DNA of 64,000 nt from Candidatus Baltobacteraceae bacterium (GTDB lineage Bacteria > Vulcanimicrobiota > Vulcanimicrobiia > Vulcanimicrobiales > Vulcanimicrobiaceae). The position numbers and the translations under genes were made by a program. Shown one piece after another: positions 1-64,000 of this stretch. The stretch is from assembly GCA_035502855.1 (NCBI GenBank), contig DATJTX010000014.1, forward strand, positions 1-64,000. Reading direction: 5' to 3'. The stretch's first letter is position 1. Each line of letters begins with the position of its first letter. The notes below the pieces were generated by a model. That model was not told the DNA's origin. It searched no databases and worked only from the letters and a program-made list of their open reading frames with translations.

Positions 1-259
1 GCCATACTAGGCTTGGTCATCGTGGTTTCCTTTCGTGTCGATTGTTTTCTGCAAAAACAACCTTCGCCGAAAGCCACGGTGGCCGCTCTCATTTATGCGG
101 CCAGGATAGTCCTCTCATACACCACGGCCTGGGACACGATCGGCTTCGCCGCTCCCCGTTCCCGTTTTCTCAGGTTGGGCACAACAAGAATACATTAGCG
201 GGAACTGCAACGCGGCTTACCCGAACGGCTAGAAGGTGTCGCAGGCAAAGAGGGTGCCT
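1..259. other. Left-edge stretch with no supported gene
   Basis: I see no convincing gene here. Short open frames exist on both strands, but none has a ribosome binding site, a recognisable motif or GC-rich third positions. The base composition is less GC-rich than in the rest of the window. It may be the tail of an accessory segment that continues to the left of the window. Confidence 0.4.
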
Positions 260-559
260 ATGCCTGAGTTATTTCGAAATCTCGGGAGACCGGCCGGTGG
301 GGACGTAGGTGTAAGCTTTGGCCCCGGCCCACGCCTTCCCCAATATCGCACCGCCAGGCTGCTGTGGATCTGCGATCCGATAAAGACCGCCGATCCCGAA
401 GCGGGCTGTCCGTCCAATTGCGCGGCTATGAATCGATTGCCGTACACCGTCATCGAGTACGATCCCAAGAACTTCCCTGAGGACACGTGGGTCCTCGTCC
501 CGTGCGAGAAGCACGCTGATAGGTTCGAAAGCTTTCCCGATGTAGCTCCTCGCGACTGA
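260..559 (+). CDS. Hypothetical protein, 99 aa
   Basis: I do not recognise this protein. The ATG at 260 was chosen because GAGGG lies about 4-8 bases upstream; an in-frame GTG at 236 is the alternative but lacks a well-placed site. The C-terminal half reads like a folded protein, with segments such as VIEYDPKNF and WVLVPCEKHADRF and four cysteines in all (two in the CPSNC stretch), so a metal or disulfide site is possible. There is no signal peptide or membrane segment. Codon use is less GC-biased than in the core genes from 2.3 kb onward, which fits recently acquired DNA. Another open frame runs antisense over the same bases, so the coding strand is not certain. Confidence 0.45.
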   Translation: MPELFRNLGRPAGGDVGVSFGPGPRLPQYRTARLLWICDPIKTADPEAGCPSNCAAMNRLPYTVIEYDPKNFPEDTWVLVPCEKHADRFESFPDVAPRD

Positions 560-587
560 TGCGAGTATGAGATGACTTTCCGCGTCG

Positions 588-1259
588 ATGCGACTCCGGA
601 TGCTCTGTTGTGTGAGTACAAGGCTTTATGAGATCACGTCCGCGGGTGTTCGCCGGTGTTGCGGAAATTACGCGTTGCGGAGATCGCCGGATAGCGGTCA
701 GACGCACGGCGGTCACGCCTATCACGACTGCCTCGACGTTGCACATGCTGAGTGCGTGCCGATCGTGTATCCGCGCGCCGGGGCGGTGTGGCGCGGAGAC
801 GGCATAACGCTGACGTTCATCGGCCCGTCGTTGCCGTTCATCGGCGGAAAAAACGCGATCAACGACAACTCGATCGCGTTCATCTTGCAGTATCGCTCGT
901 TTCGGGTGGTGTTTATGGGTGACGCGGGCGTTGCGGCGGAACGACGCTTCCTAGCCGAAGGCATCGACTCGCATGCCGACGTCCTCAAGGGCCGACATCA
1001 CGGATCAGCGTACAGTTCGTCGCCGGAATTCATCGCCGCCGCACATCCCAGCAGCGCTATCATCTCGGTGGGGCGGCACAACCTCTTCGGCCATCCTGGA
1101 TCATCGACGATTGAGACGCTCCAGAAAGGCGCCGCAACCGTCTACCGCACCGACGAAAACGCCGCTGTCGCGATCACGACGGACGGCTCATCCACGCGGG
1201 TCGAATCGGTATCGAATCCGTGCTCGCCTGCACCGGATTGTAAACTGGCAGCGCGGTAA
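588..1259 (+). pseudogene. 5'-truncated ComEC-like metallo-beta-lactamase-fold remnant
   Basis: From about 684 to the stop, the frame matches the C-terminal half of the stand-alone ComEC/Rec2-type metallo-beta-lactamase-fold family (DNA-uptake-related hydrolases): SGQTHGGHAY, LTFIGPSLPFIGG, INDNSIAF, FMGDAG, HHGSAYSS and SVGRHNLFGHP. The first half, which should carry the HxHxDH metal site, is missing. In its place, immediately upstream, is the direct-repeat copy at 610-633. The usual KVGHHGS segment reads KGRHHGS, a sign of decay. The frame is otherwise open to the stop, so loss of the 5' end is fairly recent. Upstream codons (588-683) look non-homologous. An active enzyme is unlikely without the metal-binding half. 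Confidence 0.7.
610..633 (+). repeat. Direct repeat, copy 1 (24 bases)
   Basis: GTGTGAGTACA...CTTTATGAGA. It matches the copy at 2101-2124 at 22 of 24 positions, with differences only in the central AGG versus GGA. It lies at the broken 5' end of the metallo-beta-lactamase remnant. It could be an attachment-like site, a target-site remnant, or a dispersed promoter or regulatory element. Confidence 0.6.
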
Positions 1260-1263
1260 CGAT

Positions 1264-1899
1264 CTAGCCTAATTCACGAATCGTAATTTGCGTCGCTTGG
1301 TAGAAATTGGGCGGTAGATGGAAGCCAAATGAAGCTGTGGGGCGGGGAACAATCGGATTCGCCCCGTGAAGCAACGCTTCAAAATGGCGCTTTGCGGCCT
1401 CCGCCTGCTCTCTTCTCTCATACCGATTGCCGGCGTGGTCAAATCCGGGGCCGCTTATGACGACCGCGTATCGCAATGGCGACGGAGGCTCGACGGGAAT
1501 GGGTCCGTCTACAATGTTTCCCGCCGTTTCCTCAACATGCCGAAGTAAGGCTGCGACATCGAGGCCTGTTTCAACGAGCAATGTATCCAGGCGTTCGCCA
1601 ATCCGTAACGCCAAGCTCACAATAACGTCCTTCAACGAAATGTATGGTGTCGGAAAGTCGTCGCGACTTATAGCCTCAAACCAAGGGCTGATTTCGTTTG
1701 GAGCATCAGGCCTAGTTACGGCCTTAAGTCTGACAAAGATCTCGGCGAGTTGCGCTTCTCGTAGTATTTCGCGCGACGGATCCCACGTTTCGACCGCAGA
1801 AAAGAAGATCGCCTCTAAAGAAAGCGGCACGTTATACCGCTGACAATTAGCGGCTGCCGCGCCCATGCTCTCTCGTGCCCGCGCACCGATGGTTCGCAT
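1264..1899 (-). CDS. Hypothetical protein, 211 aa
   Basis: I do not recognise this protein. It is predicted soluble, with no signal peptide or membrane helix. The N-terminal two thirds look helical (stretches such as LAEIFVRLKAV and VIVSLALRIGERLDTLL). The C-terminal third has a short strand-like segment (RYAVVISGPGFD) followed by a charged helix. It lies between the two direct-repeat copies, tail-to-tail with the truncated metallo-beta-lactamase frame (4-base gap). Its codons are visibly less GC-rich than in the chromosome to the right, which suggests acquisition by transfer. The ATG at 1899 has a weak GAGAG about 10 bases upstream; a later in-frame ATG (residue 12) is possible. Confidence 0.55.
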   Translation of the reverse strand: MRTIGARARESMGAAAANCQRYNVPLSLEAIFFSAVETWDPSREILREAQLAEIFVRLKAVTRPDAPNEISPWFEAISRDDFPTPYISLKDVIVSLALRIGERLDTLLVETGLDVAALLRHVEETAGNIVDGPIPVEPPSPLRYAVVISGPGFDHAGNRYERREQAEAAKRHFEALLHGANPIVPRPTASFGFHLPPNFYQATQITIRELG

Positions 1900-2264
1900 C
1901 GAGTACTACTCTCGCGGACCAAACCGAAATTCCGCCTCCAGAGTATGTGCAGAGACCAATATACGCCCCAGCACTACTTGCTGCGCAAAACTCAGGGTAC
2001 GATGGGGGCACGCCGAACGCCTGTTCGCCTCATGGCGAAGCGGTTTGAACAAACCGAAGGAGCGGTTGCGGCACGATCTTGCGGGAGCTACCTGGCCGGT
2101 GTGTGAGTACAGGACTTTATGAGACCGGAAGCGCTGCTCGTAACGCTCTTGCTCCGCAACCGGTGCGTCAGGCGTTCGCCGGCCGAACGAGCTTCCGGCG
2201 AATTGAGCGCCGCTGAGGGACGCCCAAAAGCGGCAGCGAAGCCCTTAAACCGGAGGTGTTCATT
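1900..2264. other. 365-base stretch with repeat copy 2 and a structured leader
   Basis: No gene is supported here. It contains direct-repeat copy 2 (2101-2124). After that come about 140 bases with several inverted repeats: CCGGAAGC near 2126 pairs with GCTTCCGG near 2191, and GCCGCT near 2210 pairs with AGCGGC near 2229. It ends in the GGAGG ribosome binding site of the FAH-fold gene. The tail could be a structured 5' leader. I could not match it to a known riboswitch class. Confidence 0.35.
2101..2124 (+). repeat. Direct repeat, copy 2 (24 bases)
   Basis: GTGTGAGTACA...CTTTATGAGA, with 22 of 24 positions identical to 610-633 and in the same orientation. It marks the right side of the low-GC segment and the start of the leader region of the FAH-fold gene. 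With copy 1 it brackets about 1.47 kb containing the truncated metallo-beta-lactamase frame and the 211-residue orphan. Confidence 0.6.
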
Positions 2265-3260
2265 ATGGACGTATCTCGCAAAGGCTTTCTTGCCGGAACC
2301 GCGGCTGCGGCAGCCGCCGTAGCCGGCGGCGCACCCTCGCTCGTCGCGGGCGAGAGCGGTTCGGCCACGGTTACGGGCCTGACGTTCACGATGCTGCGCG
2401 ACGGCGGCGCCGACCACGTCGGGATTCGCGGCCGGCACGGCATCATCGACGTTTCGCGCGCGGCCGGCGCGCTCGGGATCTCCGATCCGCCGCAAACGAT
2501 CGAAGATGTGATCGTAGGCCGGGGTGACGTCGCCTCGCTGCAGCGCATCGCTGCTGCGGCACCCGAGGGCGCGATACGCAGCGAATCCTCGGTGGAATAC
2601 GCACCGCTCGTCTCGTCGCCGGAAAAGATCCTCTGCGTCGGTTTGAACTACCGCGCCCATTTGGCCGAGACCAACATGACGGCGCAGCCGTATCCCGATC
2701 TCTTCAATAAATACAACACCGCGCTCAACCGGCACAACGGCACGGTCGCGGTATCCACGCTTCCGCTCACGCAATTCGATTACGAGTCTGAGCTCGTACT
2801 CATCATGGGTAAGGAGGCACGCAACGTTTCCGAAGCCGACGCGCTGTCCTACGTCTTCGGTTATGCCTGCGGTAACGATTTCAGCGCGCGCGATGCGCAG
2901 CTGCGAGTCTCCCAATGGATGACCGGCAAGACGCCCGATCAATTCGCTCCACTCGGCCCGTGGCTCGTGACTGCCGATCAGATCCCGGACCCGCAGACGT
3001 TGCAGATTCAAACCTTCGTCAACGACGAGCAGACACCGCGGCAAGACATGAACACCGCGCAGATGATCTTCTCGTGCGCGAAGATCGTCAGTTACATGTC
3101 GGAGTTCATCACGCTCAAGCCGGGTGATGTGATCTACAGCGGAACGCCGAGCGGCGTGATTTTGGGATACCCGATAGACAAGCGGGTCTGGCTGAAAGCA
3201 GGCGATCGCATCACGACCAAAATCTCGAAACTCGGGGAATTGCGTTTCACGCTAACGTAA
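2265..3260 (+). CDS. FAH-superfamily hydrolase/isomerase with Tat-type signal
   Basis: This is a fumarylacetoacetate-hydrolase-fold protein. The core starts near residue 120 with KILCVGLNYRAHLAE and continues with YESELVLIMGKEARN, GYACGNDFSARDAQ and PGDVIYSGTPSGV. These carry the Glu/Asp metal ligands typical of the fold, which cleaves or isomerises beta-dicarbonyl acids in aromatic-acid breakdown. The N-terminus has SRKGFL followed by an Ala-rich stretch, resembling a twin-arginine signal with RK in place of RR. Export is unusual for this family. ATG 2265 is preceded by GGAGG at 8 bases, better than the upstream GTG at 2256. The substrate cannot be told. A second, cytoplasmic FAH-fold gene lies at 39.2 kb. 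Confidence 0.85.
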   Translation: MDVSRKGFLAGTAAAAAAVAGGAPSLVAGESGSATVTGLTFTMLRDGGADHVGIRGRHGIIDVSRAAGALGISDPPQTIEDVIVGRGDVASLQRIAAAAPEGAIRSESSVEYAPLVSSPEKILCVGLNYRAHLAETNMTAQPYPDLFNKYNTALNRHNGTVAVSTLPLTQFDYESELVLIMGKEARNVSEADALSYVFGYACGNDFSARDAQLRVSQWMTGKTPDQFAPLGPWLVTADQIPDPQTLQIQTFVNDEQTPRQDMNTAQMIFSCAKIVSYMSEFITLKPGDVIYSGTPSGVILGYPIDKRVWLKAGDRITTKISKLGELRFTLT

Positions 3261-3268
3261 AGCTGGTA

Positions 3269-3295
3269 GGCCTATGAGAGGCCGGGGCCCCGGCC
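3269..3295 (+). terminator. GC-rich overlapping hairpins after the FAH-fold gene
   Basis: Two mutually exclusive structures lie just past the stop: GGCCT/AGGCC with a 5-base loop (3269-3283), and a perfect 16-base palindrome GGCCGGGG/CCCCGGCC (3280-3295). There is no U-tract, so it may be a factor-assisted terminator or an attenuator ahead of the transglycosylase gene rather than a classical intrinsic terminator. Confidence 0.4.
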
Positions 3296-3314
3296 CGGAG
3301 AACATGACGAAGCC

Positions 3315-3788
3315 ATGAAAAGGTTGCTCGGGATGCTCGGCCTCTTGAGCCTGCTCTACAGCTGCAGCGGTGGGGGCTATTTACCCTATGCGCCGCGCTC
3401 GCTCGATTCGCTGCAGGTCAGCGATCTCGTGTCGGAAGCATCGCTGACCACCGGGACGCCGCCTGGTTTAGTGCGCGCGGTGATGATGGCGGAGTCCGCG
3501 GGCGATCCTTCCGCGATCAGCCTCGCCGGCGCTGAAGGGCTGATGCAACTGATGCCTGGCACGGCGCGCGGCTGCGGTGTGAGCGATGCATTCGATCCAA
3601 CCCAGAACGTGCAGTGCGGAGCCTCCTATCTCAAGCGACTGCTCAATCGCTATCACGGAAATGTGACGCTCGCCGTCGCCGCGTACAACGCCGGGCCGGG
3701 TGCGGTCGATCGCTATCACGGCGTGCCACCCTATCCGGAAACGCGCGCTTACGTCGCCCGGGTGGTCTCCGCTTACCGGAGCTACTGA
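3315..3788 (+). CDS. Lytic transglycosylase, SLT fold (lipoprotein-like)
   Basis: A small lytic murein transglycosylase that cleaves the MurNAc-GlcNAc bond in the periplasm. The catalytic Glu sits in AVMMAESAGDP (about residue 61), followed by the family motifs GAEGLMQLMPGTA and, near the end, AVAAYNAGPGAV. The length of 157 residues is a bare SLT domain without substrate-binding repeats. The N-terminus is a hydrophobic signal ending LLYSC, close to a lipobox, so it may be anchored to a membrane. It precedes the LPS-export genes, which suggests an envelope-assembly neighbourhood. It starts 19 bases past the GC-rich palindrome, so its transcription may be separate from the FAH-fold gene. Confidence 0.88.
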   Translation: MKRLLGMLGLLSLLYSCSGGGYLPYAPRSLDSLQVSDLVSEASLTTGTPPGLVRAVMMAESAGDPSAISLAGAEGLMQLMPGTARGCGVSDAFDPTQNVQCGASYLKRLLNRYHGNVTLAVAAYNAGPGAVDRYHGVPPYPETRAYVARVVSAYRSY

Positions 3789-3818
3789 GTGCCGCGGCGT
3801 AACCGGGCCGGCTAATCG

Positions 3819-4973
3819 ATGGCGACGCTCACCGAACGCCAGCCGCATCCGGGCCTCCGTCTCGCCGCACTGCGCATCCCGATTCTCGATCGCTATCTCC
3901 TGCGCGAGATGCTCTTGCCGTTCTTCGCCGGGCTCTTCGCCTATCTGATCTTCTGGGCGCTGAACATCTTCTTTGTCGCCGCGGATTACATCATCAATCA
4001 GCACGCGCCGTTTTTTCTGGTGCTGCGATTCGTACTCTACCGCGTTCCGCAGGCGACGCCGATGGCGTTTCCGTTCGGGGTGCTGCTCGCCGGATTGCTG
4101 GCGATGGGGCGCCTCATGGGCGATAACGAGATCACGGCTATGCGTACCTCGGGCGTTCCGGTATGGCGCATCGCGCTCACGCCGCTGCTCTTCGGCTTTG
4201 TAATGTTCGGTCTATCCTACGCGATCAACGAGAACATCGCGCCGTCCGCAGTCGATATCTCGACGCGCACGTTCTATCAGATCCTCTACCATACCGACGC
4301 GCTGCCGGTCGAGCCGCAGTTCTTCCGAAAAGACCCCGACACCGGGAACGTGTTTTACGTCAACCAAGTGTTGCCCGACAACAAGACGATGGAGGGCGTT
4401 CAGGTCTTCAAACTCGGACGTTACGGGATCTTCGTCGAGACGCTGCAAGCCAAGACGGCCACCGTCGAAGGGACGCAGCTCGCGCTGCACGACGTGATCG
4501 ACACGCGCTACGGCGCCGACGGCATGATGACCAGCCAGCAGCACGTCAAGGAAGCGTTGATCGGGCTGCCGTTGGCCGAGACCGCCGCGCAGTTCATGAG
4601 CAATCAGAACTCCGATCCGTGGACGATGTCGAGCAAGAATTTGTCGGCGCAAGTGAAGTCGCTTCAGCAGCAGGGCATCGGCGGATCGGCGCTGGGCAAT
4701 CTCGAGATCAACCTCTACAACAAACTCTCGTGGCCGTTTGCGTCGTTCATCGCCGTCATCCTCGCAGTTCCGCTTGCAATGCGGTACGGTAAGCGCGGAC
4801 AAATGCTCGGCATCGCGATGGCGATCCTTGCCTTCTTCGGATATTTTTTGCTTACGTCGGCCGCCGCAGCGTTGGGGCGCAACGGAAAAATCGATCCGTT
4901 GCTGGCTGCATGGCTGCCGAACATCATCATGGGCGGTACCGGACTCGTGTTGCTCTGGCTGGAAGAACACTGA
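3819..4973 (+). CDS. LPS export permease, LptF/LptG family
   Basis: A YjgP/YjgQ-family permease, the membrane part of the ABC complex that extracts lipopolysaccharide from the inner membrane. The 384 residues show the family layout: an opening ILDRYLLREMLLPFFAG, three N-terminal helices (about 30-130), a periplasmic beta-jellyroll domain (about 150-290) and three C-terminal helices (about 305-375). The YLLRE segment and the VPVWRIALTPLL segment before helix 3 are typical. Only one such permease is present here, so whether it pairs with another subunit or forms a homodimer is not visible. The stop is 4 bases before the lptD start, so the two are probably co-transcribed. I cannot separate LptF from LptG. 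Confidence 0.9.
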   Translation: MATLTERQPHPGLRLAALRIPILDRYLLREMLLPFFAGLFAYLIFWALNIFFVAADYIINQHAPFFLVLRFVLYRVPQATPMAFPFGVLLAGLLAMGRLMGDNEITAMRTSGVPVWRIALTPLLFGFVMFGLSYAINENIAPSAVDISTRTFYQILYHTDALPVEPQFFRKDPDTGNVFYVNQVLPDNKTMEGVQVFKLGRYGIFVETLQAKTATVEGTQLALHDVIDTRYGADGMMTSQQHVKEALIGLPLAETAAQFMSNQNSDPWTMSSKNLSAQVKSLQQQGIGGSALGNLEINLYNKLSWPFASFIAVILAVPLAMRYGKRGQMLGIAMAILAFFGYFLLTSAAAALGRNGKIDPLLAAWLPNIIMGGTGLVLLWLEEH

Positions 4974-4977
4974 CGGC

Positions 4978-7494
4978 GTGAAGTCGAGATCGTTGAGCCG
5001 CCGGGCAGTCGCGGCAAGCGTATGCCTTTTTGCGTTGCTGTGCGGAAACGTTCCGGCCCGCGGATTCGCGGCGGAAGATCAGACGGTGGCAAACGCGCGC
5101 GTGCTGGCGCTGATGAACGGGCAGTCGTGCGCGATTCACGAGGCGCGCCTCTTTGCCAAGGAAGTCGGAGACTCGTACGAACCCGAGGGCAGCCGTTACG
5201 TCGCGCAATTCAATCCGACGCCGACGCCGAGCGCGTCGCCCGGCGTCTCACCGATGCCGACGCCGACATTCGGCACGCGCCCGAACTCGACCACCACGCT
5301 GTACGCAACGCCGAGGCCCACCGGCTCGCCCGGGACGACACCGCCGCCCGTTCCCACGCCGACACCCAATCCATTCGATCAGAATCAGCCCGTCTTCGTG
5401 CAGCGCGGCGGCGAGACGCCTTCGCCGATCGTACCCGCGGGAGCGCCGCGGCCCAAAGCCACCGCGGAGCCGACCGGCGTGCCGACGCTTGCCCCGAACT
5501 ACATCGCGGTGCTAGCCGACAAGGTCTCGGGAAACACCAGTCCCGGAAAACCGGGCGAGGCGACCGGCAACGTGCACATCCTCTACGGCGCGGAAGAGAT
5601 CGTCGGCGACGAAGCGCACTACGACGGACTGCGCACGATCACGATCACCGGTCACCCTTTCATCATCAACCACGCCAAAGATTCGGTGCTCCAAGCCGAT
5701 AAGATCACCTTCGACACGATCGATCAGACCGCGATCCTCACCAACGGACGCGGCACCAGTTCGGAAGGCGTGAATGAGGGCCTCGTCCATTTCAGCGCCA
5801 AGGACCTGCACACCGACGCGCAGGGTGTCGGCCACGGCCTTGCACCATCGGTCACCACCTGCGAGAACCAGCGCGGCGGTTATCACATCACCGGCAAGAA
5901 CATGGACGTCTATCCGGGCGACAAGATCGTCATCTATAAAGCGATCCTCTGGCTCGGCGCCGCTGCCGTGTTTTTCTTGCCCAAGGTCGTCATCCCGCTG
6001 CGCACGATCGACAATCCGAATCAGCGGCCCAAGTATTTCCCCGACGTCGGCTACGACCAATACGAAGGCTACTGGATCAAAACCCGTACGACGTTCGGGA
6101 AGGATCAGTACTTCTACGGCTATTACGTCCTGAATTATTTCACCAAGGTCGGGCTCGGCTTGGGATACGTTGCCTTTTATAAGAAGAAAAACGGGCGACG
6201 CGACGCGAGCATCAATTTCTACGAGATCCACGACCGGCGCGTCGATGCTACCACCGACAACTTGACCTTGACCGAGACCGAAAACATCTCCAGGACGCTG
6301 CGCGCCAACTTCAATCTCGGCTATCAGTCGAACTTCGGCCCGTACACGAACCTGCCGGCGACGACCAGTCTGAACTTCACGGTCGCCCATCAAACCGCCC
6401 ACACTTCGCAGCAGTACGGCTTCAGCCGCAGCGCCACCGGTTCGCAATCGAGCAGCAACAGCTTTTCGTTCACCGATCAAGATCAGTTCAATCAGAAGCT
6501 GAGCAACGCGTTCAACTTCACGCTTTCGAGCAGCTCGTCGAGCTTCGGCGGCGTGGGTTCCACCAACTCGACCGCGACGGTCAACGACCTGCTGCACCTG
6601 ACCACGCCCGGCGCGGACTACCAGATGACCTACAACAAGACCTTCGCGGCACAGCCGTACGGATCCGACGAGATCCCGCAGCTGCAGATCCGGCCTTACA
6701 AATTCTTTCCGGATTTTTGGATTCCGACATCGGCGAACTTCACGATCGGTGAGTACAGCGAGCCGTCTTATGCCTTCGCGACTCAGCGCGCCGACATGGC
6801 GTTCGTTCTCGGTCCCGAGATCGCAAAAATCTTCGGCAGCGATTTTCAAGGGACGGTCAACGTGAATCAGTACGCTTACGGAACCGGCGACCTCAAGGCG
6901 TCGATTCAGCAGCAAGCTTCGCTCACGACCCCGTTCAGCCAGCATTTCGTCAACACGCTGACTTATAGCGAGGAGAACTATAACGGACCGGCGTCCGTGC
7001 CGTTTTACACGCTCGATCAATTTCCGGGTACCAACACGAAGAACGCGCAGGATCTGGTGCGCGTCCTCAACGGCAATGTCTACAATCTCGCGCTCGGGTT
7101 CTCGACGTACTTCGACGCGAAGGCGCAACCCGTGACCTATCAGTTCACGGCCGCGCCGACGCCGAAATCGATCGTGCTCATCGGCGGTTCGTTCGCGCCG
7201 GGGCCCGGACAAGGGTTCGGAAGCACGAACCTGCAGCTCTCGACGCCGTTCGGCCGCGATACCTCACTGCAATTCGTCACTACCATCGACTGGACGATGC
7301 ACGCACGCCTCGAGCAAAAGGTGCTTTACGTCACGCACACGATCGGGAACTGCTATCAACTGGAAGGGCTCTACAACGAGTCACAAAAGCTCGTGACACT
7401 GCAGATCAACATCCTCGCGTTCCCGACGCAGGGCGCGACGTTCGCCCTCGGTCAAGGCGGCCCGCTGATCCCGACGTCATTCAACAACCTCTGA
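4978..7494 (+). CDS. lptD: LptD/OstA-like outer-membrane LPS-assembly protein
   Basis: An LPS-assembly outer-membrane protein. GTG 4978 begins a signal peptide ending near ARGFAAED. Next comes a Pro/Thr/Ser-rich low-complexity linker (about residues 77-170). An OstA/LptA-like beta-jellyroll follows (about 175-370; GNVHILYG, ADKITFDT, GYHITGKNMDVYPGD), and then a long C-terminal beta-barrel rich in alternating aromatic residues. The 838 residues are close to the usual LptD length. The Pro-rich linker between signal and jellyroll is atypical. Cysteines are few, so the classic disulfide pairing of proteobacterial LptD does not seem conserved. It follows the LptF/G permease at 4 bases, matching a joint role in moving LPS to the outer leaflet. 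Confidence 0.85.
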   Translation: MKSRSLSRRAVAASVCLFALLCGNVPARGFAAEDQTVANARVLALMNGQSCAIHEARLFAKEVGDSYEPEGSRYVAQFNPTPTPSASPGVSPMPTPTFGTRPNSTTTLYATPRPTGSPGTTPPPVPTPTPNPFDQNQPVFVQRGGETPSPIVPAGAPRPKATAEPTGVPTLAPNYIAVLADKVSGNTSPGKPGEATGNVHILYGAEEIVGDEAHYDGLRTITITGHPFIINHAKDSVLQADKITFDTIDQTAILTNGRGTSSEGVNEGLVHFSAKDLHTDAQGVGHGLAPSVTTCENQRGGYHITGKNMDVYPGDKIVIYKAILWLGAAAVFFLPKVVIPLRTIDNPNQRPKYFPDVGYDQYEGYWIKTRTTFGKDQYFYGYYVLNYFTKVGLGLGYVAFYKKKNGRRDASINFYEIHDRRVDATTDNLTLTETENISRTLRANFNLGYQSNFGPYTNLPATTSLNFTVAHQTAHTSQQYGFSRSATGSQSSSNSFSFTDQDQFNQKLSNAFNFTLSSSSSSFGGVGSTNSTATVNDLLHLTTPGADYQMTYNKTFAAQPYGSDEIPQLQIRPYKFFPDFWIPTSANFTIGEYSEPSYAFATQRADMAFVLGPEIAKIFGSDFQGTVNVNQYAYGTGDLKASIQQQASLTTPFSQHFVNTLTYSEENYNGPASVPFYTLDQFPGTNTKNAQDLVRVLNGNVYNLALGFSTYFDAKAQPVTYQFTAAPTPKSIVLIGGSFAPGPGQGFGSTNLQLSTPFGRDTSLQFVTTIDWTMHARLEQKVLYVTHTIGNCYQLEGLYNESQKLVTLQINILAFPTQGATFALGQGGPLIPTSFNNL

Positions 7495-7495
7495 T

Positions 7496-8290
7496 CTACG
7501 GATTGTTGGCGATGTCGCCGCCGGCCAGTGCGTCAGATTGCGACGGATGCGTACCGGCCTGCACGTAAAACGCTCCGGTATCGAACGAGGTCGAGACGTC
7601 CAATTGCGGCGAGGTGTACGTCGTGTCGTTCGCACCGCCGGCGCCGAGCGAATCGACGATTTGGAGACTTCCCTGGCTTTCGTACTGCGAGACCTGACCT
7701 TGCAAAACGAAGAAGTTGAAGTTCCACAGATTCGAGACGGCCACACCGGAGGCGGTCGCGGTCGGCGACGGACTCGCTGTCGGACTCGCGGTAGCCGCAG
7801 CCGAGGCGGTGGGGCTGGGCGTCGGCGTGGTCGTGGCACTGAAGCTCGCAATGATGCGCGCGAAGATGACGGTGAATTGAGTCTGGAGACCGCCGCTGTA
7901 GAGCGTGAGGATCAGCTGCTGCGGCGTGGGGCTGATCGGGTAGAGCACCGGCGCCTGCGACGTATTGGCGGGCCGGTAGTAGTAGTACGCCTGTGCCTGA
8001 ACGCCGCTGCCGCCGTTTCCGCCGACCACGATCGCGATCGAATAGCCGGCGTAGTTGTTGCTGGTCGTGACCGGAAGCGGCGTTACGCCGCTGCCCGAGG
8101 TGTTGAAGACGATGGCGTAGGAATCAGTGGAGAAGTTGAACGCGCTCTGAACGTTAAACTTCACGCTCATGAAGCCCGACTCCAGGCCGCCGGGTCCGAT
8201 ACCCGCGCGGGTGGGCGTAACCTGTCTTCCGCAGGCCGAGGCGATGACTACCGCTGCTGAACCCGTCACGAAACCCGCTCTACGAATCAT
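7496..8290 (-). CDS. Hypothetical lipoprotein with Pro/Thr/Ser-rich linker
   Basis: I do not recognise this 264-residue protein. ATG 8290 is chosen because GAGGAAG lies just upstream and the resulting N-terminus is a lipoprotein signal (VIASAC lipobox, Cys near residue 20). A central low-complexity stretch of TPSPTAS-type repeats (about residues 150-180) separates two beta-rich, Gly/Ser/Thr/Asn-rich halves, as in surface or outer-membrane lipoproteins. It is convergent with lptD, with one base between the stops, and head-to-head with lnt. Its ATG and the lnt ATG lie in the same CATG (8288-8291). That leaves no intergenic promoter space, so promoters must lie inside coding sequence. Confidence 0.75.
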   Translation of the reverse strand: MIRRAGFVTGSAAVVIASACGRQVTPTRAGIGPGGLESGFMSVKFNVQSAFNFSTDSYAIVFNTSGSGVTPLPVTTSNNYAGYSIAIVVGGNGGSGVQAQAYYYYRPANTSQAPVLYPISPTPQQLILTLYSGGLQTQFTVIFARIIASFSATTTPTPSPTASAAATASPTASPSPTATASGVAVSNLWNFNFFVLQGQVSQYESQGSLQIVDSLGAGGANDTTYTSPQLDVSTSFDTGAFYVQAGTHPSQSDALAGGDIANNP

Positions 8291-9788
8291 GTCTTCCTCG
8301 GAACATCTGCGCTCGATGGTGATTGCGGCACTCGCGGGCTTGTTGTTTGCGCTGGCGTTTCCGCGCGCGGGATACGCGTGGGCGCCCCCCCTTGCCGCAG
8401 GGGCGCTGTTCTGGACCTGGCAACGCGCATCCTGGAAGCACGCGCTCATCCTGGGGTGGATCTGTGGGGTCGTATTTTTCACGATTTCGTTTTGGTGGTG
8501 GAGCACGACGATTCGCACTGCGGTCGGTCCGCTTGCTTACGCCGCGGTGATCGTGAGCGCCGCGATCGAAGCGCTCGCCATCGCGGTTGCCGGCGTCATG
8601 ACCGTCATCGCTCGCGCACGCATCGCACCGGCGCTGGTGCCGCTCGCCGCCGCGCTTGCATTCACGGCAACCGAATGGCTGCGCTCGATCGGCGTGTTCG
8701 GCGTCCCGTTCGCGCAACTCGGAACGACGCAGGTCGAAACGCCGCTGCGCGCGCTCGGCGCATATGCCGGCACGAGCGGCCTCACGTTCGTTTTGTGGCT
8801 GCTGGGAGCGTATGCGGCCTACGCGCTGCGCACGCGCACCTGGCGCGCATTCGCCGCAGTGCTCGTCGCAGTTGCGTTGGCAACGGGCGCCGCGTGGGCC
8901 GCATGGCCCGCGCGTACCGCGCCGCCGCCGTCCGTTCCGGTGGTCGCGGTACAAGGCAACATCGCGCAATCGCTCAAGTGGCAGCCGGGCTCGCTGCTGC
9001 GTGCCGTCAACGTCTACACGGCGATGACGCGCAGCGCGATCGCCTATCATCCGCGGCTGATCGTGTGGCCGGAAACCGTTATCGCGATGCGCGGAGGCGG
9101 ACTCAACACCGACACGCAACTCATGACGCAATTCACCGCACTCGCTGCGCAAGCCGACGCGAGCGTCGTGGTCGGAAGCATTCGTACCGGCGAAGGACTC
9201 TACTATAACTCGCTCTACCTCTTCACTCCCGGCGGAGTTACCGGCGTCTACGACAAACGGCAACTGGTACCGTTCGCCGAACATTTTCCCGGCGCACAAT
9301 TTTTGTGGTGGCTGCCCTACGTCGGCGAATTGAACGGTAATTTCGCCGAGGGTACGGGGACCGGCGTCTTTCCGACCACGGCCGGACTGAACGTCGGTGA
9401 GCTGATCTGTTGGGAGTCCGCCTTCGGAGATCTCGCCTACGATGAAGTGCGCCACGGCGCACAGGTGCTGATCGTGGCAACCGACGACGCGTGGTTCGGG
9501 ACGTCGTCGGGTCCGTACCAGCATGCCCAGATCGCGCAGATGCGCGCGATCGAGTCCGGCGAATACGTCGTCCGCGCCGCGGCGACGGGCATCAGCGGCA
9601 TCGTCGCGCCCGACGGAAGCTGGGAAGCAAAGCTGCCGCTCGACACGCGAGGGGACGTTCACGGCATGGTCGGGCCTCCCGCCGGCGCACCGTTCACGCG
9701 CATCGGGCCGACCCGGATCCTGTTCGCGACGATCGTGCTCTATTTGCTGCTCGTCCTCTTCGGGAGGCAGCGTGAAGAAACGAATTAA
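8289..9788 (+). CDS. lnt: Apolipoprotein N-acyltransferase
   Basis: This enzyme transfers an acyl chain from phospholipid to the N-terminal Cys of apolipoproteins, the last step of lipoprotein maturation in diderms. The N-terminal half has about seven membrane helices. The C-terminal half is a nitrilase-fold (CN_hydrolase) domain with the complete catalytic triad: Glu in VWPETVIAM, Lys in YDKRQLVPFAEHFP and Cys in ELICWESAFGD. A last helix follows. With ATG 8289 the length is 499 residues, as usual. ATG 8316 is an alternative start; neither has a strong ribosome binding site. It overlaps the LptC-like gene by 17 bases, so the two are translationally coupled. Confidence 0.92.
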   Translation: MSSSEHLRSMVIAALAGLLFALAFPRAGYAWAPPLAAGALFWTWQRASWKHALILGWICGVVFFTISFWWWSTTIRTAVGPLAYAAVIVSAAIEALAIAVAGVMTVIARARIAPALVPLAAALAFTATEWLRSIGVFGVPFAQLGTTQVETPLRALGAYAGTSGLTFVLWLLGAYAAYALRTRTWRAFAAVLVAVALATGAAWAAWPARTAPPPSVPVVAVQGNIAQSLKWQPGSLLRAVNVYTAMTRSAIAYHPRLIVWPETVIAMRGGGLNTDTQLMTQFTALAAQADASVVVGSIRTGEGLYYNSLYLFTPGGVTGVYDKRQLVPFAEHFPGAQFLWWLPYVGELNGNFAEGTGTGVFPTTAGLNVGELICWESAFGDLAYDEVRHGAQVLIVATDDAWFGTSSGPYQHAQIAQMRAIESGEYVVRAAATGISGIVAPDGSWEAKLPLDTRGDVHGMVGPPAGAPFTRIGPTRILFATIVLYLLLVLFGRQREETN

Positions 9789-10329
9789 GTGGCGCTGGGT
9801 CGCGCTGGCGGCCGGCGGGGTACTGGCAATCTACGTGATCGTCGAAGTGATCCTCGCCGGGATCGGCACGCCGCCCCTGCCGCCCGATCAGACCGGCATT
9901 ACCCTGCGCGGCGGCCACGTTTTGGGCAACCGCATCACGACCAAATCCTGGAGCTTCGACTACACGACGGCACAGCTCTCACCCGATGGAACGGTGGGAA
10001 CGGTCGAGGGGGTGCACGACGGCATCGTCTTCAAACACGGGAAACCCTACCTCAGAATCACGGCCGAACGGATCAGTGTCGATACGCTGTCACTGAATTT
10101 CACCGCGATCGGAAAGGTCACGGTAACCCTGATCGGCGACCCCCTCAAACGCTCGTTCGATACCGATCTCGTCATCTGGACCAACGGCTCGAAGATGCTC
10201 CTCATGCAGCATCCCAGCTTCCTGCATTCCGGCCATCACACGCTCGAGTTCGGCTCGGTCGCGATCAACTTCGCAACGGATCAGATTCACTTCGGCTCGA
10301 TCGAGGGAAGCACTCAGATAGAACATTAG
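9772..10329 (+). CDS. LptC-like periplasmic LPS-transport protein
   Basis: A 185-residue bitopic protein. It has a positively charged N-terminus (KKRIKWRW), one membrane helix (about residues 9-28) and a periplasmic beta-rich domain with the strand pattern of the LptC/LptA jellyroll (ITTKSWSFDYTTAQLSPDG, VHDGIVFKHGKPYLRITAERISVD). GTG 9772 is preceded by GGGAGG. The gene begins inside the end of lnt. LptC bridges the LptB2FG pump to LptA in known systems, so its place beside lptF/G and lptD supports this assignment, although sequence divergence leaves LptC versus another jellyroll protein open. No lptA or lptB is seen in the window. Confidence 0.7.
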   Translation: MKKRIKWRWVALAAGGVLAIYVIVEVILAGIGTPPLPPDQTGITLRGGHVLGNRITTKSWSFDYTTAQLSPDGTVGTVEGVHDGIVFKHGKPYLRITAERISVDTLSLNFTAIGKVTVTLIGDPLKRSFDTDLVIWTNGSKMLLMQHPSFLHSGHHTLEFGSVAINFATDQIHFGSIEGSTQIEH

Positions 10330-10402
10330 ATCGTTCGGCCGCCTTCCTATTTTTGCGGAAATCGGGCTCGCGCGGAGCAGCCGGTCGGCCGATAGATAAG
10401 GC

Positions 10403-10900
10403 ATGCGCCGCTTACGCTCGGCTCTTACCTGTGTGCTCCTTTTGGCTCTTCCCGCCTGCGCGCACAAAGGACCCGCAGCGCAGCCGTCGCTTCCGCCGAT
10501 GCTGATCGACGACCGGGGCGTCGTGATGCCGCTCGAGCAAGCGGTCACGAAGATTTCCTACCGTCCCTGGGTACCGCCGCGGCAGATTCTGAAATACGCA
10601 GTCATTCCGCCGCTCGGCGACTTGGACACGCCGAGCCACCGCGGCGTTGCGTTCGAATACCAATACGGCAATCAGGCGATGCTGCTCTCGGAATGGCCGA
10701 AGCAAAACTTCACGCTGCTGTTCTTACACGGCGAAGACATCACGTCGACGCCGTGTAAGATCGCACACTATAAAGCCGATGGCGTTGCATGGACGACGAA
10801 GAGCAACCTTGCGATGACGCTTCAGCCCGACGGGAGCGTCGACCCCAAGGACGTCGAAGCGGAAGCGAGGCGGTTGATCGCGGCTGGAGGATGCCGCTGA
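10403..10900 (+). CDS. Hypothetical lipoprotein, 165 aa
   Basis: The protein has a signal peptide with a clear lipobox (LLALPAC, Cys at about residue 19) and a Pro-rich post-cleavage stretch. Its globular domain ends in a conserved-looking Cys pair (STPCKIAHYKADG and a terminal GGCR). The central part (GVAFEYQYGNQAMLLSEWPKQ) is beta-rich, and I cannot assign a family. It follows the LptC-like gene after 73 bases, so it may belong to the same envelope unit, perhaps with its own promoter. It is convergent with the KGG-repeat gene, with only 4 bases between the stops. Confidence 0.7.
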   Translation: MRRLRSALTCVLLLALPACAHKGPAAQPSLPPMLIDDRGVVMPLEQAVTKISYRPWVPPRQILKYAVIPPLGDLDTPSHRGVAFEYQYGNQAMLLSEWPKQNFTLLFLHGEDITSTPCKIAHYKADGVAWTTKSNLAMTLQPDGSVDPKDVEAEARRLIAAGGCR

Positions 10901-10904
10901 CGCC

Positions 10905-11240
10905 TCAGCTCTCTTCCTCGCTGGATTCGTCGACCCGCTTCTTCTTGGCCTCGGCGATCAGCTTCTTCACCTTCTGACCGCCCTTGTGGCCGATCTCTTC
11001 GTAGAAATCCGGGCCGTACTTTTCTTTGACGACTTTGCCGCCTTTTTGACCGATCGATTCGTAGAACTCTACGCCATGCCGATCGCGTGTCGCCTTGCCG
11101 CCTTTGCGGCCAATCTCTTCATAGAAGGTCGATCCATAGCGATCGCGCACGGTGTCGCCGCCCTTTTTGCCGGCCTCGCGCACCGACATGTCTTTCGCAG
11201 CGTCGTCATCGGCTCCGCTCCCGCCTTTTTTGCCAGCCAT
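10905..11240 (-). CDS. KGG-repeat stress protein (GsiB-like), 111 aa
   Basis: A very hydrophilic Gly/Lys/Glu-rich protein with three roughly 20-residue repeats of the pattern YGxxFYEEIGxKGG (RYGSTFYEEIGRKGG, RHGVEFYESIGQKGG, KYGPDFYEEIGHKGG). It also has a leading MSVREAGKKGG unit and a charged tail (KKKRVDESSEEES). This is the bacterial KGG repeat, also seen in Bacillus subtilis GsiB and related to plant group 1 LEA (Em) proteins. Such proteins are disordered and are linked to desiccation, starvation and acid stress. The gene lies 32 bases downstream of a shorter paralogue with the same repeat and is probably co-transcribed with it. Confidence 0.88.
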   Translation of the reverse strand: MAGKKGGSGADDDAAKDMSVREAGKKGGDTVRDRYGSTFYEEIGRKGGKATRDRHGVEFYESIGQKGGKVVKEKYGPDFYEEIGHKGGQKVKKLIAEAKKKRVDESSEEES

Positions 11241-11272
11241 AAATTGGATTACCGTTCGGGATGAAGTGGAGC

Positions 11273-11479
11273 TTACGACTTACGCTTGGGCTTTTGGCCG
11301 CCTTTTTGACCGATGACTTCATAGAACGAGGGGCCGTATTTGGTTTTGGTCGCCTCGCCGCCCTTGCGGCCGATCTCTTCGTAGAACTCCGTGCCGTACT
11401 TCGCTTTGACGCGCTCGCCGCCGCGACGACCTGCTTCGCGCACGCTCATGCCGCCTTGCGGCTCCTCTTGAATCGACAT
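11273..11479 (-). CDS. KGG-repeat stress protein (GsiB-like), 68 aa
   Basis: A short paralogue of the next gene, with two YGxxFYEVIGxKGG units plus a leading MSVREAGRRGG unit and a basic tail. It has no signal peptide or membrane segment, so it is cytoplasmic and probably disordered. ATG 11479 is preceded by AAGGAGAG about 11 bases upstream, a strong site. About 43 bases upstream of the ATG is a sequence matching a general-stress (sigma-B type) promoter, so this is likely the first gene of a two-gene stress unit. The shared repeats suggest the pair arose by duplication with a change in repeat number. Confidence 0.88.
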   Translation of the reverse strand: MSIQEEPQGGMSVREAGRRGGERVKAKYGTEFYEEIGRKGGEATKTKYGPSFYEVIGQKGGQKPKRKS

Positions 11480-11521
11480 CTGGATTTCATCTCTCCTTGC
11501 GGAAAAGGATACGGACGTACT

Positions 11522-11546
11522 ATGCCCAGACGCCCGGTCGCTAAAC
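11522..11546 (-). promoter_or_regulatory. Sigma-B-like promoter for the KGG genes
   Basis: Read on the minus strand, GTTTAG (11546-11541), 13 bases, then GGGCAT (11527-11522). The Bacillus sigma-B consensus is GTTTAA, 12-15 bases, GGGTAT, so each half matches 5 of 6. The predicted start gives a 5' leader of roughly 35 bases with the AAGGAGAG site. gsiB, the best-known KGG gene, is sigma-B dependent in Bacillus. Whether this organism has such a sigma factor is not visible here. Confidence 0.5.
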
Positions 11547-11590
11547 CCAGGAATTCACAAGCGTGAGTTCGACGGCGAGCGGCGGCCAGG

Positions 11591-11636
11591 GCGAGCGCTC
11601 GCTCTCTTTGTCCTCCCCCGGCCGGTATCCGCGCCG
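11591..11636 (+). repeat. Palindrome and inverted repeat upstream of the BsuPI gene
   Basis: A perfect 12-base palindrome GCGAGCGCTCGC (11591-11602) is followed by CCCCCGGC ... GCCGGGG (about 11613-11641), able to form a GC-rich hairpin. It lies between the stress promoter and the start of the plus-strand glucan operon. It could be an operator or a leader hairpin. Confidence 0.3.
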
Positions 11637-11656
11637 CCGGGGTTGAAGGCTAAAAA

Positions 11657-12271
11657 ATGCTCGCGCTGGCCGCGCTCACGCTCTCGCTGCAATTGCAGCA
11701 GACGAGTTACGATTTGCTCGACGGCGTTTCAATTGAAGTCGCCGTTCACAACAGCGCGAATGCCCCGGTGGCGGTGGCGTTCGCGCAACCGGCCGAATAT
11801 CGGATTTCGGTGCTGCGCGGCGACCGCGTGATTTGGAGCAGCTCGACCGCCGAACCGGCCGGCGTGACCTTTCCCATTCACAAGCACACGTTCGTGCAAG
11901 GGCCGAGCGTCTTGGTGGTTTACGTTTGGAATACGATCGAGTCCGACGGCTCGACGCCTGATCCGGGCGACTATACGGTGCGCGCGCAACTGCTCGGCCA
12001 AAACCTCGCACCGCAAGCCACGGCAATGCTGCACTTCATCCCGCCGGTTCCGCTCGCCGCGGTCGAAAAGCTCAAACTCGGGAACTCGGTAACGGTTTCC
12101 GGCACGCTCGATCCCACCAAGCAAATTCTTACCGATTCCAGCGGGTCGCTCGTGCTGGCGCGACGCCTGATCACCGCACCGGACGAGCCGGTTGCCGTGC
12201 GCGGTTATTTGATCCGCCGCCCCGACCGCACCCTCGTCTTTTTCGTACAACGCTGGGCGCCGCTGCAATGA
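11657..12271 (+). CDS. BsuPI-domain protein
   Basis: The first half has the beta-sandwich pattern of the BsuPI domain (intracellular proteinase inhibitor type): SYDLLDGVSIEVAVHNSANAPV then YRISVLRGDRVIWSSS and GDYTVRAQLL. The second half is a shorter beta-rich region (VTVSGTLDP, VAVRGYLIRRPD). The N-terminus is only weakly hydrophobic (LALAALTLSLQ), so export is uncertain. ATG 11657 follows GAAGG at about 8 bases. It overlaps the debranching-enzyme gene by 4 bases and heads a five-gene run of carbohydrate enzymes. A link to alpha-glucan metabolism is inferred from position only. Confidence 0.65.
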   Translation: MLALAALTLSLQLQQTSYDLLDGVSIEVAVHNSANAPVAVAFAQPAEYRISVLRGDRVIWSSSTAEPAGVTFPIHKHTFVQGPSVLVVYVWNTIESDGSTPDPGDYTVRAQLLGQNLAPQATAMLHFIPPVPLAAVEKLKLGNSVTVSGTLDPTKQILTDSSGSLVLARRLITAPDEPVAVRGYLIRRPDRTLVFFVQRWAPLQ

Positions 12272-14190
12272 CGTCGGAGTGGCTGTGCACGAACGGCTTG
12301 GGCGGCTATGCTTCAGGCACCAAGAGCGACGTGCTCGAGCGGCGCTATCACGGACTGCTGGTTGCCGCGCTCGATCCGCCGCTCGGACGGCGCGTGCTGC
12401 TGAGTAAATTCGACGCTTCCGCCGTTTATAACGGCGTCTCGTACGATCTTTCGTCGAATCGCTGGCACGACGGAACGCTCGCGCCGCAAGGCTTTCGTCT
12501 CCTCGTCGATTTTCGTCTCGACGGCCGCGTCCCGGCCTGGACGTACGCCTTCGCCGATGCGCTGCTCGAGCGCCGGATCTGGATGGAACACGGCGCCAAC
12601 ACGACCTACGTGCAGTGGACCCTGCGCGATGCGAGCGCTCCGGTCGAGCTCGTCCTCAAGGCCTACGTCAACGATCGCGACTACCATGCGCTGACGCATG
12701 CCTTCGACGTGTGCGACGTCGCCCGAGTCGAGGACGACGCCGCCACGATCAGGCTGGGCGACGGCACGGCCTGGCACCTGAAGGCGCCCGGCGCGCGGCT
12801 CGAATCCGCAGCCGATTGGTACTACGGTTTCCGCTACGACGCCGAGCGCGAGCGCGGGCTCGACGACGTCGAAGACTTGTACCACGCGTTGACGATTCAC
12901 GCGCAGCTCCCAAGGACCGGCGCGAACCTGCTCGTCACCGCTTCGCTCGATGCAAACCCCGGTGTTCCGGCTGACCCGCATGCGCGTGAACGCGAGCTGC
13001 TCGCGCGCTGGAAAAACGCGAATCCGCGTCTGAAGAATCCGCCGGCCTGGATCGAGGCCCTCGTGTTGGCCGCCGATCAGTTCGTCGTCGCACGCACGAT
13101 CGACGGCGCGCCGGGCTGCACGGTCATCGCCGGCTATCATTGGTTCGGCGATTGGGGACGCGATACGATGATCGCGCTGCCCGGTCTTGCACTGACGACC
13201 GGCGCGCCCGAGGTCGCAGGCTCGATCCTGCGCACGTTCGCGCGAACGCTCGATCGCGGCATGCTGCCCAATCGCTTTCCGGATAGCGGTCAAGCGCCCG
13301 AGTACAACACGGTCGATGCCGCGCTCTGGTTCATCGAAGCGGTGCGGCTCTATCACGCGGCAACACACGATCGTGCCTTGCTCGAGGAATTGTTCGACGC
13401 ACTGCACGCGATCGTCGATTGGTACGCGCGAGGAACGCGCTACGATATCGCGGTCGACGAACGCGACGGCTTGCTTCGCGCCGGCACACCCGGCGTGCAG
13501 CTGACGTGGATGGACGCCAAGATCGGTGATTGGGTCGTGACCCCGCGGATCGGCAAGCCGATCGAGATCAACGCGCTATGGTACAACGCACTGTGCACGT
13601 TGGACGCGTTCGCACAGAAGCTCGGTCGCGATCCCACGCGCTACCGCGACCTCGGCTCGCGCGCGCGCGCATCATTCGGCCGGTTCTGGAACGAGCAGAC
13701 GAATTACCCGTTCGACGTGCTGGACGGTCCCGACGGAAACGACGCGGCCATTCGCCCCAACGCCGTTTACGCCGTAGCGTTGCCGTTCCGAGCATTCGAG
13801 AGCCGCCGCGAACATGCGATCGTCGATCGCATCGCGCGCGAGCTGTGGACGCCGATGGGCCTGCGCTCGCTCGCGCCGTCGGATCCGGCTTACGTAGGCC
13901 GGTATGCCGGATCGCCGAGCGACCGTGACGCCGCCTATCATCGCGGAACCGCCTGGCCCTTTCTCGCAGGGGCATTTGCCCGCGCTTACGCAAATGCATA
14001 CGGCGACCGGCGTCGAGCCCTGCGTTTCATCGAGGCTGTTGCCGCGCATATCAACACGTACGGAATCGGGACGCTCGCCGAGATCGCCGACGGTGATCCG
14101 CCGCACGATCCGCGCGGCTGCATCGCGCAGGCATGGAGCGTCGGCGAAGCGTTACGGACCTGGCACGCATTAGAGGAGATCGAGGAATGA
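12268..14190 (+). CDS. Glycogen debranching enzyme (amylo-alpha-1,6-glucosidase, GH133 type)
   Basis: Matches the archaeal/bacterial-type glycogen debranching enzyme family. The N-terminal domain starts [14 protein letters not shown], and the (alpha/alpha)6 catalytic domain contains [19 protein letters not shown] (about residue 290), [24 protein letters not shown] and [20 protein letters not shown]. It hydrolyses alpha-1,6 branch glucosyl units. At 640 residues it has the usual bacterial length. It overlaps both neighbours by 4 bases (ATGA). A second, GH13-type debranching enzyme (GlgX) is in the convergent run at 24-26 kb, so the organism has two unrelated debranching systems near each other. 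Confidence 0.9.
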
Positions 14191-16835
14191 TCGAGCCGCC
14201 GACCGCCGAGCACGCGCGGATGTTCGAGCACAGCTCGCGTCACAACTGGCGGCAGTGGGGGCCCTACGTCAGCGACCGGCAGTGGGGCACGGTTCGCGAG
14301 GATTACAGTGCAACCGGTGAGGCTTGGGATTATTTTCCGTTCGACATCGCCGGGCAGCGTGTGTACCGCTGGGGCGAAGACGGCATTTTCGGCATCTCCG
14401 ATCTCCACCAGCATCTTTGCTTCGCGCTGGCGATGTGGAACGGCAACGACGACCGGCTCAAAGAGCGACTCTTCGGACTATCCGGAACGCAGGGCAATCA
14501 CGGCGAAGACGTCAAGGAGTACTATTACTATCTCGACAATCTGCCCTCGCACGCGTACATGCGCGCACTCTACAAGTATCCGCATGCGGCGTTTCCCTAT
14601 CGGGACTTGATCGACGAAAACGGCCGGCGCTCGCGCGCGCAGCCGGAGTACGAGCTGATCGACACCGGCATCTTCGATGCCAACGCGTACTTTGACGTCG
14701 AGATCGAGTACGCCAAGTCGGACTTCGACGACATCCTCATTCGAGTCCGCGCCACCAATCGGGGCTCCGCGGAACATACGCTGCATCTGCTGCCGACGCT
14801 CTGGTTTCGCAACGAGTGGAGCTGGCGCGAAGGCATCGAGCGTTCCTCGATCGAGCTGCGCCATCACGTCCACGGGATTCACGCCTGTGTGGCGCATCAG
14901 GCCAACCTCGGCGACTACTGGTTTTACGCCAAAGAGGCGGCCGAACTGCTCTTCACCGAAAATGAAACCAACTTCGAGCACCTCTACGGCATCTCGAACC
15001 GTACGCCGCACGTGAAAGACGGGATCGAGCGCGCTATCGTACACGGCGAGCGCTCCGCGGTCAGCGCGAGCGCGCGCGGCACCAAGGTCAGCGCGCACTA
15101 TCCGATCACGCTCGCGCCCGACGAGAGCCGCACGCTCGAGCTGCGCCTCTCGGCCAACCCGCACGATCCGCCGTTCGGCGAAGAATTCGACGCGCTCTTT
15201 TCCACGCGCATCGAGGAGGCGGACGCGTTCTACGAAGAGATCAATCCGTTTCATGCCGACGTCGAAGCGCGGCGCGTTCAGCGCCAAGCATTCGCCGGTC
15301 TGTTGTGGACGAAGCAGTTCTATCACTACAACGTGCCGCGCTGGCTGACCGGGGATCCGTTACAGCCGCCGCCGCCGCCGGAACGCCTGCACGGCCGCAA
15401 TCACGACTGGATCCACTTCGATTCGGCCGAAGTCATGTCGATGCCGGACAAGTGGGAGTATCCGTGGTTCGCGGCCTGGGACCTCGCCTTTCACACGGTC
15501 GCGTTCGCGTTGATCGATCCCGCCTTTGCGAAGGGGCAGCTCATCTTGCTCGCGCGCGAATGGTTCATGCATCCCAACGGGCAGCTCCCGGCGTACGAGT
15601 GGGCGTTCGCCGACGTCAATCCGCCGGTCCATGCCTGGGCGGCGCTGCGCATCTACCAAATCGAGCAGAAAGAACACGGCCGCGGCGATATCGCATTTCT
15701 CGAACGCGTCTTCCAAAAGCTGCTGCTGAATTTCACCTGGTGGGTCAATCGCAAGGACGCACAAGGGAACAACGTCTTCCAGGGCGGCTTTCTCGGGCTC
15801 GACAACATCGGCGTTTTCGACCGCAGTAAACCGCTGCCGGCCGGCGGATTTTTGAATCAATCCGACGGTACGAGCTGGATGGGCGTCTACACCCTCAACA
15901 TGCTGGCGATCGCGCTCGAGCTGGCGATGCACGAGAACGTCTATGAAGACATCGCGATCAAGTTCTTCGAACACTTCCTCTACATCGCGGATGCGATCAA
16001 CCATCTCGGCGGTCACGGCCTGTGGAACCACGAGGACGGCTTCTATTACGACATGCTGATGCTGGGCGACGGGACGCAGATCCCGATGCGGATCCATTCG
16101 ATGGTCGGACTGCTGCCGCTGCTCGCGGTCGAGATCATCGAGCCGGAGGATTTCAACTCGCTGCCCGAGTTCAAGCGGCGCGTCGAGTGGTTCATCACGC
16201 ACCGGCCGGAACTGGCGCGCAACGTCGCGAGCATCACGGAGCCGGGCATGGGCGAGCGCCGGTTACTCGCCATCGTCGGCCGCGACCGGCTGGTGCGCAT
16301 TCTGAGCGCGATGCTGGATGAGTCGAAGTTCTTGAGCCCGCATGGTCTGCGCGCGCTCTCGCGCTATCATAAGGAGCACCCGTTCGTGCTGCGCCTCGAC
16401 GGCCAAGAGTACAGCGTCGATTACGAGCCGGCCGAGTCGACCAGCGGGCTTTTCGGCGGCAACTCGAACTGGCGTGGTCCGATCTGGTATCCGCTCAACT
16501 TCTTGCTCGTCGAAGCCCTGCAGCGCTTTCACTACTACTACGGCAGCACGCTCAAAGTGGAAGCGCCGACCGGAAGCGGAACGATGCTGGACCTGTGGGA
16601 GGTCGGCGCGATGCTTTCGGGACGCCTGATCAACATCTTTCTTCCCGACGCACAGGGCCACCGGCCGGTTTTCGGCGGCGTCGAGAAGTTCAACGCCGAT
16701 CCGCATTGGCGCGACAACCTTCTCTTCTACGAATATTTCAACGGCGACGACGGTGCGGGTCTGGGCGCGAGCCACCAAACCGGCTGGACGGCGCTGGTTG
16801 CAAAACTCATAGAGCAGCGCAGTGAATACGGTTAA
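14187..16835 (+). CDS. GH63/MGH1-like glucosidase, 882 aa
   Basis: A large soluble glycosidase of the GH63-related (alpha/alpha)6 family often annotated simply as 'glucosidase'. The N-terminal part has [22 protein letters not shown] and [11 protein letters not shown]. The catalytic region has the MGH1-like features [51 protein letters not shown] and [12 protein letters not shown]. It has no signal peptide. ATG 14187 overlaps the debranching gene by 4 bases. The related family includes glucosylglycerate, mannosylglycerate and alpha-glucosidase activities, so the exact substrate is open. The position argues for a glucan or a glucosyl solute. Confidence 0.85.
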
Positions 16836-18084
16836 TAGGAGTCAAGTCGTCATTCTGGCGTTCGAAGGCCCCGATCGTTACGCGATGGTCGGCGGGCTCG
16901 GCGTGCGCGTGAGCGAACTGGCGATCGCACTCGACGAAGCCGGCGTGCGCACCGACCTGATCTTCGTCGGCGATCCGCAGCGTGAGCCGGTCGAGCGGCG
17001 CGGCTCGGAACTGACGCTACGGCGCTGGTGTCAATGGATCTCCGTGCATCATCCGCACGGCGTGTACGACGGTGAGTGGGGAAAGATCGAGGACTACGCG
17101 CGCAGCGTGCCGCCGTTCGTCGTCGAGGAATTCGTGCGCCACGCGGCGGAGCGCGGCGAGCGCGTGCTGGTGATGGCGGAGGACTGGCAGGTCGCGCCGG
17201 CGGTCTTCGGCCTGGATCGGCTCGCGCGCGAGGCGGGGATGCGCGACGCCCTCACGATCGCCTGGAACGCCAACAATACCTACGGCTTTCATACCATCGA
17301 CTTTCATGCGCTCGCGCAGGCAGCGCACATCACCTGCGTGAGCCGTTATATGAAATTCGAGCTCGCGCAACACGGAGCACAGGCATTGGTGATCCCCAAC
17401 GGCATTCCCGAACGCGTTTTCTCCGAGGCGAGTGCGGCCGGCGCCGCCTACCTGCGGCGCATGTTGGGCAATCGCCGCCTCTTGGTGAAAGTGGGCCGCT
17501 TCGACCCCGATAAACGCTGGCTTCAGGCGATCGATGCGCTCGCCGATCTGCGCGCCGCGGGCACCTCCGTCGTGCTCGCAATTCGCGGCGGCAAGGAACC
17601 CTACGCCGGCGAGGTTTTCGCGCGCGCGCGCGATCGCGGCCTCGAGATCGACGATGTAAACATCGATGCGCCTTCACCCGAGTCGCTCGCCGGCGTGTTG
17701 GCCAACACGCACGCCGACATCGTCAACGTGCGCAGCTTCCTGCCCGACGCGCTGCTCTTCACGCTCTACGCCGCGGCCGACGCCGTGCTCGCGAACAGCG
17801 GTAAGGAACCGTTCGGCCTGGTCGGATTGGAGGTGATGGCGTCAGGCGGCATCGCCGTTTGCGGCTCGACCGGTGAGGATTACGCGCGCGCCTTCGACAA
17901 CGCAATCGTCTGCGATACCGGCGATCCGGCCGAACTCGCGAGCTATCTCGAGCGCCTGTTCGGCGATCCAGGCTTGCGCGAGCGCATGAGCGAAAGTGCG
18001 CTCGCAACCGCGCGCCGGTTTACCTGGCCGTCGGTTCTCGAGGTACTCGATGCGAAGCTCGCCTTCATGAACGCACGCCGATGA
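16822..18084 (+). CDS. Glycosyltransferase, GT-B fold (GT4/GT5-like)
   Basis: The N-terminus ([29 protein letters not shown]) is the glycine-rich start of GT-B enzymes and resembles glycogen/starch synthases. The C-terminal half has [18 protein letters not shown] and the nucleotide-sugar site [15 protein letters not shown] with the E-x7-E motif. At 420 residues it is slightly shorter than typical glycogen synthase (about 470-490). GTG 16822 overlaps the previous gene by 14 bases, and the end overlaps the amine oxidase by 4. Between a debranching enzyme and an oxidase, and with no glgA elsewhere in the window, it is a candidate glucan synthase or trehalose-synthase-like transferase, but the acceptor is unknown. 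Confidence 0.8.
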
Positions 18085-19355
18085 CGGAACTCCGGACGGA
18101 GGTCGCAATCATCGGTGCCGGTGCCTCCGGACTCGCGGCGGCGCGGCATCTGCACGAGCGCGGCGTCGATTATCTGCTGATCGAAGCACGTGAGCGCGTC
18201 GGCGGCCGCGCGTACACCCTGCGATCGCACGACGGCTCGCTGCCGGTCGAGCTCGGCGCCGAATTCATTCACGGGCGGCCGAAGTCCACGCTCGCATTGC
18301 TGCAGGAGAGCGGCGAAGCCGAGATGGGCGAGGAGTTCCGCGCCTTCCAACGCCGCGACGGCCGGCTCGAAGAAGCGCCGGACGTCTGGGAAACCATCGA
18401 ACGCGTCCTTACGCGCGTCGACGTTCGCGGTCGCGACCAAAGCGTCGAAGCGTTTCTCGACACCATTGCGCGAGAGGAGCTTTCCGACGACCAGCGCGAC
18501 GCGGTCCGGTATCTGATCGAAGGCTTCGATGCTGCGATTACGAGCGATGCTAGTGCGATCGCGATCGCGAAAGAGTGGCGCAGCGGCATCAACGATACGT
18601 CGACTCGCGCGGTCAACGGGTACGGCAGGTTGATGCGGCACCTGGCGCGCAGCGTAACCGATCGGACCCTGCTCCAAACTCGCGTCGACGACGTGCGCTG
18701 GTCGGCGCAAGGCGTACACATCAACGCGTCGCGTCCGGGTGGCCGCACGCACATCGAGGCGCGGCGCGCGATCGTCACCCTGCCGATCGGCGTCCTGCAC
18801 GCCGAACCAAAGCTCTTCGATCCGATCTTACCAGGCGATAAACGAACCGCGATCGCCGCAATTGCGATGGGCCCCGTCATCAAAGTGATGCTCGATTTTC
18901 GCTCGCGCTTCTGGGAAACGGTCGAGGGCGGCCGTTATCGCGACGCCGGTTTCTTTCAGGCGCCGGGCTGTCCGCTACGCACCTTGTGGACGCGGCTGCC
19001 CGAACGCACGACGCTGCTCTCGGCATGGGCCGGCGGCGGCGCGGCTCTGCGCCTGATCGAGCGTCGCATCGATCCGATCGACGCGGCACTCGAGACCGCT
19101 CAGACCCTCTTCCCATCGGTCGACGTTCGCGCGGAGTTGCGCTCCGCATATTATCACGACTGGCAAGCAGACCCGTTTGCGCGCGGCGCCTACACGTTTT
19201 TGCGCGTCGGCGGCGGCGAGGCGCGCGCCTCGCTCGGCGCGCCCGTCGGCGAAACACTTTACTTCGCCGGCGAGGCGACCTCGGTCAATGACTCCGGAAC
19301 GGTCGCCGGCGCGCTCGATAGCGGTCATTCCTCCGCGTTGAAGATCACCAAATAG
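18081..19355 (+). CDS. FAD-dependent amine oxidase family protein
   Basis: The Rossmann FAD motif at the start (VAIIGAGASGLAAARHLHERG) is followed by EARERVGGRAYTL and ends with the FAD-binding tail [23 protein letters not shown], as in flavin monoamine/polyamine oxidases. The length of 424 residues is typical. There is no signal peptide. Why an amine oxidase is the last gene of a glucan operon is not obvious; the overlap (ATGA) with the glycosyltransferase argues for real co-expression. Its 3' end overlaps the convergent membrane-protein gene by 31 bases. The substrate could be an amine or another CH-NH or CH-CH donor. Confidence 0.88.
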   Translation: MTELRTEVAIIGAGASGLAAARHLHERGVDYLLIEARERVGGRAYTLRSHDGSLPVELGAEFIHGRPKSTLALLQESGEAEMGEEFRAFQRRDGRLEEAPDVWETIERVLTRVDVRGRDQSVEAFLDTIAREELSDDQRDAVRYLIEGFDAAITSDASAIAIAKEWRSGINDTSTRAVNGYGRLMRHLARSVTDRTLLQTRVDDVRWSAQGVHINASRPGGRTHIEARRAIVTLPIGVLHAEPKLFDPILPGDKRTAIAAIAMGPVIKVMLDFRSRFWETVEGGRYRDAGFFQAPGCPLRTLWTRLPERTTLLSAWAGGGAALRLIERRIDPIDAALETAQTLFPSVDVRAELRSAYYHDWQADPFARGAYTFLRVGGGEARASLGAPVGETLYFAGEATSVNDSGTVAGALDSGHSSALKITK

Positions 19356-19867
19356 GTCACGATATCCCACGAGTTGTGGATGCCGATGAAGATCAACAGC
19401 ATCGTCGCGCCGCCCAGCGCGAAGAGCAATTGCGCCGGTCCTATCGCCAGACCGGCTCCGGCCACGGCGAGAACCGCGTACGCGAGCATGGGAAGCGCGA
19501 CGTACCACAGCCACTCGTCCCAGTCCACGTTGTACCGCGTCATGCGCCGCATGCGGCGCGCGATGCTCACCACGTATCCGACGCCGAATAGACCTAAAAG
19601 CGCCACGAGCAGTTCGGCGTATCCGATCTTGTGCCACGGCGCGGCGAGGACTCCCGAAATAAAGAACGCCGCGCAGAAATGCACGACCGTCGGCGAGCTG
19701 AAGGTTCTCGTCCCCTCACTGGGACTCGCGCTCTGCCGTACCGCCGGCGGTCGCTGCGCGACCAGCGTCGTGACCACGAACATCAAGCCGGTCAACGCCG
19801 CAGCCGCCGAGCCGGTCATCACGTAGAAGTTTCCCCACGCTCGAAAGACCGATGGATCGGGGCTCAT
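19325..19867 (-). CDS. Integral membrane protein, 180 aa
   Basis: I do not recognise a named family. There appear to be five hydrophobic helices (about residues 14-36, 58-78, 82-102, 120-142 and 148-170). The third is followed by a basic [13 protein letters not shown] loop, and the C-terminus ends [20 protein letters not shown] 19867 overlaps the stop of the upstream fusion-enzyme gene by 4 bases (ATGA), so it is the last gene of the long minus-strand run. Its 3' end overlaps the convergent amine oxidase gene by 31 bases, with no visible terminator. Confidence 0.75.
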
Positions 19868-22362
19868 ACGCCGGCGAGCTGCTCGATGCGTGTGCCCATG
19901 CGTTCTGCGTACGCGTAGGCCTCGCCGTCGCTCGTCGCTTCGGCGTAAATGCTGAAGGTCGGATCGGAGGCGTCCGGGAGCACCAGCACCCAACCGTCGT
20001 CATGGCGTACGCGTAAACCCTCGAAGAGTTCGATCTGATCGCGCGGCTGTTCGGCGATCAGCGAGCGCATCACGCGTCCTTTGTGCTCCCAGGGGCAGGG
20101 CACGCGCACCGTCGCGACGTGCCAGTCGGGAAGCATGTCGACCAGTTCGCTCAAGCGCCTGCCTTCGCGCGCGAGCAGCTCCATGACCTTCGCCGAAGCG
20201 TAGAGCGCGTCGAAGGCCGGATGCATCTCGGGAAAGATCACTTCGTAGTTCGCGCCACCCGCGAACGCTAGTTCCTTGCCGCGCGCTTCGGCCAGCGCCA
20301 TCAGCGAACGCCGGTCGCTGCGCGCGCGAATCACGCTCGCGCCGTACTCGGCGGCGATCGTCTCGATCGCGCCCGGCGCCATCACCGGTACCGCAATCGT
20401 CTTTGCGCCGCCCCGCACCACCAAGAGCGTGAGCAGCGCGATCAGCGCGTTGCCGTCGACGATACGGCCGCGATCGTCGACCAACGCGAACGTCTCGCCG
20501 TCGTGGTCCAACAAGATACCCAAGTCGGTCTTGAGCGTGCAGACGATGTCGCTGAGCTGGTCGAGCGATTTGGCGCGATCGGCAATCCCGGCGTGAACGC
20601 GGTTGTCGTCGAAATAGGCGTTGAGTGCGATCGTCTCGATGTTGAGTTTGCTCAGAATGCGCGGGAGCACCAGCGCAGCGTTGCCGTTGGCGTAATCGAT
20701 GACCAGGCGAAAGCGGCGTTCGTGCATGCCCTTCGGCGCCAGCGCCTCGAGGAAGGCGGCAGTGTAGCTCTCGAGCGCGCGCGCAGGAAAATCGAGCAGC
20801 CCGACGTCGTCCATCGCGACGCGCCGGAAGTCCTCGCGGAAAAACAGATTCTCGATCTTGCGTTCGGTCGCTTTGTCGACGTTGATTCCACTGCGATCGA
20901 AGAACTCGACCAGCAGCGAGTGCGGATCGCCCGGAGCGATGCGCACGTGCACGCCGCCGTTTCCCCCGGTACGCGTGGCGAACCGCGAGAGCGGCAGCGG
21001 ATACGAGCGCAGATCGAGCACGTTCACGCCCACGCTCAGGAGCCCGGAGATGATGCAGCGGTTCATGATGCGGCTCGAGGGATGGGTATCGCGGCTGGTC
21101 ATCACCGAATCGCCGGCGCGCAGAAACGAGCCGAACGCCTGCCCGAGTTTGAGCGCGAACTCCGGCGTGATCTCCAAATTGGCCAAGCCGGTCACGCCGA
21201 CGCCCCCAAAGAGCGAGCCAGGCCATTTGATACCGTAGATGAGCGACATCGAGACGATCGCGCCCGAGCTGACGTTTTTTTCGGGCCACAGACGGAGATG
21301 CGGACGGACCACCGCCGACTCGCCGATCACGCAGCGCTCGCCGACGACGGTTCCCTCGCCGATCGATGCGCGCGCCTTGACGATCGTGCGGTTGGCGATC
21401 GTGCAATCGGTCAACTGTGCGTCGTCGCCGGCGTACACGTTCTCCCACAGAACCGAGCGCCGTATCGTGGCGCCCGCTTCGACGATCGATCCGTCGCCGA
21501 TGCACGACGGCCCCTCGATCACGGCGCCGGGGCCGACGGTCACGCCGTCGCCGAACTGCACGGGACCGCTGATCGAGGCGGACGGATCGATCGAACAATC
21601 GGCACCGATCCACACGTTATAGGCGAGTTGATCCGGCGGACGGCGCGTGCGTACAGCGCCCGAGAGCGCATCGTAGTTCGCTTGCTGATACTGCTGCAAG
21701 TTGCCGACATCGGCCCAGTAATCCGAGATGACGTGGCCGCCGAGCCGCTTGCCGTCGCGCAGCAGCAACGGAAAGATATCTTTGGAAAAATCGTAGTTGC
21801 GGCCAGGCTCCATGTAGCCGAAAATCTCCGGCTCGAGGACGTAAATACCGGTATTGATGGTATCCGAGAAGACCTCGCCCCACGAGGGCTTTTCCATGAA
21901 GCGCGTAATTCGGCCGTCGTCTTCGGCGATCACGACTCCGAATTCGAGCGGATCGGTCACGCGCCAGAGCGCAATCGTCGCGGCGTTGTTCGCGCGTTTG
22001 TGCGCCTCGATCAGCGCGGTGAGATCGACGTCGGTCATCGCATCTCCCGAAATAATGACGAACGTCTCGTCGCGCAGTTTGGCTTCCGCCATCTTCACCG
22101 CACCGGCCGTCCCCAGCGGCGTATCTTCGACCACGTACTGAATCGAAACGCCGAGCGATGAGCCGTCGCCGAAGTAGGTCTCGATCTCGTCGGCGAGATA
22201 GTGGAGCGTAGCGACGATCTCGGTGATGCCGTGCCGGGCAAGCAGCTCGATGATGTGATGCATCACCGGCTTGTTGGCGATCGGTGCGAGCGGCTTCGGA
22301 CGCCGCGAGGTCAGCGGGCGTAAGCGGGAACCTTCACCGCCTGCCATCACTACCGCTTTCAT
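19864..22362 (-). CDS. Sugar nucleotidyltransferase / phosphohexomutase fusion
   Basis: An 832-residue fusion. The N-terminal nucleotidyltransferase (about 1-230) starts [18 protein letters not shown], with [20 protein letters not shown] and [10 protein letters not shown] left-handed beta-helix of hexapeptide repeats follows (about 255-365). The C-terminal half is an alpha-D-phosphohexomutase (about 380-832). This layout is known from mannose-1-phosphate guanylyltransferase/phosphomannomutase-like proteins of cyanobacteria and others. In the mutase half, the usual TASHNP serine loop reads SRDTHPSSR (near residue 420) and the metal loop DGDxDR reads DHDGE (near residue 620), so mutase activity is doubtful. 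ATG 22362 has GGAG upstream and overlaps malQ by 4 bases. In this operon an NDP-glucose role is as plausible as GDP-mannose. Confidence 0.85.
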
Positions 22363-24209
22363 CCCGCTCCCCCTCTCCGCGGCCGTTCGTCCTCGAGCGC
22401 GCGCACGACCGCCGCGAACACCGGATGCTTCGGCAGCGCCTCGATCGGCACATCGAGTTTGCGCCGCCAATTCGGTTCTTCCCCGACGGTACCCGGAACG
22501 TTTACTTGCGCTTGCGAACCGATCCCGTCCTCGAGTTGCAGCAGTACCAGGCGCGAACGGGCGCGCGCAAGGTAACGATAGGCCGCAACGATGAGCGCCG
22601 TCAATTGGTCTACGCTGGGATTTGCGCCGCTCGCTCGAATCGCGGCGGCTTTCTCCGCGCTCAGGCAATCCCGTTCGACCAGCGCATCGAGCAGCCGCTC
22701 GCGCGTCGCGGCATGTTCCGCACGGTCGAACGCCGCCGCCTCGCCGCTCTCCCATCCGAGGCGTTCGCGCGTCGCAACGTCAGCCTCGCTCCAGTAACCG
22801 GCGAGCGTCGGTAAATCGTGCGTCCCCGTGCTTGCCACCGCGCCCGCCGGGTATTCTTCGGGCGCGCGGAAGCGGCCGTCCCATTCGCGTTCGAATAGCA
22901 GAACGCGGCACGAAAAGACACGCGCCGGTGCGAGCTGCTCGCGGAAGCCGGGCGGAACCGTACCGAGGTCTTCGCCGACGACCATGCATCGATTGCGCAC
23001 GCTCTCGAGCGCGAGGATACCGAGCATCGCGTCGAAATCGTAGTCCACATACGCGCCGCCGCCCTGCGGCAGCGCCCGCGGAATGCAGAACAGACGGCGC
23101 AGGCCCATGACGTGATCGATCCGCAGCGCGCCGGCGTGGCGCATGTTCGCACGCAGCAGCGCGATAAACGGTGCGTAACGCCGTTCGCGCAACACGCGCG
23201 GATGCATGGGCGGTAAGCCCCAGTTCTGTCCCGCCGCGTTGAGCGGATCCGGCGGTGCGCCGATGGCGAGTCCGAGCGCGTACACGCCGGGATCGCTCCA
23301 GACGTCCGCGCTGGCGAGATCGACGCCCACGGCGAGGTCGCGGTACAAACCGATCGGCATCGGCCGGGCGGCGCGCGCCGCGCGCGCGAGCTGCCGATCG
23401 GCGAGCCACTGCAGAAAACAATAGAATTCCACCCGATCCGCGTGTTGCGCGGCGAAGCGTTCGACGGCGGCGCCGCGCGCGTCTTGCAGCTCGCTCGGCC
23501 ACTGCGGCCACCCGTAGATCTCGGGGTCGAGCGCGCTGAGCACCTCCATGATCGCTTCATAGCGTGCGACGTCACGCAGCGCGGCGTCGGCATCGACGAA
23601 CGCTTTCCATGGGCGGGCATCGCGCAAGCGCGCGAAGCCGCGTTCGAGCGCATCCAGCTTATAGGCGGCAACCGCCGGATAGTCCACCAGCGGCTCGTCG
23701 CGCAGCGGACCCGTATCGAAACCTTCGAGCGAAAAGCCGAATTCTTCGGCAGCAGCATGCACGTCGATGTAGAGCGCGCTCAGGTAACGGCGACTGAGCG
23801 GCGCATAGGGACTTGCCGCCGCCGGATTGCTCAGGTTCGATTGATGCAGCGGATTGAGCGCGATCGCCGCCGCCCCAGCCCGATTGGCGAGCGCCGCGAG
23901 ACGCCGCAAGTCGCCGAAGTCACCGATACCGTCGTTGCGCTGCGAGCGCAGAGCGTAGAGCTGCACGGCAATACCCCACGCGAGGTCGCGTTCGAGCGCT
24001 TCGGGAACGTAGGCGCGCTCGGGAACCACGATCAGGTCGCCGTAGTAGCCGATCTCCATCGGCTCCTCGAGCTGATCGGCGCGCACCACGCGCACCGCCG
24101 GAGCAGTCTCGCCGGCGTCTTCGCCGAGCGCGGCGCGCATCGCCGCCATCGTCTCCGGCGAGACGGCGACCGGGTTGCCGAACGCGTCGGCATAGCGGTC
24201 TTCGATCAT
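22359..24209 (-). CDS. malQ: 4-alpha-glucanotransferase (amylomaltase, GH77)
   Basis: Transfers alpha-1,4-glucan segments between maltodextrins. GH77 signatures: [32 protein letters not shown] and SPYAPLSRR in the N-terminal part; nucleophile region [12 protein letters not shown]; acid/base region [12 protein letters not shown]; and [14 protein letters not shown]. At 616 residues it is within the family range. ATG 24209 overlaps the glgX stop by 4 bases, and the end overlaps the fusion-enzyme start by 4. It works with GlgX, the branching enzyme and presumably a phosphorylase elsewhere to recycle short oligosaccharides. Confidence 0.93.
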
Positions 24210-26332
24210 TCCGCGGCGAGCAGAGCGAGGGTACGCGCGCGCAGCGGGAAGGTCGCACCCGGAAGAAAGCGGGAGTCCGGCGCAAGCACGGGCGGACGCG
24301 CGGTGTCGAACTGAAGCCGCCAACCGGCGAACGCCGGAATGCCGGGCAGCGTGAAGGGCACGTCGTGATCGTGCGCGTTGAGCAGCATGAGAAACGTCTC
24401 GTCGTATTCCGGATAGCCGCGCAAGCTCACGAACCGGTCACCGGTATCGCCGCCGAAGAGCGCTGCCAGCACGCGGCGATGCGAATCGTGCCAGTCGCTA
24501 TCGATCATTTCGCGTCCGCTCGGATCGATCCAGGTGATGTCTTTGAGACCGCCCGGCGAGCTGGTCTGGCTGCCCTCGAAGAAGTTCGGGCGGCGAAAGA
24601 GCGGGTGCAGACGGCGCAGCTCGATGAGGTCGCGCACGAAGTCGACCAGCTCGGGATCTTCTTGCGCGTCGGTCCACGAGAGCCAGCCGATCTCGTTGTC
24701 TTGGCAGTAGGCGTTGTTGTTGCCGAACTGCGTGTTGCAGATCTCGTCACCGGCCAAGAGCATGGGCAGCCCCTGCGAGAGCAACAGCGTCGCCACTATG
24801 TTGCGTTTCTGCTGGGCTCGCAGATTGCGAATCGCCGGATCGGCGCTCGGGCCCTCGACGCCGCAATTCCAGCTGTAGTTGGCATCGGTTCCGTCGCGAT
24901 TGTCCTCGAGGTTCGGTTCGTTGTGCTTACGATCGTAGCTGACCAAATCGTGCAGCGTGAACCCGTCGTGCGCGGTGACGAAATTGACGCTCGAGCGCGG
25001 GCGGCGCCCGCGGTGATCGAAGATGTCGCTCGAACCGGTCAGACGCGACGCGAGCTCGGGAATCATGCCGTCGGTTCCCTGCCAAAATCGGCGCACCGTA
25101 TCGCGGTAGCGATCGTTCCACTCCGACCAGCCGGGCGGAAAATTCCCGAGCTGATAGCCGCCACGTGAAAGATCCCACGGCTCGGCGATCAGCTTGACGC
25201 GCGAAAGAACCGGATCCTGGTGCATCGCGGCGAGGAAGGCATTGGCTTGGGTGAACGCGCCTTCCGGGCGTCCCAGCGCCGGCGCGAGATCGAAGCGAAA
25301 GCCGTCGACGTGCATTTCGTTGACCCAATAGCGCAGCGAGTCGGTGACGAGCTGGAGGATGCGCGAGTGCGAAAGGTTCAGCGTGTTGCCGCAGCCCGTA
25401 TAATCGGCGTAATAGCGGCCGCCGTCGAGATGATAGTAACTCTTGTTGTCGATCCCGCGCAGCGAGAGCGTGGGTCCGAGATGATTGCCTTCCGCGGTGT
25501 GGTTGTAGACGACGTCGAGCAATACCTCGATCTTTGCTTCGTGCAGGCGCTTGACCATCGTCTTGAATTCGCCGAGCGAGGTACCGGAGAGATACCGCGG
25601 GTCGGGAGCGAAAAACGCGAGCGAGTTGTAGCCCCAGTAATTGCGCAAGCGGCGCTCGACCAGGTGGCGGTCGTCGACCGCGGCATGCACGGGAAGCAGT
25701 TCGACCGCGGTGACGCCTAGGCGGACGAGATACTCGATTATCGCCGGCGAGGCGAGGCCGGCGAAGGTGCCGCGCAGCTCCGGCGCAACCATCGGATGCT
25801 TGATGGTGAACCCGCGCACGTGCATCTCGTACACGATCGTTTCGTGCCAGCGCGTATACAAGCGACGATCTTCGCCCCAGGTAAAGGCCGTATCGACCAC
25901 GACGCACTTCGGCACCGCGGCCGCATTGTCGCGACGGTCGAACGAGAGGTCGGCACGCGCGCTTCCCAGCCGGTAGCCGAAATTTGCATCGGTCCAGCGC
26001 ACGAAGCCGAAGAGCTGTTTCGCGTACGGATCTACCAGCAGTTTGTGATGGTTGAAGCGATGGCCGCGCTCGGGATCGTACGGTCCGTAGACTCGATAGC
26101 CGTAGAGCGTACCGCGCTCGATCTCCGGCAGATAACCGTGCCAAACTTGGTCGGTGTACTCGGGCAGCGCAATGCGGCGCAGCTCGCGCGTGCCGCGCGA
26201 ATCGAATAGACACAATTCGACGCGCTCCGCATTTTCAGAGAAAAGCGCGAAGTTCACGCCGCTGCCGTCCCACGTTGCGCCGAGCGGATAGGGCCTCCCC
26301 GGCAATACCGCCGCGCGCCCGACCGGTTTCAC
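24206..26332 (-). CDS. glgX: Glycogen debranching enzyme GlgX (isoamylase, GH13)
   Basis: Hydrolyses alpha-1,6 linkages of short side chains. The N-terminal CBM48-type domain ([31 protein letters not shown]) is followed by the GH13 barrel. Catalytic Asp is in [15 protein letters not shown], Glu in LIAEPWDL and the third Asp in [32 protein letters not shown] is also typical. The 708 residues match GlgX. It starts at GTG 26332, overlapping the glgB stop (GTGA). It is next to malQ as in many bacterial glycogen operons. Confidence 0.94.
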
Positions 26333-28173
26333 GTGCGCTCCGGCCGGAAATAGACCGCCGCCAGCGGCGGAAGGGTGATCGCGATCGACTGCTCGCGGCC
26401 GTGCGAAGGGATCGCGTCGACCTGCACGCGACCGAGGTTACCGACGTTGCTGCCGCCGTAACGATCGGAGTCGCTGTTGAAGATTTCTTGGTACGCGCTC
26501 GCCGCCGGAACGCCGATGCGATAGCCGTAGCGTACGACCGGCGTGAAGTTGCAGACGGCAACCACCACGTCGTGCGGGTCGTCACCGTGTCGCACGAAGG
26601 CGATCGCCGAGTTTTCGACGTCCTGGTGATCGATCCACCAAAACCCGTCGCGCTCGTTGTCACGCTCGTAGAGCGCGGGAATACTGCGATAGAGATGATT
26701 GAGGTGGCGCACGAGGGTCTTGACGCCGGCGTGCGGTCCGCGATCGTCGTTCAAGACGTCCCAATCGAGGCTTCGGTCGTGATTCCACTCGCGCGGCTGC
26801 GCGAACTCGTTGCCCATGAAGAGCAGCTTCTTACCGGGGTGCGCGTACATGTAGCTGTAGAGCAGACGCACGTTCGCGAACTGCTGCCAGCGATCGCCCG
26901 GCATCTTCTCGAGGATCGAGCCTTTGCCGTGCACGACCTCGTCGTGTGAGAGCGGCAGCACGAAGTTCTCGTCGAACGCGTAGATCAGCGAAAACGTCAA
27001 TTCGTTATGATGGTACTTGCGGTGAACCGGTTCGTGCGACATGTACTGCAGCGTGTCGTGCATCCAACCCATGTTCCACTTGAAGCCGAAACCCAGGCCG
27101 CCGAGATAGGTCGGCGCCGAGACCTTGGGCCATGCCGTCGACTCTTCCGCGACCGTGATAATGCCCGGAACTTCGCGGTAGACGGTCTCATTGGTGCGCT
27201 TGATGAAATCGATCGCTTCGAGGTTTTCGCGCCCGCCGTACCGGTTGGGAACCCATTCGCCGGGGTTGCGGCTGTAATCGAGATACAGCATCGAGGCGAC
27301 CGCGTCGACGCGCAGGCCGTCGACGCCGTACTCCTGCAGCCAGAAGATCGCGTTGCCCAGTAGATATTCGGCGACCTCGTGACGGCCGAAATTGAAGATG
27401 CAGGTATTCCAATCGGGATGCCAGCCTTGACGCGGGTCGGCATGCTCGTAGAGGTGCGTTCCGTCGAAAAAGACGAGGCCGTGTTCGTCGTTCGGAAAGT
27501 GACCGGCGACCCAGTCGATGATCACGCCGAGGCCGAGCGCGTGCGCGCGGTCGACGAAATTCCGGAATTGCTGCGGCGTGCCGAAGCGCGAAGTCGGCGC
27601 GTACAAACCGATCGGCTGATAACCCCACGATCCATCGAAAGGATGTTCGGAGATCGGCATCAGCTCGAGGTGGGTGAAACCCATCTCCTTCACGTACGGC
27701 AGCAGACGATCGGCCAATTCGTCGTAGGTGAGAAAACGATCGTTCTCTTCGGGAACGCGCTGCCACGAGCCGAGATGCACCTCGTATATGGCGACCGGCA
27801 CGCGCCGGTTTTGGATGTTTTCGCGCGTCTGCGGCCAGCCGTCTTCCGCGCCGGCCGGAAGGCGCGAGACGACCGAGGCGGTATTCGGGCGCAGCTCGCA
27901 CGCGAAGGCAAACGGATCGGCCTTGAGCGGAAGCTCGTGACCGTCGCCCGCGCGCAGCGCAAACTTGTAGTGCGCGCCCTCGTCGACGCCCGGGACGAAG
28001 ACGCGCCAGATTCCGGTCGCGTGTTCGACGTGCATCGGGTGAACCACCGGATTCCAATCATTGAAATCGCCCACGATGCTCGCGCTGCTCGCGCTCGGCG
28101 CCCAGACCGAGAATTCAACGCCGTCCGCGCCGTCGCGGCTGCGATGGTGTGCGCCCATCCATTGGTAATGCAT
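26329..28173 (-). CDS. glgB: 1,4-alpha-glucan branching enzyme
   Basis: Forms alpha-1,6 branches in glycogen. CBM48 domain at the start ([25 protein letters not shown]), then the GH13 barrel: [11 protein letters not shown], nucleophile in [19 protein letters not shown], acid in VAEESTAWP and the transition-state Asp in [15 protein letters not shown], with [17 protein letters not shown]. At 614 residues it is the short form, lacking the extra N-terminal domain of about 730-residue GlgB. It starts 6 bases after the coaE stop, tying a housekeeping gene to the glycogen block. Confidence 0.95.
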
Positions 28174-28179
28174 TGCGGT

Positions 28180-28767
28180 CTAGTGCTTCACTCCGGTGAG
28201 CGCATCGTACACGGCGCGCGTGCGTTCGCGCAAGTGCGTGAGGTCACCATCGTTTTCGATGACGAAATCCGCGCGCGCGCGCGCTTCGTCCGGGTCGATC
28301 TGGCTCTTCATTCGAGCGCGCACGTGCGCCTCGTCGGTATGGTCGCGCTCGATCACGCGTGCGATACGATCCGCGTCCGGTGCGATCACCACGACCGACT
28401 TATCGACCATGTCCACGTAGTTGCTCTCGAAGAGCAGCGGCACGACGTGGACGATCATCTGCCCCGGCTTGGCGTTCGCCTCGCGTTCGCGCGCCAGCCG
28501 GCGCACGAACGGATGAATGATCTCTTCGACGCGCTTACGCGCCTGCGGATCGGCAAAGACGATCTCGGCGAGCGCCGAGCGATCGAGCGCGCCGGCCCGC
28601 ATCACGTTCGGCCAGATGTGCGCGATGGCAAGCAAGCCGTCGGAATTGGGCGCCACTGCCTCCCGCGCCAGCGCATCGGTGTCGATGATGAAGGCACCCA
28701 ATTCGGCGAAAATCCGGGCGACCTCGCTCTTACCCGAACCGATCCCACCCGTAAGCCCAACGCGCAT
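28180..28767 (-). CDS. coaE: Dephospho-CoA kinase
   Basis: Last step of coenzyme A synthesis: phosphorylates the 3'-OH of dephospho-CoA. P-loop at the very start (GLTGGIGSGKSEVARIFAELGA), then DTDALAREAV with the catalytic Asp, and VHVVPLLFESNYVDMVDK, typical of CoaE. The 195 residues are the usual length. It is 50 bases downstream of the second TonB-C paralogue and 6 bases upstream of glgB. The N-terminal start is fixed by the family motif. Confidence 0.95.
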   Translation of the reverse strand: MRVGLTGGIGSGKSEVARIFAELGAFIIDTDALAREAVAPNSDGLLAIAHIWPNVMRAGALDRSALAEIVFADPQARKRVEEIIHPFVRRLAREREANAKPGQMIVHVVPLLFESNYVDMVDKSVVVIAPDADRIARVIERDHTDEAHVRARMKSQIDPDEARARADFVIENDGDLTHLRERTRAVYDALTGVKH

Positions 28768-28817
28768 AGACCCGGCTCATTCGCCCGCGGCGGTGCCGGA
28801 CCCTCATAAGGTCACGA

Positions 28818-29648
28818 TCAGGGCGTGCAGAGCGAGGTGAGCGACGCCATCACGTCATCGCTAGGCGGGACGCGATCGTAGGTCTCGTACGTAACGTCGT
28901 ACTCCGCGCTCGGCGCGAACGCAGTGATCTCCGCGTAACCGAGGTCACGGATTGTATATACCAACAGCCATCCGGTCTGCGTGCCCTTGCAGGTCAGAAC
29001 TGCCCGATCAGTGATTATCCGTGCACCCGTCGCTATCAAATCTCGCTCAACTCGTTGATGAAAGCTGTCGACGGTATCAGTTGTCGCACCACCTTCGAGA
29101 AAGAGGCTTGACCGCGCCAGGTACCAGCTGGCGAAAAATTGCCAGTTGGGATCCGGAGTCCCGGTCGGAGTGAACGGCTTCCAGCCCCGCGGCGGAGTGA
29201 AAAACGGCTTGCGAACCACCGGAGCAGACGGCGTCATGACGGTGTAGGGAACGACCGCACTCTCGGGAACGAAGTCCTCCTGAACGCCGAACGAACTGGC
29301 CACCGCGATGCAATTCACGAGTGCTGGAGCAAACTTCGACTTACGGGCAGCATCGAGCGCAGCGTGGTCGAGATCGTCGTTTCCGGACGAAACAGCGATC
29401 CATACGGAGGTGACGGCACCGGTTGCGTCCGTCTCCACGCCGACCGTTGCCGTCGTCGCTTTCAAGTGCAATTGCGCAACCGCATCCGGATAGTCAGGGA
29501 TTACCGCAGTGACGACCTGCGCCGGGCGATTCGGTTGCGCGCACGAGCCACCGGGCACCGGCGATCGCTGTTGCGCTGCAATTTCCGCAGGCGCCGTGAG
29601 CAGCAGCACCATGGAAGCCGCATAGAAGAGGATGAGCCGCGGGATCAT
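28818..29648 (-). CDS. Exported TonB C-terminal-domain-like protein (paralogue B)
   Basis: Signal peptide (MIPRLILFYAASMVLLLTAPAEIAAQ) followed by a TonB_C-like domain: AVIPDYPDAVAQLHLKATTATVGVETDATGAVTSVWIAVSSGNDDLDHAALDAARKSKFAPA is the YPxxA..G.V.V...I...G.V...V..SSG...LD.AAL.A....F pattern, given here over several shorter blocks. Unlike true TonB it has no membrane-anchored Pro-rich linker, so it is probably a soluble periplasmic protein. The C-terminal half is a second domain of unknown fold shared with the next gene upstream. It is a tandem paralogue of the gene at 29659-30432, from which it is separated by 10 bases. Confidence 0.75.
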   Translation of the reverse strand: MIPRLILFYAASMVLLLTAPAEIAAQQRSPVPGGSCAQPNRPAQVVTAVIPDYPDAVAQLHLKATTATVGVETDATGAVTSVWIAVSSGNDDLDHAALDAARKSKFAPALVNCIAVASSFGVQEDFVPESAVVPYTVMTPSAPVVRKPFFTPPRGWKPFTPTGTPDPNWQFFASWYLARSSLFLEGGATTDTVDSFHQRVERDLIATGARIITDRAVLTCKGTQTGWLLVYTIRDLGYAEITAFAPSAEYDVTYETYDRVPPSDDVMASLTSLCTP

Positions 29649-29658
29649 TTCGTGGCGC

Positions 29659-30432
29659 TCACTGCGGCACGCAGGTCGATTTCATCGCGTCGATTACAGC
29701 GGGATCGGGCGGATCGCCGGCGGGTGAATAGTAAGCCGCGACGTATTCGGTCCCTTGATCCGGGACGATCAAAACAGCCCAGTACCCTTGCTGCGGGTCG
29801 GGCGCATTTCGTGTAAACGTGACCAGCGCCGCCTTTTGCGTTCTGCGGCATATTTCCACGATCCCGTTCTCCAAGATCTTCGCACGCGCGCCCGTCAACG
29901 TTTGTACGATCTTGAGGCTGGATAACGTATCACTGCTCTCGCCGCCGCTGAGCATGAGCATATCGCCCCTGCGCAGCCAAATGCCGAACGGGAGATACGG
30001 GCCGTTCGCAAACCCCCCGCCGATCGGCCGTTCCGTCCACCCTGCCGGAGGGCTAAACGTGGGACGCGCGCCGACGGTGCCGGCCGGGGCGTTGAAGACA
30101 AAGCGCATCACGGCCTCGCGCGCCACCGGAACGCAATTCGCGATCGCGGCCGCAAAGTTGCTTTGTCGCGCTGCGAGCAGCGCCGACATGTCGATCGCAG
30201 CGTTGCCCGAGGTTCGCAAGATCTTCGCGTTTTTGAGCTCGCCTGTCGAATCAATTACAACCTCGACTAAGACCATCCTCGTGCCAACGTGCTCTGCCAA
30301 CGCGGAGGCGGGATATGCTAATGGCGGAGTGTACAACGCCTGCGGCTCGCGGTCTGGGCGCGCGCAGGCGTTTGCGCGCGTTGCGAGCGATGCTATCAGG
30401 ATCACGCCGAAAAGAAAAAGACGCGGGATCAT
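29659..30432 (-). CDS. Exported TonB C-terminal-domain-like protein (paralogue A)
   Basis: Same architecture as its downstream neighbour. Signal peptide MIPRLFLFGVILIASLA, TonB_C-like domain (PLAYPASALAEHVGTRMVLVEV, STGELKNAKILRTSGNAAID), then a C-terminal domain with RPTFSPPAGW matching KPFFTPPRGW in the paralogue, and an ending with a conserved-looking STCVPQ versus SLCTP. The pair clearly arose by tandem duplication and has diverged. It starts 48 bases after the rpsA stop. The function is unknown. Its insertion between rpsA and coaE is unusual for that neighbourhood. Confidence 0.75.
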   Translation of the reverse strand: MIPRLFLFGVILIASLATRANACARPDREPQALYTPPLAYPASALAEHVGTRMVLVEVVIDSTGELKNAKILRTSGNAAIDMSALLAARQSNFAAAIANCVPVAREAVMRFVFNAPAGTVGARPTFSPPAGWTERPIGGGFANGPYLPFGIWLRRGDMLMLSGGESSDTLSSLKIVQTLTGARAKILENGIVEICRRTQKAALVTFTRNAPDPQQGYWAVLIVPDQGTEYVAAYYSPAGDPPDPAVIDAMKSTCVPQ

Positions 30433-30480
30433 TCCCGCGCCCCTTCTTCGCTTGCGCTGCGCACCCTTGGGCCATTCGGC

Positions 30481-31626
30481 TCAGGGTTGGACTTCGTCCG
30501 CGACCGTGCCGAGGCCAACCTCTTCGTCGAGCGTCAGCGCTTCGATCTCCTCGGGCGGAATGTCCGCCACGTGCTGGATCGACGCGGTGATACGACGCGT
30601 TGCGCTGTTGATCGTGAGCAACGTGACTTCGACCTCTTGGCCCGCGCTGAACTGCGCGCTCGGGTCGAACTCGCCTTTGGGAACCATCGCGAGAATGCCC
30701 GGGAAGATTTCGACCAGCAGGTAGTTCGGCGTGACCTTGACGACCTGCGCCGGCAGTTTGTTCGCTTCGAACAGTTTGTCGGCGTGCTCGTCCCAAGGAT
30801 CGGGAAGCGCGTGCTTGAGCGAGAGGCTGACTTTTTTCGCTTCGGCGTCGAATTTCATGATTTCGACGTTCACCACGTCGCCGATCTTCACGACCTCCGA
30901 CGGGTGCTTGATGCGGGCGTAGCTCAGCTCGCTGTTGTGAATGAGACCGTCGATGCCGCCCAGGTCGACGAACGCGCCGAAGTCCGCGAGACGGACCACG
31001 ATCCCTTCGCGAATTTGACCGACTTCGAGCGTGTCGAGCAACTCTTGCTTCTTGGCCTGCAGCTCTTCTTCGAGCACCAGACGCTGCGAGAGCACGACGC
31101 GATGCCGCTTGTGATCGAGATCGATCACCTTCAAGCGCAGCTTCGCTCCGACGAGCTCGTCGAGATTGCCGACCGGTTGGCGCCGGATTTGGGACGCGGG
31201 CACGAAGCCGCGCATGCCGAGATCGACGAGGACGCCGCCTTTGACGACTTGCGTCACGGTGGCTTCGATCACTTCGTCGCCTTCATGCGCGTCGATGACC
31301 TTCTCCCAGGTCTTGAGCGCGCGCGCGCGGCGTTCGGACAGGAACAGCGTTCCGTCCATATCGTCAATGCGGTGAATCATCACCTCGAGGGTGTCACCGA
31401 CTTTGAGCGCCTTGGGGTCGATCGCGAGCGAGAGTTCGCGGAATGGAAGCACGCCTTCGGATTTACCGCCGACGTCGACGAGCAATTCGTCTTTGTCCTT
31501 TTGAACGATCATTCCGTTCAGGACTTGTCCCTCGTCGAGGACTTTCAGCGACTCTTCGTAGAGGCGCTGTTCGAGCGCGAGTTGATCTTCCTCGTAAGTA
31601 GCGGGAGCGATTTCAGTTGTAGAGAT
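30481..31626 (-). CDS. rpsA: 30S ribosomal protein S1 (apparent ATC start)
   Basis: RNA-binding ribosomal protein that helps mRNA binding. There are four S1 domains: about residues 39-105 (VDVGGKSEGVLPFREL), 120-185 (VDLGMRGFVPASQI), 205-275 (FGAFVDLGGIDGLIHNSEL) and a divergent fourth at 290-355 (VEIFPGILAMVPKGEF). This is the shorter form common outside Proteobacteria. The first ATG (31512) lies inside domain 1. The conserved leader TYEEDQLALEQ...LKVLDEGQVLNG is open upstream back to a TAG at 31636-31638, with no ATG, GTG or TTG. An ATC at 31626, 7 bases after TAGGA, is the best start and gives 381 residues. A sequencing error (ATG to ATC) is the alternative. Confidence 0.85.
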   Translation of the reverse strand: MSTTEIAPATYEEDQLALEQRLYEESLKVLDEGQVLNGMIVQKDKDELLVDVGGKSEGVLPFRELSLAIDPKALKVGDTLEVMIHRIDDMDGTLFLSERRARALKTWEKVIDAHEGDEVIEATVTQVVKGGVLVDLGMRGFVPASQIRRQPVGNLDELVGAKLRLKVIDLDHKRHRVVLSQRLVLEEELQAKKQELLDTLEVGQIREGIVVRLADFGAFVDLGGIDGLIHNSELSYARIKHPSEVVKIGDVVNVEIMKFDAEAKKVSLSLKHALPDPWDEHADKLFEANKLPAQVVKVTPNYLLVEIFPGILAMVPKGEFDPSAQFSAGQEVEVTLLTINSATRRITASIQHVADIPPEEIEALTLDEEVGLGTVADEVQP

Positions 31627-31633
31627 GTTTGGT

Positions 31634-31641
31634 TCCTACCT
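31634..31641 (-). promoter_or_regulatory. Ribosome binding site that fixes the rpsA start
   Basis: Minus-strand AGGTAGGA lies 7 bases before the ATC at 31626. It sits in the 35-base gap between mutM and rpsA, after an A/T-rich stretch. No other start codon is in register with it, and the next ATG is about 115 bases downstream. Confidence 0.6.
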
Positions 31642-31661
31642 AACAATTTTTATTTTGCGGA

Positions 31662-32474
31662 TCAACGCTGACAGTTTCGACACCACCAGGTTCCGCGTTG
31701 CGCGAGCACCGTTCGAACGATCGGTTTTCCGCACCGCGGACAAGGTTCCCCGAGTTTGCCGTAGACCGAGAGGACGTTTTGGAATCCCCCTCGGAGGCCC
31801 TCCGAATCCACGTAATCATCGACACTTGTTCCGCGCATTTCGGTTGCGCGGGTCAAAACGTCGCGAATCGCGTGATAAAGCCGATGGATCGCCGGCTTCG
31901 TCAACGCCTTGGATGGTCGCCCGGGACGGATCCCGGCCTCCCATAGCGCCTCGCACGCATAGATATTTCCGATGCCTGCGATGCGGTGCTGATCGAGAAG
32001 GGCGCTCTTGATCGGCGTCGTCCGCCCGATGAGCATACCGATAAAGCCCTGCGGTGTAAAGCCTGAGGAAAGCGGCTCGATGCCCAGGGCGGCGTCCCAG
32101 GGGTCGTCGGCTTCTACCAGGCGCATGCGGCCGAAGGTCCGCAGATCGGCAAAACTCAGCCGCGTTCCATCCGTATAATGAAGCACCACGTGGGTGCCGG
32201 GATAGTCGGGTTCACCCCGGCGTTGCACGACCAGACGGCCGGTCATCCGCAGGCTGGTTACGAGCCGTCGACCGGATCGCAACTCCATCACCACGTATTT
32301 GCCGCGCCGGCCGACGCGCTCGATGCGCTCGCCGCGAAGTGCCGCGGCGAAATCGATGCCCGGCGGCGCGACCGCCATTTTGGGCAACGCAATCTTTACG
32401 GATTTGATCGTCTTGCCCGCGACCGTGTGAGCCAGGCCGCGGGCGATCGTTTCGACCTCAGGTAATTCGGGCAC
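31662..32474 (-). CDS. mutM: Formamidopyrimidine-DNA glycosylase
   Basis: Base-excision repair enzyme removing 8-oxoguanine and formamidopyrimidines, with AP-lyase activity. Starts MPELPEVETIARGL with the catalytic Pro2 and Glu3. The beta-hairpin Lys is in GRRGKYVVMEL, the helix-two-turn-helix in LLDQHRIAGIGNIYACEALWEAGI, and the C-terminal zinc finger CPRCGK...CRNC is complete. The 270 residues are typical. It lies between a small exported protein (10-base gap) and rpsA, in the run led by polA. Confidence 0.95.
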   Translation of the reverse strand: MPELPEVETIARGLAHTVAGKTIKSVKIALPKMAVAPPGIDFAAALRGERIERVGRRGKYVVMELRSGRRLVTSLRMTGRLVVQRRGEPDYPGTHVVLHYTDGTRLSFADLRTFGRMRLVEADDPWDAALGIEPLSSGFTPQGFIGMLIGRTTPIKSALLDQHRIAGIGNIYACEALWEAGIRPGRPSKALTKPAIHRLYHAIRDVLTRATEMRGTSVDDYVDSEGLRGGFQNVLSVYGKLGEPCPRCGKPIVRTVLAQRGTWWCRNCQR

Positions 32475-32484
32475 GCAGCCCTTT

Positions 32485-32868
32485 TTACAAGCCCGCCGCC
32501 CGCGTAACCTCGATGAACTTCGATTGGCCGGGGATCGGGGTGACCTGCGCTTGGTACTCGGCAGGCGAATCGCCGAAGGCGGTCAGCGTATGAAGATTCG
32601 GGGCAAGATGTGCGAAGCAGAAATTCCCGTCAGGCGCCACGCTGGTCGTTACGACTTCCGTCGCAGAACGCGCAACGATGATGTTTTCCGGAATCGCCGG
32701 TTTGAGTTCGAGCGCGACGATTTGCTTCGCCGGTGCGTCGACGCGGCCGCACACTTCGCCCGGCACAGCAAGCTGATTAGGCGGATTGTTGGTCACAGCG
32801 AACGCACAGATTGGTGCCGCTACGAGCGCCGTTCCCAGCGCGATCGCGGATAGAAATGAGCGTTTCAT
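32485..32868 (-). CDS. Small exported protein, carboxypeptidase-regulatory-like fold
   Basis: Signal peptide (MKRSFLSAIALGTALVAAPICAFA), then about 100 residues of predicted beta-sandwich. VAPDGNFCFAHLAPNLHTLTAFGD resembles the G.F.F..L..G.Y.L segment of carboxypeptidase-regulatory-like or SdrD-type domains. The assignment is by pattern only. It is 5 bases from the DUF192 gene and 10 bases from mutM, so it is co-transcribed. The role is unknown. Confidence 0.65.
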   Translation of the reverse strand: MKRSFLSAIALGTALVAAPICAFAVTNNPPNQLAVPGEVCGRVDAPAKQIVALELKPAIPENIIVARSATEVVTTSVAPDGNFCFAHLAPNLHTLTAFGDSPAEYQAQVTPIPGQSKFIEVTRAAGL

Positions 32869-32873
32869 GCTCT

Positions 32874-33311
32874 CTATAACGCGATTACGTCGCGAAGAGT
32901 GACACCCGGGGCAATCCCATCCTTACGAGCCTCTCCCGCGGGCAATTCGATCACGAATCTTCCGGCACCCGACCGGCGCGGAATCGCGTCGTCCGGTGTC
33001 GTTTCGGGCACGACCGGGACGTCGGCTGCGATGCTGCGCACCGTTCCGTCACTTGCAACGAAAACCATATCCAACGGCACGAGCGTGTTTTTCATCCAAA
33101 ACTCGAGCTGTTCGTCCGAATCGAAGACGAAGAGCATGCCGGTGTGCGCCGGCAGCCGTGTCACGCTCATCAGCCCGATCTCGCGCTCGTTCTCGGTCTT
33201 CGCCACTTGCAACGTCAGCGTCGCGCGCGGCGCATGCACGACGATCGTCGGCAAGTGTTGCGGGGCCGGCGTCGCAGCCGCGATCAGTACGGCCAGGATC
33301 GGTGCGATCAA
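32874..33311 (-). CDS. Exported DUF192-family protein
   Basis: DUF192 motifs: VQVAKTENEREIGLMSVTRL-like opening, GMLFVFDSDEQLEFWMKNTLVPLDMVFV and a C-terminal VIELPAGEARKDGIAPGVTL. A signal-like hydrophobic N-terminus (APILAVLIAAATPAP) places it outside the cytoplasm. The biochemical role of the family is not established. The start overlaps the polA stop by 4 bases (ATGA). Confidence 0.88.
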   Translation of the reverse strand: MIAPILAVLIAAATPAPQHLPTIVVHAPRATLTLQVAKTENEREIGLMSVTRLPAHTGMLFVFDSDEQLEFWMKNTLVPLDMVFVASDGTVRSIAADVPVVPETTPDDAIPRRSGAGRFVIELPAGEARKDGIAPGVTLRDVIAL

Positions 33312-35935
33312 CTCTCCTCCTTCAACATTTCGACGTCGTACCAGTTGCGGCCCGACTTGACCGTCACTTCCAGCGGAACCGAAAGCGTCAGCGCCTCTTC
33401 CATCTCGCGGCGCACCAAGTTGGCCAATTCGTGGAGCGCGTCGCGGTGTACTTCGAAGATCAACTCGTCGTGAATTTGCAAGAGCATCGTCGCGTCGATC
33501 CCGGCCGCGCGCATCGCACGATCGGTCTTCACCATCGCGAGCTTCATCAAATCCGCCGCGCTGCCTTGCAGCGGCGCATTCGTTGCCTCGCGTTCGGCCG
33601 CCGAACGCAACATGTAATTACTCGAGCTCAGCGCCGGCATGTAACGGCGCCGGCCCAAGATCGTACTCACGTAACCGAGCTCTCGCGCTTCCTCCAGCGT
33701 CCGGTCGATGTACGCTCGTACCGACGGGAAGCGCGCGAAGTAAGCCTCGGTGATTTCGCGCGCTTGCGCACGCGGGATCTCGAGCCGCTGCGCGAGGCCG
33801 AAGTCCGACATGCCGTAGAGCAATCCGAAGTTGACACTTTTGGCCATGCGCCGCTGGTTGCCGTCGACCGTTGCTCCGCTTCCGACCTCGAAGATCTGGC
33901 GGGCGGTGAAATCGTGAATGTCTTGACCCTCTTCGAAAGCCGAACGCATCGCTTCGTCGCCCGAAAGATGGGCCATCAGCCGCAGTTCGATCTGGCTGTA
34001 GTCGGCGGCAAGCAGCGCGTATTCATCGCTCTTGGCGACGAACGACTTACGAATCCGGCGCCCGAGGTCGCCGCGCACCGGAATGTTCTGTAAGTTCGGA
34101 TTGGTCGAGGAGAGGCGGCCGGTCGCGGTGGCCGTCTGATTGAAGACGGTGTGCAAACGGCCGTCGCGCGGATCGAGCAGCTGTGGGATCACGTCGACGT
34201 ACGTATTCTTCAGTTTGGTAACCTCGCGCCACTCGAGCACGAGCGCGCAGATCGGATACTCGCGTGCCAGACCTTGCAGCACCTCAACGCCGGTTGCCCA
34301 ACCGGTCTTGGTTCTTTTGCCGCCGGGAATCTGCAACCGTCCGAAGAGGACGTTGCCCAGCTGCTGGGGCGAGCCGATGTTGAACTCTTCACCGGCGAAA
34401 TCCCAGATCTGCCGCTGCAATCGCGACGCGGCAGCGTCGACTTCCTCGCCGATCACCTGCAGTTCCGACGGATCGATCGCCACGCCGGCGGCTTCCATGC
34501 GCGCGAGCAGCGGCGCGAGCGGAACTTCGACCTCCTCGTAGACGCGCATCTGGGCGCGTTCTTCGAGGATGGGCCGCATGATCTCGAGCACTTGCAGGGT
34601 TGCGTCGGCGTGTGCGGCCGCATCCTCGTCGGGCGCTGCCTCCAAGTGCTCCGCCGCAGCCTCCAGGATCGAAGAGAAGGTGCGCGACGGATTGAGCAGA
34701 TGCGCCGCGAGCATCGCGTCGTCGACGAAATCGCCGAACTCGACGCGGGCTGCGCGTAAGGCATGGCTCACGCGTTTCGCGTCGTAGGCCGCAACGCGCT
34801 GCGCGTTCTCGAGCGCGTGCGCGAGCGCCGCGCGAACCGGCTCGTGCGCGAGCGCGCCCGCGCCGAAGGCGATTCCGGTGCCGCGTGAGCCGCTGACGCC
34901 GAACGCGTCTTCACGCACCGCGAGCGCGAGGCAATCCGAACCCGCGAGCGCGCGCAACTCCTCGGCCAACCGGGTGAATTCGGGCGGATCGACCGACGCG
35001 ACGTACGTACGATACGTCCCTTGAATCTTCGCATCGCCGGCGAAGAGCGGCAGCCCGTCGACGGGCGCCTTGAGGCGCGCGAGCAGCGTCTTGAATTCGA
35101 GCTGCGCGTAGAGAGGATAGAGCGCGGCATCGCTGGGCTTCTCGTAGCCGCGTTCCCAGTCGATGGTCAGCGGCAGATCGCGCCGGACGATCGACACGTC
35201 GCGGCACACGCGGGCTTGCTCGCCGTATTCCCGCACGAGCTTTTCCAGCTTCGGGCTGCCCGCCAGCGCGGGATCCGCCACCAGCGCATCGAGCGACCCC
35301 GCCGCCTTGATCAATTTGATGGCAGTCTTTTCGCCGACGCCGGGGATCCCGGGAAGATTGTCCGACGGATCGCCTTTGAGCCCGCGATAATCCGGTAATT
35401 GATTCGGGTTTAGCTCGAAGCGCTCGTAGACCGCGGGAGGATCGTAGCGGCCCAGATCGGTGATCCCGCGACGCGTCGTGAGTACGGTCGTGCGTTCGGC
35501 CACGATCTGCAGCAAATCGAGATCGCCGGTGACAACGAGCGTCTCCTCACCGGCCTCTTCCGCCTTGCGCGCCAGCGTTGCGATCACGTCGTCGGCTTCC
35601 TGGCCCTCGATCTCGACGATCGGAATGTGATGCACGGCAAGCACGTCGCGGACGAGCGCGAACTGGCTGCGCAGATCGTCGGGCATCGCGTCGCGGTGCG
35701 CTTTATACTCCGCGTAGAGCTGCACGCGTCCGGCCGGCATGCCCTTGTCGAACGCGGCAATCACATGCGTGGGCTTCTCGTCGTTGATGAGTTTGTTCAG
35801 CATCATCGTGAAGCCATAGACCGCGTTGATCGGTACGCCTTTCACCGTGGTCAGCGGCGGCAGCGCGAAGAACGCACGGTACACCAGCCCGTACGTGTCG
35901 AGGAGCATCAAACGATTGGGCCGTTTCTTTGCCAT
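33308..35935 (-). CDS. polA: DNA polymerase I (inactive 3'-5' exonuclease domain)
   Basis: Replication and repair polymerase, 875 residues. The 5' nuclease domain (about 1-290) is intact: LMLLDTYGLVYRAFFALP, EGQEADDVIATLA, VTGDLDLLQIV, GVGEKTAIKLI. The middle domain (about 300-480) has the fold but not the DEDD residues: the DTET position reads LALAVREDA, so proofreading is probably absent, as in Taq-type enzymes. Polymerase motifs: A, DYSQIELRLMAHLSGD; B, RRMAKSVNFGLLYGMSDFGL; C, LLQIHDELIFEV. It lies 7 bases after the MG2-like gene. Confidence 0.95.
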   Translation of the reverse strand: MAKKRPNRLMLLDTYGLVYRAFFALPPLTTVKGVPINAVYGFTMMLNKLINDEKPTHVIAAFDKGMPAGRVQLYAEYKAHRDAMPDDLRSQFALVRDVLAVHHIPIVEIEGQEADDVIATLARKAEEAGEETLVVTGDLDLLQIVAERTTVLTTRRGITDLGRYDPPAVYERFELNPNQLPDYRGLKGDPSDNLPGIPGVGEKTAIKLIKAAGSLDALVADPALAGSPKLEKLVREYGEQARVCRDVSIVRRDLPLTIDWERGYEKPSDAALYPLYAQLEFKTLLARLKAPVDGLPLFAGDAKIQGTYRTYVASVDPPEFTRLAEELRALAGSDCLALAVREDAFGVSGSRGTGIAFGAGALAHEPVRAALAHALENAQRVAAYDAKRVSHALRAARVEFGDFVDDAMLAAHLLNPSRTFSSILEAAAEHLEAAPDEDAAAHADATLQVLEIMRPILEERAQMRVYEEVEVPLAPLLARMEAAGVAIDPSELQVIGEEVDAAASRLQRQIWDFAGEEFNIGSPQQLGNVLFGRLQIPGGKRTKTGWATGVEVLQGLAREYPICALVLEWREVTKLKNTYVDVIPQLLDPRDGRLHTVFNQTATATGRLSSTNPNLQNIPVRGDLGRRIRKSFVAKSDEYALLAADYSQIELRLMAHLSGDEAMRSAFEEGQDIHDFTARQIFEVGSGATVDGNQRRMAKSVNFGLLYGMSDFGLAQRLEIPRAQAREITEAYFARFPSVRAYIDRTLEEARELGYVSTILGRRRYMPALSSSNYMLRSAAEREATNAPLQGSAADLMKLAMVKTDRAMRAAGIDATMLLQIHDELIFEVHRDALHELANLVRREMEEALTLSVPLEVTVKSGRNWYDVEMLKEES

Positions 35936-35942
35936 CAGTGGT

Positions 35943-38300
35943 TTACTGAACGGTAATCGGCGAGGACGCCGCGATCACCCGCCCGTCGTCGTCGATGCGC
36001 AGGATCGAGAGCGTATAACGGCCCTTGGCAGCCGGCAGCACGATTGCGATCGGCGATCCGTCGCCGCGCTGCACGTTCCACCACACGGCCTGCGTGTCGG
36101 CTTGCTCGAGCGAGAGATTTTGCGGCTGGGTGGAACGGCGCTCGAATCCGATGACCTGCGCGTGCTCGCCGGTCGAATCGACCCAGGGATGCCAGGTGCG
36201 CCCTTCCGGCGCACTTACTTGCGTCGCCGCCAGTCCCACCGCGAGCAGCGCCGGTACCGACTCGAAGAGTGCACCGCCCGACGGTGCGCCGCGGCTGATC
36301 CGCACGATCGTCGTTCCCGCTCCGGGCATCGCACCGTTCAGCGTCACGCTGGCGGATGCGCCGGGAAGAAATTGCGCGTCCGCCATGCCGACGCTCGCGG
36401 CGATCGGCCGGCCGGGAGCATCGAGATCGAGCGGTACGCTGCTCCACGCAATCGCGCCGTCGTGCACGAGAACGGCGCCGACGCGCAGATCTCCGGCTGC
36501 ATCGGTAATGCGCATCGTCGCCGACGCCTCACCGTCGTGCACCGGCGCAACGACCGTTTGTGCTCCCATCGCGCTCTCGATCGTCAGCAGAGCGTCACCT
36601 TGCGCGCCGTCGAGATGAGCGGTGACACGTGCGTCCTCTCCGGCGCGGTAGACGCTGCGATCGAGGGTTATGCGGACGTTTGAACTTCCGGTGAGGCTCG
36701 TATCTTGCGTTGCCTGCGGCACGATGTCGACCTGGCCGGCGTCCATGGCCGTGCCCCTCTCCCCGTCGATCGTCGCGAAAACGAAATTGGTGCCGAGTGA
36801 GGGCGCCGTGAACGTACCGTGCGCGTGCCCGTCGCGATCGAGAGTGAGGACTTGCTCTTGCGTCGAGGGGCCGTGCTGCAATTGCAGCGTCACGCGCGCG
36901 CCGGCGAGCGGAGCGCCGCTGACGACGTCGTTGCCGAATACATCGAAGTTCACCGGCGTACCGAGCGTTTGCTGGTCGCGATCGAGTTGCAACCGCACCG
37001 TGTCGCGCCCTGTCGGCACGAGGATGCGCGTGACGGCGCTCGCACCGCCCGCGTCGACGCGAACGCCGTAGGTCGAGGCGAGACCATCGGTCGGATGGGG
37101 GATCATCACGGTCGCGTGACCCTGCGCATCGGTCGTGACGGTTTGGTTGAGCCATGCCGAGGTACCCCACGGCGTGAACTCCGGTGAGTAATCGACGTAC
37201 ACGTGCGGCGAACGCACGATCGCGACGTGGACGCGAACCCCGCCGCGGGATGACGTGATTGCGACCGGAACGTCGACAGAGGGATCGCACGGGCCGGCGC
37301 ATCCGCTGCTGACCTCGAGCGAAAGCCCGTCGGCATCGGCATCCACGTGCACCGCCGCACCGCCGACGCCGCCATCGATTTGCGCGAGTACCGCATAGTC
37401 ACCCGCGCTCGCGGTCGATGGAATCGGAATATCTGCGGTGAAGGCGCCCGCCGCATCGACCGGTGCATCGGCTTGCGCGATCAGCGTGCCGCCCAAGCGC
37501 ATCGTGATCGTCGCGTTTCCGGAGGCAGGCTTGAGGATCGCGCCCGCTCGCGTGCGCGCAAATCCGGCAACTCGAACCGTTCCGCCGGCATGCACCACCG
37601 CCGTGTCGGTGCGCACGCCGACGATCGTGCGCGGCAGCGGTGCTTGCGGAAGAAAACTTGCGAAGGCGAAGCTGTCGCCCCACTGCGCGAGCGCAAAGAC
37701 GGGCCGCGGCGAACGATTCCAGCGCACGATGCCGGCACCGTCGGTGTAACGCGTCACGAAGTTGTTCTCCACGACGAACGCCACGCGCATGTGAGGCAGC
37801 GCGTGCCCCGTTCCAAGATCGGTCGCGTAGAGGAGCAACTCGCCCGGTGTTTCCTTCGTCACCAGGCCGACGCGGGTGCGATTGATCCACACCTGTTCGC
37901 CGACGTCGCCGCGCCGCGCTTCGACGACGAAGAATCCTTGGCGCGAACCGAGCCGCACGTCGACCTCGCTCGATTGGAATTGATACCCGCCCGGCGGCGT
38001 AAAACTAAAGGCGACGACGGGGCGGCGTCCCCGCGTGTCGATCGCGCGCGGCCGCGCGTTCGATCCGGCCGTCAGCACATCGGCCGGATCGACTTGGTAG
38101 ACCGCAAACTGCACCGGCGCGCTGGAATACGTGTCGAGCCGTACCGTCGTCGCTTGCCACGGCACGTTCGAGTCGCTCGCAAAGAGAGCAAAGTAGGCGT
38201 CGAGTTTATGGAGATCGACGATGGGGCGAGCAGCGGCGGCCGGAGCTGCAAGCAACACAAGCGCCAGCAACACTGCCAGAATCGTTCGGATTGTCGGCAC
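35943..38300 (-). CDS. Large exported beta-sandwich protein (alpha-2-macroglobulin MG2-like)
   Basis: A 785-residue secreted protein. GTG 38300 begins a signal peptide (VPTIRTILAVLLALVLLAAPAAAA). The rest is a chain of immunoglobulin-like or MG-type beta-sandwich domains with the bacterial alpha-2-macroglobulin pattern: GVRTDTAVVHAGGTVRVAGFAR, TITMRLGGTLIAQ, RITLDRSVYRAGEDARVTAHL and VNFDVFGNDVVSGAPLAGARVTLQL. The thioester CxEQ motif and the C-terminal thioester domains of full-length (about 1500+) proteins are absent. It might act as a scaffold or as a remnant of a trapping protein. It heads the long minus-strand run through polA to the glycogen genes; the 78 bases upstream face a divergent gene. 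Confidence 0.65.
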   Translation of the reverse strand: MPTIRTILAVLLALVLLAAPAAAARPIVDLHKLDAYFALFASDSNVPWQATTVRLDTYSSAPVQFAVYQVDPADVLTAGSNARPRAIDTRGRRPVVAFSFTPPGGYQFQSSEVDVRLGSRQGFFVVEARRGDVGEQVWINRTRVGLVTKETPGELLLYATDLGTGHALPHMRVAFVVENNFVTRYTDGAGIVRWNRSPRPVFALAQWGDSFAFASFLPQAPLPRTIVGVRTDTAVVHAGGTVRVAGFARTRAGAILKPASGNATITMRLGGTLIAQADAPVDAAGAFTADIPIPSTASAGDYAVLAQIDGGVGGAAVHVDADADGLSLEVSSGCAGPCDPSVDVPVAITSSRGGVRVHVAIVRSPHVYVDYSPEFTPWGTSAWLNQTVTTDAQGHATVMIPHPTDGLASTYGVRVDAGGASAVTRILVPTGRDTVRLQLDRDQQTLGTPVNFDVFGNDVVSGAPLAGARVTLQLQHGPSTQEQVLTLDRDGHAHGTFTAPSLGTNFVFATIDGERGTAMDAGQVDIVPQATQDTSLTGSSNVRITLDRSVYRAGEDARVTAHLDGAQGDALLTIESAMGAQTVVAPVHDGEASATMRITDAAGDLRVGAVLVHDGAIAWSSVPLDLDAPGRPIAASVGMADAQFLPGASASVTLNGAMPGAGTTIVRISRGAPSGGALFESVPALLAVGLAATQVSAPEGRTWHPWVDSTGEHAQVIGFERRSTQPQNLSLEQADTQAVWWNVQRGDGSPIAIVLPAAKGRYTLSILRIDDDGRVIAASSPITVQ

Positions 38301-38358
38301 GACGCTTCGGGATTTCGCGGCCGCCCAGGAACGGTCCCCGGGCAGGTCGTGCCGCGGG

Positions 38359-38375
38359 CTCCGCATAAAGCGGAG
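38359..38375 (+). promoter_or_regulatory. Hairpin covering the ribosome binding site of the zinc-ribbon gene
   Basis: CTCCGC-ATAAA-GCGGAG, a perfect 6-base stem with a 5-base loop. The 3' arm contains the GGAG of the ribosome binding site for GTG 38379. If it folds in mRNA it would hide that site and lower translation of the zinc-ribbon gene and of the coupled exported-protein gene. Confidence 0.45.
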
Positions 38376-38378
38376 GGC

Positions 38379-38546
38379 GTGAACGAGCCCGACCCCGCTG
38401 GGAACTCCCTCTCGACGCGTTGCCGTTATTGCGGGTGTGATGAATCGACCAGAAAGCCGGCGGATCCCGCCGAGCGCCGCCACCTGCAAGTCATCGTCGC
38501 GTGCGGTTCTTGCGGGCGCCAATTCACCGTTCTCTCCGCGAACTGA
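38379..38546 (+). CDS. Zinc-ribbon microprotein, 55 aa
   Basis: A short protein with CRYCGC near residue 19 and CGSCGR near residue 45: two CxxC knuckles about 25 residues apart, a typical structural zinc ribbon. GTG 38379 follows GGAGGG. The stop is one base before the ATG of the next gene, so the two are coupled. No further domain is present. Possible roles are RNA/DNA binding or an adaptor function. The product name is a description, not a family identification. Confidence 0.65.
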   Translation: MNEPDPAGNSLSTRCRYCGCDESTRKPADPAERRHLQVIVACGSCGRQFTVLSAN

Positions 38547-38547
38547 T

Positions 38548-39060
38548 ATGCGCGCTGCGATCCTCGCGCTTGCGCTCGGCGCTGCATTTGTGCTTCCCGC
38601 CGCCGCGGCGACGACGCACCCGAAATCGACGCCGACCGCGAAAGCCCTCGTCCCGCATGCAACGCTTCCCAACGTTCCGCTGCACGCGGAATTTACGGTC
38701 GAAGTCAATGCGAAGGGACAAGTCGTGCGCGTACGAACCGCCAAGGGAACCGGCGGCCGCTATCCGTTTTTCAACGCGCAAGTCTACGGAAACGTGCTCC
38801 AGATGTGGATTCGCCATCCCGACGGGAGCGCCGAGGTGGGCATCTATCGCGTGACCTACGATTACGATCCGAAGACGGGGAAAGTGCGGCGCGGCATTGC
38901 ACTGGTACGAGCCGGCGGCAACTGGGGCAACGATAAAGGCGCCGCCACGATGATGATGGAGACGGCCGACCGCGAAGCCCACGAAGGCATGAAGGACCAG
39001 GGGAAGAGTTTGCCGCCGCTCAACGCGATCATTGACTCGACGCCGTCGCCGCACCCATAG
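38548..39060 (+). CDS. Exported hypothetical protein, 170 aa
   Basis: Signal peptide (MRAAILALALGAAFVLPAAAA), then a Thr/Pro/Lys-rich stretch and a domain with LHAEFTVEVNAKGQVVRVR, TGGRYPFFNAQVYGNVLQMWIRHPDGSAEVGIYRVTYDYDP, here noted as consecutive blocks of a beta-rich fold. The C-terminus is helical (ATMMMETADREAHEGM). I do not recognise the family. The position one base after a zinc-ribbon gene and overlapping a second such gene by 29 bases suggests a three-gene unit. Confidence 0.7.
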   Translation: MRAAILALALGAAFVLPAAAATTHPKSTPTAKALVPHATLPNVPLHAEFTVEVNAKGQVVRVRTAKGTGGRYPFFNAQVYGNVLQMWIRHPDGSAEVGIYRVTYDYDPKTGKVRRGIALVRAGGNWGNDKGAATMMMETADREAHEGMKDQGKSLPPLNAIIDSTPSPHP

Positions 39061-39244
39061 AGCGGCGCCGCTTCCCCGCGAGCTCTTTCTCGATCCGGTC
39101 ATCGATCGGGAGCGCAGTTGTACCAGCAAGGACGCCTACCCCAGCGAGGAGCACGCGCGCGCCGCCATGTTGATGAACGGCGTGTCGCTCTCGGTCTATC
39201 GCTGCAGGTACTGCGACATGTGGCATCTCACTAGCCGAACATGA
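39032..39244 (+). CDS. Zinc-knuckle microprotein, 70 aa (TTG start)
   Basis: The C-terminal half has the pattern CTSKDAYPSEEHARAAM...YRCRYCDMWHL: one Cys early, a CxxC and a terminal WHL. This pattern recurs in short zinc-binding proteins of many bacteria. The only possible standard start in frame is TTG 39032, inside the preceding gene. The N-terminus to about residue 25 is Arg-rich and its start is uncertain. The stop overlaps the FAH-fold gene start by 4 bases (ATGA). Function unknown, possibly nucleic-acid binding. Confidence 0.55.
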   Translation: MTRRRRRTHRAAPLPRELFLDPVIDRERSCTSKDAYPSEEHARAAMLMNGVSLSVYRCRYCDMWHLTSRT

Positions 39245-40089
39245 AATTCGTCAGCTTCGTCACGCGCACCGGGACCCTCGCTCCGGGGCTGCTCGAGGGC
39301 GAGTCGATCCGCCGGATCGACGCGCCGTCGATGCGCGAGTACATCGCGCTGCCGGCCGAAAAACGCGCCGCCTCGCACACCGAAGACACGGTCGCCATAC
39401 GCGACGCGCGCCTTGCAGCGCCGGTACAACCGCTTCGCAACATCTTTTGCGTCGGCCGCAACTATCTCGAGCACGCCAAAGAGGGCGCCGCGATCTTCGG
39501 CAAAGAGGTCAAGCTTCCGGACGTTCCGACGTTCTTCACCAAAGCAACGCCGACGACGATCGCCGCTCACGAACAGACGCTTGAGCTGGAAGCGAAGATT
39601 TCGAGCGAATACGATTTCGAAGCGGAGCTCGCGGTGATCATCGGCGCCGAGTGTAAGGACGTGCATGAATCCGACGCGATGAGCGTGATCTTCGGGTACA
39701 CGGCGTTCAACGACGTGACCGCGCGCGATCTCCAGCGCGCACATCTGCAATGGTTCAAAGGCAAGAGTCTCGACCATTGCTCGCCGTACGGGCCGTGGAT
39801 CGTCTCGGCCGACGAAATCGGCGACCCTTCGACGCTCGAAATTCGCTTCCGGCTCAATGGCGTCGAGAAGCAGCACAGCAACACGTCGAAGATGATCTTT
39901 TCGATTCCGCGAGTGATTGCGGAACTCTCCAAGGGCATGACGCTTCTGCCGGGCGACATCATCGCGACCGGCACGCCGGAAGGCGTCGGGTTCGCGCGCA
40001 AGCCTCCCGAGTTTCTCAAGAACGGCGACGTGATGGAAGTCGAAATCGAAAAGATCGGCATCCTTCGCAACACCGTTAGCATCGCCTAA
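39241..40089 (+). CDS. FAH-superfamily hydrolase/isomerase (cytoplasmic)
   Basis: Fumarylacetoacetate-hydrolase-fold enzyme with the complete catalytic region: NIFCVGRNYLEHAKE, EYDFEAELAVIIGAECKDV, GYTAFNDVTARDLQ, KSLDHCSPYGPWIV and PGDIIATGTPEGVGFARKPPEFLKNGD. Metal ligands are the Glu in DFEAEL and the Asp in FNDVTARD. The 282 residues are typical of the 5-oxopent-3-ene / acylpyruvate / oxaloacetate-tautomerase type, and the precise substrate cannot be read. It has no signal, unlike the paralogue at 2.3 kb. It is 48 bases upstream of the transhydrogenase genes. Confidence 0.9.
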   Translation: MKFVSFVTRTGTLAPGLLEGESIRRIDAPSMREYIALPAEKRAASHTEDTVAIRDARLAAPVQPLRNIFCVGRNYLEHAKEGAAIFGKEVKLPDVPTFFTKATPTTIAAHEQTLELEAKISSEYDFEAELAVIIGAECKDVHESDAMSVIFGYTAFNDVTARDLQRAHLQWFKGKSLDHCSPYGPWIVSADEIGDPSTLEIRFRLNGVEKQHSNTSKMIFSIPRVIAELSKGMTLLPGDIIATGTPEGVGFARKPPEFLKNGDVMEVEIEKIGILRNTVSIA

Positions 40090-40137
40090 CAACGCGAGCG
40101 CAGGGTTGCCTCAATCGGCGCGTGAAGGCTAGCCGCC

Positions 40138-41259
40138 ATGATCGTCGCCGTTCCTCGTGAGGCCGCTTCCAACGAGCGCCGCGTGGCGCTGGTTCCGGAG
40201 ACGGTGAAAAGACTGATACAGGCGGGCGGTTCGGTGCGCGTCGAGCGCGGTGCCGGAACTGCGGCCGCCTTTCCCGACGAATTCTACATGCAAGCCGGAG
40301 CGACGATTTCCGATTCGTCGCCCGCGCTCGTCTCCGACGCCGACGTCGTCGTCACCGTCGGTAAGCCCGCGCCCGCCGTGCTTTCCGCGATGCACCGCGA
40401 TGCGATTTTAGTCGGGTTCCTGAATCCGCTCGGCGATCCCGCCTACGTGCAAGAGCTCGCCCAGGCCGGAATTACGGCACTCGCGATGGAGATGATCCCG
40501 CGAATCACGCGCGCCCAGTCGATGGACGCGCTTTCGTCACAAAGCAACATCGCAGGCTACAAAGCGGTGCTTCTGGCCGCGGCGGAATTACCGAAATTCT
40601 TTCCGATGCTCACGACGGCGGCCGGCACGATCCGGCCGGCAAAGGCGCTGATTCTCGGGGCCGGCGTCGCCGGGCTGCAAGCGATCGCGACCGCGCGCCG
40701 CCTCGGTGCGGTGGTCAGCGGCTACGACGTGCGCGCGGTCGTCAAAGAGCAAGTGCAGTCGCTCGGCGCAAGCTTCCTCGAGTTCGATCTCGGCGAGAGC
40801 GCGGAAGGCGCAGGCGGCTACGCAAAGGAGCTCACGCCCGAGCAGCAAGAGCGCCAGCGCGCGTGGATGGTCGAGCAGATCGGTAAGAACGACGTGGTCA
40901 TCACGACCGCACTCGTGCCCGGACGCCGCGCACCGGTACTCGTCAGCGAGGCCGCGGTCGCGGCGATGCAGCCGGGCTCGGTCATCGTCGATATCGCCGC
41001 CGAGGCCGGCGGCAATTGCGCGCTGACCAAAGCCGGCCAGACCGTCATCTCGTCGAACGGCGTGAGCATCATCGGCGCAGTCAATCTGCCCTCGACGATG
41101 CCCTACGACGCTAGTGCGCTCTATTCGCGTAACGTCTACGCGCTGCTCTCGCCTTTCATCAAGAACGGCGCGATCGCACTCGACCCGCAGGACGACGTCA
41201 TCAAGGGCGCATGTGTTGCGCGCGACGGCCGCGCACTGATCGGAGGACCTACTTCGTGA
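40138..41259 (+). CDS. pntAA: NAD(P) transhydrogenase subunit alpha part 1 (NAD-binding)
   Basis: Domain I of the proton-translocating transhydrogenase, which binds NAD(H). Starts MIVAVPREAASNERRVALVPE and has the AlaDH/PNT N-domain, then the Rossmann motif LGAGVAGLQAIATARRLGAVVSGYDVR (in two blocks) and VITTALVPGRRAPVLV. The 373 residues match the split form in which alpha is two polypeptides. Its stop overlaps the pntAB GTG start. The complex uses proton motive force to drive NADH plus NADP+ to NADPH. Confidence 0.95.
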   Translation: MIVAVPREAASNERRVALVPETVKRLIQAGGSVRVERGAGTAAAFPDEFYMQAGATISDSSPALVSDADVVVTVGKPAPAVLSAMHRDAILVGFLNPLGDPAYVQELAQAGITALAMEMIPRITRAQSMDALSSQSNIAGYKAVLLAAAELPKFFPMLTTAAGTIRPAKALILGAGVAGLQAIATARRLGAVVSGYDVRAVVKEQVQSLGASFLEFDLGESAEGAGGYAKELTPEQQERQRAWMVEQIGKNDVVITTALVPGRRAPVLVSEAAVAAMQPGSVIVDIAAEAGGNCALTKAGQTVISSNGVSIIGAVNLPSTMPYDASALYSRNVYALLSPFIKNGAIALDPQDDVIKGACVARDGRALIGGPTS

Positions 41260-41570
41260 CCGACATCAGTCACCTGATCGAACTCCTGACGATCTTCGTA
41301 CTCGCGATCTTCGTCGGCTTCGAAGTGATCTCGAAAGTGCCGACCACGCTGCACACGCCGTTGATGTCGGCGACCAACGCAATTCACGGCATCGTGGTCG
41401 CGGGCGCAATCGTCGCAACCGTGTCGCTGTTCACTCGCGGCGCCGCCGACCCGGGGATGACCGTCATCGCGATCGCCGCGGTCACCCTCGGCGCGATCAA
41501 CGTCTTCGGCGGGTTTTCCGTCACCGAGCGCATGTTGGAGATGTTCCGCGGCAAAGGCGGCGGCAAGTGA
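41256..41570 (+). CDS. pntAB: NAD(P) transhydrogenase subunit alpha part 2 (membrane)
   Basis: A 104-residue membrane protein with three helices, carrying the conserved [23 protein letters not shown] segment (two blocks) of transhydrogenase domain II, and ending [17 protein letters not shown] 41256 overlaps the pntAA stop (GTGA), and its own stop overlaps the pntB GTG. It forms part of the proton channel with PntB. Confidence 0.94.
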
Positions 41571-42988
41571 ACCTTACGACCGGCTCAGGCGAGGCGGTTG
41601 CCTCGCTTTTCGACCTGCTCGCGATCGCGCTCTTCATCCTCGGCCTGCACTTCTTGAACACACCGCGGACGGCGCGGTTCGGGAACCGGCTCGCGGCGGT
41701 CGGTATGCTGATCGCGCTCGTCGTCGTGCTGATACAGACGGGCGGCGTCGCCTGGTGGGCGATCGCGATCGGAATTGTCTTGGGCGGTACGATCGGCGTG
41801 GTCGCGGCAATGTGGGTGAAGATGACGGCGATGCCGCAGATGGTCGCGCTCTACAACGGCGCCGGCGGCGGCGCTGCGGCATCGATCGCGGTCGTCGAAT
41901 ATGTCGTCTTCCTGCGCGGCGGCGGCGCGGCACTCGATCCAATCGTCTCCGTTTCGCTCGTGCTCTCGATGATCATCGGATCGATCAGCTTCGCCGGTTC
42001 GATCATCGCATTCCTCAAATTGCAGGAGCTGATGACCGGACGTCCGGTCACCTACCCGGGGCACCAGGTGGTCAACGGGGTCGTCGCGTTGGCCATCGCC
42101 GTGCTCGGGGTCTGGTTCGTCGTGAGCGGCGGAACGCTGCCGATGTGGGGCTTCTTCCTCTTGCTCGCGGCGGCGCTCGCGCTCGGCGTGCTCTTCGTGA
42201 TGCCGATCGGCGGAGCCGACATGCCGGTCGTGATCTCGCTGCTCAACTCGTTCACCGGCGTCGCCGTCGCGATCGCCGGATTCGAGATCGACTCGGAATT
42301 GTTGATCATCTGCGGCGCGCTCGTCGGTGCAAGCGGTACGATTCTAACCGTCGACATGAGCAAAGCGATGAATCGTTCGCTCACCAACGTGCTCTTCAGC
42401 GCGTTTGGTTCGGCCGGCGGCTCGGAGCCCGCGGCCGCCGCCGGCAGCTCGCCGCAGAACGTGCGCAGCGTGAGCGCCGACGACGTCGCCGTCATGCTCG
42501 CCTACGCGAACAAGGTGATGTTCGTTCCCGGTTACGGCATGGCGGTCGCGCAAGCGCAGCACAGCGTCAAAGCGCTCGCCGATCAACTCGAAAAGCGCGG
42601 CGTCAAGGTGTTCTACGCGATCCATCCGGTCGCGGGTCGCATGCCGGGCCATATGAACGTGCTGCTCGCCGAAGCAAACGTTCCCTACGATCAGCTCCTG
42701 GATCTGGACGCCGCGAACGCCGAGTTCCCGACGACCGATGTGGCACTGGTGATCGGAGCGAACGACGTAACCAATCCGGCGGCGCGCAACATTCCGAGTT
42801 CGCCCATCTACGGAATGCCGATTCTCGACGTCGACAAGGCGGCGAACGTGATCGTGCTCAAGCGTTCGATGCGTTCGGGCTTCGCCGGCATCGACAACCC
42901 GCTCTACGAGATGCCGAATACGGCGATGCTCTTCGGCGACGCGAAGGCATCGGTCGACGCGTTGACCGCGGCGGTCAAGGCTTTGTGA
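41567..42988 (+). CDS. pntB: NAD(P) transhydrogenase subunit beta
   Basis: Membrane domain II (about eight or nine helices, residues 10-270, with [17 protein letters not shown] and [20 protein letters not shown]) followed by the NADP(H)-binding domain III (about 300-473: [65 protein letters not shown]). The 473 residues match PntB. GTG start overlapping pntAB by 4 bases; the stop shares one base with the Rid gene start. Confidence 0.95.
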
Positions 42989-43356
42989 TGTCCACGCGCC
43001 GCCGTCACATCGACAGCGGAAGCGTATGGGAGGCGCGCGTCGGATATTCGCGCGCGGTACGGTTCGGGGATTTCGTCGCCGTTTCGGGCACGACCAGCGA
43101 CGGACCCGACGCGTACATTCAAGCCAAGGGTGCCATCGCGCGCATCGAGCGCGCGCTCGAGGAAGCGGGCGCATCGCTCGACGACGTGGTGCGCACGCGT
43201 ATGTACGTGGTGAACATCGACGACTGGGAACTGGTGGCCAAAGCCCATCACGAGGCATTCGCCGACATCCGGCCGGCCGCAACGATGGTCGAGGTGACGC
43301 GGCTCATCGCGCCGCACCTGCTGGTGGAGATCGAGGTCGAGGCGCACATCGGATGA
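42988..43356 (+). CDS. Rid-family (YjgF/YER057c/UK114) protein
   Basis: A small (122-residue) Rid-fold protein: [43 protein letters not shown] and [22 protein letters not shown]. RidA-type members hydrolyse reactive enamines/imines from PLP enzymes; this opening is typical of a divergent Rid subgroup. It starts at ATG 42988 (TGATG overlap with pntB) and overlaps the GH92 gene by 4 bases, so it is in the transhydrogenase transcript. The substrate is unknown. Confidence 0.88.
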
Positions 43357-46300
43357 TTCCGACCACTCCTCCCGCGATCGTCGACACGTTCATCGGAACG
43401 TCGGGAACGCAGATCGGCGGCCCGATCGACACGTTTCCCGGCGCCGACATGCCGTTCGGCATGATCCAATGGAGTCCCGACACGCCCTCGCAAAACGCGG
43501 GCGGCGGCTACGAATATACCGACAAGAGGATCACCGGTTTTAGTCTGACGCACCTGAGCGGACCGGGCTGCTCGGTCTTCGGCGACTTCGCGATGCTGCC
43601 GACGATCGGAACGATCGGCGTTCCCGCAACCACGAGCCAGCCGTTCTCCCACGCGACCGAGAGCGCGGGACCGGGTTATTACGCCGTCTCCGTGGGTTCA
43701 CCGGCGATTCGCGTCGCGCTCACAGTCACCGACCGGACGGGCCTGGGTTCGTTCACGTTTCCGCCGACCGCGCAGGCCAACATTGTGGTCAACCCGGCCT
43801 CGAACCAAGCCGGCGTCGACGACGCGTCGATCCGCGTCGTCGGTTCGAACGAGATCGAAGGATCCGCAACGAGCGGGTATTTCTGCGGGATGCCCGACCG
43901 GTATACGGTCTACTATGTTGCGCGCTTCGACCGGCCGTTCGCGGAATCGGGTGTACTGAACGACGGCCGAGGGCCGCACGCCGCCGCCTGGCTACGCTTC
44001 GATACGACGCATAATCCGCTCGTGCGCGCGCAGGTCGCGCTCTCGTTCGTCGACCAGCAGGGCGCTCTCGACAACCTTGCCGCCGAAGCCAAAAGCTGGG
44101 ACGTCGTGACCGTTCGCAATGCAGCGCTGGCGGCGTGGCAAAACATGCTCTCGCGCATACAGATCACCGGCGGCACCGCCAGCGACCGGCAGCAGTTCTA
44201 CACCGCGCTGTATCACACGATGCTGCATCCCAACCTGATCAGCGACGCCGACGGCCGCTATCGCGGCTTCGACGGAAACGTGCATCAGGTGCAAAAGGGT
44301 CATGCCGAATACGCCAATTACTCCGACTGGGACATCTACCGCACCGAGATGCCGCTGATCGCGCTGCTCGTTCCCGATCGCGCCAGCGACATGCTGCAGT
44401 CGTTGGTCGACGCCTACGCCCAGAGCGGCGCTCTTCCGCGCTGGGCGCTGGTCAATTCACCTACCAGCGTCATGGGCGGCGATTCGGTCGATCCCGTAAT
44501 CGCCGGCGGATACGCGTTCGGCGCGCACGACTTCGACGTACGCACCGCGCTCGCGGCGATGGTCAAAGGTGCGACCGCTACGACCGGGCCGCCCGCCTAC
44601 GGCTGGTACATCGAACGCCCGGAATCCGCGCTCTATCAGCGGCTCGGTTACATTCCGAATCTCTACACGACCTCGGTCTCGCCGGTGCCCAACGGCGCGT
44701 CGGAAACGCTCGAGTACGCGCTCGACGATGCTTCGATCGCTGCGTTCGCGCGCTCGCTGGGCGATATCGCGACCTATCAACGCTTTCTCCCGCGCGCCTC
44801 GAATTGGGCGAATCTCTTCGATGTGCAAACCGGCTGGATCGCGCCGCGTGACGGCGAGGGCGCGTTCGAGCAGACACCGATCGGCGAGAACGGACAGAGC
44901 GGTTTCCAAGAAGGCAATGCCGCCCAGTACACCTGGATGGTGCCGCAAGACCTCCCCGATCTGATCCGCGGCATGGGCGGCGCGCCGGCGGCGGTCGCCA
45001 AACTCGACGCCTTCTTTTCGCAATTGAATGCGGACGAAGATAAACCGTATGCGTGGATGGGCAACGAGCCGAGCCTCGGGTCGCCGTGGACTCTCTTGAG
45101 CGCGGGCGAACCGTGGCGCGCACAGTCGATCGTGCGGTCGGTGATGACGACGCTCTATAACGATACGCCGGAAGGCATTCCCGGCAACGACGATCTCGGC
45201 ACGATGAGCGCGTGGTACGTCTGGTGCGCGCTCGGTCTTTACCCGCAATTTCCGGCGATGCGGCAGCTCGACGTCGGCAGCCCGCTCTTCCCGCACATCG
45301 CGATCGAGCCGCCCAGCGGTCCGCACATCACGATCGATGCTCCGGCTGCAGCCGACGACGCGCCTTACGTGAACGCGCTTTCGGTCAACGGGCGCGCAAC
45401 CCAACACACCTGGATCGCCCTACCGTGGGCCGGCAACCTGCATCTCGCGTTCCGCCTATCCGCAACGCCAAATCGTTCGTGGGGAACGGCGCCCGCCGAT
45501 GCGCCGCCGCCGTTTGCGCGATCGCCTGTTGCCTTCCCTCCGTCGACACCCGTGCGCATGACGGTATCCGATGCCGCCGTCGCGCTGACGCCTGGCGGCA
45601 GCAACGCATCGGTAACCGTGACGTTTGAAAACACCGGTGCGACGCCGGCGTCGGTAACGTGGAGACTAGCAACGCAAGCCGGGCTCTCGGTCACACCGCC
45701 GGCGGGAACGCTCACACTGGACGGTCATGCGCGGCACGGCGTTTCGCTCGTCATGGCGGCGGGAGCCGGCGGACTCTATGACGTCGATATCACCGCGGTC
45801 GACGATCGCGGTGCGCAGCTGCAACCGGCGAGCGTCGACGTACGAGCGCAGCAGGACGGCGACGTGCTGCCGCTCGCATGGATCGCGAACCGCTTCGACG
45901 ATACCGTGATGCCGTACGACCCGCGCACCGGCGGTTTAGGCGCACCGATAAGCGTAGGCGACGAACCGCGCGACGGCGTTCTCACGCCCGACGATCGCCG
46001 TTACTTTATCGCCGACCGCGCCGCCAAGTCGGTAAGCGTGATCGATACGGTCGCCGGCCGCGTCATCGCGACGGTTGCGGTTGGAAACTCGCCCAACGGG
46101 ACCGCGATCACGCCGGACGGCACGACGGTCTGGATCGCCAATTACGACGACGGCACGATCCAGCCGATCGACACGCGCACGCTGCGCGCCGGAAAACCGC
46201 TCGCGGTCGGCAGCGGACCGCGTTCGATCGCGATCGCGCCGGACGGCTCGCGCCTCTACGTCAGCGACCAAGGCGCGAACGCGATCGTGCCGGTCGACCT

Positions 46301-46748
46301 GCGCACGATGAGCACACTGACGCCGATTCCGGTAGGGGAGCGGCCGGCCGGAATCGCGCTCTCCCCGAACGGCCGGACGCTCTATGTCGCCGATAACGGC
46401 AGCAATGACGTCAGCGTCGTCGATCTGACGAGCGGTCGCGTCATCGCGCAGGTGCCGGTCGGGGTCGAGCCGCAAACCGTCGCGGTCGATCCGAGTGGTA
46501 CGCTCGCCTATGTGACGAATTATGCGACGACCACGCTCACGCCGATCGATCTCGCGACCAATACGGCGCAGCCGGCCATCACCGTCGGCGGACAGCCCTT
46601 CGACGTGCAGTGGCTGCGCGACGGCTCCGCCGCGCTGGTGATCCTGCACCGCGACAACGCACTGGTGCGGGTCGATCGCGACGGCCGTGCGGCGGCGCCG
46701 CTTTTTCTCGGCGCCGGCGGCGCCTACACGATCGCCATCCCCCATTAA
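43353..46748 (+). CDS. GH92 alpha-mannosidase fused to a YVTN beta-propeller
   Basis: 1131 residues. The N-terminal part ([28 protein letters not shown]) and the (alpha/alpha)6 domain (about 280-690) are GH92: [17 protein letters not shown], and the catalytic-base region [24 protein letters not shown] with both Asp residues. GH92 enzymes are calcium-dependent exo-alpha-mannosidases. Next is a NEW3-like beta-sandwich (about 740-830; [19 protein letters not shown]). Seven blades of about 42 residues follow (about 835-1131) with YVTN signatures ([34 protein letters not shown]). There is no signal peptide at ATG 43353, although GH92 enzymes are mostly secreted. It overlaps the Rid gene by 4 bases and is 5 bases from the next gene. 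Confidence 0.88.
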
Positions 46749-46753
46749 CCGCG

Positions 46754-47572
46754 ATGTCGCTCAAACTCCACCGGTATCTGCGGCGCATCCGTTACGGCGG
46801 ACCGCTTTCACCCACCCGCACGACGCTCCACAATTTGCACCGAGCGCATCTGCTCGCGATTCCGTTCGAGAATATCGACGTGCAGCTCGGCCTCGTGCCG
46901 CCGATCGAGCACGACGCCATTTTCGAAAAGATCGTCCTACGCGAGCGCGGCGGCTGGTGTTTCGAGCACAACCTGCTCTTCGCGTGGGTTTTGCGCCAGA
47001 TCGGCCTACGCGTCGACGTGATCGGTGCAACCGTCGGCCGCACCAAGCCGGTGGAGGGCACGCCGATCAACCACGTTGCGCTCTTCGTGCATCTCGACGA
47101 GCCGTATCTGGCCGACGTGGGTTTCGGTAACGGATTCTTGAATCCGACGCCGCTCCAAGAAGGAACGTTCAACGACGGGCGCTTCGATTTCAAGCTGACC
47201 AATCACGGGAAATTCTGGCGCTTCTACAATCATCGCGAAAACGGAGCCACCTATGATTTCAGCGGCGATAACGCCGGCGCCGAGACGATCGAAGCCGCGA
47301 ACCGAAGCCTGGCAACGACCAGCGAATCGCCCTTCGTCCAGACGCTGGTCTGCGCGCAGCTGCGCGAGGACGGCATGGTGACGTTGACCAATGCCGCGCT
47401 GCGCATCTTCTCGCCGAAGCAGATGAACGAAGAGTCCGCGTCGTCGCACGAGTCCTTCACGCGCATTCTACGCGAGTATTTCGCCCTGAAGATCGATCGC
47501 AGCGAAGCCCTGTGGACCCGCGTGGCCGACCAGCACAAGCGCTGGCTGCGTAAAAAGATCAGGGGGTTCTGA
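46754..47572 (+). CDS. Arylamine N-acetyltransferase
   Basis: Acetyl-CoA-dependent N-acetyltransferase of the NAT family. Catalytic triad complete: Cys in RERGGWCFEHNLLF (about residue 72), His in PINHVALFVHL and Asp in YLADVGFGNGF. RAHLLAIPFENIDVQLG near residue 35 is also typical. The 272 residues are the usual length. ATG 46754 is 5 bases after the GH92 stop, making it the last gene of the plus-strand run. The physiological acceptor is unknown. Confidence 0.94.
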   Translation: MSLKLHRYLRRIRYGGPLSPTRTTLHNLHRAHLLAIPFENIDVQLGLVPPIEHDAIFEKIVLRERGGWCFEHNLLFAWVLRQIGLRVDVIGATVGRTKPVEGTPINHVALFVHLDEPYLADVGFGNGFLNPTPLQEGTFNDGRFDFKLTNHGKFWRFYNHRENGATYDFSGDNAGAETIEAANRSLATTSESPFVQTLVCAQLREDGMVTLTNAALRIFSPKQMNEESASSHESFTRILREYFALKIDRSEALWTRVADQHKRWLRKKIRGF

Positions 47573-47584
47573 GCACCACCGGCG

Positions 47585-49150
47585 TTACGCCAGTCCCTCG
47601 ACGGCGCTCGGGATGACACGTTGTCGTACCGGCGCAACGATGTCGAGCAGTCCCAAATGCGAACCGTCTTTCGATGAAAACCACACCCAGGGATCGTCGA
47701 GATAGTCCGAGTGAATGAGCGGATGGAGCGGCGTCATGTGACGGCTCCCTTCCTCATTACGGCAGACGTCTGCATACGAGCTGATTTCGTTGCAGATCGG
47801 ATCCTGGAAGTACCAGTAGTTCGCCCAGAAAATCGTCGATGCCGATTCCTGCTCGAGCAATGACTCGTCGGCGCTGAAAATCTTCTCGAACGCCTTGCCG
47901 CGCCACTCTTCATAGGATACCGACGGTGTCGTGCCGGCGACGTTGAAGAAGTAGCGGGTCTTCTCGAGCGACGAGCCCAACATGACGAAAGCGCGAACCT
48001 TACCGTAGGCGGCTGCGTCGAGCGCACCCTGTTCGCATGCCTGTTTGAGCCGCGTGATCGCATCGGTGGCGATCGTACCGCCGAGGCTGTGCGAGAGCAC
48101 GATCACGCGGTCGTAGTGGTATCCGCCGTTGCGCGCCGGCGTGACCGCGCGCAGGATCGCCGTCACGGCGGTATCCAAGATCGCGTCGCGCAGCGCGTAG
48201 AACTTCGCGTCGTTTTCATCGCGGGTCGTGTAGACTTGCACGTCGCCGAAGAATCCGACGATGAAATCGATCAGCAGCGCATAGCCGATCTGAAACGCGA
48301 GAAAGATCCCGACCAGCAAGCCGATCCCGGACCAACCCATCGAGCCTCGCGGGAACTTGGCGACCGCCATGAGATAGATCAGCACGCCGCCGAGGACGAC
48401 CAGGATGCCGATTGCGAGCGCGCGGTGCCAAATCGCGGCGCGATTGTCCCGCAACGCCCCGCGCTGCATCCAGGTCTTGACGATGGCCGCCAGTGCTTGG
48501 CCCACCAGAAACGCACCGACGATGCCCACCAAAAGCCACACGACGATCTTGACGCGCGCTCCGCCCGGAGCCGCTGCGTTCGCGTTGAGAACCGTCAGCG
48601 CTTCGCCGACGCTGGAATGCGTCATCAAACCGGTGATCGTCAAAACCTGGATCGCCGAGAGCCACACGGCGGTGATCGAGAGTCCAAAGAGCACGAATGC
48701 GAGAACCAGCGCCCCGCCGATAAAGCTGTAGTCGAAGAACTGTTTCCAGAACGGCGCGCGAATGCGCGCCGTGGTGTTGAACGGCGCGAAGACCGATTGC
48801 AGAATCCACTGCAGGACCAAGAACCAATTGGTCGCCCCTTTGTCGATCGGGCTCCAATACGCTTCGATGACGTCGTAGAACGTCGCCTTGGGATCGGCGA
48901 AGTCGTCGCCCTTTCGCAGGACGCGCGTGGTCGTCGGCAACGGGTCGTCTTGCCCCGGCTCGAGCACGCCGCGCGGGTTGATCACCGCCAGTCCGTAGGC
49001 CTCGGCGCCGTCGCGCTCGTTCAGGCGAGCGCAGAGATCAGCGGCGACTTGGTCCTGAAACTCATAACGGGGATGCGAGGCAACGCCGTGCACCGCGACG
49101 ATCGCAACCCGTTCGGCATTGGCTACGTCTTCCACGCCCATGCATTCCAT
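47585..49150 (-). CDS. Membrane-embedded alpha/beta hydrolase (lipase-like)
   Basis: A 521-residue protein with a split alpha/beta-hydrolase fold. The N-terminal strand VAIVAVHGVASHPRYEFQ is followed by an insertion of five or six membrane helices (about 110-280: GALVLAFVLFGLSITAVWL, VVWLLVGIVGAFLVGQAL, IGILVVLGGVLIYLMAVA). The nucleophile elbow comes after it: RVIVLSHSLGGTIATDAI, GxSxG type. The C-terminal part has SYEEWRGKAFEKIF and a terminal DGSHLGLLDIV that may supply the His. ATG 49150 or 49141 is possible; both lie inside the end of the binding-protein gene. The substrate is unknown; lipid or ester hydrolysis at the membrane is a reasonable guess. Confidence 0.7.
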   Translation of the reverse strand: MECMGVEDVANAERVAIVAVHGVASHPRYEFQDQVAADLCARLNERDGAEAYGLAVINPRGVLEPGQDDPLPTTTRVLRKGDDFADPKATFYDVIEAYWSPIDKGATNWFLVLQWILQSVFAPFNTTARIRAPFWKQFFDYSFIGGALVLAFVLFGLSITAVWLSAIQVLTITGLMTHSSVGEALTVLNANAAAPGGARVKIVVWLLVGIVGAFLVGQALAAIVKTWMQRGALRDNRAAIWHRALAIGILVVLGGVLIYLMAVAKFPRGSMGWSGIGLLVGIFLAFQIGYALLIDFIVGFFGDVQVYTTRDENDAKFYALRDAILDTAVTAILRAVTPARNGGYHYDRVIVLSHSLGGTIATDAITRLKQACEQGALDAAAYGKVRAFVMLGSSLEKTRYFFNVAGTTPSVSYEEWRGKAFEKIFSADESLLEQESASTIFWANYWYFQDPICNEISSYADVCRNEEGSRHMTPLHPLIHSDYLDDPWVWFSSKDGSHLGLLDIVAPVRQRVIPSAVEGLA

Positions 49151-50706
49151 GTCGGCAGAAACGCGTTGGGAGCAAAGCCGTGCAGCCGGTCGCGATACGC
49201 GTAGACGTAGCGCGCGTTGAAGAGATAGAGTAGCGGCACCTGCGCCGCGACGCGCCGCGCGATCTCGCCGTAGAGGCGACGTCGCTGCTGCTGCGAGACG
49301 CTCGCCAATGCGACACGTTCGAGCGCATCGACACGCGGGTCGCACCAGCGCATGTAGTTCGAGGGAGCTTTGCACGCAAGGACGTCCGAATCGTCCGGAT
49401 CGGCACCCATCGTGAACGGCACGTAGGCGAGGTCGAACCGGCCGGCCGCGAGGATTCCGGAGACCGGAAGAAAGAGCTGGGCGTTGCTGATGCTCTCGAC
49501 CGAGACGTCGATGCCGCGTCGGCGCAGCATGGCCTGAACCGCAGCGGCAACGTGCACCCCCGTGACCGATTCGGGAAACTGCACGTACGTCAGACGCAAT
49601 GGCACGCCGCCGCGTTCACGCATGCCCCTCGGCCCGCGTTTCCATCCCGCAGCGTCGAGCAGCGCGTCGGCAGCGTGCGGATCGTATGCCGGCTCGTGAA
49701 TCGCCGGATCGTACGCCCACGAGAACTGCGGCTGCAGCATGTCGGTCACGGGATAGGCGCCCAGCGTGATCTTCGCGCTGATCAGTCCGCGATCGATCGA
49801 CATCGCGATCGCGCGCCGCACGCGAACGTCGTCGAGGGGAGCGCGTGCGGTATTGAAAACGAGCGCGGCGATCACCGCGGTCGGGGTTGAGTAGAGACGC
49901 ACGTCCGGATCGCGCGCCGCGATCGAACGCTGCGCCGGCGCGATGAGGTTCCAGTCGAGCGCGCCGGATTGCAGAAGAAGCAGATTGGTCGAAGTATCGG
50001 GGACGATGCGTACTTCGAGACGATCGATCGCGGGCTTGCCGCGCCAGTAGAGCGGGTTGGCGCGATAGGTCAGCATGTTGCCGTGCGACCACGAAACGAA
50101 ATCGAACGGACCGTCGCCGACCGCCGGCACGCGCGCGAGCGGAAGGTGGGCAGGCAGCACGACTTGCGGAATGATGCCGTACGAGAAGTAGGTCAGCACC
50201 GCCGGCGCCCACGCGCGGCGCAAATGCAGCACGACCGTGTGCGCATCGGGCGCGCTCGCGCGATCGATCAATTCGTAACCTTCGTGGGTGCGCACCGGAT
50301 TGCGCGGATCGAGAATTTCGCGGAGCGTGTAGAGCACGTCGGCGCTGGTGAGCGCCGAGCCGTCGCTCCAGCGCACGTTGCGGCGCAGGTGGTACACGAT
50401 CGTGCGCCCGTCGGCGGAGAGATCGCCGTTCGCGCGGCTCGGAATCCGCGTCAGGAGCACCGGAACCGGGTGGCCGTGCGCATCGAGATCGACGAACGGC
50501 TCATAGACCAGGCGCGCGACCTGCGCGTCGGCCAAGGACGCGTCCGGTTGAATGAAGAGCGGGTTCAGGGTCGTCGGGTCTTTGGCAAGGTCGAATCGCA
50601 CGACGCCGGGCGGCGCCGCCGCGGGCGCGCCGGTTTTGGCGCAGGCAGCGAGCAGGGCAAGCGTCAGGAGCAGGTTGAATGAACGGATCGATGCTGCTAT
50701 AGTCAA
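49123..50706 (-). CDS. ABC-transporter solute-binding lipoprotein (family 5)
   Basis: Peptide/nickel/opine-type binding protein. A lipoprotein signal (LLLTLALLAACAKTG) is followed by the SBP_bac_5 domain: VVRFDLAKDPTTLNPLFIQ, ARLVYEPFVDLDAHG, TIVYHLRRNVRWSDGSALTSADVLYTL, GDGPFDFVSWSHG and VRRAIAMSIDRGLI. Length 527. No ATG or GTG lies near the signal; TTG 50706 is the likely start, without a strong ribosome binding site. It is divergent from the Lrp-type gene (42 bases between starts) and overlaps the hydrolase gene. No permease or ATPase genes are nearby, so it is an orphan binding protein here. Confidence 0.85.
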   Translation of the reverse strand: MTIAASIRSFNLLLTLALLAACAKTGAPAAAPPGVVRFDLAKDPTTLNPLFIQPDASLADAQVARLVYEPFVDLDAHGHPVPVLLTRIPSRANGDLSADGRTIVYHLRRNVRWSDGSALTSADVLYTLREILDPRNPVRTHEGYELIDRASAPDAHTVVLHLRRAWAPAVLTYFSYGIIPQVVLPAHLPLARVPAVGDGPFDFVSWSHGNMLTYRANPLYWRGKPAIDRLEVRIVPDTSTNLLLLQSGALDWNLIAPAQRSIAARDPDVRLYSTPTAVIAALVFNTARAPLDDVRVRRAIAMSIDRGLISAKITLGAYPVTDMLQPQFSWAYDPAIHEPAYDPHAADALLDAAGWKRGPRGMRERGGVPLRLTYVQFPESVTGVHVAAAVQAMLRRRGIDVSVESISNAQLFLPVSGILAAGRFDLAYVPFTMGADPDDSDVLACKAPSNYMRWCDPRVDALERVALASVSQQQRRRLYGEIARRVAAQVPLLYLFNARYVYAYRDRLHGFAPNAFLPTWNAWAWKT

Positions 50707-50748
50707 AACGCCGAATATCTTGCGGCAGAAAATGCGACTTTGGCGAAT
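50707..50748. promoter_or_regulatory. Short divergent control region with GCGAATAT repeats
   Basis: The 42 bases between the TTG of the binding lipoprotein and the ATG of the Lrp-type regulator contain two directly repeated GSCGAATAT elements (GCCGAATAT at 50710-50718, GGCGAATAT at 50742-50750) spaced 32 bases, three helical turns apart. Lrp-family proteins often bind such phased sites beside their own gene. It may regulate both divergent genes. Confidence 0.4.
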
Positions 50749-51216
50749 ATGATTGTATCCGACGACCTCGATCAACTCGACCTCGCGCTTCTCGAGGCTC
50801 TTCAGCGCAACGGACGCTCGACCTTCGCCGAACTGGGGATGCTGGTCGGCTTGAAGCCGCCGGCCGTCCACGATCGCGTCAAGCGGCTCGAAGCGCGCGG
50901 GCATATCCGCGGCTACAGCGCGCAACTCGACGGACGCCGCTTGGGTCTGGAGCTCATCGCGTTCGTGAGCTGCTACACCACGCCGGACGCGGCGTACGAA
51001 CAATTCACCCGGGCGCTCAGCGAGATGCCGGAGGTTTGCGAGGTGCATTCGGTCGCGGGCGAAGAGTCGTTCGTGTGCAAGGTGATGACGCGCTCGACAG
51101 CGCACCTCGACGAGCTGCTTTCACGCTTGAAAGCGCTGCCCGGCATGGCGCGCACCAAAACGACGATCGTTCTCTCGACGCCGTTCGAACGCGGCGGAAT
51201 AGCGGTTGTGTCGTGA
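50749..51216 (+). CDS. Lrp/AsnC-family transcriptional regulator
   Basis: 155 residues. N-terminal winged HTH (DLDQLDLALLEALQRNGRSTFAELGMLVGLKPPAVHDRVKRLEARG, seen as the helix 2-turn-helix 3 LGMLVGLKPPAVHDRVKRL), then the RAM/ligand-binding domain (LGLELIAFVSC, VCEVHSVAGEESFVCKVM, RTKTTIVLSTPFE). Such regulators sense amino acids. ATG 50749 is preferred over TTG 50740. Its stop overlaps the kdd start (GTGA), so it is co-transcribed with the lysine genes and likely responds to lysine or a derivative. Confidence 0.9.
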   Translation: MIVSDDLDQLDLALLEALQRNGRSTFAELGMLVGLKPPAVHDRVKRLEARGHIRGYSAQLDGRRLGLELIAFVSCYTTPDAAYEQFTRALSEMPEVCEVHSVAGEESFVCKVMTRSTAHLDELLSRLKALPGMARTKTTIVLSTPFERGGIAVVS

Positions 51217-52283
51217 ACGCCGCTGCCAAGCGCCGCGTCCATCCGCTGGGCGCGCACCGCGTCATCAATCCGCCCGGAGCGATGCCGCAGAACGCGTGGA
51301 AGATCGACAACACGCCGGTCGCGTTCGAGAATGAGATCCTGTGCGATGTCGACGTGCTCAACATCGACTCGGCGTCGTTCAAGCAGATCGCCGATTTCTG
51401 CGAAGGCAAGAGCGCGCAGATCGCCGATCACGTGCGCGGCATCGTCCGCGAGCGCGGCAAACAGCATAACCCGGTAACCGGAAGCGGGGGCATGTTCATC
51501 GGACAGGTGCGCGAGGTCGGAAAAGCGTTGCGCAGCCGCATTCCGCTGCGTCCGGGGGAGCGGATCGCCTCGCTGGTTTCGCTCACGCTCACCCCGCTCT
51601 TCATTGAATCGATCGAACGCGTCGAGGTACCGACCGGCCGGATTTGGATTCGCGGCCAAGCCGTGCTCTTCGAATCCGGGCTATGGGCCAAGCTGCCGGA
51701 GGACATCGACGAAAACGTGGCGCTGGCCGTACTCGACGTCGCCGGCGCGCCGGCCCAAGTGCGGCGCCTCTGCAAACCAGGAGCAACGGTTGCGGTGCTG
51801 GGCGCCGACGGCAAAAGCGGCATGCTCTGCTGCGCGCAAGCGCGGGCCGGTGTCGGTCCGCAGGGTTTGGTGGTCGGCGTCGCACCGTCGGATGCCACCG
51901 CCGGCGCGCGCCTCTTGATCGACCATGGTTTCGTCGACGCGTTCGTCGCCGCCGACGCACGCGACACGCTCGACTTCTGCGAACGTTTCACCGCCGTCGT
52001 TCCGCAGCTCGCGGATATCACGATCAACTGCGTCAACGTCCCGGGCACCGAACTCAGCTCGATCCTTTGCACGAAGGACGGCGGCACCGTCTACTTCTTC
52101 TCGATGTCGACCTCGTTCACGGCCGCCGCGCTCGGCGCCGAGGGCGTGGGTAAGGACGTCACGATGATCGTCGGCAACGGCTACGCGCGCGGCCACGCCG
52201 ACGTCGCCCTGCAAACGTTGCGCGACAACCCGGCAATCCACACGTACTTCAACGAAAAATTCGGCACCCACGAAGGACCCTGA
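51213..52283 (+). CDS. kdd: L-erythro-3,5-diaminohexanoate dehydrogenase
   Basis: Oxidative deamination of 3,5-diaminohexanoate in lysine fermentation. The 356 residues follow the family: KRRVHPLGAHRVINPPGAMPQNAWKIDN (in two blocks) at the start, DVLNIDSASFKQI, HNPVTGSGGMFIG and a C-terminal NAD-type domain (ATVAVLGADGKSGMLC, TVYFFSMSTSFTAAALGAEGVGKDV). GTG 51213 overlaps the Lrp stop. kamA follows after 3 bases. The intermediate step enzymes (5,6-aminomutase KamDE) and the later Kce and Kal are not in this window. Confidence 0.88.
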   Translation: MNAAAKRRVHPLGAHRVINPPGAMPQNAWKIDNTPVAFENEILCDVDVLNIDSASFKQIADFCEGKSAQIADHVRGIVRERGKQHNPVTGSGGMFIGQVREVGKALRSRIPLRPGERIASLVSLTLTPLFIESIERVEVPTGRIWIRGQAVLFESGLWAKLPEDIDENVALAVLDVAGAPAQVRRLCKPGATVAVLGADGKSGMLCCAQARAGVGPQGLVVGVAPSDATAGARLLIDHGFVDAFVAADARDTLDFCERFTAVVPQLADITINCVNVPGTELSSILCTKDGGTVYFFSMSTSFTAAALGAEGVGKDVTMIVGNGYARGHADVALQTLRDNPAIHTYFNEKFGTHEGP

Positions 52284-52286
52284 CGC

Positions 52287-53660
52287 ATGACCCCGATCAC
52301 CCACCTCAAACCTCCGGCTGCGCCGTCGCAATTCGAGTACCGGCAGCTCAAGCAAGGTGAATTCTGGCGCCACGTGCCTGCTTACCGCGAGATCGGTGAA
52401 GCCACGTTTCTCGATCACTTGTGGCAACAGAAAAACGCGGTGAAGACGCCGCAAGAGTTGCTCGCGACGATCAAGGATCTGGTCTCGAGCGAGTTCTTCG
52501 CCGACGTCGAGGCCGGATTTGCCCGTGCGCCGATGGCGGTACGAGTCTCTCCCTACGCGCTCGCGCTGATCGACTGGAACGACCCGGAGAACGATCCGAT
52601 TCGCCGGCAATTCGTCCCGCTCGCGTCGGCCCTCTTGCCCGACCATCCGCGCCTCACGCTGGATTCACTGCACGAACAGGCCGATTCGCCGGTGCCGGGC
52701 CTCGTGCATCGCTACGTCGACAAAGCGCTCTTTCTTCCGCTGAATACCTGCCCGGTCTACTGCCGCTTCTGCACGCGCAGTTACGCGATCGGTCCCGACA
52801 CGGAAAACGTCGATAAGGTCGCGCTCGCCAAGACGCCCAAACAATGGGAAGATGCGTTCCAGTACATCAGCGAGCGCCCCGAGCTCGAAGACATCGTGAT
52901 CTCGGGCGGCGACGCATATCAGCTTCCGCCCAAGAATATCGCGCTGATCGGCAATGCGCTGCTCGACATTCCGCACGTGCGCCGCATGCGCTTCGCCACC
53001 AAAGGCCCGGCGATCATGCCGATGAAGCTGATGACCGATATAGCGTGGCTCGACGCGCTCACCGGCGTCGTCGAGCGCGGGCGCGGCATGGGCAAGGACG
53101 TCGTACTGCACACGCACTTCAACGCGCCCGAAGAGATCACGTGGATTACCGAGAAAGCGCTGCGCCTGCTCTTCGAACGCGCGATCTTCGTACGCAATCA
53201 ATCGGTGCTGATCCGCGGCGTCAACGATACGCCCGAGCGGATGGCGCTGCTGGTGAAACGGCTCGAATATGTCAACGTCCATCCGTATTACGTCTATATG
53301 CACGACATGGTCAAAGGCGTGGAGGAGCTGCGAACCACCGTGCAGACCTCGATCGACATCGAGAAGTTCGTCCGCGGCGCGACCGCCGGCTACAATACAC
53401 CGCTCTTCATTTGCGACGCGCCGGGCGGCGGAGGCAAGCGCGACATCCATTCGTTCGACTACTACGATCGCGAGAACGGCATCTGCGTCTACACCGCGCC
53501 GGCGGTCAAGAAGAACAAAGCGTTCGTGTACTTCGACCCGATCGACAAACTCTCGCCGCAAGCGCAGGCGCGCTGGGCGGTCAAGGAAATCCAGGACGAA
53601 ATGATCCGCGAAGCCCTGCGTAGGGCGGGCGACGCCGCCGACGAACTCGTTCTTGCATGA
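52287..53660 (+). CDS. kamA: L-lysine 2,3-aminomutase
   Basis: Radical SAM and PLP enzyme converting L-lysine to L-beta-lysine. The cluster motif CPVYCRFCTRS (CxxxCxxC, about residue 153) is intact, VISGGDAYQLPP follows, and the PLP-lysine region near the C-terminus is ICDAPGGGGKRDIHSFDYYD. At 457 residues it is the usual size. It is preceded by kdd and followed, with 4-base overlap, by a membrane-anchored hypothetical. The product may feed lysine catabolism (with kdd) or beta-lysine osmolyte pathways. Confidence 0.94.
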   Translation: MTPITHLKPPAAPSQFEYRQLKQGEFWRHVPAYREIGEATFLDHLWQQKNAVKTPQELLATIKDLVSSEFFADVEAGFARAPMAVRVSPYALALIDWNDPENDPIRRQFVPLASALLPDHPRLTLDSLHEQADSPVPGLVHRYVDKALFLPLNTCPVYCRFCTRSYAIGPDTENVDKVALAKTPKQWEDAFQYISERPELEDIVISGGDAYQLPPKNIALIGNALLDIPHVRRMRFATKGPAIMPMKLMTDIAWLDALTGVVERGRGMGKDVVLHTHFNAPEEITWITEKALRLLFERAIFVRNQSVLIRGVNDTPERMALLVKRLEYVNVHPYYVYMHDMVKGVEELRTTVQTSIDIEKFVRGATAGYNTPLFICDAPGGGGKRDIHSFDYYDRENGICVYTAPAVKKNKAFVYFDPIDKLSPQAQARWAVKEIQDEMIREALRRAGDAADELVLA

Positions 53661-54298
53661 CGGAGAAGGCGTTTCGCCTCGACTTCTTCATCGCGCTTGC
53701 CGCGCTGCTCGTCAGCGCGCTGACTGCAGCGACGCTGGTGTATCAAACACATGTGATCGGTCAGCAGTACGCGGCTACGATCTGGCCGTACATAAGCTCC
53801 GACAGTGGTATGTCGCCGACCGGTCTGAGCCTGCGCGTCGTGAACGACGGCCTCGGCCCCGCGCTCGTGCAATCGGCGCAGCTCATCGTTGACGGCAAGA
53901 ACGTTCCGGGTTGGGGCGACTTCTTTCACGCGTTGCTGCGGGATCAAAAGACGCGCGCGTACTTTGAGCAGAAAACCGCTGACGTTCTCGCGGGCAAGCC
54001 CTTCACCGGATCGATCGCAACGTCTTCCCTCGGGCCCGGCACCACGATACGACCCGGCGATTCGATGACGCTGATCCGGATGGAACTGCCCGGAGCGCCG
54101 ATCGACACGATGAAACGCCACACCATTGGTCTGAAGCTCTGCTATTGCTCGCTGAACAAGAGCTGCTGGATACTCGATACGACCGTCATCAAAACGCCGC
54201 AGGAAACGCGTCCCGTTGCCACCTGCCCGAACCCCACATCGATCGCCGCACAGCCGTTCATGTCCCCTTCTGCGCCCCCGCGTAAAAAATCACTTTGA
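53657..54298 (+). CDS. Membrane-anchored hypothetical protein, 213 aa
   Basis: One N-terminal helix (LDFFIALAALLVSALTAATLVYQ, residues 8-30) anchors a beta-rich outside domain (SLRVVNDGLGPALVQSAQLIVDGK, TIRPGDSMTLIRMEL). A Cys-containing strand region (LKLCYCSLNKSCW) and a Pro-rich tail follow. I do not recognise a characterised family. ATG 53657 overlaps the kamA stop. Its 3' end overlaps the convergent DUF5916 gene by 41 bases, so the Pro-rich tail may be a recent extension. Confidence 0.7.
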   Translation: MTEKAFRLDFFIALAALLVSALTAATLVYQTHVIGQQYAATIWPYISSDSGMSPTGLSLRVVNDGLGPALVQSAQLIVDGKNVPGWGDFFHALLRDQKTRAYFEQKTADVLAGKPFTGSIATSSLGPGTTIRPGDSMTLIRMELPGAPIDTMKRHTIGLKLCYCSLNKSCWILDTTVIKTPQETRPVATCPNPTSIAAQPFMSPSAPPRKKSL

Positions 54299-56300
54299 AG
54301 ATCGCCTGTGGGACGGTCGTGAGCGTGTTCGGATCGCCGTACGCGAGGTAGAACTCGTAATCACGCAAGCGCAGGTGATAGGCGACTGACACGTTCGCGC
54401 ACACGCCTTCGCAATCGCCGCCGCCGTTCGGATCGGGAGGCATTCCGGTGATCCGCCGTACGCCGATCGCGAGAGACGAATCGCGGTCGATTTGATAGCT
54501 GTAACTCACGTCGTCGAACCACTGGGCGTTATCGGGCGCTTTGCCGTCCATCCACTGCTGGGTGCTGTCGACCGTAAACGTCAGCAACCCGCGTGAGCCG
54601 ACGCGCATCGTCGTCGTGCGATACCACGTATCGAGCCGTCCGAGACCATAGCGTCCCGTGTAGTATTGGATCTGCGTCGGCGTGGCCGACGACCCGTGCG
54701 AGGGGAAGTTGCTCATGTTGTTCTGCGTGCCGCTGTGAAATGTCACACTGAAACCTGCGCTCTGCGAGACCGGCTCGAGCGTGGGGCCGAAGCGCCAATA
54801 GTCCGATCCGGTAAAGAGCTGCAGGTCCCACGTGCTCTTGGTCAGCACGTCGAGAAGCAGTTGCGTATCACTCTGCGCTTGTCCGTACGCGACGCCCGCG
54901 TAGCTGTCGCGAAAAACGTCGATACCGGCTGAGAGAAGCTTGTCGTTTCCGTCGAAGGTCCACACCCGCGCCGAGTAGACGCCGTAGCCGGCGAGGCCGG
55001 GATGCGAGTCGAAGCCGTCAACCGGATTGAACTGGCTCCCGACCTTGCGCATCGACCCAAAGAGCGCGAAGTGCTGGTTGCCCCAGCCGCCGCCGCCGTC
55101 GATCCAGTTTCCCTGCGAGGGATCGGTCACGAGCGCGCCCGTCTCTTGCGCATCGTTGAGGTACGCGCTCAGATACTTGCCGTTCCACCAACTCAACCCC
55201 CCTTGGCTGGTCGCGTCGGTAAGGCCCGGCAAATCCGTCAGCACGTGTTGGAAGGCGGCGTTCCAGTGCGTGTTGGGCGACATGTAGTTCAGCGCCGCCG
55301 CGGCGTCGGTGCGGTCGTCGCCGATCGCGTCGAAGGCTGCCAAGCCGAACTCACCCTGGCGGCCTTCGAACGCATAGCCTTCGCGCGGCGTCGGGATCGC
55401 CGGCGTGTAGAGCGTCGTGCGGAAGCCGTTGCACACGTTGCAGTTGAAAGCGTCGTAGTAACTCGCCGCTTGGGTGAAAAACGGCCGCACTTCGCTGTAG
55501 GTGCGTTGGAAAACGGTCGGTGAAATCGACTGCTGGTCGAGTTCGACGTTCGAGTAGTCCGGGTGAAAGGTCCCGAAGAAGGACGCCGTCTGCGCTACCG
55601 GGATCGAGAAATCCATGCCGACGCGCGAGGTGGCGCCGCCGATCGTGCGGCTTGCTCCTTCGGCCAGCGCGTACGGGGCGACGCGCGGCTTCGGCAGCGG
55701 CGCGCGCGCGACCAGCGGGAAATCTGCGGTACCCGCGCGGGCGGCATCGTCCGGATTCGTTTGCGCCGTATCGTACGACCAAACGTCGAGCGCTCCGGTG
55801 GTGCGGACGTACCGCACGAATTGGAGCCGCCATTTGCCGGCGTGCGCGCCGTGAATGACCGCGAGGGGGATCACCATCGAGACTGTGTAGCCGTCGGAGG
55901 TGAGCTTGCCGTGCGTTTGCCAGTGCGGCGAAAAATTCGCGTTCTCGGTCGAAGCCTCGTTGTGCGCGCCGATCGGATTGGATTCGAACTGATACTGGAA
56001 CCCGGCCGGGCCGGTCGGCCAGAGATCGACCCACACCGCGTCGTCGCTCCAGGCGAGGCCGCCGTTGAAGTTGCTGCCGCCGCTTACCGTATCGTCGACG
56101 TGCTGCGTCGCCACGATCGGAGTGCTTTGCTCCGCGTCGAAGCGCACGTAGAGAAACTTCCCGTCGCTCCACACGTAGACGTCGGTCTCATCTCGAGCAG
56201 GCCGCGCTGAGTTCACGTCCCACCTCAAACTGAGGTGCGCCGCGGGCGGCGCCGTCGGCACGGCGAACGTGCTGATCAACGCGAGCACCGGTGCGATCAC
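54258..56300 (-). CDS. CBM9-like plus DUF5916 outer-membrane-type protein
   Basis: 680 residues. A signal peptide is followed by a carbohydrate-binding family 9-like domain (about 20-190: DETDVYVWSDGKFLYVRFDAEQ, DAVWVDLWPTG, YTVSMVIPLAVI). The C-terminal region (about 210-680) has the DUF5916 pattern (GMDFSIPVAQTASFFGTFHPDYSNVELDQQSI in blocks; FFTQAASYY) with strand-rich, aromatic-ending repeats typical of an outer-membrane barrel. It ends YHLRLRDYEFYLAYGD...KVIFYAG. ATG 56300 overlaps the pentapeptide-repeat gene by 4 bases, placing it last in the blaI-led operon. Substrate unknown. Confidence 0.8.
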   Translation of the reverse strand: MIAPVLALISTFAVPTAPPAAHLSLRWDVNSARPARDETDVYVWSDGKFLYVRFDAEQSTPIVATQHVDDTVSGGSNFNGGLAWSDDAVWVDLWPTGPAGFQYQFESNPIGAHNEASTENANFSPHWQTHGKLTSDGYTVSMVIPLAVIHGAHAGKWRLQFVRYVRTTGALDVWSYDTAQTNPDDAARAGTADFPLVARAPLPKPRVAPYALAEGASRTIGGATSRVGMDFSIPVAQTASFFGTFHPDYSNVELDQQSISPTVFQRTYSEVRPFFTQAASYYDAFNCNVCNGFRTTLYTPAIPTPREGYAFEGRQGEFGLAAFDAIGDDRTDAAAALNYMSPNTHWNAAFQHVLTDLPGLTDATSQGGLSWWNGKYLSAYLNDAQETGALVTDPSQGNWIDGGGGWGNQHFALFGSMRKVGSQFNPVDGFDSHPGLAGYGVYSARVWTFDGNDKLLSAGIDVFRDSYAGVAYGQAQSDTQLLLDVLTKSTWDLQLFTGSDYWRFGPTLEPVSQSAGFSVTFHSGTQNNMSNFPSHGSSATPTQIQYYTGRYGLGRLDTWYRTTTMRVGSRGLLTFTVDSTQQWMDGKAPDNAQWFDDVSYSYQIDRDSSLAIGVRRITGMPPDPNGGGDCEGVCANVSVAYHLRLRDYEFYLAYGDPNTLTTVPQAIFKVIFYAGAQKGT

Positions 56301-57025
56301 GGCAAGACGGCTCCGTCGAGTGCGTTATGTGAAGCATCGCGGAGCACCGCCGCGCCGACCGTCATGCACGCTCGCCCCCGATCGGCGGTACGATCGCACA
56401 ACTGCGCTCCGGTGAATACCGCGCCGCGCACCGATGCTCCGCGCAGATCGATGCACACGATCCCGCGCTGAATCGTCACGCCGTCGAAGTTGTCGGTGTT
56501 GTGCGCGCAGACCCAAGCGTTGCGAAAGGAGGCGCCGTCGACGCGCGCGTCGCCCATGTCCGCTCCGACCATGTCGTCGCCGTCGAAGCGCGCGTTCGTC
56601 AGATCTGCGCCGCTGAAGTTGGTGCCGACGAAGCCCGCACCGGTCAGATCCATTCCGCGAAGATCGACATTCGGCAAGTTCGCGCCGGTAAAGATCGCAC
56701 CATCGATCCGCGCGCCGGCCAACCGCACGCTGCGAAGGTTTGCACCTACGAACTTCGCGCCCCGCAGATCGGCGCCGCGCAGATCGACGTCGTTCAGATT
56801 CGAGCCGGTCAGGCGCGCGTCTCGCAGATCCGCATCGCTCAGATTGCTGTCGCGCAGGTTCGTCCCCACCCAGTCTACGCCGCGCAAATCCGCGCCGTGT
56901 AAATTCATCTGGGATAGGTTGCATCCGGTGCAGCGTGCCGGGAATGACGTTTGCGCTCCGACGATGGCGATCGATGCGCCCATCAGCGCCCCTGCCAGAA
57001 CCAGGATCCGAAATTGCGAGGTCAT
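56297..57025 (-). CDS. Secreted pentapeptide-repeat protein
   Basis: A signal peptide (FRILVLAGALMGASIAIVGAQ) is followed by about 35 pentapeptide repeats of A(D/N)LxG type (DLRGVDWVGTNLRDSNLSDADL and on), which fold as a right-handed square beta-helix. The repeat starts with CTGCNLSQMNL, the same CxGC(D/N) opening used twice in the neighbouring membrane protease (CSGCDFSK, CRGCDLER). Two Cys near the C-terminus (WVCAHN, GIVCID, QLCDRT, RACMTV region) may form disulfides. ATG 57025 has AGAAAGGCAGAG upstream. It lies 89 bases after the protease gene and overlaps the DUF5916 gene. Cytoplasmic pentapeptide proteins such as Qnr bind gyrase; export makes that role unlikely here. Confidence 0.85.
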   Translation of the reverse strand: MTSQFRILVLAGALMGASIAIVGAQTSFPARCTGCNLSQMNLHGADLRGVDWVGTNLRDSNLSDADLRDARLTGSNLNDVDLRGADLRGAKFVGANLRSVRLAGARIDGAIFTGANLPNVDLRGMDLTGAGFVGTNFSGADLTNARFDGDDMVGADMGDARVDGASFRNAWVCAHNTDNFDGVTIQRGIVCIDLRGASVRGAVFTGAQLCDRTADRGRACMTVGAAVLRDASHNALDGAVLP

Positions 57026-57114
57026 GTCGTCGCTCTGCCTTTCTTGCTGCGCACGAGGGCAAAACGATGCCCGGGGACGTGCGTCCGTGGTCACGAGAGG
57101 AAGTGAAAGATTAG

Positions 57115-58992
57115 CTAAGGATTGCCGAGTCGGGCTCCGGAAAAGTCACAACCGATGAATTGCGTTCCCTTGGTGAGCGCACCGCGAAGATCGGCTTCGG
57201 AGAAGTCGACACCGTTGAACACCGCGTTGCTCAAGTTCGCACCGCGCAGATCGGCATGGCGCAGATCCACGCCGGTCAGATGGATCCCGCTCAGGTCGAC
57301 GCCGCTCAGGTTCGTACGCTCGAGGTCGCAGCCGCGGCAATGCGGGAGATATGCACGCAATTGCGACGGAGAGAGGCTGCGCGGGTCGAGATCGGCGCCG
57401 CTCAAGTTGGCGTCGTCGAAATTCGCGCCCTCGAGCCGCGCGTGATCGAGGTTCGTGCCGCTCAGGTCGGCGCCGACGAGCGACGCGTTTCGCAGATCCG
57501 CGTCCTCGAAGTCTGCGCCGCTCAAATTCGCGCCGTCGAAATTGGCGCCGCGCAGGTCACTGTGGCTGAAATCGGTTCCCGAGAGATTCGAACCCGCGAA
57601 ATTCTTTCCGGCGAGGCTTTGCTTCGAGAAGTCGCAACCGGAGCAGTTGAACCCCTTGGTAACGTCGGCAGCGGCAACGCGTACGTGCGGCACCGTGACC
57701 TTGACGCTCGGAACCGTGATGGTTATCTTCGGTACGGTGTAGCCGGTCGCCGGCATCGTGACGGTCAGCGGCCTGGTCGTCATCACGACCTCGGGGCGTT
57801 TCCGGGGGCGCGGGCTCGCCATCACCTCGGCCGCGACACGCGGCGCCTTCGCCGTAACCGCCGGGTGCGGCAGCGGCTTCAACGGTGCGCTTGCGATTGC
57901 GGGAAGGGCCGGCAGTGCAAATGCAACCACCGGTGTGAACGCGCGCGCCAGCACGTAGCCGGCAATCAAACCGATTGCTACCGCCACGCCGGTTGCGGGC
58001 GAGATCGAGGATCCGATCGCGCGGCCCGTGCGCAGGAGCCGCTCGATACGAATCGAGATGTTCTTGCGCGTCGTGAAGACGCCCGGCGCCGCGAGCGGCT
58101 GGTGCGGCCACGCCGTCATCTCGGCCATCTTGGTCAGACAGAACGCATACGAGCGCACCGCGCCGGTCAATTCGAGTACGTAATCATCGCAGGCGACTTC
58201 ACGTTCCACGTCCATCTGCCGCGCGATGAACCACACCGCGGGATTGAAGAACAGGAGGGCGGTGATCACACGTTGGAAGCCGTTCGTCCAATCGTCGTGG
58301 CGAAGCAGATGCGCGAGCTCGTGCAGACTGATTTGGTCGATCTCGTCCGGCCCGAGCCGGTCCAGCAAGTGCTGCGGCAAGAGCACCATCGCGTCGAACA
58401 AGCCGACCGCGACCGGCACCTCGGTCGCATCGGTGACGCAGATGCGCACGTCGCGATCGCGGGAACTCAAGCGCTGCCACTGCACCAGCTTGTCGCGATA
58501 CTCGAGCCCGAGCGGAAGAGAGTCTCGTTTGAGACGTTCGAGCCGCGTCAATGCGACGACGAGGCGAGCCACCAGCGCGAGCGCGGCAAGCACCCAGAGC
58601 CCGAAGAGCGCCGCGGTCGCGATCGACGGCGGGTTGACCGTCACTCGAGGCGCGCTCGGCAACGCAATCGTCTTGGCGGCGGGTGCGAAGCTGGGCGCTG
58701 CTGCATGCGCCGGCGCCGCTGCGTGCGTGCTGACCGTCTGCGTCGGCACCGGTGCTGCGGCCGGCGCGCTCGCGCGTTCATACACGATATGCGTCACGCT
58801 CGTCACCACCGGAATCACGACGACTGCGGCCAGTGCGAGCGTCCACGCCGCGTAGCGCGTCGATGCGTTCACTTTACGAAATACGTGCAGCGCGAGCCAG
58901 GTAAGCCCGGCGATTGCAATTCCCTGCCAGAGGCTGTTGACGAGAACGACGAGCGCGCCGCGGGCAATGAGGTCGAAAAGCGAGGGATTCAT
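57115..58992 (-). CDS. M56 (BlaR1/MecR1-like) membrane protease with pentapeptide-repeat domain
   Basis: 625 residues. Helices at about 10-36, 46-70 and 126-150; then the cytoplasmic zinc protease with HELAH (224-228) and a downstream Glu in REVACDD (265). A fourth helix follows (about 331-355), then a Pro/Ala/Lys linker (360-445), and from 449 a pentapeptide-repeat solenoid in two blocks, each opening with a CxGC motif (CSGCDFSK, CRGCDLER). In BlaR1 the part after helix 4 is the penicillin-binding sensor outside the membrane; here it is the solenoid. The partner BlaI-type repressor is 5 bases upstream. By analogy, a signal on the solenoid would switch on the protease, which would inactivate the repressor. 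The signal is unknown. Confidence 0.85.
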   Translation of the reverse strand: MNPSLFDLIARGALVVLVNSLWQGIAIAGLTWLALHVFRKVNASTRYAAWTLALAAVVVIPVVTSVTHIVYERASAPAAAPVPTQTVSTHAAAPAHAAAPSFAPAAKTIALPSAPRVTVNPPSIATAALFGLWVLAALALVARLVVALTRLERLKRDSLPLGLEYRDKLVQWQRLSSRDRDVRICVTDATEVPVAVGLFDAMVLLPQHLLDRLGPDEIDQISLHELAHLLRHDDWTNGFQRVITALLFFNPAVWFIARQMDVEREVACDDYVLELTGAVRSYAFCLTKMAEMTAWPHQPLAAPGVFTTRKNISIRIERLLRTGRAIGSSISPATGVAVAIGLIAGYVLARAFTPVVAFALPALPAIASAPLKPLPHPAVTAKAPRVAAEVMASPRPRKRPEVVMTTRPLTVTMPATGYTVPKITITVPSVKVTVPHVRVAAADVTKGFNCSGCDFSKQSLAGKNFAGSNLSGTDFSHSDLRGANFDGANLSGADFEDADLRNASLVGADLSGTNLDHARLEGANFDDANLSGADLDPRSLSPSQLRAYLPHCRGCDLERTNLSGVDLSGIHLTGVDLRHADLRGANLSNAVFNGVDFSEADLRGALTKGTQFIGCDFSGARLGNP

Positions 58993-58997
58993 GCGGG

Positions 58998-59378
58998 CTA
59001 CTTCTCCTCGTAACGTTCGATCAACGAACGCAACCGGGCAAGCTCCTCGTCCGAGGGCCGCTCGGACTCAATCAATCGTAGTGCCAGTTCGCCCGAATTG
59101 TTTCCAAAAAATTTCTCAACGACGTTTTTGACGGCGCTGCTCGCGGCGCGCTCGCGCGCGATCAACGGGCGATAGACGAACGCGCGCCCAGCCTCTTCGT
59201 GCGCGACATGCCCCTTCTGCTCGAGGATGCGCAGGGTGGTGAGCACGCTGTTATACGCGATCGGCGGCGGCGGGAGGGCTTCGGTCACCTCGGCGACGGT
59301 CGCGCGTTCGAGGCGCCAGAGCACCTCCATCACGCGGAGCTCGGCCTCGGTGAGCGTGGGCGAAGGGCGACGGGGCAT
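58998..59378 (-). CDS. BlaI/MecI/CopY-family repressor
   Basis: 126 residues. Winged-helix N-terminus (LTEAELRVMEVLWRLERATVAEVTEAL, YNSVLTTLRILEQKGHVAHEE) and a C-terminal dimerisation helix pair (VKNVVEKFFGNNSGELALRLIE, DEELARLRSLIE). Members bind operators over their own promoter and are cleaved by the M56 partner. The likely cleavage site region just before VEKFFG is present. ATG 59378 has a duplicated TTAGGAG element upstream. It is the first gene of the four-gene unit through the DUF5916 protein. Confidence 0.9.
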   Translation of the reverse strand: MPRRPSPTLTEAELRVMEVLWRLERATVAEVTEALPPPPIAYNSVLTTLRILEQKGHVAHEEAGRAFVYRPLIARERAASSAVKNVVEKFFGNNSGELALRLIESERPSDEELARLRSLIERYEEK

Positions 59379-59412
59379 GCGCGGATCTCCTAACTCCTAA
59401 TTCTTTAAGAGC

Positions 59413-59441
59413 AGAATACCCCGAGCGCGCCGTCTTGTCAA
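59413..59441 (-). promoter_or_regulatory. Sigma-70-type promoter of the blaI operon
   Basis: Minus strand: TTGACA (59441-59436), exactly 17 bases, TATTCT (59418-59413), then about 33 bases to the ATG with TTAGGAG in between. This is the clearest vegetative promoter in the window. The -35 lies over the last codons and stop region of the upstream exported-protein gene. Confidence 0.75.
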
Positions 59442-59454
59442 CTAATAACTTAGT
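59441..59454. promoter_or_regulatory. Inverted repeat over the blaI -35 (candidate operator)
   Basis: ACTAA-TAAC-TTAGT, perfect 5-base arms with a 4-base spacer, touching the -35 element. The position fits autorepression by the BlaI-type protein. The classical TACA..TGTA core of BlaI/CopY operators is not seen, so this would be a variant site. Confidence 0.45.
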
Positions 59455-60461
59455 TCACCGTAGGCCACCACCGGGCAGTTCACCACGAAGCCGGCCGGTT
59501 TGGCCTGCGCCGCCACTTCCCCGTAGTTGGTGAATCGCGTGCTCTGCGGCGCGGTTACGACCATCGCATTCCAAAGCGGGGCGTACGCGTTGGCCGCGTA
59601 GGGATGGGCCAAGTCCGGTGCGACCGAGAGCAGATTGAACGGCGAACCCACGCTCGCGGCGCTCGCGAGCGTTGCATCCTCGCCGAGCGGCGTGCGCAGC
59701 GAGAGATAGGCCAGCCCCTGCGGCGCATCGCCGGTCTGCGGTCCGTCGACGACGACGCCGATCGGAATCTGGGCGCTCGAGGCGGCCTTCGCCAGATTCG
59801 GCGTGTAGGTCGCACGCTCGACGGCGGCCGCTCCCGCATCCGAGGCTTCCGGGCTCAGATAGTAGACCGGTTTGTCGTCGAAGAAGCCGCGCGCGAGCGC
59901 AACCGTCACGGTTTTCTTCGCCGTATCGATCGCAAGCACGCGATCCTCGGTGTTGCCGTGCGTGGTCACGTCGAACGGTCCATCGCCGGTCGCGACGATC
60001 GAGGCGTTGAGCACGCCCGCGATTCCTTGCGCGCGAACGAACGGCGAGTATTCACGATCGGCGTTTCCGCCGGGCGTTGCCGACTGCGGCGGGAATCCGG
60101 CCGGTCCGGCGATGTACGTGCGCGCGGCGCTGAAGTCCGGCGCGTCTTCGAAGGTGTACGTGCCGTCGGAATTTTTGATCGCCCGCTGCGTTGCGGCGGC
60201 ACCGATCGAAGCCAGGCTTGGCGCAAAGTTTACGCCGAAACGCCTGGCCACACCGGCGTCCGACGCGTCGGTAATGATGTACCACACGGTCATGCCGTCG
60301 TGACGGCCGCGATAAAGCGGCAGCGTGGCAGTGTGGTTCGTGGTATCGACGGCGAGCGCGCTCGCGATCGTGAACATGGAATGCGGCAGCTGCGCCGCCG
60401 ATGCGGGCGCGAATCCGTAGATCGCGTACGCCGCTGCGACAAAAAGAGAAAAACGCTTCAA
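59442..60461 (-). CDS. Exported hypothetical protein, 339 aa
   Basis: I do not recognise the family with confidence. The signal peptide KRFSLFVAAAYAIYGFAPASA is followed by a beta-rich domain repeating the theme [36 protein letters not shown] / KTVTVALARGFFDDKPVYYLSPEASDAGAAAVE: two similar halves of about 150 residues that probably arose by internal duplication. No ATG lies near the signal. TTG 60461, 8 bases after GGGGG, is the likely start, and TTG 60470 is possible. The stop lies in the blaI promoter region. It ends 5 bases from the SUI1-like gene, so the two are likely co-transcribed. Confidence 0.65.
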   Translation of the reverse strand: MKRFSLFVAAAYAIYGFAPASAAQLPHSMFTIASALAVDTTNHTATLPLYRGRHDGMTVWYIITDASDAGVARRFGVNFAPSLASIGAAATQRAIKNSDGTYTFEDAPDFSAARTYIAGPAGFPPQSATPGGNADREYSPFVRAQGIAGVLNASIVATGDGPFDVTTHGNTEDRVLAIDTAKKTVTVALARGFFDDKPVYYLSPEASDAGAAAVERATYTPNLAKAASSAQIPIGVVVDGPQTGDAPQGLAYLSLRTPLGEDATLASAASVGSPFNLLSVAPDLAHPYAANAYAPLWNAMVVTAPQSTRFTNYGEVAAQAKPAGFVVNCPVVAYGELSY

Positions 60462-60466
60462 TTCGA

Positions 60467-60733
60467 TCAACCCCCAGCGATCTTGGCACGTCGGCCTTGT
60501 GTGAGAAACCATGCAACGATACGCTCGCGGTGGTCGCCTTGGATTTCCACCACGCCGTTTTTGCTGGTCCCTCCCGTGCCGCAGTGGCGCTTGAGCGCTT
60601 TGGCGATCTCGTCGGCCTCCGCCGGCGCCAGGCCATGCACCAAGCTGACGACGCTGGCTCGGCGGCGCTCGCGCGCGACGCGGATGACGCCGTCGGCGGG
60701 CATCCCGGGTTTGGGCATGAAATGCAATTCCAT
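60467..60733 (-). CDS. SUI1/eIF1-like translation factor (YciH family)
   Basis: 88 residues matching the bacterial SUI1 homologue YciH: VIRVARERRRASVVSLVHGL, KALKRHCGTGGTSKNGVVEIQGDHRERIVAWF seen as the CGTGGTSKNGVVEIQGDHR core, and a terminal QGRRAKIAGG. The family influences start-site choice and responds to stress. ATG 60733 gives the family N-terminus (MELHFMPKPG). Its start shares the CATG at 60731-60734 with the divergent LOG-family gene. Confidence 0.92.
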   Translation of the reverse strand: MELHFMPKPGMPADGVIRVARERRRASVVSLVHGLAPAEADEIAKALKRHCGTGGTSKNGVVEIQGDHRERIVAWFLTQGRRAKIAGG

Positions 60734-61268
60734 GGCTCGAGTCTGTATCTTTTGCGGCGCCCACGCCGGCAAGGACGAACGCTACCGTGCACTCGCGGCG
60801 GAGGTCGCCGGCGCGTTGGCGCAGGCCGGCTACGGCATCGTCTACGGCGGCGGCCGCGTGGGTCTGATGGGATCGGTCGCCGACGCGATGCTGGCGCGCG
60901 GCGGTGAAGTCATCGGCGTCATCCCGCGCACGATGGCAAGCAGCGAAGTGGCGCACGACGGCATTACGCGCCTACACGTAGTCGACACGATGCACGAGCG
61001 CAAGGCGTTGATGGCGCAATTGAGCGACGCGTTCATCGCGCTGCCGGGCGGATACGGAACGATGGACGAGTTCCACGAAATTCTGACGTGGCGTCAGCTC
61101 CGCGTCCACGACAAGCCGATCGGGCTGCTCAATAACGACGGCTACTACGACGATCTGCTCGCGCTCTACGCTCGCATGCGGTCCGAAGGTTTTATCTCGT
61201 CCGACGGTCGCCCGCTTTTCGCCAGCGGCGACCGCATCGAGGAGTTGCTCGAGGCAATGGGACTCTAA
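60732..61268 (+). CDS. LOG-family (TIGR00730) nucleotide phosphoribohydrolase
   Basis: 178 residues. Rossmann-type fold with MARVCIFCGAHAGKDERYR, YGGGRVGLMGSVADAML and the signature LPGGYGTMDEFHEILTW. Characterised members release adenine or cytokinin bases from nucleoside 5'-monophosphates. They are often mis-annotated as lysine decarboxylases, and no PLP site is present. ATG 60732 is in CATG shared with the SUI1-like gene. It overlaps the convergent SCP2 gene by 4 bases. Confidence 0.94.
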   Translation: MARVCIFCGAHAGKDERYRALAAEVAGALAQAGYGIVYGGGRVGLMGSVADAMLARGGEVIGVIPRTMASSEVAHDGITRLHVVDTMHERKALMAQLSDAFIALPGGYGTMDEFHEILTWRQLRVHDKPIGLLNNDGYYDDLLALYARMRSEGFISSDGRPLFASGDRIEELLEAMGL

Positions 61269-61666
61269 CCGTGTTCTTTCCGGTACTTCTTGTAACGCGG
61301 AATCGCTCGGGCCATCGCCGGGAGCAGCCGCATCGAGGCGGTAAGATCACCGACCGCCTTTGCGCGGCCTTTCATCAGATCGCTCGGCGACATTTCGCCG
61401 CGGTAGAGCGCATCGAAGGTGTCGGCGCGCATGAAGAGTTCGACGGTCGGCTTGGGCGCGTTCGGATCGTCGACGTACACGTCGTAGCGATGGCCCGGCT
61501 CGGGCTTGCACGTCGTGTCGAGCACGATCCGGATAACCGGGTCTTTCAACGTGTATGCGATGATCACACCATTCCCGCCGAAAAACGGGTCCTCGACCTC
61601 CGCTTCATATTTGAAGAAGGGCTCCAGTACTTCGCGTGCGTGTGCGCTGTCGCGGAATGCGCTCAT
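61265..61666 (-). CDS. SCP2 sterol-carrier-fold protein
   Basis: 133 residues of the SCP2 lipid-binding fold: VIIAYTLKDPVIRIVLDTTCK, VELFMRADTFDALYRGEMSPSDLMKGRAKAVGD in two blocks, and a basic tail (PRYKKYRKEHG). ATG 61666 has a strong GAGGTGA upstream. Such proteins bind fatty-acyl or other hydrophobic ligands. It is isolated in orientation between the LOG gene and a small exported peptide on the other strand. Confidence 0.85.
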   Translation of the reverse strand: MSAFRDSAHAREVLEPFFKYEAEVEDPFFGGNGVIIAYTLKDPVIRIVLDTTCKPEPGHRYDVYVDDPNAPKPTVELFMRADTFDALYRGEMSPSDLMKGRAKAVGDLTASMRLLPAMARAIPRYKKYRKEHG

Positions 61667-61737
61667 GGACTCACCTCGGAGGAGACGACGGTTAGCCACA
61701 CGTACGCGCACCCAGACATACGCAGAAGGAGATCGGT

Positions 61738-61860
61738 GTGAAGCTCACCCTTCGATCCCTTGGTAGTATATCGGTCGCGGGCGCGCTCACGCTTACTTGG
61801 TTACCGGCGATTTCGGCCGTGATGCTATCGGCCGGCCCAGCGCAAACGACGGTCGCCTAA
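61738..61860 (+). CDS. Small exported peptide, 40 aa
   Basis: GTG 61738 follows AGAAGGAG with ideal spacing (6 bases). The 40 residues begin basic (KLTLR) and have a hydrophobic core (SVAGALTLTWLPAISAVML) and a short polar tail ending AQTTVA: either a signal peptide with almost no mature part or a one-pass membrane microprotein. It has no detectable relative in the window. It sits between the SCP2 gene (divergent) and the 3' end of sucA. Confidence 0.5.
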   Translation: MKLTLRSLGSISVAGALTLTWLPAISAVMLSAGPAQTTVA

Positions 61861-61906
61861 GCGCCTCCGAGCGGCCCCGGCGGAACCTCCTTGCGAATGC
61901 TCGCCA

Positions 61907-64000
61907 TTATTCGGTGAGCGCCATCTTGATGACGCGCTCTTGCTCGACGGCGTGGGCGCCGGGATACCCTTCCGAGGGAGAGGCGCGATAGCCGCGTCCG
62001 GCGTAGCCGATGTCGAGCGGCTTTTTCAACTTCTCGAGCAGACGCCGGCGCGCGTACGCACGTGCGCCCATGTTCTTCGGCTCCTCTTGCACCCACACCA
62101 ATGATTTCAAGTTTGGATAAGTGTCGAGCAGCGCGTTGATCTCTTGCGAAGGCATCGGCGAAAGCAGCTCGATGCGCACGATCGCCGTCTTCTTCATCTT
62201 TGGATAGAGTTCCGAGCCGATCAGATCGTAGTAGATCTTGCCGGAGCAGAGCAGGATGCGTTCGATCTTACTCTTGTCGCTCACGTTCGGATCGTCGATA
62301 ACGGGCTTGAATGTGCCGCTCGCCATTTCGTCGATCGAACCCGAGGCGGCCTCGGCGCGCAGCAGCGACTTGGGTGTCATGACGACGAGCGGTACCGGAT
62401 TGGGTGAACTCGCCTGGGCGCGCAAGAGATGGAAGTAATTGGCCGCGTTCGACGGATACGCGACGCGCAGGTTGCCTTCGGCGGCGAGTTGTAGGAAACG
62501 CTCGAGCCGGGCGCTGGAATGTTCGGGCCCCTGGCCTTCGTAACCGTGTGGGAGCAGCAACGTCAGACGCGAGGTTTGCCCCCACTTCGCCTGTCCGGCC
62601 GCGATGAACTGGTCGATGATGATCTGCGCGCCGTTGACAAAGTCTCCGAACTGCGCTTCCCAAAGCACGAGCGACTTCGGCACGGCGGCGGCGTAGCCGT
62701 ACTCGAAGCCCAGCGCCGCATATTCCGAGAGCGGGCTGTTGTGGATTTCGAAGCTCGCTTTCGCCGCGCCGACGTGCTGCAGCGGAATATATTCGGCGTC
62801 GCGCGAGGGATCGTGCAGCACCGCGTGGCGATGGCTGAACGTTCCGCGCTCCGTGTCCTGACCGGTGAGGCGAATCGGCACCCCGGAGGCGAGGAGCGAT
62901 GCAAAAGCGAGGGCTTCGGCCATGCCCCAATCGACCAATCCCTTCTCGGCGATCGTCGCTTTGCGGCGCTCGAACTGCGTGACGAGTTTCTTGTTGATCG
63001 TGAAGCCGCCCGGAACGGTTACGACGTCGTCGGACCATTCCAGCAACTGCTGCTTGGTGATCGGCGTCAGCGTCGCGGTCGGCAGCGGGGCGTTCTGCGA
63101 GATCTTCTCGATCATGCTGCCGCCCTCGGATTCCTTGACGTTCTTGTACGCCTCTTGCAGACGCGCGGTCGCCTCGACGACCATTTCATTTGCCTGTTCC
63201 GCCGTCACCACGCCTTGCGCGATCAGCTTGTTGGCGAAGAGCTCACGTGCGGTCGGGTGCGATTTGATCTTCTCGTACATCGTCGGTTGCGTGTACGCGG
63301 GCTCGTCCTGCTCGTTGTGACCGAAGCGGCGATAGCCGATCAGATCGATCACCACGTCGCGTGCAAAGCGCTTGCGAAACTCTTCGGCCAGATGCACGGC
63401 CGAGATGCAGGCGTCCACGTCGTCGGCATTGACGTGAATGATCGGCGCATCGAAACCTTTGGCGATGTCGGAGGCATAGCGCGTCGAGCGAGAATCGCGC
63501 GTATCGGCGGTGAAGCCGATCTGGTTGTTGGCGATGATGTGCAGCGTGCCGCCGGTCGCGTAGCCCGGGAGCGATTGCAGGTTGAAAACTTCCGAGATGA
63601 TTCCCTGGCCGGTGAACGCCGCATCGCCGTGAATGAGAATCGGCGCCGCCTTGCGCACGTCGAGCGAAGGAGCGGCGCCGTTGCGATCGGTCTGCAACGC
63701 GCGCGCGCGCCCTTCCACCACCGGGTCGACGGCTTCGAGATGGCTCGGATTGTGCTGCAGCGTCACCATGATCTGCTTGCCGCTCGACGTGTCGTAGACG
63801 CCGGTCGCGCCGTGGTGATACTTCACGTCGCCGGTGACGTCGTCGTCGGTGCTCATCTCGCCGCGTTGATGCGCCGCCTCGAACTCACCGATCAGCTCCT
63901 CGTACGGCATGTTCACGACGTGCGCGATCACGCTCAGGCGGCCGCGGTGCGCCATCCCGAGCACGGCATTTGGCGTGCCTTCGTCCGCGAGCATCTCGAG
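61907..64000 (-). CDS. sucA: 2-oxoglutarate dehydrogenase E1 component (5' part outside window)
   Basis: TPP-dependent E1 of the 2-oxoglutarate dehydrogenase complex of the TCA cycle. The visible C-terminal part (about 697 residues) has VLGMAHRGRLSVIAHV, KYHHGATGVY, LQHNPSHLEAVDPVV, IHGDAAFTGQGIISE, INNQIGFT-type AND the region FTADTRDSRSTRYASDIAK, GTFSHRHAVL, LLPHGYEGQGPEHSSARLERFLQL and VWVQEEPKNMGA. The gene starts beyond 64000, so the N-terminal subunit-binding or acyltransferase-like region cannot be seen. The E2 gene (sucB) is not in the window. Confidence 0.96.
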   Translation of the reverse strand, partial: LEMLADEGTPNAVLGMAHRGRLSVIAHVVNMPYEELIGEFEAAHQRGEMSTDDDVTGDVKYHHGATGVYDTSSGKQIMVTLQHNPSHLEAVDPVVEGRARALQTDRNGAAPSLDVRKAAPILIHGDAAFTGQGIISEVFNLQSLPGYATGGTLHIIANNQIGFTADTRDSRSTRYASDIAKGFDAPIIHVNADDVDACISAVHLAEEFRKRFARDVVIDLIGYRRFGHNEQDEPAYTQPTMYEKIKSHPTARELFANKLIAQGVVTAEQANEMVVEATARLQEAYKNVKESEGGSMIEKISQNAPLPTATLTPITKQQLLEWSDDVVTVPGGFTINKKLVTQFERRKATIAEKGLVDWGMAEALAFASLLASGVPIRLTGQDTERGTFSHRHAVLHDPSRDAEYIPLQHVGAAKASFEIHNSPLSEYAALGFEYGYAAAVPKSLVLWEAQFGDFVNGAQIIIDQFIAAGQAKWGQTSRLTLLLPHGYEGQGPEHSSARLERFLQLAAEGNLRVAYPSNAANYFHLLRAQASSPNPVPLVVMTPKSLLRAEAASGSIDEMASGTFKPVIDDPNVSDKSKIERILLCSGKIYYDLIGSELYPKMKKTAIVRIELLSPMPSQEINALLDTYPNLKSLVWVQEEPKNMGARAYARRRLLEKLKKPLDIGYAGRGYRASPSEGYPGAHAVEQERVIKMALTE

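What the first reader, a model, noticed from the sequence alone, without database searches (positions are those of the whole stretch)
54258..59454. BlaI + M56 protease with pentapeptide-repeat sensor + secreted pentapeptide protein: candidate undescribed envelope-sensing system
Seen: a BlaI-type repressor, then a BlaR1-like M56 protease (HELAH plus downstream Glu) whose region after the last helix, where BlaR1 has its penicillin sensor, is a two-block pentapeptide-repeat solenoid. A secreted solenoid protein with the same CxGC(D/N) block opening follows, then a CBM9/DUF5916 outer-membrane-type protein. Known: M56 proteins relay an outside signal and inactivate BlaI repressors. Inferred: the secreted solenoid or an envelope ligand docks on the solenoid sensor and derepresses the unit, including the DUF5916 protein.
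Basis: partly seen in the sequence, partly recalled or inferred. Interest (0 to 1): 0.75.

Follow-up and report, generated by a model that had tools for sequence, protein, structure and literature searches.

The report
BlaI–M56 switch with solenoid sensor
A group of uncultured soil bacteria (Candidatus Eremiobacterota) carries a BlaR1-like membrane switch whose outside sensor is a pentapeptide-repeat solenoid instead of a penicillin-binding domain, encoded beside a matching secreted solenoid that in some relatives is fused to the sensor, and recurring promoter sites indicate that it controls an envelope gene set.

Summary
On the minus strand, 59378-54258 encodes BlaI, an M56 (BlaR1-like) protease with a periplasmic two-block pentapeptide solenoid, a secreted Cys-rich pentapeptide protein (sPPR) and a DUF5916/CBM9-like outer-membrane barrel. 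Three results go beyond the finding. (1) Two inverted-repeat operators, (C)TAA-N4-TTA(G), bracket the blaI promoter. About 90 copies of the first operator plus -35 occur in 57 of 99 family genomes (reversed control: 0). Outside blaI they precede stand-alone or divergent DUF5916 genes, stand-alone sPPR genes, DUF4097 genes and tiny ORFs, so DUF5916 and sPPR look like regulon members. (2) In three genomes of another family the sPPR carboxyl-terminal module is fused to the M56 sensor. (3) A new family of 35-42-residue 'FxGWGP' microproteins heads several of these operons. Best reading: a BlaR1-type proteolytic switch with a split solenoid receptor. The ligand and solenoid docking remain inferred. 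New variant of a known kind.

The parts
59440..59455 (-). operator O1, perfect inverted repeat AACTAA-GTTA-TTAGTT, running into the -35 box
   Evidence: coordinates; TAANNNNTTAGTTGACA found in 57/99 family genomes, reversed control 0; only 2 sites of the slightly shorter pattern in own genome
59436..59441 (-). -35 box TTGACA
   Evidence: conserved upstream of blaI across relatives
59413..59418 (-). -10 box TATTCT, 17 nt from the -35
59394..59411 (-). operator O2, CTCTTAAAGAATTAGGAG, just downstream of the -10
   Evidence: a second dyad follows within 70 nt of 65/86 sites against 2/423 nearby control windows
58998..59378 (-). BlaI/MecI/CopY-type repressor, 126 aa
   Evidence: Pfam PF03965 1.7e-30; adjacent to all 49 M56-pentapeptide genes
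57115..58992 (-). M56 (BlaR1-like) membrane metalloprotease with pentapeptide-solenoid sensor, 625 aa
58309..58323 (-). zinc protease motif HELAH (residues 224-228); further ligand candidate E263
   Evidence: H224, E225, L226, H228 and E263 invariant in 30 orthologs
57937..57999 (-). last predicted transmembrane helix (residues 332-352), then disordered Pro/Val linker 367-446
   Evidence: AF2 model
57124..57657 (-). sensor solenoid (about residues 446-623): CxGC block, helix 542-551, second CxGC block
   Evidence: Pentapeptide 6.8e-63; C450 and C453 invariant, C513, C533, C552, C555 and C615 nearly so; pLDDT mostly 90-96 in the first block and 81-95 in the second
56297..57025 (-). secreted pentapeptide solenoid protein (sPPR), signal peptide plus six invariant Cys and a defining C-terminal module
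   Evidence: Pfam Pentapeptide 3.4e-53; 27-member alignment
54258..56300 (-). CBM9-like domain plus DUF5916 outer-membrane beta-barrel, 680 aa
   Evidence: own operator when encoded outside the operon

Best explanation
A BlaR1-type signal-transduction unit with a split beta-solenoid receptor and an envelope regulon. Supported by sequence: BlaI is co-transcribed with an M56 protease whose post-TM4 sensor is a pentapeptide solenoid; two inverted repeats bracket the operon's own promoter; the same promoter-operator recurs before stand-alone or divergent copies of the operon's two downstream genes (DUF5916 outer-membrane barrel, secreted solenoid) and a few other genes. Inferred from the BlaR1/MecR1 family: BlaI dimers hold these promoters shut; a periplasmic signal received by the solenoid moves TM4 and activates the cytoplasmic protease, BlaI is cut, and the regulon opens. 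Inferred from the natural fusion, the strict linkage and shared architecture: the secreted solenoid is a detachable part of the receptor that associates with the anchored solenoid in the periplasm, where it completes or modulates the sensor (probably with feedback, since it is itself in the regulon). Rough odds: repressor-operator regulon 0.9; M56 acts on BlaI 0.8; secreted solenoid physically partners the sensor 0.45; ligand unknown.
For: Linkage: 49/49 M56-pentapeptide loci have blaI, 35/49 sPPR next, 35/49 DUF5916; non-pentapeptide M56 have sPPR 0/12, Fisher 5.5e-6, relatedness not corrected. Operators: some 90 strict sites in 57/99 family genomes, reversed control 0; second dyad at a fixed distance in 65/86, background 2/423; genomes with an M56 hit have a site 55/76, those without 2/23, hand tally. 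Regulon: of 86 sites about 55 precede blaI (two via DUF4097), 10 DUF5916, 6 stand-alone sPPR. Operons without DUF5916 in G074, G076, G077 and G085 have a DUF5916 divergent or elsewhere under the same operator. Fusion: in G018, G019 and G020 the sPPR C-terminal module ends the M56 polypeptide itself. sPPR module: 60 copies in 49 genomes, 48 within 4.5 kb of an M56, none in a genome without an M56 hit. Topology: AF2 model and BlaR1 match. Six invariant Cys in sPPR fit an oxidising periplasm.
Against: No experiment. No complex could be modelled (single-chain tool, both jobs used). sPPR is absent next to M56-pentapeptide in 14 of 49 loci (one a contig end, three fused, others without any module copy), so it is not essential everywhere. 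DUF5916 is also in the operon of 2 of 12 alpha-solenoid or other M56 genes, so it is not specific to the pentapeptide sensor. The operator pattern is shared with alpha-solenoid BlaI-M56 paralogs, so some sites may answer a paralog. The fusion genus belongs to a separate, deeper M56 clade.
Confidence: 0.65

Rival explanations
1. Same switch, but the secreted solenoid is only an effector (an envelope or surface protein) and never touches the sensor; the two solenoids resemble each other through a shared exported-pentapeptide ancestry.
For: sPPR has its own operator-driven copies; several M56-pentapeptide operons lack it; pentapeptide proteins match each other easily, as the many pentapeptide hits on plasmids show.
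Against: Fusion of the sPPR C-terminal module to the sensor in three genomes, no sPPR module without an M56 gene, none beside non-pentapeptide M56 genes.
Confidence: 0.35
2. The conserved periplasmic cysteines (CxGC pairs) make this a metal or redox sensor, with BlaI acting like CopY.
For: BlaI scores somewhat better to CopY_TcrY (8.7e-15) than to BlaI_of_BCL (2.8e-11), both far below cut-off; C450 and C453 invariant and five more Cys nearly invariant in the sensor, six invariant Cys in sPPR.
Against: No metal-handling gene recognised among the operon genes or classified regulon members; the second Cys of CxGC and the GCDF Cys sit where pentapeptide coils place small core residues, so structural disulphides or packing are enough.
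Confidence: 0.15
3. A beta-lactam or other antibiotic resistance switch of the classical kind.
For: BlaI-M56 pairing.
Against: No penicillin-binding sensor domain; no beta-lactamase or PBP recognised in the operon or classified regulon members.
Confidence: 0.04

Closest known systems
BlaR1-BlaI / MecR1-MecI of Staphylococcus aureus (PMC7593790; PDB 8exp-8ext)
   Same: M56 membrane protease with cytoplasmic HExxH domain, C-terminal extracytoplasmic sensor after the last helix, neighbouring BlaI repressor, repressor-type dyads at the promoter
   Different: Sensor is a pentapeptide solenoid, not a class D beta-lactamase-like domain; extra secreted solenoid; regulon of outer-membrane and secreted proteins; no beta-lactamase or PBP recognised
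M56-BlaI pairs of the same phylum with alpha-helical repeat sensors (e.g. L079, L085, L088)
   Same: Same operon layout, similar operators, sometimes DUF5916 downstream
   Different: Sensor is an alpha-type repeat (GVTPxYI...); never an sPPR neighbour here
Pentapeptide-repeat proteins (HetL, MfpA/Qnr, lumenal Rfr proteins)
   Same: Right-handed beta-solenoid fold of sensor and sPPR
   Different: Those named are soluble stand-alone proteins; here one copy is a transducer's sensor and another is exported with six invariant Cys
CopY-type repressors
   Same: BlaI/CopY family DNA-binding protein
   Different: Linked to an M56 protease; no copper genes recognised

Membership tests
BlaR1/MecR1-type M56 signal transducer | M56 domain with HExxH and downstream Glu | tested here: met
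   PF05569 4.7e-34; HELAH and E263 invariant or nearly so in 30 orthologs
BlaR1/MecR1-type M56 signal transducer | Cytoplasmic protease loop between TM3 and TM4, sensor outside after TM4 | tested here: met
   Predicted only: AF2 helices and BlaR1 fold match
BlaR1/MecR1-type M56 signal transducer | Penicillin-binding sensor domain | tested here: not met
   Pentapeptide solenoid instead; NCBIfam blaR1_generic matches the protease part only, 84.6 bits against a cut-off of 400
BlaR1/MecR1-type M56 signal transducer | Adjacent BlaI/MecI repressor | tested here: met
   49/49 loci
BlaR1/MecR1-type M56 signal transducer | Signal-dependent cleavage of BlaI | not testable with these tools
   needs biochemistry
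BlaI repressor | Binds inverted repeats at its own promoter | tested here: inconclusive
   Conserved paired dyads around the promoter; binding itself not tested
DUF5916 (PF19313) / CBM9-like outer-membrane protein | Pfam model match and CBM9 plus barrel fold | tested here: met
   Window protein below cut-off but 15/27 orthologs match; fold search finds CBM9 and outer-membrane barrels
Pentapeptide-repeat family (PF00805) | Tandem A(D/N)LXX coils | tested here: met
   sensor 6.8e-63, sPPR 3.4e-53

The most novel reading that the evidence does not exclude
A split receptor: the membrane-anchored pentapeptide solenoid of an M56 protease and a separately secreted solenoid assemble end to end in the periplasm to form one sensor (as in the natural fusions of genus g43), and the secreted half, being in the regulon it helps to control, closes a feedback loop on outer-membrane composition.
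Probability: 0.4. Interest if true: 0.78.

Novelty: new variant of a known kind. Interest (0 to 1): 0.62.

Why it matters
M56-BlaI pairs are known mainly from beta-lactam resistance. This shows, across many genera of an uncultured phylum, a variant with an exchangeable repeat-protein sensor, a dedicated secreted partner and a predicted regulon with recognisable operators. That makes it directly testable in a heterologous reporter and suggests how other orphan M56 proteins might be decoded: find the operator, read the regulon.

Tried and rejected
Literature: no paper in the held library joins pentapeptide repeats with M56/BlaR1 or peptidase M56, names Eremiobacterota with pentapeptide repeats, or mentions DUF5916. 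Plasmid search for M56-pentapeptide fusions: no record covers 80% of the query, and the listed best hits are pentapeptide-only, so spread outside the phylum is unknown. The DUF5916 name could not be confirmed from the window protein alone and needed orthologs and fold. Single origin of the pentapeptide sensor: the M56 tree needs at least two label changes, which may be two gains or one gain plus losses. Beta-lactam resistance considered and rejected (no PBP sensor or beta-lactamase). Cys/metal sensing kept as a rival only.
Full report
What is there. The window lies in a 3.33 Mb genome of Candidatus Eremiobacterota (G000, 96.6% complete; relatives' records carry that name). On the minus strand four genes follow each other: blaI (58998-59378), an M56 protease with a pentapeptide sensor (57115-58992), a secreted pentapeptide protein (56297-57025; the longest ORF starts further upstream at 57094, but the signal peptide starts at the ATG at 57023-57025) and a DUF5916-like protein (54258-56300). 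Spacing is operon-like: 5 nt between blaI and M56, a GTGA overlap between sPPR and DUF5916.

Domain identity. BlaI and M56 match Pfam strongly, and both pentapeptide regions do as well. The M56 model has three helices, a cytoplasmic-type protease fold, a fourth helix, a disordered proline/valine-rich linker and two well-predicted solenoid blocks separated by a helix. Foldseek gives S. aureus BlaR1 (8exq, 4.4e-7) for the protease half and pentapeptide proteins for the rest. The fourth gene misses the Pfam cut-off in this genome, but 15 of 27 orthologs hit DUF5916 and 6 hit CBM9, and its model resembles a CBM9 domain plus an outer-membrane barrel, with low global TM-scores.

Conservation. A phylum-wide search found M56 relatives in 105 of 149 genomes. 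I took DNA around 60 of them and annotated it with the window. Of 49 M56 genes with a pentapeptide sensor, all have blaI just upstream, 35 have a secreted pentapeptide gene next and 35 have DUF5916 in the same operon; three have a divergent DUF5916 beside the operon (two of these also have one inside it). Of 12 M56 genes with other sensors none has sPPR and 2 have DUF5916 (Fisher 5.5e-6 for sPPR; the genomes are related, so this is not a clean probability). Eight of those 12 carry alpha-type repeats (GVTPxYI...), so in this phylum the M56 sensor slot is often a repeat protein, with exchangeable type.

The secreted protein is a defined family, not just any pentapeptide protein: six cysteines are invariant in 27 members, and the C-terminal module (LC...C.DLRGADVRGADLRGA..C....C.PVDAATLR...) is specific. 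Searching with that module alone found 60 copies in 49 of 147 genomes; 48 copies lie within 4.5 kb of an M56 gene, and no genome with the module lacks an M56 hit.

Natural fusion. In three genomes of family f3 (G018, G019, G020) the module forms the end of the M56 polypeptide itself, after several CxGC solenoid blocks (L083, L084, L089). This is the best evidence that anchored and secreted solenoids act together. The reverse also occurs: in G074 a secreted pentapeptide protein carries the same kind of proline/valine linker as the M56 sensor (L072 194-769), as if it were a detached sensor.

Operators and regulon. Upstream of blaI two inverted repeats of the form (C)TAA-N4-TTA(G) bracket the promoter: the first runs into the -35 TTGACA, the second lies just downstream of the -10 (window 59440-59455 and 59394-59411). 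The strict pattern TAANNNNTTAGTTGACA occurs some 90 times in 57 of 99 family genomes and never in the reversed control. Among 86 distinct sites in fetched DNA, 65 have the second repeat within 70 nt, against 2 of 423 nearby control windows. About 55 sites precede blaI. Ten precede DUF5916 genes outside or divergent from the operon, and six precede stand-alone secreted pentapeptide genes (L131, L148-L151, L154); others precede DUF4097 genes (L136 by inspection; L141 and L160 by Pfam), an S9-type peptidase (L133) and tiny ORFs. In G074, G076, G077 and G085, where the operon lacks DUF5916 or is cut by a contig end, a DUF5916 gene stands elsewhere or divergently under the same operator. Genomes of the family with an M56 hit have a site in 55 of 76 cases, those without in 2 of 23 (hand tally). 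So DUF5916 and the secreted solenoid are predicted members of the BlaI regulon. BlaI binding has not been tested, and alpha-sensor paralogs use a similar operator, so some sites may answer a paralog. The own genome has only two sites of the slightly shorter pattern: this operon and one before a 56-residue predicted membrane peptide (L099).

How it works. Shown by sequence: the genes, their order, the operators, the shared regulon members, the fusion. Inferred from BlaR1/MecR1 (reviewed in PMC7593790): a signal outside is passed through the last helix to the protease, which removes BlaI. Inferred here: the secreted solenoid joins the anchored one as a detachable receptor part and, being in the regulon, gives feedback. 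The ligand is unknown; the apparent outputs (outer-membrane barrel, secreted solenoid, DUF4097, S9 peptidase) point to an envelope state rather than a beta-lactam.

Origin. In a tree of 61 M56 cores the pentapeptide label needs at least two changes; a main clade of 42 sits next to the alpha-repeat clade, and a second clade of 7 holds the fusions. Sensor swapping, or one gain with losses, both fit.

Microproteins. Several operators are followed by ORFs of 35-42 codons with a strong ribosome site and a C-terminus FxGWGP; F, G, W, G and P are invariant in 17. In genus g4 they are the first gene, closely followed by blaI; other copies precede secreted pentapeptide genes, an S9 peptidase or a GntR/YtrA-like regulator gene with a different operator. 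Eight pairwise comparisons give pN/pS 0.10-0.57, which indicates that they are translated. Matches with E below 1e-6 occur in dozens of genomes of the class; the two tested have no Pfam match and the paper search found nothing. Their role, whether leader, translational coupling or signal peptide, is open.

Verdict. It is a new variant of the BlaR1-BlaI kind, with strong sequence evidence for operon and regulon and moderate indirect evidence for a split solenoid receptor.

Noticed in passing
L171-L185 and others (e.g. L172:1442 -, L185:1486 -), upstream of blaI or sPPR genes: Family of 35-42-residue microproteins ending in FxGWGP, strong Shine-Dalgarno, often the first gene behind the BlaI-type operator and closely followed by blaI; pN/pS 0.10-0.57 in eight pairs. 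No Pfam match for the two tested, no paper found.
   Followed up: partly
L197, L199, L200 and L189, L196: FxGWGP microproteins also precede a gene starting (T/A)VDPRSGVPIYLQ, read as a GntR/YtrA-type regulator, behind a different inverted repeat (about GTACTAGTGTACTAGTAC), so the peptide recurs at the head of two kinds of apparently autoregulated regulator operons.
   Followed up: no
L099:7508 (G000:C21:257507), L132:719: Second copy of the operator in the own genome precedes a 56-codon ORF for a small hydrophobic peptide, ahead of what reads as a tRNA gene; also in the sister genome. Similar small ORFs in L137 and L138.
   Followed up: no
L077, L079, L080, L082, L085, L087, L088: M56 proteins whose sensor is an alpha-type repeat (GVTPxYI...LR..GY.LT), beside blaI with similar operators; two have DUF5916 downstream. 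The one scanned (L079) has no Pfam match for the repeat.
   Followed up: partly
L091, L093, L136, L158, L160, L162: DUF4097-like genes under the same operator, in several cases directly upstream of blaI-M56 (Pfam tested for L141 and L160 only).
   Followed up: partly
L072:194-769 (-): A secreted pentapeptide protein with the same Pro/Val linker as the M56 sensor, as if a detached sensor domain.
   Followed up: no
G000:C39 152313-153971 (L100): A second BlaI-M56 pair in the own genome without a pentapeptide sensor.
   Followed up: no
window 59442-60956: DUF7482 protein directly upstream on the same strand; operator O1 overlaps its last codons.
   Followed up: no
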